Positions 1 through 33,835 of a stretch of DNA of 33,835 bases are shown piece by piece. How positions within the stretch are numbered: the stretch's first letter is position 1; each line of letters starts with the position of its first letter. The stretch comes from Desulfobacterota bacterium AH_259_B03_O07. GTDB taxonomy: Bacteria > Desulfobacterota_D > UBA1144 > Nemesobacterales > CSP1-2. Where the stretch lies: positions 1-33,835 of the forward strand of contig JALLOG010000024.1 in the NCBI GenBank assembly GCA_027717645.1. The letters are read 5' to 3'. Both the position numbers and the translations under genes were made by a program. The notes below the pieces were generated by a model that had not been told where the DNA came from, did not search any database, and was given only the letters and a program-made list of their open reading frames with translations.

Positions 1-854
1 ATTCCAATATACCGCATCTCACCAACAGATATTCCTCCACCTATATCTCTATAGTCAAGTCCAATCAGTTCCATCTGAATCCAGGGGTAAAGTTTCACAA
101 CTATTGTGTATCTTATCCCCTTCAGCTCAAGATAATCCATAAAATCAGAATCATAAAATCCACTGTCTGCACGAAGGTAAATCTCTCCAATTCTGTCTGG
201 AATCAACTTCAAACACTCGGAAATAAACCTTTTTGCACCACGAGAAGTATGAGCTTTCCCTGTTCGGAAGATCCCATGAAGAAAATCCCTTGTCTCCCCA
301 ATAAAGCAAAACAGAGGATGAAAACTTGAACGACCAGGTTTCTTTGGATTATATCCCACTGATGCCCTCTGTTGTTGTCCATAAGCTGTCTTCACATGGG
401 AATCTAAATCCAGTGTAATCTTATGCCATCCCTCAAAGTTTCTCCTTGCGCTCATTAGAATCTTTTGGTTTACATGGGCAATACCTTTAGCAGTATCAAC
501 TCTGAAGCCTTTTAAAAATCTGCTGATTGTGCTCTGCGTAGGATAATCATCTAGCCCAGCTATCTTTTGGAATACCTTATCAAGCCTAAGCATCAATGTG
601 TCGCTCTGTCTCTTCAGGTCAAGGATTACAGCGTAAAGTAGACATGTAAGCATCCCTCCTACTTGAAACTTTCTTTCTCTCTTTTCAATCTGTACAGCAT
701 TTTCAAGCTCTTCTTTAACCTTTAGATGTCCTAGGAATCTCCTTAATAGTTGGATACCACCGAATTTGGTTAGGTTTTTCCCTGTAAACTCAACTCGAAT
801 ATCTCTTTCAGATGTAACTTTCTGTGTTGAGGAATACCCATATGTATCTTTCAC
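1..854 (-). mobile_element. IS1380-like DDE transposase, truncated by the window edge (GTG start at 854)
   Basis: Minus-strand translation is open from GTG 854 to the edge: VKDTYGYSSTQKVTSERDIRVEFTGKNLTKFGGIQLLRRFLGHLK...LDLDSHVKTAYGQQQRASVGYNPKKPGRSSFHPLFCFIGETRDFLHGIFRTGKAHTSRGAKRFISECLKLIPDRIGEIYLRADSGFYDSDFMDYLELKGIRYTIVVK; LRADSGFY and D-S-H motifs typical of IS1380-type transposases. Absent from the ORF track because it is open at the edge. Confidence 0.85.
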
Positions 855-1135
855 TTTTTAGGTGACCTCCTAGTGGTGTTAATTTATAGTGCTTTATACA
901 CTTAAGTATCTATAAATTCAAGGAAAAGGGGAATATATCACAATCATTGCATTCATCTTAACGCATAATTTGGGATTATATCAATCAATAAATTGATAAT
1001 GTTTCTCTTAAGTGTGTTTACGAGTAACAAATTAACCCATTTCATGCATAAACCTATTATTTTCTCAACATCTCCAAAAATTATAGCATTTGACTATAGA
1101 TCTACCACGAGTTGGGATGAGTTGGCTTCAGAAAG

Positions 1136-1172
1136 GCAATAAAAACCCCCAAGGTATCAGAACCTTTGGGGC
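1136..1172 (-). terminator. Putative intrinsic terminator (minus strand)
   Basis: CCCCAAGGT-atcag-AACCTTTGGGG stem with a 1-nt bulge; on the minus strand it is followed by TTTTT. Lies downstream of the cold-shock gene. Confidence 0.5.
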
Positions 1173-1240
1173 TTTGCCAATATGGAAGGTGGAACATTAT
1201 TTGACCTATCCCATGACACCCTATACTAATAAGTATGGCA

Positions 1241-1296
1241 CTGTTTTCATTTTAGATGAGACAAGGGATTTTCTGTATGGGATTTTCCGAAAAAGG
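1241..1296 (+). pseudogene. Remnant of IS1380-like transposase, opposite orientation to the copy at 1..854
   Basis: The 75-aa ORF carries ETRDFLYGIFRK, matching ETRDFLHGIFRT in the 1..854 transposase; DNA shares GAGACAAGGGATTTTCT exactly plus flanking similarity. Confidence 0.7.
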
Positions 1297-1417
1297 TATC
1301 TAACCAATATCTGGTAGGTAAATATTTGATTGATCTATTGTCTTTGCAAACGGTTCAAAATCAAATTCGTCTTTAAGCTTCCATGCAAAACAACTTCTTA
1401 TGGCTACAACAAACAAG

Positions 1418-1633
1418 TTATTCTTTTAATTTTACGTTTACAGCCCTGGGTCCTTTAGCTCGAGACCCTTTTGGGTTTTTCTCAACATCGAACTCTACAT
1501 TCTGACCCTCAAATAAAGAATCAAACTCTGTACCTTCTACACCCGTCATGTGAAAAAATATCTCTCTGCCATCCTCAGCCTTAATGAAACCAAACCCTCT
1601 ATTCTTAAACACCCTTTTTATCGTACCGTTCAT
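1418..1633 (-). CDS. Cold-shock domain protein (CspA-like)
   Basis: MNGTIKRVFKNRGFGFIKAEDGREIFFHMTGVEG: RNP1-like GFGFI and FFH motifs, 71 aa. Confidence 0.88.
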   Translation of the reverse strand: MNGTIKRVFKNRGFGFIKAEDGREIFFHMTGVEGTEFDSLFEGQNVEFDVEKNPKGSRAKGPRAVNVKLKE

Positions 1634-1952
1634 GGCCTTTACTCCTAACCTCTCAAATTTACTTTTTTAAAGATATCTTTAAAGATTAACCAGTTCCAAG
1701 GAAATTTAATAGTAGGGACTTAAAAATGTCAATATGAGAATTCCAGGAAAGTTCTTTTGTTAACGATATTAAGAGGTCTATATCCATTGTCAATTTTAAA
1801 TTACTTTAAATGGAATTCATCGTTTGTCAAAGAGACATAAAAAAGTTGAAATGATACAAATAAACAACCCTGTAGCAAGCTAGGGAATTATCAGGTTAAT
1901 TCGAAATGGTAGAAGTTTGAGATTAAATCAAAGGAATTATAAAGTCTATCAA

Positions 1953-2174
1953 TTATTTCTCAAATTTATTGCAGGATTCGTCCACCTTTCCAGTAACTTT
2001 ATCTACACAGATAAGGCAGCTATAAAAACTGCCATCAGGTAATATGGTATCTTCCTGGGGATAGCAAAAGTATCTTTGCTCTGAATCAGAAAAAGAGTTT
2101 CTCCCCAAATAGGCTATAAATAGAACTGCCAGTATAAAACCGATAAAGACAAAAACCAGTACGTTACGTCGCAT
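1953..2174 (-). CDS. Small single-TM hypothetical protein
   Basis: 73-aa ORF with N-terminal hydrophobic segment VLVFVFIGFILAVLFIAYL. Confidence 0.45.
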   Translation of the reverse strand: MRRNVLVFVFIGFILAVLFIAYLGRNSFSDSEQRYFCYPQEDTILPDGSFYSCLICVDKVTGKVDESCNKFEK

Positions 2175-2328
2175 AGGCTAGAAATATTCCACAAAAAATT
2201 GTTTTTTGTCAACATTAATGCATTAATTAAGTGATTTATACGAAGAGAAGGTTGTTAACTATATAATTCGTGTATAAAATTACTAGTGTAAATTCTGATA
2301 ACATCATGAAGGAAATTAGGAGAAGAAG

Positions 2329-2670
2329 ATGTGGATAAAGAGTCTAATCACAATTTTTACTATGGCTATACCTTCAATATTTGTGGTCGCTTGCGCTACA
2401 GTCACCAGTAATACATCTTCAAAAGTTACTGTTCCCGAGATAATTGAAATGACAAAAGCCGGGGTCAGTGACCAGGAAATAATTAACAAAATTCAGCAGT
2501 CCCAAACAGTTTATAAGCTGGACGGAAACCAATATGCGAATCTAAGACAAGTAGGAGTTTCTAACGACGTCATAAATTATATGCAAGAAACTTATACAAA
2601 TGAGGAACTTAAGAAAATGAACCGCGATGCAGACTGGGAAAGCTGGAACCTTGATGATGCAGGTTATTAG
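2329..2670 (+). CDS. Hypothetical lipoprotein
   Basis: Signal peptide with lipobox-like VVAC; RBS-like aggagaagaag upstream; 113 aa. Confidence 0.6.
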   Translation: MWIKSLITIFTMAIPSIFVVACATVTSNTSSKVTVPEIIEMTKAGVSDQEIINKIQQSQTVYKLDGNQYANLRQVGVSNDVINYMQETYTNEELKKMNRDADWESWNLDDAGY

Positions 2671-2821
2671 ATAGGTGGAATGGATTTCGATAATTAATTT
2701 TAATTCAACTGTTTAATAAGGAGTTTTTTGTACAATCGTATTGTATTTTGTATGGATGACTGTTTATTTAGATTTCATCAATTGAATGAATTAAATTAAA
2801 AAGCAGTAAGGAGGATATGAG

Positions 2822-3046
2822 ATGAAGAAAATTCTAATAAGCGCAGTCTTTGTTCTTTTCGTTATTGGCGGAGGTTTATATTTATATCCAGAACCGGCGA
2901 AATGCGGTGATTGCAATCAGGGGAAAAAATGTACCACGTCATATGATTGTGGTGAAATCGGTATATGTATATGTCAGTTTAATTGGCTTGAGGAGCAGGA
3001 AGAGGACGGTGCCATCCCCGACGAAGGCACTTGTTATTTTGATTAA
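2822..3046 (+). CDS. Small exported Cys-rich hypothetical protein
   Basis: RBS aaggaggatatgag; N-terminal hydrophobic segment; CGDCNQGKKCTTSYDCGEIGICIC cysteine cluster. Confidence 0.6.
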   Translation: MKKILISAVFVLFVIGGGLYLYPEPAKCGDCNQGKKCTTSYDCGEIGICICQFNWLEEQEEDGAIPDEGTCYFD

Positions 3047-3609
3047 AAATTCACTCGCCTTATCTAGCATTCCTTAAAATGAAAATTATTTGTTTACAAG
3101 AAGAACAGACCCCGAACTTCTATATTTCCAGCATTCATTAAACTTGAACCCGATCTGAAGACAGTTCCACCCCTCAGATATGTTTTTTTGCTGTGTGGAG
3201 TAAGAGTGACAGGCAAAATACATGCCTCTTGACCTATCTGAATAACCTAATTGGAAGGTGTGGTGGAATAATATTTGACTCTGTCTAACACCCTTTTAAG
3301 TAATATCACCTGTGTTCTCAATTGTAATATGGTGAATAATGGCCGCACAACGAACTGAATAAAAAGACCAATCAGAAATATTTATATACCACTCCGGATG
3401 TAAGAGCATCGGGTTTGATGGTTCTTGTGGTTCCGCTTTCCCCGGGATAAATATAAGTATGACGATTACCAGTGCTTTTACAATCAATCAAATCTTTTAT
3501 TCTCAATCCTAAAATAAATCTTCGAATCCTTGGAGAAATCTATAAAGTTTTCTTTAATAAGTGAGAGCCACTTAATAATTTTCGTGGCTCTTCACTCTAA
3601 TTAATAAAT

Positions 3610-3888
3610 TTACAAACTCGGATTAATTGGTACTCTAACACCGAAAACGACATAGCTATCCCTATCCTGTGGCTGATGCCTTGTTTCTACAGTAGTCGTA
3701 AATTTAGAATCCTTTGGACTTAAATAGAAACTTATAAAGTCATTTTCTACTTTCCCACCCTTGATCTCGTCCTGAACAGCATGTTGCTCTATCGGAATTT
3801 TAACACCGAAAACGTAGCCTTGAGCAAAGGAAATTGTTGAGAAACCAAGTGACAGAACCAATGTTCCTAGTAGTATAAGCCTTTTCAT
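3610..3888 (-). CDS. Small secreted protein with duplicated FGV(K/R)(I/V)PI motif
   Basis: Signal peptide MKRLILLGTLVLSLGFSTISFAQ; strong RBS aaggaggtgaaatag; YVFGVKIPI and YVVFGVRVPI repeats. Confidence 0.7.
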   Translation of the reverse strand: MKRLILLGTLVLSLGFSTISFAQGYVFGVKIPIEQHAVQDEIKGGKVENDFISFYLSPKDSKFTTTVETRHQPQDRDSYVVFGVRVPINPSL

Positions 3889-3918
3889 CTATTTCACCTC
3901 CTTGTTTCAGATTTCGAG

Positions 3919-3936
3919 CTATCTATTAGTAGATAG
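3919..3936. promoter_or_regulatory. Inverted-repeat operator, site 1 (CTATCTATTAGTAGATAG)
   Basis: TATCTA-N4-TAGATA palindrome upstream of the small secreted protein; same as sites at 4766 and 5410. Confidence 0.75.
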
Positions 3937-4067
3937 ATAAACCACCTAAAAAATTTTTTACTTAATTTTTCTACATCTTTTTCTTCATTTATTCTTAAAG
4001 CATACTATTACTCTACTTATCATACTAGGTATTTAAAATATTTAGATACTGACAATCAAAATAGGAT

Positions 4068-4748
4068 TCAAGTCCTCTTTCTCCATTCAAAGAAATAATC
4101 CGAGAGTTTATCCCTAAGATAAAGCCTCGCGCGATGTATTCTTGACTTAACCGCAGGAATACTCAGCTCCAAAATATTACCAACCTCTTCGTTTGATAAT
4201 CCCTCGACATCACGGAGTAAAAATACGATCTTATACTTTTCTGGAAGTTCGCCAATTGCCATCTCTATTTTTTCCATACCCTCTTTCCCAATCAGGTTGT
4301 AATCGGGGATGGAACTCCAATCTTTAATTGCAACGCCAATAAGATTTCCGTTTTCATCATATGGTTGATAATCCTCAAGGCTTAAATGCGTATCATATTT
4401 CTTTTGGTCCCTTAGATACATTAAACTTGTGTTTGTAGCTACTCTATATAGCCAAGTTGAGAATTTTGCCTCCTTGCGAAAGGAATACAATTTTTTCACG
4501 AGTGTGAGAAATACTTCTTGAAGGACCTCATCTGCATAGCGCGTATTATGTGTAATTCTCAACGCAAGCCTGTGAATCTTCTCACCATAGCGATTTACTA
4601 TTTCATTAAATGCACTTTCATCTTTGTCTTCTACAAATAATGCGACAAGCTCTTCATCGGACGACTGATCGTGATCTTGGAATGGAATACCAACTGGAAA
4701 TTGCATTCCCTCAAGATTTCTATCAGCGTCACTTAATTCAATATACAT
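4068..4748 (-). CDS. RNA polymerase sigma-70 family (ECF-type) sigma factor
   Basis: DESAFNEIVNRYGEKIHRLALRIT...ADEVLQEVFLTLVKKLYSFRKEAKFSTWLYRVATN (region 2) and LPEKYKIVFLLRDVEGLSNEEVGNILELSIPAVKSRIHRARLYLRDKL (region 4). Start at MYIELSD (4748) preferred because ggggaggaa precedes it. Confidence 0.92.
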   Translation of the reverse strand: MYIELSDADRNLEGMQFPVGIPFQDHDQSSDEELVALFVEDKDESAFNEIVNRYGEKIHRLALRITHNTRYADEVLQEVFLTLVKKLYSFRKEAKFSTWLYRVATNTSLMYLRDQKKYDTHLSLEDYQPYDENGNLIGVAIKDWSSIPDYNLIGKEGMEKIEMAIGELPEKYKIVFLLRDVEGLSNEEVGNILELSIPAVKSRIHRARLYLRDKLSDYFFEWRKRT

Positions 4749-4765
4749 GATAATTCCTCCCCTCA

Positions 4766-4785
4766 ACTATCTATTTGTAGATAGT
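4766..4785. promoter_or_regulatory. Inverted-repeat operator, site 2 (ACTATCTATTTGTAGATAGT)
   Basis: TATCTA-N4-TAGATA palindrome 18 nt upstream of the sigma factor start. Confidence 0.75.
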
Positions 4786-4807
4786 CAATGAATAAAAAAA
4801 TATATGA

Positions 4808-5398
4808 TTAATTCTTCTCTTGTAACATTCTCATTATCCAATCCGATGTATAAGACAAGCGATGTTCATTTTCGAATATACGGGCAGAAATTGTAGAACC
4901 TTCCAATGCAGAAAATATCATTCTCGCCATCCTATCCGGTGAGCCTTTGAACCCAAATACCCGTGAATCCCGACCCTCCCCCAGAACCTTAGCTATCCAA
5001 GCCTCGTTATCCGCAAACAACCATTTAATCTCATATTGAACGGTCTCAGGCAGATTATCAAAATCGGATGCAAGCATAGAACATAGACATACCCTCCTAC
5101 ACTCCTTAAAACCATCCAAAAATAACTGGAAGTAAAGTTCCAGCTTCTTTTTAGGATCCTCTGCTTGGGCTTCAATTTGAGACAAAAGCTGTTTGAAACT
5201 GTCTCTAAATCTGTTTACCAAGGCCTTGGCCAGATCCCCTTTTGTTGGGAAATAATAGTGTATGCTAGACGTTTTGATACCCACCTGTTTAGAAAGATCC
5301 CTGTAACTAAACGCATTATACCCGCGCTCTTGAAACAACTTCTGAGCGAGGTCGAGAATTTCTTGTGCTACTTCACTTTCCTTGAACTTTTCTTCCAT
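4808..5398 (-). CDS. TetR/AcrR family transcriptional regulator
   Basis: AQKLFQERGYNAFSYRDLSKQVGIKTSSIHYYFPTKGDLAKALV is a TetR HTH. Start MEEKFKE (5398) preferred over 5434, which would put the operator inside the CDS. Confidence 0.93.
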   Translation of the reverse strand: MEEKFKESEVAQEILDLAQKLFQERGYNAFSYRDLSKQVGIKTSSIHYYFPTKGDLAKALVNRFRDSFKQLLSQIEAQAEDPKKKLELYFQLFLDGFKECRRVCLCSMLASDFDNLPETVQYEIKWLFADNEAWIAKVLGEGRDSRVFGFKGSPDRMARMIFSALEGSTISARIFENEHRLSYTSDWIMRMLQEKN

Positions 5399-5409
5399 GT
5401 AGTATAATT

Positions 5410-5425
5410 TATCTACTAGTAGATA
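5410..5425. promoter_or_regulatory. Inverted-repeat operator, site 3 (TATCTACTAGTAGATA)
   Basis: Perfect 16-bp palindrome just upstream of the TetR start; same TATCTA-N4-TAGATA pattern. Confidence 0.75.
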
Positions 5426-5481
5426 GATTGTCAAGAGGTTTTTTCGAAAAATTTAAAAAATTAGCGACTCCCCCAATACCT

Positions 5482-5648
5482 TGTCATTCCCACCGGTCTT
5501 AAGTGGGAATCCACGAGAAACAAATTTACAACCACACGAAGGAAAAGCCAGTGATTGCGTCATTTCAAACGCAGTGAGAAATCTTTTTGTTATGCAATAT
5601 GTCTCAAGCCATAATATTTGAGATTCCTCACGTTCATTCGGAATGACA
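5482..5648. repeat. MITE/REP-like non-coding element with TGTCATTCC...GGAATGACA ends
   Basis: 9-bp inverted termini 167 bp apart; nested imperfect inverted repeat GTCATTTCAAACGCAGTGAGAAATCT / AGATTCCTCACGTTCATTCGGAATGAC (5559-5647). Confidence 0.6.
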
Positions 5649-5744
5649 GAAAAAACCGCGACTAGAAATCGTCCCTACAAATCTTAGTGGATACCCGATT
5701 AAAACATTCGAGTATGACTTAGAGAATGACAACCTACCATAGGT

Positions 5745-6437
5745 TTAGAACCTTTTAAGCAGATAAATAATAATAGCAAATATTGACCCGCCAATATAAC
5801 CATCTAAAAATCCCCACAAACCCCAACCCAAAAAACCGAGATATGATTTTGGAAAGTATAAATAAGAATTCATAAGAGATGTTCCAGAAATTCCTAGATT
5901 AAATAACGTATCATTAATTAATAAGAAAATAGATATGGGTCTGAAATTATAACCATAGCCTATAGATCCCCAGTTGTATAGATATGTAACCAGAGCCAAT
6001 AATAGCGAAGAAAGACCAAAGACAGATCCTGTAGCAACTCCAAAACATAGAATACTGAACCCTTCTACAGTTTTCCTCAGATTCCGAAAAATATTATACA
6101 TGCATCCGATAAGAAGACCATCTATAAAACCGTCCACAAAACCGAGTAATCCGGATATAACAACATTTCGGACGCTGAAGGAAAAGCCTATTCCCGCAAT
6201 CCTGATAAGTGCTTCAAAATGGGCCTGCAAATCCAAAACCCATGCGAGAAGAAGAAAAAGAGATGAGACAATCCTAAAATCCAATTCTACTAGCGCCAGA
6301 TCCCTACCGGAAAAGTACGCAAAGACAGCTAATGATAGAGACAAAAGACACCAGATAATAGCGAATAGAATCCCAAGCTTAAGCGTATTAACTCTTTTCG
6401 TTTCATATTCATACAATGTAGTTAAGTCAAATCTCAT
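5745..6437 (-). CDS. Multi-pass membrane protein, unknown function
   Basis: 230 aa, several hydrophobic segments; repeated GLLGFVDGFIDGLLIG / GLWGFLDGYIGGSIFA. Confidence 0.7.
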   Translation of the reverse strand: MRFDLTTLYEYETKRVNTLKLGILFAIIWCLLSLSLAVFAYFSGRDLALVELDFRIVSSLFLLLAWVLDLQAHFEALIRIAGIGFSFSVRNVVISGLLGFVDGFIDGLLIGCMYNIFRNLRKTVEGFSILCFGVATGSVFGLSSLLLALVTYLYNWGSIGYGYNFRPISIFLLINDTLFNLGISGTSLMNSYLYFPKSYLGFLGWGLWGFLDGYIGGSIFAIIIYLLKRF

Positions 6438-6462
6438 GTATATCCAATTCTAACCTGTTTCA

Positions 6463-7011
6463 GTGAAACTCCTCAAAGAAATTTCTGCTTCGTTTCTTTG
6501 GAGCGCCTACGAACAACTATTACTACGAGCCCTAGATCTTTACAGAGATGAAGGAATAGGAATACCCGATATGAGTTCACTAATGGACTTAGGGTTCTCA
6601 ATGGAGGAAGCAGAGGTTTTGGTGTCGCAACTCGAGTCAGAGGGTCTGAATCCTTCGGGTGACCCTTTTGCCGGAGAGTTAACTCTCACAAGTTTTGAAC
6701 GAATGACATTTCAAGATGCAATAGATGATTTTAATTCAATGATAGAAGAAGTGGCATCTGAGTTCGACATTCCACTTGTGGATATAAATTCCTTTCTCTC
6801 CACACTTAATAGTGAGGGTATTGACGGTTTTTCAGGGAGTTTTTTCCTGGTCGATTCCGAAAATACAACTTTTAGCCTCGATGGAATCCACCTTAATAAC
6901 GCTGGTTATGCCCTAGCCGCGAATGAATTTATAAAGGTCATGAACCAGTCGTTTGGGTTCAATATTCCGCTTTTAGAAACACAGCAGTTCGCAGGTCAGT
7001 ATGCTAATTAA
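6463..7011 (+). pseudogene. Truncated SGNH/GDSL-type hydrolase (C-terminal part)
   Basis: C-terminal DGIHLNNAGYALAANEFI is the D-x-x-H block of SGNH hydrolases; the N-terminal GDS block is absent. Confidence 0.55.
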
Positions 7012-7036
7012 ACCCTTGTCATCTACTCTAGGCAGT

Positions 7037-8170
7037 TTATAGATCAGGCATCGGATACACTGGCTCCGCCACTGCTAGATCGACGGGATGCACAATCTGT
7101 TTTTTCCCACCCTGCCATTGAACTACCACCAGTCGGTGTCCGATTTGTCTTCCGGTAACAGGTTCAATCTTAAAATGACCATAAAATGAGTTGAATTCAG
7201 ATTTCTTAGCTACCTCTCGAAGGTAATTGTCATCAAGTGATTCGGCCTCTTCAATACATTTACTAATCACGAGTCCTATGTTGTACCCCTGAGCAGCCAG
7301 GTAGTCAGGTACTTTCCCATATTCGACTCTGAAATTAGTAAAGAACTCTATGGGAGTTGGTCCGAAGTCCGGTTCTATTTTCATGCCATGCTCCCATTGA
7401 CTGGTTGAAAGGAAACCTTCTGAGTGCTTCCCAAAAGTCTCCTTAAAGAGTTTCAGTGCTGCAACTACGAGTCCCACTGCCTTAACGTCTATCTTTTGTT
7501 CAATGATTTGTTTAGCGAGACTCAAATCATCATCGGCCCGACCCACTCCCAAAATAATATCAGGCTCATTATCCTTAGCCAATCCTAAGAGAGCAGAAAA
7601 GTCACTCCGACCAGAAAGATATGAATATTCCCCGACATCGAATCCATTTTGTTGCCCGTAGCTTTTTGCTCCATCCGCTACATTTTTTGAGAAGCCGCTA
7701 TCCTCAGCTTTGAAAATAGCTATCCTTCGTGCAGATCCATCAATTTTTCTTACCATTTCTAAAATTCCATTAAAGTATATGCTGGCTGGTGTGATCGCGC
7801 TTACTATGTGGGGGAAACCACGGTTTGTTATCTCATCAGAAGATCCTCCATGATTCCAAAGGGTTCTTTGAAAATCTTGGGAAACAGTTGCAGCGGCCAA
7901 CGTAAGACCACTGGAGTATGGTCCAATTAAAAAATCGACTTTATCCTTTCGTATTAGTTTTTCTGTATTTTGCTTGCACTTATCCACTGAGCTTTCGTCA
8001 TCGTAGTATTTAAGTTCAAATGGGACTCTTTTATTTAATTCGCGGACATATATGCCGCCAATTTCATTAACTTCCTTGATCCAAAGAGAAAGTCCTTCAA
8101 AACTTTCTTTTCCCTGTATTGAATACCTACCATTTAGGGAGATGGAAATTCCTAGTACTATATTCTGCAT
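7037..8170 (-). CDS. ABC-transporter substrate-binding-like protein (branched-chain amino acid type)
   Basis: LGISISLNGRYSIQGKESFEGLSLWIKEVNEIGGI...FLIGPYSSGLTLAAATVSQ is the type I LIV-binding fold; no signal peptide seen. Confidence 0.85.
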   Translation of the reverse strand: MQNIVLGISISLNGRYSIQGKESFEGLSLWIKEVNEIGGIYVRELNKRVPFELKYYDDESSVDKCKQNTEKLIRKDKVDFLIGPYSSGLTLAAATVSQDFQRTLWNHGGSSDEITNRGFPHIVSAITPASIYFNGILEMVRKIDGSARRIAIFKAEDSGFSKNVADGAKSYGQQNGFDVGEYSYLSGRSDFSALLGLAKDNEPDIILGVGRADDDLSLAKQIIEQKIDVKAVGLVVAALKLFKETFGKHSEGFLSTSQWEHGMKIEPDFGPTPIEFFTNFRVEYGKVPDYLAAQGYNIGLVISKCIEEAESLDDNYLREVAKKSEFNSFYGHFKIEPVTGRQIGHRLVVVQWQGGKKQIVHPVDLAVAEPVYPMPDL

Positions 8171-8262
8171 TTCAATATAAGCGGGAGGATAACGGAATCG
8201 GACTTATTTTATTTTTACTTGCTACAAGATAGAAAAATTTAAAATCAGTTAAGCGGGCAAGT

Positions 8263-9456
8263 TCATTCCAGCTTTTCTACAGCCTCTTCAATCCTATCTA
8301 TGCCCTTCTTAATATCTTCCATTGACACGGCATAAGAAATCCTAACGTGGTCGTCAGAACCAAATTCAATCCCAGGTATAACTGCGACTTTAGCCTCTTC
8401 GAGCAAGAATTCTGTAAAATCAACGGAATTTTCAATCTCTTTCCCATCATAGCCCTTACCAAAGAATCTAGATATATTAGGAAAAACGTAGAAGGCTCCC
8501 TGCGGACTAAAACACCTAACATCCGGAACTTCATTCAATCTTTTCGTAATATAATTTTTCCTCTCTTCAAATTCTCTAACCATTTTAGACACATCATCTT
8601 GAGATCCCATTAAGGCCTCTACTGCGGCCATTTGGGATATGGAAACCGGATTAGAAGTTGATTGACCCTGTAGTTTACTCATTGCGCTGGTAACCGCCTT
8701 ATCACCTGCTGAGTATCCTATTCGCCATCCTGTCATAGAATACGTTTTCGAAACTCCATTTACGAGAATTGTGGAATTCTTTACATCATCGCCGAGGGTT
8801 GCGATCGGGGTGTGAGTTATACCATCGTATAAGATTTTGTGATAAATCTCATCTGAAATAATGATCAGGCCAGAATCGATTGCAATCTCAGCTATAATAT
8901 TTAGGTCATCCTCACTGTAAGTAGCTCCCGTAGGATTTGATGGGTAATTTAATATTAGGACCTTAGTTTTTTGGTTTATTTTCTCTTTAAGTTCATCTGG
9001 TTCAATCTTGAACCCGCTTTCTTCAGTGGTCTCTATTATTACAGGTTTGCCACCGGCTAACGACACCTGTGCCGGATATGAAACCCAGTATGGTGCAGGT
9101 ATTATAACTTCATCACCTTCCTCAATAATTACTTGTGTCAAGTTATAGAGAGTGTGCTTAGCGCCACATGAGACAATTATTTCAGACTTGTCGTAATCTA
9201 GGCCGTAATCCTCGCTCAAACTAGCGATGATTGCCTCTTTAAGTTCGTCAATGCCACCAACCGCAGTATATTTTGTAAATCCATCATTGATTGCGCTTAC
9301 GGCTATGTCTTTAATATTCTCGGGAGTATCGAAATCAGGTTCACCAGCACCAAACCCGATGACATCTATACCCTCAGCCCTTAGGGCTTTCGCTTTTGCG
9401 GTGATCAAAAGTGTTGCTGATGGTTTTAGCTTTTCGGCACGTGATGCAAGTTTCAT
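8263..9456 (-). CDS. aspC: Pyridoxal phosphate-dependent aminotransferase (aspartate aminotransferase-like)
   Basis: GAGEPDFDTPENI, NYPSNPTGATY, SDEIYHKILYDG, NGVSKTYSMTGWRIGY motifs; 397 aa. Confidence 0.93.
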   Translation of the reverse strand: MKLASRAEKLKPSATLLITAKAKALRAEGIDVIGFGAGEPDFDTPENIKDIAVSAINDGFTKYTAVGGIDELKEAIIASLSEDYGLDYDKSEIIVSCGAKHTLYNLTQVIIEEGDEVIIPAPYWVSYPAQVSLAGGKPVIIETTEESGFKIEPDELKEKINQKTKVLILNYPSNPTGATYSEDDLNIIAEIAIDSGLIIISDEIYHKILYDGITHTPIATLGDDVKNSTILVNGVSKTYSMTGWRIGYSAGDKAVTSAMSKLQGQSTSNPVSISQMAAVEALMGSQDDVSKMVREFEERKNYITKRLNEVPDVRCFSPQGAFYVFPNISRFFGKGYDGKEIENSVDFTEFLLEEAKVAVIPGIEFGSDDHVRISYAVSMEDIKKGIDRIEEAVEKLE

Positions 9457-9462
9457 TTGGTT

Positions 9463-9957
9463 TCAACTCTCTCGCTTCTTGAGCAATTTCTTCTTTAGCC
9501 TTGTCTCTACTACTTCCGGAACCATCTCTTTGACTGAACCACTGAGTGATATTATTTGTTTAATCAAAGATGAACTGATGTGTGCATAGGCACTATCTGT
9601 AACCATGAACACTGTTTCGAGTTCCTTAAACAAAGTTTTATTTGCGAGAGCCATTTGAAGTTCATATTCAAAATCCGAAACGGTCCTCATGCCTCGTAGA
9701 ACAGTATTAGTACCGGCTTTTTTTACATAATCTACCAATAGACCCTCGAAACAATCTATTTTTACTTCTGGACGATTACGAAAAATTTCTTTGAGGATTT
9801 CTAACCTTTCCTGTAGTGTGAAGGTCGTTTCTTTTGCAACATTATGGGCCACAGCCACTATCACTTCATCGAAAACCTTTACTACCCTATCTATTATGTT
9901 CAGGTGACCTTTGGTAAAGGGATCGAATGAGCCCGGATAAATTACATAATTTCCCAT
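9463..9957 (-). CDS. coaD: Pantetheine-phosphate adenylyltransferase
   Basis: YPGSFDPFTKGHLNIIDRV nucleotidyltransferase motif, VLRGMRTVSDFEYELQMALANK, SSSLIKQI. Confidence 0.95.
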   Translation of the reverse strand: MGNYVIYPGSFDPFTKGHLNIIDRVVKVFDEVIVAVAHNVAKETTFTLQERLEILKEIFRNRPEVKIDCFEGLLVDYVKKAGTNTVLRGMRTVSDFEYELQMALANKTLFKELETVFMVTDSAYAHISSSLIKQIISLSGSVKEMVPEVVETRLKKKLLKKRES

Positions 9958-10541
9958 TAAAAGCACCTTCTAAAATAACTAACCTTTGTTCCACCGAATG
10001 ATCTAGTAGTGCGAGAAAATCCTGGCGTGCTACCTGTTATTGGGTGTTCATGTTCGATAACTATCGACGTGCCAGATTCTACACAACCTTTTACGATATT
10101 TATGAAGTCCGGTACTCCTTTTTTATCATACAAGATATAGGGTGGATCGATAAAAACTATATCAAATTTGTATTCATTTTTAATGAGTCCTTTAACCGCA
10201 TTCTCATAATCATCGCAAATGAAAGTAGTTTTATCAAGAAATCCACATGAAGCGACGTTATCCCTAAGTATCTTGAATACATGTGGATTTTTCTCAATGA
10301 AAACAACTTGTGCGGCCCCTATGCTAAGAGATTCAATACCCAGACCTCCCGAACCTGCAAATATATCAAGTATTCTCAATCCACTAATATCACCAAGAGA
10401 GTCAAAGATTGATTTTTTTATTCTGCTGGTTGTGGGTCGAATCGTCCTACCTTTGGGAACCTTTAATTTTTTCCCTTTTATCGTGCCTGTTAGCACTTGC
10501 AACACAGGCTGATATAGTACCATACCAACTCCTTTTATCAA
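9957..10541 (-). CDS. rsmD: 16S rRNA (guanine(966)-N(2))-methyltransferase
   Basis: GTIKGKKLKVPKG..IRPTTSRIKKSIFDSL, LDIFAGSGGLGIESLSIGA, FIDPPY. Confidence 0.93.
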   Translation of the reverse strand: MIKGVGMVLYQPVLQVLTGTIKGKKLKVPKGRTIRPTTSRIKKSIFDSLGDISGLRILDIFAGSGGLGIESLSIGAAQVVFIEKNPHVFKILRDNVASCGFLDKTTFICDDYENAVKGLIKNEYKFDIVFIDPPYILYDKKGVPDFINIVKGCVESGTSIVIEHEHPITGSTPGFSRTTRSFGGTKVSYFRRCF

Positions 10542-10998
10542 AAGCGAAATTCTAACAATCTCAACTACTAATCTTATGTATAGTTTTACACAGTAGATAC
10601 AGTGTGATATTACACAAATGGGTAAAATAATTACTCCTTTTACCTACAAACTATCAATAACTTCTCATCAAGATTACAAATAATCATTTACCAATAAGAT
10701 GGCATAAATTTTGCACCTTCATTTGTGAAACTCATATCATAGAAATTAAGGAAATGATGAAATTAATAATATTCAGTCTCTTTGCTATAATTATAAGAAC
10801 AGGGTGTCCTTAATCATGGTAGGTTGTGATGGATGAAGAAACGTTGACTAGGGATCTCAACAGAGCAATCTTAAAACCACTATAAATGTTAGAATTGCAG
10901 AAAAATGGTTTGAGGGAAAATGTTTAATGACATGAATATATGGGTCTTATAAATTAAGTTTAACAAATCACTCTTTAAATATTTGAGCCAGATATTTT

Positions 10999-11436
10999 TT
11001 GATAATCTTAGATAATAAGGAGGCTGGATTCATGATACTTTTAAAAAATAAAATCTATAAAATCCCAATCATAATTATAATATTTATTAGCTTCACACCT
11101 TTATCCCTGATCTCTAAAAGCGTGGAAGCCGCTATTGTGGGTTCACAAATGATTTCCACCAATGGGAGATCATATCTAAACAGAGAAATAAATGAAAAAA
11201 AGATTCGTAAGATGCTCGAGAATAAAATCGTAGTCGAAAAACTTAAGAGTTATGGACTTTCCGATGAAGAATTAGCTACAAAGTTAAAAAGCATGAGCGA
11301 CGAACATATTCATCAGTTGGCGGCTCTTTCTGACCGAATTCCCGCAGGGGGTAATGGTGCTGCAGCAGCAGCTGTAATTGTTCTGGTAGTTTTCGTCATA
11401 GCTATCATACTTCTTATAGTTTTGAGAAGGATTTAA
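10999..11436 (+). CDS. PA2779-like small membrane protein
   Basis: Signal/TM at N-terminus, LSDEELATKLKSMSDEHIHQLAALSDRIPAGG followed by a C-terminal TM; next to a C39-like peptidase. ORF start may be internal (MILLKNK, after aaggagg). Confidence 0.7.
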   Translation: MIILDNKEAGFMILLKNKIYKIPIIIIIFISFTPLSLISKSVEAAIVGSQMISTNGRSYLNREINEKKIRKMLENKIVVEKLKSYGLSDEELATKLKSMSDEHIHQLAALSDRIPAGGNGAAAAAVIVLVVFVIAIILLIVLRRI

Positions 11437-11460
11437 ATTAGAAGTTTAGCGGGCTCAATT

Positions 11461-12021
11461 ATGCTTAAGTCGATGGGTTTATTTATAAATCTTGTTATTA
11501 TAAATAGCTCAATTTTATTACTCAGTTGTCATCAAAATCACTTCATCCGTGATGACATTTATAATTCAGATAGTGCAAAAACTATAGAGAATGTCCCTTT
11601 TGTTAAACAGAAAAATCAATTTTGTGGACCCGCGGCCATGGCATCAATCATGACATTCTTCGGTCAAGAAATAAGTCAGGAAGAAATTGCTAATGATGTT
11701 TATACTCCAAAGCTAAAAGGCGCGCTGATATCCGACATGGAAAATTTCGCGAAAGAGATGGGCTATGACGCTGAAACAATAAATGGTGATACTAGTGTTC
11801 TTTTTTCTCATATTGACCAGGGCATTCCAACTATAGTTCTAGTAGACCGCGGAAAGCTGTTTGTCAGCATTCCCCACTATTATGTAGTATATGGATACGA
11901 TAAGAGCAAGAGTACATTCATTATTCACACGGGGTTTGAAAGTAGTCGAGAAATTAAAATCTCACAACTTGAGGATGAGTGGACAAAGATGAACCGACTT
12001 ATGCTTATTGTCAAAAAGTGA
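11461..12021 (+). CDS. C39-like cysteine peptidase lipoprotein (PA2778-like peptidase part)
   Basis: Lipobox-like LLLSC; VPFVKQKNQFCGPAAMASIMTFFG (Q..C), HYYVVYGYD (His). Confidence 0.82.
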   Translation: MLKSMGLFINLVIINSSILLLSCHQNHFIRDDIYNSDSAKTIENVPFVKQKNQFCGPAAMASIMTFFGQEISQEEIANDVYTPKLKGALISDMENFAKEMGYDAETINGDTSVLFSHIDQGIPTIVLVDRGKLFVSIPHYYVVYGYDKSKSTFIIHTGFESSREIKISQLEDEWTKMNRLMLIVKK

Positions 12022-12608
12022 CCTGGAATCTTTGTAAATTAATAATATTATTAATTCCATTATCAAATTTAGCTGTTAGTTGTGGCTACTTGTCACCACT
12101 CCTACTAATAAAAGACCCTTTAACTCCTCAGGAGCACAATAACCTCGGTGTAGCATATGAAAAAGAAGCTAAATATGATCTGGCCATTAAACAGTATAAG
12201 AAGGCTTTTGACATGAACAGCGACTTGATTGTTCCATTGGTTAACATAGGTAATGCATATCTTAAACGGGGGAATTACTCGGAAGCTGAAAAATATTATT
12301 TAAGGGCATTAGATAAGGATGAATACAATTTAGAGGCATCAAACAACCTTGCATCCATATTTTTGATTACCGAGAAAGATTATGAAAAAGGCCTTAAAAT
12401 AATTATAAGTGCAGTGGCTAACAATGAGGGCTTTCCGGTATACGCCATGGATACAATAGGCATCTTGTATTCTCGATTGGGTAATATGGATAAAGCAAAA
12501 TTTTTCTTGATTAAAGCATGTGAAAAAACAGATTACGATAACTCATTTTCAGAGGAAATTAATAAACACCTTCAGGAGATAGGGGAGAAGGGATGTGCAA
12601 AGTATTAA
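12018..12608 (+). CDS. TPR lipoprotein (PA2778-like TPR part)
   Basis: Frame of track ORF 11979..12608; GTG at 12018 overlaps the peptidase stop (GTGA) and gives KLIILLIPLSNLAVSC lipoprotein signal; TPR motifs NNLGVAYEKEAKYDLAIKQYKKAF, NIGNAYLKRGNYSEAEKYYLRAL. Confidence 0.8.
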   Translation: MTWNLCKLIILLIPLSNLAVSCGYLSPLLLIKDPLTPQEHNNLGVAYEKEAKYDLAIKQYKKAFDMNSDLIVPLVNIGNAYLKRGNYSEAEKYYLRALDKDEYNLEASNNLASIFLITEKDYEKGLKIIISAVANNEGFPVYAMDTIGILYSRLGNMDKAKFFLIKACEKTDYDNSFSEEINKHLQEIGEKGCAKY

Positions 12609-14431
12609 TTTCGTGCATTTACTACCTTAGCCAACACACTTGCCTCGTTAACCATTTCTCTAAGAATATCTATTCCGCCTTCCCAAAATTCTGGATCTGT
12701 GATATCTACACCCACTCGTGATAAGAGCTCCTCCGGTGACACACTCCCACCGGATGATAATAGATCGATATAGAGTGTAACAAATGTATTTCCTTCCACT
12801 AGGTATTTATTATAGAGAGAAAGGACGAGAAGTTCTCCAAATGAATAGGCATAACAATAAAAGGGTGAGTGGATGAAATGAGGAATATAGGTCCACCACC
12901 ATGAATAGTCTTCCGTTAATTCGACCGAACTGCCAAACATTTGTTTATTGGTCTCAAGCCAGATTCCATTTATCCTCTCCGCCGTGAGCTCTCCTTCCTT
13001 TCTTCTTGCATGATGAAGCTTTTCTTCAAATCTCGTCATCACTACCTGCCTGAACACAGTAGCGAAGATATCTTCAAGCTTGCTGCAGAGAAGTGATAAC
13101 CTTACCAGCGAATTAGACTCCGATTCTTTTAGTTCATGAAATACTAATATCTCACCAAACACGCTAGCAGTTTCTGCGGTTGTAAGAGGGGTGTTACACT
13201 GAAAGTAGCCCTGCTGTCTTGAAAGATATTGATGAATCCCGTGACCAAGCTCATGGGCTAGTGTCATAACATCACGAAGAGTTCCAGTGTAATTCGTAAA
13301 CACATATGGGTGAACGCTCGGTACGGTGCTGTGACTGAAAGCCCCTCCCCTTTTTCCCTCTCGAGTTTCTGCGTCAATCCAATTCCGATCAAAAAACTTC
13401 TCTGCAATTTTGGACATACGAGTCGAAAACTGTGCGAACGCATTAAGAATTATCTCTTTCCCTCTTACGTAATTTATAGATTTTGTATCTTTAAATATAG
13501 GAGCGTAACGATCATAGTCATAAAACTTTTTTATTCCAAGGAGTCTTTTCTTGATATTATAGTATCTTTTCACCAGGTCGTAGTTAGCTTCGCATGATCC
13601 CATAAGAGCATCTACTGTGTTTTTATCTATTTCATTATCCAAGTGGCGAGACGCCATAGGATCATCGAATAAGCGGAGTCGATCGTTTATAGAGTGTTCC
13701 TGCACAAGAGTATTGAATATAAATGTTAGCACATGGATGTTTTCCTTAAGCCCTTTTGTGAGTCCCTTAGCAGCAGCCTTTCGTTTGTTTCGGTCCAGAT
13801 CATATAGAAGTGAAAGTGTTTCTGTCTCAGTTAGTTCTTTCGTCTTACCATCCAATCTTACTTTGAATCTTATATTATTTATGACCTCATCAAAAAGACG
13901 CATAAATGCACGAGATCCTGTATTTGCTTTTTCATCTAGAATCTTCTCTTCAGATTCACTTAACCTATGTGGTTTATATCGTCTTTCTCGATCGAGGAAA
14001 TGCCTGTAATGCGAGAGTCTATTCGATACTATTAATTGATTCGCTATTTTATCGGGCAATGAAACCCATTCGAGTTCAAAGAATAATAGGTGCTTGCGTA
14101 CTTCGGTGGCTTTTTCTTGGATTGATTGCAGGAAGGCTCCATGCTTTGGATTACTTGTGTCAGCAGCGAAAACAAGATGAGCGAAAGCTATTAACTTACC
14201 AATACTTTCACTGATGGATTCAAGTTCTTTCAGCGCGCTTAGAAGTAACCTAGAAGATACCTTCTTAGAATTTATCTTTTTCCTATATTTCCGCTCAAAT
14301 TTTTTTGCTTTCGAAAGAGTTGTGTTTATGTCTTTCGTAATTTTAGGGTCATCAATGCCTCTGTAAAGGTCCGAGAGATCCCATCTGACCCCTTCAGAAC
14401 CGATCAATCCCTTTTTGGCTGATTTTGCCAA
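12605..14431 (-). CDS. pepF: M3 family oligoendopeptidase F
   Basis: HELGHGIHQYL zinc motif, 608 aa, TAETASVFGE. Confidence 0.93.
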   Translation of the reverse strand: MAKSAKKGLIGSEGVRWDLSDLYRGIDDPKITKDINTTLSKAKKFERKYRKKINSKKVSSRLLLSALKELESISESIGKLIAFAHLVFAADTSNPKHGAFLQSIQEKATEVRKHLLFFELEWVSLPDKIANQLIVSNRLSHYRHFLDRERRYKPHRLSESEEKILDEKANTGSRAFMRLFDEVINNIRFKVRLDGKTKELTETETLSLLYDLDRNKRKAAAKGLTKGLKENIHVLTFIFNTLVQEHSINDRLRLFDDPMASRHLDNEIDKNTVDALMGSCEANYDLVKRYYNIKKRLLGIKKFYDYDRYAPIFKDTKSINYVRGKEIILNAFAQFSTRMSKIAEKFFDRNWIDAETREGKRGGAFSHSTVPSVHPYVFTNYTGTLRDVMTLAHELGHGIHQYLSRQQGYFQCNTPLTTAETASVFGEILVFHELKESESNSLVRLSLLCSKLEDIFATVFRQVVMTRFEEKLHHARRKEGELTAERINGIWLETNKQMFGSSVELTEDYSWWWTYIPHFIHSPFYCYAYSFGELLVLSLYNKYLVEGNTFVTLYIDLLSSGGSVSPEELLSRVGVDITDPEFWEGGIDILREMVNEASVLAKVVNARN

Positions 14432-14567
14432 TTATTTATCCCTTTCTATTATTAAAAATTTCTAATTTTGAAATTTAACAAACACCAAGGTCCAAATTTA
14501 TATTATGAATCTCTATCCCGTCATGATTAGCTGCTTTTTAATTTGTCAAAAACTGAAGATAGATAGC

Positions 14568-15026
14568 TTACTCCTCATCCAGCTCCTCACGGACAACTCT
14601 ATTTACTAATGATCCATCGGCCCGTCCCTTTAATCTTGGCATAATGATTTTCATCACCATACCTAAATCCTTTATTGACTCCGCCTGTACCTCCTCAATC
14701 GCCCTTCTCACTTCTTCTTTAATTTCATTTTCATCCATCTGTTTTGGCATATATCTCATAAGAATATCTATCTCAGCCTTTTCCTTATCGGCCAGATCAG
14801 TTCTCTCGGCTTTATTATATTCATTTGCCGCTTCTTTACGTTTTTTAACTTCACTGGCAATTACTTCTATAATCTCATCATCGTTTAAGGTTTCTTTCCC
14901 ACCTTTAATCTCAATCTCCTTGTTTCTAATAGCGGATTGAAGCATTCGAAGTACAGATAGTTCCAGAGCTTTTTTATTTCTGAGAGCTTCTTTTAAATTT
15001 TCAGGAATTTGTTTTCTAAGATCCAT
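14568..15026 (-). CDS. GatB/YqeY domain-containing protein
   Basis: LRNKKALELSVLRMLQSAIRNKEIE...YMPKQMDENEI...MGxVMK-like DLGMVMKIIMPRLKGRADGSLVNRVVRE. Confidence 0.92.
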   Translation of the reverse strand: MDLRKQIPENLKEALRNKKALELSVLRMLQSAIRNKEIEIKGGKETLNDDEIIEVIASEVKKRKEAANEYNKAERTDLADKEKAEIDILMRYMPKQMDENEIKEEVRRAIEEVQAESIKDLGMVMKIIMPRLKGRADGSLVNRVVREELDEE

Positions 15027-15224
15027 CTATATGTCCTCACTACAAATCTACCATATACTCAAAATCCAATAAACTTATTCTAAAACCCTTGTTGTTAATA
15101 ATCCAATTTTTTCAGTTTCTTTGTTAACTAATTAATAAACTAGTAACTTTAACATGCAATATCTAAATTTCCTTGAATGGAATTGATAGATTGAGTAACC
15201 TGATTTTCTAGTCAGGACCAAGAA

Positions 15225-16112
15225 ATGCTAATGCAAGATTTTTATAAAGATGGCCGAAAACAAATAATTTCATTCGAGATCTTTCCTCCTAAAACTAACA
15301 AGGGAATGGAAAATCTCCAATCTGTACTACCTGACCTTATTTCACTAAAACCGGATTTTATGACCGTAACTTACGGTGCTTTGGGATCAACCCGTGACAC
15401 TACACTTGAGATTGCTTCTTTAATAAAAAACAAATACAAAATGGAAACGGCATGTCATCTTACATGCGTTGGTTCATCTCGAAAGGAATTGGATGACATC
15501 CTTAAACGGTTAGTCGATTCTAATATACGAAATATCGTTGCCCTCAGGGGTGACCCACCAAAGGGAGAAACAAAATTCCTAACCCCACAAGATGGCTACT
15601 CACACGCGCACCAGCTAGTTGAACACATTCGCGAATTTGAGAAGAAACAAGGACTTGAGCCATTCGGATTAGCGGTGGCAGGTTATCCTGAAAAGCACCT
15701 AGAAGCTAAAAGCATGGAAAATGATATCTCTAACCTCAAGAATAAGATAGAAGCTGGAGCAGAAGTCATTATTACTCAGCTTTTTTTCGATAATGCCTTT
15801 TACTTTAAATTTTTAGATAAGGTTAGACAAGCAGGTATCAATGTTCCAATCATTCCCGGCTTAATGCCGGTCCTTTCCGTGACGCAAATTCAGAGGATCA
15901 CCTCAATGTGCGGTTCAAGCATACCTCGAAAACTTCAGGCCGAACTAGACTTAGCAATAGACGATGACGATAAGGCCCATCAAATAGGCGTTGAACAATG
16001 TGTTAACCAGGCTAAAGAGCTTTTAAAACATGGAGTTGAAGGGATACATTTTTATGTACTAAATAAATCAACTCATATCAGACAGATAATGGAATCCATT
16101 TACAAGGAATAA
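15225..16112 (+). CDS. metF: Methylenetetrahydrofolate reductase
   Basis: SFEIFPPKTNKGMENL, VTYGALGSTRDTTLE, LTCVGSSRKELDDIL, ALRGDPP, ITQLFFDN. Confidence 0.95.
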   Translation: MLMQDFYKDGRKQIISFEIFPPKTNKGMENLQSVLPDLISLKPDFMTVTYGALGSTRDTTLEIASLIKNKYKMETACHLTCVGSSRKELDDILKRLVDSNIRNIVALRGDPPKGETKFLTPQDGYSHAHQLVEHIREFEKKQGLEPFGLAVAGYPEKHLEAKSMENDISNLKNKIEAGAEVIITQLFFDNAFYFKFLDKVRQAGINVPIIPGLMPVLSVTQIQRITSMCGSSIPRKLQAELDLAIDDDDKAHQIGVEQCVNQAKELLKHGVEGIHFYVLNKSTHIRQIMESIYKE

Positions 16113-16201
16113 ACATTTCTCTGAAGTACCGATGATAAAAAACTCCCAAGAATGTTCACATGGGTTAACAAATTTATCTGTAGTAAAAAGGGTAAAGTCT
16201 G

Positions 16202-17035
16202 ATGTATAGAAGAAGGTGCTTCTATTATGGATCTCTCTTTTTAATCCTTCAATCAGCATCTGCCTTCGCAGATGTCACGGAAGCAGCTAACTTATTGATT
16301 GAAGCATACAAAGATAACAAACCGTTACATATTATTTCCGATCGCTTTCCTCATATTGACCAAATCGCCGCTTATAAAATTCAGAAAAAGTTTGTACAAC
16401 AAAGATTGGAAAATGATAACATTGCAGGATTTAAGGCCGATCTTACCTCAATTAAGAGTCAAAAAAAGTTTGGGACAGAAACACCTGTCGCAGGTGTACT
16501 TCTGGCTTCAGGACTAAATAAAGGAAGTCCTGATGTCGACATTAAGAATTTTAAAATGCCTATGATAGAAACCGAGATCGGTTTTATAATCGGAAAACCA
16601 ATCAATAAACCAATTCTAGAAATTAATATGCTCATTGATAAAATTGAAGCCGTTGTTCCAGTAATAGAAATTCCAGACATTGGTTTCGAAGATACAAAGA
16701 GGGTTAAAGGAGTTGATATCATTGCATCAAATGTGGCCTCTACTGACTTCATAATCGGAAATCAAGAGACATTTAATAACATAGACATCAATGAGATCAG
16801 CGCGACCCTGTACTTTAACGGCAATGTAATCAATCGTGGAGTCGCGACAGATGCAATGGGAAATCAGCTAAAAGCTCTTCTCTGGCTTGTCAACAAAATT
16901 GTTAAACAAGGTTGGGAAGTAGAACCCGGTCAAATAATGATAACGGGTGTCTTAGGAAAAATGATCCCAGGAAAACAGGGTAAATATTTTGCCGACTTCA
17001 GAATTCTTGGGAAAATTTCATTTAACATGAAATAA
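16202..17035 (+). CDS. 2-keto-4-pentenoate hydratase / fumarylacetoacetase-fold protein with apparent signal peptide
   Basis: AAYKIQKKFV, IAGFKADLT, PMIETEIGFIIGKPI, ATDAMGNQLKALLWLVN; N-terminus YYGSLFLILQSASAFADV looks like a signal peptide. Confidence 0.78.
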   Translation: MYRRRCFYYGSLFLILQSASAFADVTEAANLLIEAYKDNKPLHIISDRFPHIDQIAAYKIQKKFVQQRLENDNIAGFKADLTSIKSQKKFGTETPVAGVLLASGLNKGSPDVDIKNFKMPMIETEIGFIIGKPINKPILEINMLIDKIEAVVPVIEIPDIGFEDTKRVKGVDIIASNVASTDFIIGNQETFNNIDINEISATLYFNGNVINRGVATDAMGNQLKALLWLVNKIVKQGWEVEPGQIMITGVLGKMIPGKQGKYFADFRILGKISFNMK

Positions 17036-17110
17036 TGCGATTTATACAGTCACAATGTCTCAAATTGTAATACAATTAATTTATAGAAAATACATTAGTT
17101 TTAAAAAATT

Positions 17111-18028
17111 ATGAAATTTGGAATTACCATACCTCTTCACAGAGGCGTTGACGTACAAGTGAACATAGAATTGGCTAAAAGAGCCGAGAAACTTGGGTTT
17201 GATTCAATCTGGATAAGTGATCATGTAATTCTTCCCGAAAAATACAAGGACAGATTTAGTGATACCCTATATGATCCATTTGTTATTCTTGGATATTTAG
17301 CAGCACACACAGATAAGATAAAGCTTGGAACAAGTGTGTTAATTCTTCCATATAGGAACCCCATTTTCGTAGCCAAGATGATAGCAACTCTGGATGTGCT
17401 TTCAGGTGGAAGGATCATATTCGGAGTGGGTCCGGGTTGGATGAGTGAAGAATTTGATGCTCTAGGGATTCCTTTCAATGATAGAGGGGAAAGGACAGAT
17501 GAATATATAAGGATTTTTAAAGAGCTTTGGACTAAGGACGAGCATAGTTTCAAAGGGGGCTTTCATAATTTTTCTGAAATTAAATTCTATCCAAAGCCCC
17601 ATCAAAAACCACATCCACCGATATGGATTGGGGGAAATAGTAAAAGAGCGATTACTAGAGCCGTGGAACACGGCAACGGATGGCATCCAGTATGGTTTGG
17701 TCCAAGTGATATGCATCAGGAATTAATTTATTTAAAAAACATAGCTAAAGATAAGGATAGGGAATTAGAGAATTTTGTTTTCTCTATCAGAAATAGGCTT
17801 AGAATATTGAAAGAAGGACAAAAGCAAACAAAGAATTTAGAAAGATTGCGGGGCAAACCCACTTTCGCATTCTACGGCACAAAGGAAGAGATAATTGAAT
17901 ACATAAGCGAATTCGAAAAAATAGGAGTTTCTCACATAGCTTTCGATATAGATGTAGACAATGATGAAGAAATGTTTGCTATGATTCATACCTTCTCAAA
18001 GCACATAATGCCTATTTTTAAGGAATAG
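17111..18028 (+). CDS. LLM class (possibly F420-dependent) oxidoreductase
   Basis: AKRAEKLGFDSIWISDHVILP, LGTSVLILPYRNPIFVAKMIATLDVLSGGRIIFGVGPGW, PPIWIGGNSKRAI. Confidence 0.9.
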   Translation: MKFGITIPLHRGVDVQVNIELAKRAEKLGFDSIWISDHVILPEKYKDRFSDTLYDPFVILGYLAAHTDKIKLGTSVLILPYRNPIFVAKMIATLDVLSGGRIIFGVGPGWMSEEFDALGIPFNDRGERTDEYIRIFKELWTKDEHSFKGGFHNFSEIKFYPKPHQKPHPPIWIGGNSKRAITRAVEHGNGWHPVWFGPSDMHQELIYLKNIAKDKDRELENFVFSIRNRLRILKEGQKQTKNLERLRGKPTFAFYGTKEEIIEYISEFEKIGVSHIAFDIDVDNDEEMFAMIHTFSKHIMPIFKE

Positions 18029-18053
18029 CGGAGAGAAAATCCTAACTAGTTTT

Positions 18054-18225
18054 CAACCAGCAAGACTGGTTGGCTACCCAATTTTTATTCCACATGAGGG
18101 AGAACCACCACCGGGAGGTTCTATTGTATTAAACTTAGGTAGGCACACCATCCCTTCGATTCACTCAGGACAGGCTTGGTGCGAATTATGGATCGCAGCT
18201 AGAAGCGGCTCATACAATACATTTT
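18054..18225. repeat. REP-like intergenic repeat cluster, copy 1
   Basis: CAACCAG-caaga-CTGGTTG hairpin (18054-18072), AGAACC...GGTTCT (18101-18122), and GGATCGCAGCTAGAAGCGGCTCATACAATAC, related to modules at 21946-22055. Confidence 0.55.
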
Positions 18226-18230
18226 TATCC

Positions 18231-18665
18231 TCATTTTAAAATATTAGGTCGGGAGTTTTTTCCTTCCCTTTCAAGTTGTTCTCTTAAGTATTTATTAACA
18301 GTACCCCAATAGCGCCACCAATAGGAATTTTCATCATGATTTATCATCTGAGTTTCAGCCCAATTTATCGTCATAAAGATATCTCCGTGATAAAGCAAAA
18401 GTTTGTTAGCTGCATCTTTAGCCTGTTCATCATCAACGTCTAATTTGTTAAGTTCGTTATTTATGTGACTTTTTATCTTTTCAATATTATTCATAATCTC
18501 GGGTGCAACTTCTTTTATTTTTTCTCCCACAGTGTGTATTTCGTCAGGAAATTCATCCGAATGACTGTTCACTAAATCCACAAAGTCTAACACCTTCTCC
18601 AAATTTCCTTTTGCTTTCATTGTTTCTGTGACCAGATCTGTCAATTCCTTTGCTGTCTTTGGCAT
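18231..18665 (-). CDS. Hypothetical helical protein
   Basis: 144-aa ORF, RBS-like aaggagaaatgtt upstream; no family recognised. Confidence 0.6.
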   Translation of the reverse strand: MPKTAKELTDLVTETMKAKGNLEKVLDFVDLVNSHSDEFPDEIHTVGEKIKEVAPEIMNNIEKIKSHINNELNKLDVDDEQAKDAANKLLLYHGDIFMTINWAETQMINHDENSYWWRYWGTVNKYLREQLEREGKNSRPNILK

Positions 18666-18795
18666 AACATTTCTCCTTATGTAATTATTCAGTAAGTTTT
18701 ATAAATTCTTTGCCTCTCTCTAAATTTATAAATACCTTATCTTTTTTAGCTTCGTACTTGAATGAGTTATCATGATCAATGGCTTTTTTTAAATC

Positions 18796-19383
18796 CTAAT
18801 TAGCCTTTTTGTTAATTCCCTTCTTAGCATAGACCCTCGCGCGGTTGTACCATGCTTCGGCATAATAAGATTTTAGCTTGATAGCTTTATCTAATGCCTT
18901 AATTGCATCATCAAGCAAATTAAGGTTACACAGCGCCACTCCTTTGTTATTCCAGGCTTCAACATAATCTGATTGAAATTCTAATGCCTTATCGTATGCC
19001 TCAATAGCTTCTTCATCACGTCCTAGCCAACCCAGGGCTGCCCCCTTATTACACCAGGCAACAGGAAACCATGGTTTTAATGCTAATGTTTTGTTAGACG
19101 CTGCAAGTGCCTCTTCAAAACGCCCAAGCTTTCCTAGAGCAGCAGACTTATTATTCCAAGCCTCCGCGTAGTCGGGCTTAATTTGAATTGCTCTATTATA
19201 AGCCTCGACTTCCTCTTCATGTCGACAAACAACTGAAAGAACAATTCCCTTGTTGTACCACGCTCCTGCAAAATCAGATTTCAAAACTATTGCCTTATCA
19301 AGGTTCTTAATTGCTCCTTCGTAATCACCTTTATAATATAGGTCAGTAGCTCGAAGTACATATTCTTCAGGCTTCAAAATCAA
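18796..19383 (-). CDS. TPR repeat protein
   Basis: About five 34-aa TPRs (AWNNKGVALCNLNLLDDAIKALDKAIKLK pattern); TTG start behind aggag. Confidence 0.88.
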   Translation of the reverse strand: MILKPEEYVLRATDLYYKGDYEGAIKNLDKAIVLKSDFAGAWYNKGIVLSVVCRHEEEVEAYNRAIQIKPDYAEAWNNKSAALGKLGRFEEALAASNKTLALKPWFPVAWCNKGAALGWLGRDEEAIEAYDKALEFQSDYVEAWNNKGVALCNLNLLDDAIKALDKAIKLKSYYAEAWYNRARVYAKKGINKKAN

Positions 19384-19416
19384 CTCCTATTTATTGATTT
19401 AAATCATGGATAACCA

Positions 19417-20262
19417 CTATTGTTTAGGTCTTAAAACTACTATCCCGGGTTTATTTGAAATATAAGTAAGGAAATCTTCATCAACAACCCTTCTATTCTC
19501 ATCTCTTGACGAAGCATGTCTTAGATATACCCCTTCCTCTTTTTTAATAATTATCCCCGTGTGAGAGACATCCAATCCTTCTTTCTCTGTATACATACCT
19601 ACGTAGTCACCAGTTTTTAAACGGCCAATTATTACTTCATCAATCGAAGCAGATGGGATATAGGTTACAGACCTCTCTTTGACGGGTATCCCCGTAAGAT
19701 AATAAGTACCGTCCCCTTTCTTGTTGAGTATTTTCTTAACAGTCATGGTTTTATCTCCACCTATATCACTTGTTACATCAATGACGTTACCACTATTAGA
19801 CTCCACCCAGTCTGTAAAGAAATGATTCCTGTTCCTAAATCCTATATCACCAGATTGGTATCTAATTGACTGGAGATTATTTACAAAATTGGGATATGAA
19901 TCTGAGAGCTGCATAGCTTCCACATAATCTATATATGTAAAACAGTCCATTCCGTCCAAATTTATCACCAATAATTCAGGGGTATTGATACTACCAATCA
20001 GAGTTGAATCTTCGTATTTCACATTTAAGAACTGCTCAGATATAAAGTCAATACGACTACCCGAATCATTATTTTTAGCGGATTTTTGCATCATGTCGTT
20101 CAATTTATTCTCACTCCACTTTCCTAGTATAACAACCTTTTCTTTGTTCTCCATAGAAAAAGCAGTATGAGTCATGCAACCGTAAAACGATATTGATAAA
20201 TTTAATGCCAAATAGATCAAAACAAATTTAAAAGTCAAGCAATTTGGTAAGGAATTCTTCAT
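19417..20262 (-). CDS. DUF1460-like putative amidase/peptidase, exported
   Basis: Signal peptide with lipobox-like SFYGC; NLDGMDCFTYIDYVEAM, VSHTGIIIKKEEGVYLRHASS. Confidence 0.75.
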   Translation of the reverse strand: MKNSLPNCLTFKFVLIYLALNLSISFYGCMTHTAFSMENKEKVVILGKWSENKLNDMMQKSAKNNDSGSRIDFISEQFLNVKYEDSTLIGSINTPELLVINLDGMDCFTYIDYVEAMQLSDSYPNFVNNLQSIRYQSGDIGFRNRNHFFTDWVESNSGNVIDVTSDIGGDKTMTVKKILNKKGDGTYYLTGIPVKERSVTYIPSASIDEVIIGRLKTGDYVGMYTEKEGLDVSHTGIIIKKEEGVYLRHASSRDENRRVVDEDFLTYISNKPGIVVLRPKQ

Positions 20263-20420
20263 AGTAGTTCGATTATATATTCTACCTAATTCTTCTTAAA
20301 TAAATGTGAATTACCCTATTTGCAAAATATCTAAAATCTTAGTCATATATTAAGAAAATGTATGATATGGAATATTTATTTGATATATTTTAATTAAAAT
20401 TAATTAGGGAGCGGAATCGA

Positions 20421-21422
20421 ATGTATGTTCAAAAGGGAAAGGTTCGCATGCCAGAAATAAATACCGGTAAGTGGATTAATTCACATGAAATAAGTACACA
20501 ACAGCTTAAAGGAAAAGTCGTCTTAGTTGACTTTTGGGACTATACGTGTGTGAACTGTATCAGGACTCTTCCATACCTAAGAGAATGGTACGAGAGATAT
20601 CATGAAAAAGGCTTAGAGGTCGTTGGAGTACACGCTCCTGAATTCACATTTTCAAGAACGGAAGAAAATGTAAGAAAAGGAATTGTTGAATTTGAAATAA
20701 GGTATCCAGTAGTCATGGATAATGATTACAAGATCTGGCAGGCATTCGCTAATCGCTCCTGGCCCTCGAAATATCTAATCGATAAAAACGGATATTTTAG
20801 ATATGCACACTTTGGAGAAGGTAACTATATTGAAACAGAAATGGCTATTCAACTATTAATAAAAGAGTTGGATCCTGACGTGGATTTACCAGATCTAATG
20901 AAGCCCATCAGGGATTCGGATATCCCTGGCATACACTGCTACAGGGTCAGTCCTGAACTATTCTTGGGATATAAGAGAGGCAAATTAGGTAATCTTGAAG
21001 AATTAAGGCAAGACGAACCACAGGAATACGAAAAGCCCGAGATTAGCGAAGAAGACACTATTTATCTTGAGGGTAGATGGATTAACACGTCAGAATTTAT
21101 CGAGCCCGCTTTAGAAGATTCAAACGAAGGAGCTCACGTATATCTAAAATACACCTCATATGAAGTTAATCTGGTAATAAACCCTGAGAAGGATAAAGAT
21201 TTTAAAGTCCACATTATGCAGGATAATAAAAACCTTGATGCCGAGAATGCCGGTGATGATGCAGAGATTGATTCAGAAGGTAAAAGCTACGTAGTTGTAA
21301 GTGATCCGAAGATGTATAACTTGATCAAAAACAAAGATGTTGGTTCTCATCTATTACATCTGTCAACAAATTCTAATGGTTTCGCCGTCTTTGCTTTCAC
21401 ATTCGTAAGCTGTGCTCTATAA
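20421..21422 (+). CDS. Thioredoxin-like (redoxin/TlpA-type) protein with DipZ-like C-terminal domain
   Basis: VVLVDFWDYTCVNCIRTLPYLREWY (CxxC), WPSKYLIDKNGYFRYAHFGEG, C-terminal YLEGRWINTSEFIEP... beta-rich region. Confidence 0.85.
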   Translation: MYVQKGKVRMPEINTGKWINSHEISTQQLKGKVVLVDFWDYTCVNCIRTLPYLREWYERYHEKGLEVVGVHAPEFTFSRTEENVRKGIVEFEIRYPVVMDNDYKIWQAFANRSWPSKYLIDKNGYFRYAHFGEGNYIETEMAIQLLIKELDPDVDLPDLMKPIRDSDIPGIHCYRVSPELFLGYKRGKLGNLEELRQDEPQEYEKPEISEEDTIYLEGRWINTSEFIEPALEDSNEGAHVYLKYTSYEVNLVINPEKDKDFKVHIMQDNKNLDAENAGDDAEIDSEGKSYVVVSDPKMYNLIKNKDVGSHLLHLSTNSNGFAVFAFTFVSCAL

Positions 21423-21440
21423 TTTCACGGATTTTAAAAA

Positions 21441-21917
21441 ATGTTCAATTTAAAATTTATAAATGCTCTAATAATTGTGTCCTGTTGTATCTTATTCGTT
21501 TCTTGCGCCAGCATGAGGACAAACGAAACCAAATATTCAATCGTAAAAGAATCCAAGGATGATGAAAAGAGTTATGATATCTGGTATTTCGTCTCAAGAG
21601 TGGGTACGGATAGGCCATTTAAAGTTTTTGTAGCAAAAGCAAGTATTTTAATTGAAAATGATAGCAGAAGGTCCTGGAGTAAGCTTGTATTTACAGCTGA
21701 GCAAACCGATGAAGATGGAATCAATTATAAAGAAGTTTATATTTATTCCTCAGTTAACTGTTTAGACCGCACATATTCTTATATAGCTTCTCGTTTTTAT
21801 AACACGATTGGCGAGCTAGTATTCAGCGAGAATTTTTCTACAGATCCTGAGCCTATATTAGCTGACACAGTTAGTGATTATGTATCAAGATTTGTTTGTG
21901 CTTATTCAGAGAATTGA
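21441..21917 (+). CDS. Hypothetical lipoprotein
   Basis: Signal peptide with LFVSCAS lipobox; 158 aa. Confidence 0.65.
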   Translation: MFNLKFINALIIVSCCILFVSCASMRTNETKYSIVKESKDDEKSYDIWYFVSRVGTDRPFKVFVAKASILIENDSRRSWSKLVFTAEQTDEDGINYKEVYIYSSVNCLDRTYSYIASRFYNTIGELVFSENFSTDPEPILADTVSDYVSRFVCAYSEN

Positions 21918-21945
21918 GATAATGCAAGAAGTCTCTTTCGAATCT

Positions 21946-22055
21946 AGGTAGCCGCCCAGCCTTGCTGGTCAGTTTATAATTAATTTATATCCCCGTAGGA
22001 GCGCCATCCCTGGCGCGACAATTGTATCGCGGCTGGAAGCCGCTCCTACAATTCG
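21946..22055. repeat. REP-like intergenic repeat cluster, copy 2
   Basis: Outer stem GTAGGAGCG (21995-22003) / CGCTCCTAC (22041-22049) enclosing hairpins GCGCCA-tccc-TGGCGC and GCGGCT-gga-AGCCGC; adjacent GGTAGCCGCCCAGCCTTGCTGGTCAGTTTATA. Confidence 0.65.
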
Positions 22056-22139
22056 ACTGTTTGTCACGGGTAGTCCTCGCCGGAGCGTATTTGCAGTCGT
22101 GATTTAGCCGATCATAAGAAATGTTGGTTTTTATCACGA

Positions 22140-22757
22140 CTATCTGCGTGGTTTACACAAAGAAGGATTAGCCTCCCACTCTTTTATCAAATCATCCGCT
22201 CTGCTTATTTGCTTAGGTGTCATTTTAACTCGAATCTTTTCGAGAAGCTCATCGGCTCGATTTTGTTCAGCACTAGATCCCATTTTGCTAGCTAAACCAA
22301 ACCATTTATATGCTTTAACAAGATCCTTTCCTACCCCACAACCTCTTCTGCAATTAATTGGTGAATACGGAATACTCTCATGAGAATACATAATCCCTAG
22401 AGCAAGTTGAGACTGACCCTGACCTTGATTAGCTGATTTAAACCACACGTTGCTTGCTTCCTTATAACTTTTTCTTACCCCCGCACCTCTAAAGTAGAGA
22501 AGCCCTAAGCCATACCCGGCATCACAATCTCCATCCTCAGCAAGTGGTTTCCAGTACTTCAATGCTATATCATAGTTGCCATATTCATACCAACGTAGTC
22601 CAATTATATAGCCGTCCTTCTCAGTAAATTCGTTAATCGGGTTGGGCAACTGATTTTGAATACTCTTTAGATCCCGACAACTCGCTACTAATAATAGAAC
22701 GATTAAAATACTAAACTTTAAAAACACGAATTTGAATACACCTATCATCAAAGTCAA
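22140..22757 (-). CDS. SEL1-like repeat lipoprotein
   Basis: VASC lipobox; GLLYFRGAGVRKSYKEASNVWFKSANQG, AYKWFGLASKMG SEL1 repeats. Confidence 0.82.
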   Translation of the reverse strand: MTLMIGVFKFVFLKFSILIVLLLVASCRDLKSIQNQLPNPINEFTEKDGYIIGLRWYEYGNYDIALKYWKPLAEDGDCDAGYGLGLLYFRGAGVRKSYKEASNVWFKSANQGQGQSQLALGIMYSHESIPYSPINCRRGCGVGKDLVKAYKWFGLASKMGSSAEQNRADELLEKIRVKMTPKQISRADDLIKEWEANPSLCKPRR

Positions 22758-22878
22758 TATTTACCGATCTAGTGAGTTACAAAAGATAACATCCTAAAAA
22801 TTAAAGGAAATTTTAAGGCAAAAATATTTCGATCATTTGGAATTAAGCATAGATAGATAAATAAAGAAAAAAACAACC

Positions 22879-24072
22879 TTATTCGAGGGCATAGATATAA
22901 CCGTCTTGTCTTCCGAAGTAAATAACTCCGTCCGATACGGTCGGTGAAGATGACATAAGCTTTTCTATTTTGTATTTCCATAATTCCTTGCCATTATTAA
23001 TGTCCAATGCATAGATCAACCCGTCATTACTACCGAAATATATAATACCATCGGCTATTGCGGGGGAAGAACTAACAGCCCGTACTGTATCAAACTTCCA
23101 TTTCGTTTTCCCAGTCGTAGCATCCACTGCATAAAGTCCATCGAGGCCCCCAATATAGACCACACCATCAGATATCGCAGGTGATGAAATCATCCAATCG
23201 AGCACACTGCTATCTGTCACGAACTTCCACTTTTCCTTTCCTGTATTTGCTTCAAGAGCGAAAAGATGGGTATCAAAAACACCAAAATATATGACGCCTT
23301 CAGCTATGGTAGGGGTAGAAAAAATTTCACCTTCTGTCTTAAATTTCCATTTCTCCTTACCGGTATTGAGTTCAACTGCGTATAGATATTTGTCAAAGCT
23401 GCCAAAATAGATAACTCCATAAAATATAGCAGGTGAAGACAATACTCCCGCGTTAGTCTTAAATCTCCATTTTTCCTTACCCGTCTTAATATCAACCGCA
23501 TATAGATTAGAGTCATAGCTGCCGAATATCACCAATCCTCCTGTCACAACAGGTGATGATCGCACTTCGCCGTCTGTTTTAAATCTCCATTTCTCATTCC
23601 CAGTCAAAGCATCTAGCGCATAAAGATGACCATCGCTACCTCCGAAATATACAACACCACCATCCAATGCAGGGGATGACCCAACTTCGGAATTCGTTTT
23701 AGACTTCCACTTTAAACGGCCTGTATTCACATCTATAGCATACAGTCCATTCACCGAACCTATAAAAACGACCCCATTTGAAACAGTTGGCGTAGATTCA
23801 ACTTCACCTGGTGTTTTAAACTTCCATTTTAATCCTTTGAGTTTGTTTACGCCATTGGTTCTATAAACACCTGTACGTTCCATATTTGCCCGAAACATTG
23901 CATCTTGCATCGAAACCTTCTTAGTACCACCTGAATTTGTATTTTCCTCTCGGAGAGACTTATCAGTTAGTTCATAAAAGCCAACTACCCTTGTATTAAC
24001 CAATATGATTACGGTTAAAAAAGTTAATATTGAAGTTGCAATTTTTAAAAATGGTATGTTCATTTCCTTCAA
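22879..24072 (-). CDS. PQQ-like beta-propeller repeat protein (BamB-like), membrane anchored
   Basis: About eight repeats of GVIYFGS.DG.LYALD..TGKEKWKFKT...SSP; N-terminal hydrophobic anchor. Confidence 0.9.
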   Translation of the reverse strand: MKEMNIPFLKIATSILTFLTVIILVNTRVVGFYELTDKSLREENTNSGGTKKVSMQDAMFRANMERTGVYRTNGVNKLKGLKWKFKTPGEVESTPTVSNGVVFIGSVNGLYAIDVNTGRLKWKSKTNSEVGSSPALDGGVVYFGGSDGHLYALDALTGNEKWRFKTDGEVRSSPVVTGGLVIFGSYDSNLYAVDIKTGKEKWRFKTNAGVLSSPAIFYGVIYFGSFDKYLYAVELNTGKEKWKFKTEGEIFSTPTIAEGVIYFGVFDTHLFALEANTGKEKWKFVTDSSVLDWMISSPAISDGVVYIGGLDGLYAVDATTGKTKWKFDTVRAVSSSPAIADGIIYFGSNDGLIYALDINNGKELWKYKIEKLMSSSPTVSDGVIYFGRQDGYIYALE

Positions 24073-24082
24073 CCAACTGCTG

Positions 24083-24421
24083 TTAAGACAGTGATATTTC
24101 TTGTAATCTAGTATTCGGGGCTCTCTTTAGAGCTGCTATTACTAGAGAGGTTTCAAAAAGCTCCTGAATTCCGAATATCAAAGAAAGTAAAAACAGGTAG
24201 CTAAGATTCCAATATAGTGCCATTCCAATACCAACTAAACTCACTCCAACAAGCGCTTTACGTATACCCCGCACGACAATCAATGCTGGCCCAGGATCTT
24301 CACTTTCTTTGTATAAATTTGTCATAACCCGATATAGACTTCCCAAAAACAATCCTAACCCAATCAAAACAACAAGACTATATAGGTATGGAATATATGA
24401 TAAATCAATTTGACTATACAT
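24083..24421 (-). CDS. Small multi-TM membrane protein
   Basis: 112 aa with hydrophobic segments; immediately upstream of the beta-propeller gene. Confidence 0.6.
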   Translation of the reverse strand: MYSQIDLSYIPYLYSLVVLIGLGLFLGSLYRVMTNLYKESEDPGPALIVVRGIRKALVGVSLVGIGMALYWNLSYLFLLSLIFGIQELFETSLVIAALKRAPNTRLQEISLS

Positions 24422-24547
24422 AATTACACACCCTTATCCACCACGTCCACAAGGCCACTGTCCTATAATTAGGATGAAATTTTAGAAACAACGGTTCAAC
24501 TGAGATTGAGGATTTATACTGCTTAGAAAGAGAGGGTTAGAAATTTC

Positions 24548-25513
24548 CTATCTAACCAAGAATTCCACCCATAGAGGATAATGATCAGATATTCTCCATG
24601 ATAGTTCTTGCTTAGAAATAGTTGTCATAACCACCTTCGTAAAGTCAAAGTAACCAGCCCTATTACATTCAAATGATAATTTGGGTTTATTTTCTTCACC
24701 AGTAAACCATGCTATTTGATCATAGTGCTTATTGGTTTCAGGTTTTTCGGGTGTACTAAAAATCGTCCTGGGAACCCTATCCAAATCATCGGGGGCGCGA
24801 AGTCCGGTCGATGTAAATGCTTCGAAAAGTGGATCATCTTCTCTATCTATATTAAAATCCCCGAGTGTAATAAGATCCTGGTCCCATGCATTCACATCCG
24901 TTGCCCAGTCCGCAAGCCATTTTCCAATGGCCTGTAATTCCCTAACTCGGTCTCCCGGTTTTTTACCATATATGACGTGAAGCGTTACCAATATAAAAGT
25001 ATGACCAGCTGATTGAAATCCTACTGCGTAGGGTGTCCTGGCAAACTGACGATTGAAAGCATTTGACTTAATTGATCTATCCTCCGGAACCACCAGCTCA
25101 CATGCAAGGCCCGAGAGTTTGACTTTCCGTGTGTCAAAAAGAAAAGCCATTCGTTCATCGTTTCCTTTCTTACCTCTTGTTACATCAGTTAAAATTAGGC
25201 TCCAATTCGGACCAATCAGCTTCATCATATGCCGGAGTGATTTTATATTACCTTTGACTTCTTGAAGAGCTATTACATCAAACCGCGATACAATTTCAGC
25301 TATGCATAGTAACGCATGAAGATTCCTCTTTGGACTATCCTTATCTCCACTAACCCACTTTTCCGTTAAACCTCCGAAAGCGCGCAGGTTCCAGGTGGCG
25401 ATAAGAATATTGTAGTCAAGCTGCTTAGATGGGATCTCATCATCCAGGGCTAGCCTGAGCTTCCTTAGCTCTGAAGCAACTTTTTTGGGTGGGGGATCAG
25501 TGATTTTTGGCAT
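24548..25513 (-). CDS. Endonuclease/exonuclease/phosphatase (DNase I-like) family protein
   Basis: ILIATWNLRAFGG, VIALQEVKG, LVTLHVIYGKKPGDRVRELQAI, ITLGDFNID, ISDHYPLWVEF; all EEP catalytic motifs present; no signal peptide. Confidence 0.92.
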   Translation of the reverse strand: MPKITDPPPKKVASELRKLRLALDDEIPSKQLDYNILIATWNLRAFGGLTEKWVSGDKDSPKRNLHALLCIAEIVSRFDVIALQEVKGNIKSLRHMMKLIGPNWSLILTDVTRGKKGNDERMAFLFDTRKVKLSGLACELVVPEDRSIKSNAFNRQFARTPYAVGFQSAGHTFILVTLHVIYGKKPGDRVRELQAIGKWLADWATDVNAWDQDLITLGDFNIDREDDPLFEAFTSTGLRAPDDLDRVPRTIFSTPEKPETNKHYDQIAWFTGEENKPKLSFECNRAGYFDFTKVVMTTISKQELSWRISDHYPLWVEFLVR

Positions 25514-25552
25514 TTTTTAAACTTCGATTAATATGGTGAATTCATGAAATAA

Positions 25553-26397
25553 TTACTCTTTTCCCTTTGTAGTTAGAGCCCTTAATTTAAGCTTTGTAGC
25601 TTCTGTTTCAACCTGTGGAATTTGTGAATAACCATTATGGCTCAAAGAATTTCGAACCCGCTTTAAAAGGTTTTTCCTGCTTATATTACCACCTGCATCA
25701 CGCATATGTTTACAAAAATAAAACGAAAATGCACCGTTATAATCACCATTAATGTAAGCATCGGCAGATGTCTGATCAGATCTACATCCAGCCCAAAGAA
25801 TGTGATGAACAGTGCTCCTATTCTTGGAACGGAATCCTCTTGTGGGCTTCAATTCATCTTCCTCACCCTCTACTCGAGATTCAATATCTACAGGTGGGGG
25901 CAGAAATCTTACTAACGTGGGATTCTCGGGACCCAATTCCGGTGGACGTCCCAGATTAACATTTCTTAACCCAGTACCTGAATGACAGGAATCAAGGAAA
26001 ACTTCTAACAAAACATTTTTGGGAAGCTTCTTAAAAACTGAATTAAGATTGTCATCTGTTATGTAAGCACCATCCCAATTCATATCATAAGGACAAATTA
26101 ATTCATCCATATTGTCCCTAAGCTCGTCTCCATCCCTGTCACGAATCTGAGAACCATGCCCCGAAAAGTGAAATACAAGGAGTCTCCTGGTTTCGCTTTC
26201 TTAACCATCCATTTCAGCCTGTAGAGTATGTTTTCCTTAGTAGCCCTATCGTCAACCAAAACACGTATATCTTTATTAGTGAAACCAAGATATGTTTTCA
26301 ATATATTCCTCATATTCGTAACGTCATTCAAACAACCCCGAAGATCACTTATACCCTTATAATCATTTATACCTACCAATAATGCCCTTTGAGCCAT
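25553..26397 (-). pseudogene. Caspase family (C14) peptidase split by a 1-nt frameshift at about 26171
   Basis: ORF 26098..26397 MAQRALLVGINDYKGISDLRGCLNDVTNMRNIL... and ORF 25553..26110 ...LEVFLDSCHSGTG...HHILWAGCRSDQTSADA. A -1 shift near 26171 restores FHFSGHGSQIRDRDGDELRDNMDELICPYD, with catalytic HG and DSCHSG. Confidence 0.85.
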
Positions 26398-26555
26398 GAC
26401 ACCCCTCCATATTTTATTTTTATGATCGATATGGCATTGATTATAAACGAAATTAATATTTCATGTATTCACAATATAAATTTAACTGCTATTAAATGCA
26501 ATAGTTAAACCAAAATGGCAAGAGTGACAGCTTACCAATTTGAAACGTAGTAAAA

Positions 26556-26951
26556 TTATGACTTATCAGGAAATAGTATAAGGTTTTTGCCCAGAGTTAG
26601 CATTGGAAAGTGAGTCATGTTTCGTGTAACTAAGATAAGGCCCTCTTGAACCGCTGTAGCTCCGATCAAAGCATCTTCCAGATGCAAAATCAAACCTCTT
26701 TTACGGAACCCATACACATATTTCCCTGCAAGATCAGCAATGGAGGTGTAAACAGCAATGGACTCGAAGCGGTTGACGAGGCTTGTAGTTGCAGCTACCT
26801 CATGTGGATGGCATCCCGCGAATACCTCAGTGCGACTCAGGACTGAGATGGAAGGCAGAGCTTCTTGAACCAATCTTTCTAGAAACTCCCAGTAAGAATT
26901 AGTGCCCCTAAGCAGACCGATTAAGAAATTTGAATCTAAAAGATATTTCAA
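26556..26951 (-). CDS. vapC: PIN-domain VapC-like toxin
   Basis: MKYLLDSNFLIGLLRG, SVLSRTEVFAG, ALIGATAVQEGLILVTRNMTHF. Confidence 0.9.
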   Translation of the reverse strand: MKYLLDSNFLIGLLRGTNSYWEFLERLVQEALPSISVLSRTEVFAGCHPHEVAATTSLVNRFESIAVYTSIADLAGKYVYGFRKRGLILHLEDALIGATAVQEGLILVTRNMTHFPMLTLGKNLILFPDKS

Positions 26952-27196
26952 CCTGTTATCCGACTCTTAGCCGGCCGATAATTGCCAAAATCCTCTGGTG
27001 TGAGAAGGTCTGGATGATCTTTTTCTTTCCAAGCAGTATTACGGCGCAGCTTTTTTAAATCCTTAGCCATGCCTCTCCTATCCAGTTCACGCCTTAGGGC
27101 CTCGGCCACCAATAGGCTTCGTTTCCCGGCTGGCACCTTTTCCAGCCTTCTCAACAGCTGCTCAGGAATGGTAAAAGTTGCCTTTTCAACAGCCAT
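26948..27196 (-). CDS. vapB: VapB-like antitoxin
   Basis: ATFTIPEQLLRRLEKVPAGKRSLLVAEALRREL (RHH-like), overlaps vapC start by 4 nt; MAVEKA start at 27196 behind gggggat. Confidence 0.82.
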   Translation of the reverse strand: MAVEKATFTIPEQLLRRLEKVPAGKRSLLVAEALRRELDRRGMAKDLKKLRRNTAWKEKDHPDLLTPEDFGNYRPAKSRITG

Positions 27197-27220
27197 TTTT
27201 ATCCCCCACAAATTTGTTAG

Positions 27221-27242
27221 TATTAGTATACATATACTGATA
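27221..27242. promoter_or_regulatory. Inverted-repeat candidate vapBC operator
   Basis: TATTAGTATACATATACTGATA is a near-perfect palindrome 25 nt upstream of the vapB start. Confidence 0.55.
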
Positions 27243-27644
27243 ATTTAATCAAAGCATACTCATTACCTAATGAAGAAAGGGCATCCATGAGTTCAGGAAA
27301 AAGGAAATGAGAGATTTGATGAGTTAGTTTGAATGAAACGTATATCCTAGCTTATTAAAAATGAAGGGTGGGAAATTTATGAGGCCTAAGTACTTAAATA
27401 TTAAAAAATTGCGGGCTGTTCTAAACTTTACTCTGATTCGATAATCAATCTACGTCGTCCCAGTTGGGCATCCAAAAAATTGAGAGAGTCATAACTATCA
27501 TCTTTGTCTAAATAGATATTCATCTTTGCATTTCCAGGTGAGGTTATGTAACAAAGGGCATCTGCGAGTTCTAATCCTCGTTTTTAGCCATTGAAACTTT
27601 TTATTACTAAATGATATAAGGTTAAGAACAGACCCCATCGATAC

Positions 27645-27716
27645 TTCCGCAAATGCTAAATCAAGCCCTTTTTCCGGTATCCATCTACACTTTTCCCTGC
27701 AAGATCAGCAACCGAA
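27645..27716 (-). pseudogene. Degenerate vapC remnant
   Basis: Minus-strand VADLAGKSVDGYRKKGLI*HL aligns with IADLAGKYVYGFRKRGLILHL in the intact vapC; in-frame stop. Confidence 0.75.
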
Positions 27717-27796
27717 AGTCTCTAGATCCCTGGATTTTAATTTTATGCTTAAAAGTGATATAAATCTAAATAATCTATAGAGAAAGTTTACAAAAA

Positions 27797-28063
27797 CTAA
27801 CTATGACGTTCCAAGGTTACTGATATTTCGGTCTCTGCAACTTGAGGGTCAGCCTCAAGCACGGGCAAATTATTGACATCAATTGTGCCGATTATTTTAT
27901 TCTTAATAGTTTTCTCGATTGAAAGACCTAGCGCTCGAAACCGTTCAAGACTCGCCTGATCGGGGGCTGAGATATTAAGCGCTACAAGAACCTTAACAAT
28001 TCCTTTTTTTTCAATCTGTCCTAAATTCGATCTCCTAAGAATGTCTTTGAGGTTACTAGGCAT
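27797..28063 (-). CDS. Small protein resembling a stand-alone subtilase prodomain / I9-like inhibitor
   Basis: VKVLVALNISAPDQASLERFRALGLSIEKTIKNKIIGTIDVNNLPVLEADPQVAETEIS has the pattern of S8 propeptides; ATG at 28063 overlaps the protease TGA (TGATG). Confidence 0.6.
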   Translation of the reverse strand: MPSNLKDILRRSNLGQIEKKGIVKVLVALNISAPDQASLERFRALGLSIEKTIKNKIIGTIDVNNLPVLEADPQVAETEISVTLERHS

Positions 28064-29949
28064 CACGGTTCTATAGTCAGCAATCTTTCAACATTAAGCT
28101 TACCATAGCCCCATCTTGGATTCCAACAAGGAGTCGTGAAACCATCTTGTCTGGTCGACTTAATCAACCGACGCTTTGCCTCCGCCCAATCAATAGAAGG
28201 GGCCTTTTCGAGAAGAAGAGCCAACACTCCGGTGGTATATGGAGCGGACATACTAGTGCCCTGCAAGGCAACGTATTCCATATTCTTCAATCGCAACCAA
28301 GAAGGCATTTCTTCGAGCGAGGCATCGTCAGATAGAGCTGACACTAACCACTGCCCGGGTGCAGCCACATCTGGCTTATTATGACTATCACGGGTAGGCC
28401 CTGGACTACTAAAATATGAAATGTCTTCAAGATTAATTGCATCAAGACTAGCGGGTAAATCATCATCGTGAGAGTCCCAACTATTCCGTGTAGCATATGA
28501 GGCAACCGTAATTGCAGAAAATGCGGTCCCCGGCATACCTACCAAGTGGGATCTGGTATGAGCATTTGTGAATCGGCCCATTGCTCGTTGTACGATCCAA
28601 GCGTGAACAGAACCTACCTCGACACCATTTTTACCTTCTGTCCTGTCCTCCTCAGCTATTACACTCCAACCAGTAAGCCATTGTATCTCGGGAACACTGA
28701 TGATTAAAAACGTAGTGGTATTATCACCGCTGTAAATAGCTCGCTGATGACTGCTCTGGACCAGGAAAACTCCACGATCAATTTCCATTTCTCCGTCCTG
28801 AGGCGGTTCAAATAGCTCCCCATTCGGACTCCGCAGTCTGATATTTATATCATCCTCTTTCTGATGCCAGACCTGTACAAACAACAAGCCCACCATACTA
28901 CCTTGAACCATCCTTGAATTAAGTTCAAAGTCAGCAACCCAGCGTGCTGGTGAGGGCTCATCCTTGAGCATAACAGTACTTGCATGCATTTGTGAACCAC
29001 CCTCGTTACCCGCGGACACTACGACTATTCGACCACTATCTGATAGTTGATCAATGGTCCGCTCGGTAATGCTGCTGCCATCATGACCTCCGAAGTGCCC
29101 ACCCAGGCTGAGGTTAACCACGCATGGCTGATCGCGCTGATCCGCAATATTGAATATATGTGCTACACCAGCAGTAATATCTGCCGAGTCAAAAGTCGTT
29201 TTTACAATTGCAATATCCGCTTCAGGAGCCACGCCCTCGAACCTATTGTTGGGCGATCCCCGCCCATTGCCCACAGCAATTCCCGCAACATGCGTACCAT
29301 GACCTATCTCATCCGGTGATTCCGCGGCATGGCCCACATTTATTTGCGCCTCATCATACTGTTTATCACCCACCTGATCAAAGTAGTTCACAATTCTGGT
29401 TTTATTACCCGTCTTGAATGCTAGATGGGATGCATCGATACCTGTATCTACAATCCCAACGAGAACGCCATTACCTAGCTGGGATACCGCGCGATTCCCC
29501 GCCCTCACTAGTCCTGTAGAAACGTGAGCTAAGTCACAGTGAGGTTCAAGCCTGGTACTGGCTTCTACGTAGTTTACCGAAGAAAGGGAGGCGAGGTCGC
29601 TGAGTCGTGATCTAGGGGTATGAACTAACATAGTCGATTGGGTAATCATCTTAGTTTTGCCTTTCCAACTCTTTACGTGTTTTTCGACATCCTGAATCTT
29701 ACTCGCGTCAACTAGAACTGTTACTAGATCTCGGTTAACTAAATTCCTAACAGCTGTTGGCGATATCTGTGCTGCAAGCGACTGCATACCAACTGGGAGA
29801 TCTGTTATTGAGGGGGATTTTACTCCTACCCCACTCAAAGCAGTTTCTGGAGTGGTTTTCAGTGTGCGTAAGCTGGCTTTTAAAGCTCGCTTCGTTTCTC
29901 TTTCTGCATGTTTCGCCACTAGAACAAGCAAAGGATCAAGTCTAGACAA
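28063..29949 (-). CDS. Subtilisin-like S8 family serine protease, no signal peptide
   Basis: Asp GVLVGIVDTGIDASH, His DEIGHGTHVAGIAVGNG, Ser ALQGTSMSAPYTTGVLALLLE; TTG start at 29949. Confidence 0.95.
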   Translation of the reverse strand: MSRLDPLLVLVAKHAERETKRALKASLRTLKTTPETALSGVGVKSPSITDLPVGMQSLAAQISPTAVRNLVNRDLVTVLVDASKIQDVEKHVKSWKGKTKMITQSTMLVHTPRSRLSDLASLSSVNYVEASTRLEPHCDLAHVSTGLVRAGNRAVSQLGNGVLVGIVDTGIDASHLAFKTGNKTRIVNYFDQVGDKQYDEAQINVGHAAESPDEIGHGTHVAGIAVGNGRGSPNNRFEGVAPEADIAIVKTTFDSADITAGVAHIFNIADQRDQPCVVNLSLGGHFGGHDGSSITERTIDQLSDSGRIVVVSAGNEGGSQMHASTVMLKDEPSPARWVADFELNSRMVQGSMVGLLFVQVWHQKEDDINIRLRSPNGELFEPPQDGEMEIDRGVFLVQSSHQRAIYSGDNTTTFLIISVPEIQWLTGWSVIAEEDRTEGKNGVEVGSVHAWIVQRAMGRFTNAHTRSHLVGMPGTAFSAITVASYATRNSWDSHDDDLPASLDAINLEDISYFSSPGPTRDSHNKPDVAAPGQWLVSALSDDASLEEMPSWLRLKNMEYVALQGTSMSAPYTTGVLALLLEKAPSIDWAEAKRRLIKSTRQDGFTTPCWNPRWGYGKLNVERLLTIEP

Positions 29950-30022
29950 ATACTTTAGGTCCTTTCACTCTCCTTGCTTTCCTCGCTCCGCTCTTTGCTT
30001 TTGTCTTCTTTTTAGTTGCCAT
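29942..30022 (-). CDS. 26-aa highly basic micro-ORF overlapping the S8 protease start
   Basis: ATG 30022 to TAG 29942: MATKKKTKAKSGARKARRVKGPKVFV; preceded by ggaggtaagtc; 11 of 26 residues K/R, no acidic residues. Confidence 0.6.
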   Translation of the reverse strand: MATKKKTKAKSGARKARRVKGPKVFV

Positions 30023-30307
30023 GACTTACCTCCTTTATTAGAGATCGTTTCCATTGAACAAAGTAATAATTTAATATTCCAAATAATATAGTATTATAGA
30101 CTCAAAAGCTAGTAGCCCTTTCGATTTAGATTACCCATCTACTACCATTTGTACCAAAACCAAAACATCATTGTCAAGAGATTTTTCGTTTATCGATCGT
30201 AAGAGAAACTTTAGGTGATCAATCATATGGTTAGCAATTTCAAGATTTAAATTTCTTTCATAGATTTGAATCACGAAAAAATTTAACAATAATTACTTTA
30301 GAAATAA

Positions 30308-31408
30308 TTGAAGCGACTGAGATTGCGGATGCCTAAAGTCAACAAATTGAAAGAGCCAGATGATATACTTCTAAAGCAGGTTTTCGATTCACTTCCTGAT
30401 GGAATTATCATTCTAGATAAGTCATTTTCGGTAATTAATCTAAACGAAGCGGCTCAGAATATTTTTAATATATCAAGAAAAAAAGCAGTGAATAAAGAAC
30501 CTTCTACATTTCTTCCAGAAGAAATAGAAGAGACCGCAAAGAAAGCATTAAGCGAAGAAAGAACCATAATGGAAGAAGAAAGCAATCCAAGATTAAGGGG
30601 TGGAGAGAGAATATCAGTCCAAACCATAGCATCACCATTATTTTCAGATAAAGGGGATCTCCAGGGTGTGATTTTACAAATTAAAGACCTCGCCGCGTCG
30701 AAATTTGTTAACGAAAGAACCCTTCAACAACTATCGAGTTCAAGCTTTGAAGGATTTTTCATTGGACTGGCGCACGAGTTAAAGAATCCATTGAGTGGTA
30801 TTAGGGGTGCTGCTCAGATACTATCGAACGATGCAGAGGATAGGGAAGCTAAAAAGTGCGCTGAGATAATTATTAAAGAAGCCGACAGACTTCGAGATCT
30901 AATTGATAAGTTTAAACGACTTGAGCCGTCTGCTAAAGACTCCTTTGAGTTAGTCGATATACATGAAATTCTTACTGAAATCACCTTTCTAGAATCGAAG
31001 TCCAGTAACCAAAATGAACTCAATATAATACAGAATTTTGATGTGTCCCTTCCTCCTATATCTGGCGACGAAAACTCACTTAAGCAGGTATTTTTAAACA
31101 TTATAAAGAATGCTAAGGAAGCAGGTAGCTCTAAGGTAACTATAGAAATATCAACGAGGTGGATTACGGACTACAAGTTCAAGAATGAAAATGCCATTTC
31201 GATAGATATTAAGGATAATGGTGCAGGAATATCGAAAGAAGCTATAGAAAAAATATTTACCCCCTTTTATACTACTAAGAAAGAGGGAACCGGTCTTGGC
31301 CTGTTTCTTGCGTATCAAATTATAGCAAAACATGGAGGAGCCATTTTGGTAGAAAGCGAGAAAGGAAAAGGAACAACGTTTCGAGTGTACCTCCCAATAA
31401 AGAAATGA
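30308..31408 (+). CDS. ntrB: PAS-domain sensor histidine kinase, NtrB-like
   Basis: PAS LPDGIIILDKSFSVINLNEAAQNIF, H-box GLAHELKNPLSGIRGAAQIL, N-box NIIKNAKEA, G-boxes DNGAGISKEAI, GTGLGLFLAYQII. Confidence 0.9.
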   Translation: MKRLRLRMPKVNKLKEPDDILLKQVFDSLPDGIIILDKSFSVINLNEAAQNIFNISRKKAVNKEPSTFLPEEIEETAKKALSEERTIMEEESNPRLRGGERISVQTIASPLFSDKGDLQGVILQIKDLAASKFVNERTLQQLSSSSFEGFFIGLAHELKNPLSGIRGAAQILSNDAEDREAKKCAEIIIKEADRLRDLIDKFKRLEPSAKDSFELVDIHEILTEITFLESKSSNQNELNIIQNFDVSLPPISGDENSLKQVFLNIIKNAKEAGSSKVTIEISTRWITDYKFKNENAISIDIKDNGAGISKEAIEKIFTPFYTTKKEGTGLGLFLAYQIIAKHGGAILVESEKGKGTTFRVYLPIKK

Positions 31409-32841
31409 ATAAAAAGATTTTAGTCGCAGATGATGAAGAGAGTATCAGGTGGGTATTAGGAAAATGCCTAGAGAAAGCTGGCTACCGCGTCGAATACGCT
31501 GTAAATGGTTCAGAGGCTCTCGAAAAATCCACTACAGAAAATTTCTCTCTTACAATACTAGATATCACTATGCCAGAATTGAGCGGACTTGAAGTACTTC
31601 ATGAAATAAGACTAAGAGGAATGGACCTTCCCATCCTTATTATCACGGCTCAGAATACAGTTAAAAACGCAATTGATGCAATGAAAAAAGGCGCTTACGA
31701 TTATATTGCAAAGCCATTTGACTTAGATGAAGTTAGACTCACTGTCGAAAGAGCAATAGAGGGCCATGAGAATGCCAAAAAGCTCAATTCGCTCAAGGCT
31801 ACACTCCATGAAGTCAATGAAAAGCAACATGGTATAGTTGGCAAATCTTCTTCCATGCTTAAAATCTATAAAACTATTGGCCGCATAGCAGATAAAGATT
31901 TGACAGTTCTAATTCAAGGTGAAAGCGGGACAGGTAAAGAGCTAATAGTTCGCGCAATACACATTAATAGTCCAAGAAAGGAAGTTACGCTTGTATCCGT
32001 AAATGTTAACGCTCTTCCAAAAGGGTTACTAGAGAGTGAACTCTTCGGTTATGAAAAGGGGGCCTTCACAGGAGCAACCATCAGAAAGCAGGGAAGATTC
32101 GAAGAGGCAAGTGGAGGCACACTTCATCTTGACGAAATTGGTGAAATGCCATTAGATCTTCAAACAAAGCTTTTAAGGGTACTAGAAGAAAAAAAATTCT
32201 ATCGGCTAGGTAGTGAAAAGCCGGATGATATAGATGTCCGAGTTATTGCCTCAACTAACAAAAAATTGGAAGACGAGGTAGAGGCCGGAAACTTCAGACA
32301 AGACCTATATTACAGACTAAATGCGATAACAATAGAGGTCCCACCGCTAAGAGAAAGAAAAGAGGATATTTCCCTTCTTCTAGAATATTTCCTAGAAAAA
32401 TACTCAATAGAACTCGGAATAGGGGAAAAAACAATTACCGATGAAGCCAAAGGGATAATGCTTGACTATAGTTGGCCAGGAAATGTAAGAGAATTAGAAA
32501 ATACAATCAAGCGCATACTTGTTCTATCCTCTGATATGAATATAACATCTGACATTCTCATTGATGCTGCGCCTTATTTAAAAGGTCTAGAAAAACAAGA
32601 TCCATTCAGTGACTTATTCACCTCAAGGTTAAAGAAATTAATTAATGATAATAAGGAAAACGCATATGGTGGGGTGTATGATTTAGTCATTAGAAAGGTT
32701 GAAAAACCCTTAATCGAAGAAATTTTAAAAATATCTAAGGGTAATAAGAAAAAGGCTGCAGAGATATTAGGGATAAACAGAAATACACTTTCAAAAAAGA
32801 TAGAAGAATATGGTATTAATTTTAAACATATACTTCAATAA
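31405..32841 (+). CDS. ntrC: Sigma-54-dependent response regulator, NtrC-like
   Basis: Receiver ILVADDEESIRWVL...LDITMPELSG; AAA+ GESGTGKELIVRAIH, GAFTGA, WPGNVRELENTI; Fis-type HTH AAEILGINRNTLSKKI. Confidence 0.94.
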   Translation: MNKKILVADDEESIRWVLGKCLEKAGYRVEYAVNGSEALEKSTTENFSLTILDITMPELSGLEVLHEIRLRGMDLPILIITAQNTVKNAIDAMKKGAYDYIAKPFDLDEVRLTVERAIEGHENAKKLNSLKATLHEVNEKQHGIVGKSSSMLKIYKTIGRIADKDLTVLIQGESGTGKELIVRAIHINSPRKEVTLVSVNVNALPKGLLESELFGYEKGAFTGATIRKQGRFEEASGGTLHLDEIGEMPLDLQTKLLRVLEEKKFYRLGSEKPDDIDVRVIASTNKKLEDEVEAGNFRQDLYYRLNAITIEVPPLRERKEDISLLLEYFLEKYSIELGIGEKTITDEAKGIMLDYSWPGNVRELENTIKRILVLSSDMNITSDILIDAAPYLKGLEKQDPFSDLFTSRLKKLINDNKENAYGGVYDLVIRKVEKPLIEEILKISKGNKKKAAEILGINRNTLSKKIEEYGINFKHILQ

Positions 32842-32851
32842 ATTCGTTACA

Positions 32852-33517
32852 TTAATCATTTAACAACCCTAGGGTCAACAATCCCTCTTTAGCCGCTGAT
32901 TGTTCTGCTTCCTTTTTGTTATTACCGACACCCTTTCCAAGAACATCCCTTAGTACTTTAACTTCAACATGGAAACACTTTTTATGGGGTGGACCTTCTT
33001 CAAATACCACTTTATACTTTGGTATCTTTTTATGCCTCTTCTGTGCTAGCTCTTGCAACTTAGTTTTATAATCAGTAAATACTTCTTCTTGATCAATAGA
33101 ATCTTTTAAAAGTCTTGAGACTACATTAAAGGCCTTTCTATACCCCCCGTCTAAATATATCGCCCCAATTACGGCCTCAAAAGCTCCTGCAAGGTTTGAT
33201 TCCCTCTCTCTTCCTCCAGTTAGCTCCTCACCTTTTCCAAGAATTATTTCCTTATCAATACCCAATTGCTTTGTAAAATGTGCAAAGTTGACTCTGCTTA
33301 CTATAGCACTTCTCTTTTTCGACAATTTGCCCTCAGATGCTTTCGGAAAATTATCATACAGTATACGTGCAACAATTAACCCCAACACAGCATCACCCAG
33401 GAACTCAAGGCGCTCATTGCTCTCTGTTGAAAATTCATTTGCATGTGAACTGTGAGTAAGCGCGGTTTTAAGTAATTCTGGATTCTTAAACTTGTATCTA
33501 AGCTTCTTCTCTAACAT
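32852..33517 (-). CDS. rnc: Ribonuclease III
   Basis: NERLEFLGDAVLGLIVARILY signature, AFEAVIGAIYLDGG, C-terminal dsRBD KKEAEQSAAKEGL. Confidence 0.95.
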   Translation of the reverse strand: MLEKKLRYKFKNPELLKTALTHSSHANEFSTESNERLEFLGDAVLGLIVARILYDNFPKASEGKLSKKRSAIVSRVNFAHFTKQLGIDKEIILGKGEELTGGRERESNLAGAFEAVIGAIYLDGGYRKAFNVVSRLLKDSIDQEEVFTDYKTKLQELAQKRHKKIPKYKVVFEEGPPHKKCFHVEVKVLRDVLGKGVGNNKKEAEQSAAKEGLLTLGLLND

Positions 33518-33681
33518 GGGCTAACAAAACTATCACAAGAACAACGAAAATCAATAATACCTACATTACTCACAAAGGGCTATAAACTATAAAAAATAAC
33601 CCGTTGCTTGGCAAATTAAATCTCAAAAACAACAAATCTCTATAACTTATTATTGAATGTTTGTGTTTATTTTTTATAACC

Positions 33682-33704
33682 TTGTGCTTAATAATTAAGC
33701 ACAA
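33682..33704. promoter_or_regulatory. Perfect inverted repeat upstream of the PII gene (possible activator site)
   Basis: TTGTGCTTAAT-A-ATTAAGCACAA, 11-bp arms, 1-nt centre. Confidence 0.55.
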
Positions 33705-33762
33705 ACATGCTTCAAATTAATAAATTTATGCTTTTTAATCAATTGAAATGGTATCTTTGAAG

Positions 33763-33778
33763 TGGTATGTTCTTTGCA
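33763..33778 (+). promoter_or_regulatory. Sigma-54-type -24/-12 promoter
   Basis: TGGTATGTTCTTTGCA: GG and GC separated by exactly 10 nt; 29 nt before the PII ATG. Confidence 0.8.
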
Positions 33779-33806
33779 TGGTTAAACTGGGAAGGAGGAC
33801 TATTCT

Positions 33807-33835
33807 ATGAAAAAAGTAGAAGCTATAATCAAACC
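33807..33835 (+). CDS. glnB: P-II family nitrogen regulator, 5' end only
   Basis: ggaggac RBS then MKKVEAIIKP, a canonical PII N-terminus; cut by the window edge. Confidence 0.8.

Follow-up and report, generated by a model that had tools for sequence, protein, structure and literature searches.

What does a small gene encode whose start codon overlaps the stop codon of an intracellular subtilase, and how is its product related to the prodomain that this protease itself carries? Intracellular subtilases must be stopped from digesting their own cell, and to our knowledge their control outside Bacillus is largely unknown. The two genes lie in a stretch of 33,835 nucleotides (hereafter the window) at the start of contig JALLOG010000024.1 of Desulfobacterota bacterium AH_259_B03_O07. 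A preliminary description of this stretch had read the small protein as a duplicated, detached, prodomain-like inhibitor/chaperone that forms a toxin-antitoxin-like pair with the protease. Below, cis denotes the prodomain of the protease itself and trans the separately encoded protein.

The protease gene and its junction with the small gene

The protease (Table 1) has an intact triad (D168, H217 and S566, with N315 as the oxyanion residue) that is conserved in an alignment with 27 relatives. It is without a signal peptide, in keeping with the intracellular location first assigned to it. Among PDB sequences it matches CspB best, and Foldseek places its AF2 model (pTM 0.85) closest to the Csp germination (pseudo)proteases 9pr9, 6mw4 and 4i0w, ranks 1-11 all being CspA, CspB or CspC at E-values of about 1e-33 to 1e-36. 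The layout is likewise of the Csp type, with an S8 triad, an insert between the catalytic blocks and an N-terminal prodomain; the curated NCBIfam cut-off for CspBA/CspC is missed (98 bits vs 1250). The N-terminal sequence lacks the LIPY/F motif and has an I9-like prodomain in its place.

Both genes and the TGATG coupling of the preliminary description were confirmed by direct reading, as were the peptides it quoted. On the coding strand the junction reads ...GAACCGTGATGCC..., the TGA stop (28065-28063) and the ATG (28063-28061) having one base in common. Since a GTG start at 28066 is possible besides the ATG, the small protein has either 88 or 89 residues. Upstream of the protease, a short, very basic reading frame preceded by a strong Shine-Dalgarno sequence (AAAGGAGGT) overlaps the TTG start of the protease with its 3' end, and is possibly a leader or a third coupled gene. 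Promoter and terminator scans gave signals no more than those in shuffled sequences.

Table 1. Features of the protease/small-gene locus (window positions)
Feature	Position	Strand	Evidence
S8 subtilase, Csp-type, 628 aa, TTG start	28063..29949	minus	PF00082, E 9.8e-42
Cis prodomain of the protease	29548..29727	minus	AF2 elements; weak CspB_prodomain match
GTGATG at the junction, where protease stop and small-gene start overlap; translational coupling	28061..28066	minus	read directly
Free-standing prodomain-like protein, 88 aa (ATG) or 89 aa (GTG)	27797..28066	minus	leave-one-out profile match, profile-profile match, AF2, Foldseek
End of last strand and C-terminal tail of the small protein (S-V-T-L-E-R-H-S)	27800..27823	minus	gapless alignment to cis tail
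Possible leader ORF, 26 aa, very basic (MATKKKTKAKSGARKARRVKGPKVFV)	29942..30022	minus	sequence

Relationship of the small protein to the cis prodomain

Compared directly, the two I9-like segments of the window show no detectable similarity (BLASTP best E 2.5; hhalign of the two single sequences 0.14%), and the case for the window pair therefore rests on profiles. A profile built from 22 other protease-adjacent small proteins, the window protein being excluded, scores the latter at 25 bits, as against at most 11 bits for 1000 shuffled copies, and ranks it first among the ORFs of the window (E 1.7e-7); second comes the N-terminal part of the protease itself (E 0.008). The trans and cis prodomain profiles match each other over 87 aligned columns (hhalign 98.4%, E 1e-14), and still do at 98.5% once the window sequences are left out, while the reversed profile gives 0.6% and none of 100 column shuffles exceeds 0.38%. 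When built from cis prodomains alone, again with the window left out, a profile finds the small protein with 17 bits and an E-value of 0.0017 in a set of 8071 ORFs, among which it recovers nearly all trans proteins. When the PDB is searched with the trans profile, subtilisin-type propeptides rank first. The "same layout" formerly claimed for the small protein and the N-terminal segment of the protease is thus absent in pairwise comparison but well above chance by profiles.

Curated families reach less far. The small protein has no Pfam, NCBIfam or PADLOC match, and the suggested HMM comparison with Inhibitor_I9 (PF05922 / MEROPS I9) fell short of the Pfam gathering cut-off, four of its 22 relatives matching that family weakly (best E 0.069). 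The window cis prodomain stays below the cut-off of CspB_prodomain (PF18425; 13.9 bits vs 25), a family matched at E 1e-6 by the cis prodomain of one relative.

The AF2 model of the small protein shows the propeptide topology (E22-29 H36-44 E48-53 E56-62 H66-70 E75-81) with a core pLDDT of 84-88; the N-terminal 20 residues are poorly predicted. The protease, too, is predicted to carry a complete prodomain (E75-82 H85-94 E98-101 E106-112 H113-120 E125-130, mostly at pLDDT 87-94). Propeptides of subtilisin, Tk-subtilisin and furin dominate the best ranks among the Foldseek matches listed for the small protein, with a probability of 1.00 and E-values of 6.6e-3 and up. Such modest E-values are to be expected for only 88 residues, and the evidence lies in the consistency of the matches. 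Structure prediction of the small protein alone, one of the checks proposed at the outset, thus returned the I9-type propeptide fold, and Foldseek agrees.

Could the resemblance be fortuitous, the small protein being an unrelated ferredoxin-like protein or a spurious ORF? The nil pairwise similarity and the lack of any Pfam, NCBIfam or PADLOC match would fit such a reading, which we nevertheless find scarcely credible in view of a leave-one-out match far above shuffles, the outcome of the profile controls, and the purifying selection that acts on the small gene in relatives (dN/dS 0.17-0.32). The trans protein and the cis prodomain share ancestry and, by prediction, fold, and the protease and the small gene are coupled. 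The idea that a prodomain-like protein has been detached and is encoded in trans is accordingly upheld by the profile-profile match, the predicted fold, the PDB matches in fold and sequence, and the recurrence of the partnership (see below).

In the tree, the small protein of the window forms a long branch, and trans sequences group with one another more than expected. One ancient origin of all trans forms is compatible with the data (p-AU 0.46), and for both reasons we discarded repeated recent duplication from the prodomain of each protease. The word "duplicated" is therefore apt in the sense of deep common ancestry with the cis prodomain, but not in that of a recent copy from the window protease.

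Distribution, co-inheritance and compartment

Scanning GTDB genomes with an alignment of seven proteases yielded 80 related subtilase loci, 24 of which have a small relative near the protease in the DNA fetched. Four plasmid loci (Embleya, Rhizobium, Agrobacterium and Sphingobium) add to these, with the small gene directly downstream of related proteases. Mostly the small gene lies just downstream on the same strand; it is upstream in four loci (L021, L022, L039, L053) and 2-3 kb off in some. The pair was seen, among others, in cyanobacteria, actinobacteria, proteobacteria, Bacteroidetes, Deinococcota, KSB1, Planctomycetota and Aquificales, so that the two-gene pairing recurs over at least eight bacterial phyla. 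The remaining 56 of the 80 loci show no trans gene within the DNA fetched, and this type of protease can thus often manage without an adjacent one. No pair turned up in other genomes of the window's own phylum, so nothing close supports that of the window, and a single-sequence search for relatives of the small protein in that phylum and in plasmids gave none.

The distribution in 194 cyanobacterial genomes is telling: the free protein occurs in 9 of the 10 protease-positive genomes and in none of the other 184 (Fisher p 1e-14, the genomes not being independent). In two genomes (G060 and G159) protease and trans gene are far apart, and in a third (G076) they lie on separate contigs, so that linkage alone does not explain the retention of the trans gene. 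A few cyanobacteria have a second pair, of the other subtype (L110, L111). Where the protease is exported (L021, L022, L085), its trans partner carries a lipoprotein-like signal (p 3e-4), which is lacking in the trans proteins of intracellular proteases. A signal peptide on the protease is also associated with trans presence at p 0.01, a value that depends on a crude hydropathy threshold with one false positive (L053) and on loci that are not independent. By sequence and prediction, then, the partnership is recurrent, co-inherited and matched in compartment.

Some loci depart from the simple pair. Locus L021 has a cluster in which two genes for exported subtilases alternate with two for trans prodomain-like proteins, and contig C224 of a KSB1 genome (G059) has two more free prodomain-like genes (L109, L113) in fetched DNA that is without an S8 gene. 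A different type of cyanobacterial plasmid subtilase is followed by a PrcB-family protein (L017:4953-5348), to which an ORF in Nostoc (L015, 4801-5232) is similar.

Extra copies such as those in the KSB1 genome, with no S8 gene in view, and the existence of unlinked copies would suit a trans protein that does not target its neighbour and has become a signalling part, or regulates or serves as adaptor for another protease; set against the near-strict co-occurrence with the protease, the covariation of the tails (see below) and the matching of compartments, this seems quite improbable to us.

The C-terminal tail and the proposed mechanism

In subtilisin complexes, the residues past the last propeptide strand enter the active-site cleft. 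The small protein stops about seven residues past its last strand, and its tail aligns without gaps to that of the window cis prodomain (S-T-R-L-E-P-H-C). According to the joint alignment, the free proteins extend 6-11 residues past this strand in 17 of 28 loci and further elsewhere, and they match the cis tail in register, with no gaps. Several relatives have tails of 14-20 residues, which is more than a simple product-like tail needs and counts against the docking proposed below. Trans and cis tails of the same locus resemble each other more than those of mismatched pairs do (permutation p about 5e-5, 15 non-redundant loci), which shows a long partnership rather than contact, since common descent would also give it.

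We think it likely that the product of the small gene is a free-standing prodomain of the I9/CspB-prodomain type and that its target is the adjacent intracellular Csp-type subtilase. The trans protein would dock on the protease face used by the cis prodomain, its tail occupying the S4-S1 cleft as a cleavage product that stays bound would do, and would keep the cytoplasmic enzyme blocked after cleavage or release of the cis prodomain. For proteolysis to begin, the free inhibitor would have to be outpaced, degraded or removed by some signal. In the consulted portions of the CspB study (PMC3567191), supplying the prodomain in trans restores folding and prevents labelling of the active site; the prodomain blocks this site via its last three residues, and removal of the last 3-4 opens it. 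By analogy the trans protein would act as the CspB prodomain does in trans, chiefly as an inhibitor because a cis prodomain is already present, and it may also aid the folding of the protease. More tentatively, though as a serious possibility, such pairs might be widespread two-component switches in which the cis prodomain folds the Csp-type subtilase and the trans prodomain blocks it until a signal arrives, with a lipoprotein inhibitor in the exported version.

The balance of the two activities might also be the reverse, the free protein being chiefly an external folding chaperone like Aeromonas ORF2, needed by the subtilase for its native state and inhibiting it transiently. Gene order is that of asp/orf2 (PMC5638518) and vvsA/vvsB, the CspB prodomain chaperones in trans (in the same portions of its study), and translational coupling would deliver the trans protein at once. 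Unlike ASP, however, these proteases retain a complete cis prodomain (AF2, alignment) that should do the folding job, and many homologues have no trans gene next to them, so that we consider a chief role as chaperone unlikely.

Comparison with known systems

Fungi, yeast, plants and apicomplexans are known to have stand-alone propeptide mimics (PMC6993865). POIA1, yeast IB2, SPI-1, TgMIC5 and Plasmodium SUB1-ProM (MEROPS I9; PMC6993865) are likewise small separate proteins of propeptide fold, and SUB1-ProM is also encoded beside subtilase genes, as the small protein of the window is. These are eukaryotic, whereas the present family is bacterial, is often operon-coupled, occurs in many phyla and has no family name. 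The nearest solved structures to the window protease are those of CspB, CspA and CspC of Clostridium (4i0w, 6mw4, 9pr8). CspB retains its prodomain, which works in trans in experiments; unlike the window pair, a natural free-standing prodomain gene is not described for it in the portions of PMC3567191 consulted.

The Aeromonas ASP/ORF2 and Vibrio VvsA/VvsB systems (PMC5638518, PMC11272048) are also subtilase operons with a downstream external chaperone/inhibitor, and the C-terminus of ORF2 has been shown to enter the active site. ASP, however, is secreted and has no propeptide, whereas the window protease has a complete predicted one, and ORF2 is absent from the sequence matches of the trans profile and from the 50 fold matches listed. 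The Bacillus intracellular subtilisin with IPI/BsuPI likewise combines an intracellular subtilase with an endogenous protein inhibitor (PMC3901451, PMC6220982). IPI has an Ig-like fold (PMC3901451), unlike the propeptide fold predicted here, and the ISPs have a short LIPY propeptide where the window protease has an I9 domain.

Our literature search, with few subscription journals in its scope, found no description of a bacterial family of gene-coupled free prodomains, and the family looks undescribed. Its existence suggests that bacteria, too, have propeptide inhibitors of the free-standing kind known mostly from work on eukaryotes, here as coupled gene pairs, and the pairing points to a little-described mode of restraining protein-cutting enzymes. 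Control by a further prodomain that has its own gene and is inherited along with the protease over phyla would be a directly testable mechanism, and many hypothetical proteins beside S8 peptidases would gain a function.

Neighbouring genes

A constant third gene was not found in the neighbourhood of the pair, the CHAT, PLD, C14-NACHT, glgC and pentapeptide neighbours differing by lineage. We rejected the IetAS anti-phage system as an identification of the locus: IetS is matched at 38 bits (PADLOC) and at 27 bits vs a cut-off of 900 (NCBIfam), and no AAA gene was recognised among the neighbours examined.

The toxin-antitoxin-like pair of the preliminary description, an addiction or defence module made of a harmful protease and a labile antidote, would agree with the overlapping genes, the small size of the partner and the intracellular protease, and caspase-type proteins lie near the pair in the window, in L010 (CHAT) and in L043 (C14-NACHT). 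These caspase-like neighbours are suggestive of a conflict-system setting; they are few and inconsistent. Against it stand the complete prodomain of the protease itself, the occasional unlinked small gene, and the stable chromosomal setting, close to a glgC-like gene, in which the pair is often found in cyanobacteria. The PADLOC subtilase/IetS matches are weak, and an AAA ATPase partner was not seen beside the pair. On these grounds we regard a module of this kind as very improbable and have dropped that part of the earlier reading.

Three neighbouring loci deserve mention in their own right. On the minus strand of the window, a caspase-domain (C14) gene at 25553-26397 is split over two frames near the catalytic-histidine region, and is either a pseudogene or an assembly error. 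At 26556-27211, also on the minus strand, a PIN-domain protein and an overlapping upstream 87-aa gene form a VapBC-like pair by layout. In a planctomycete, the gene next after the protease/prodomain pair encodes a C14-NACHT-FGE-sulfatase protein (L043:7820-11086).
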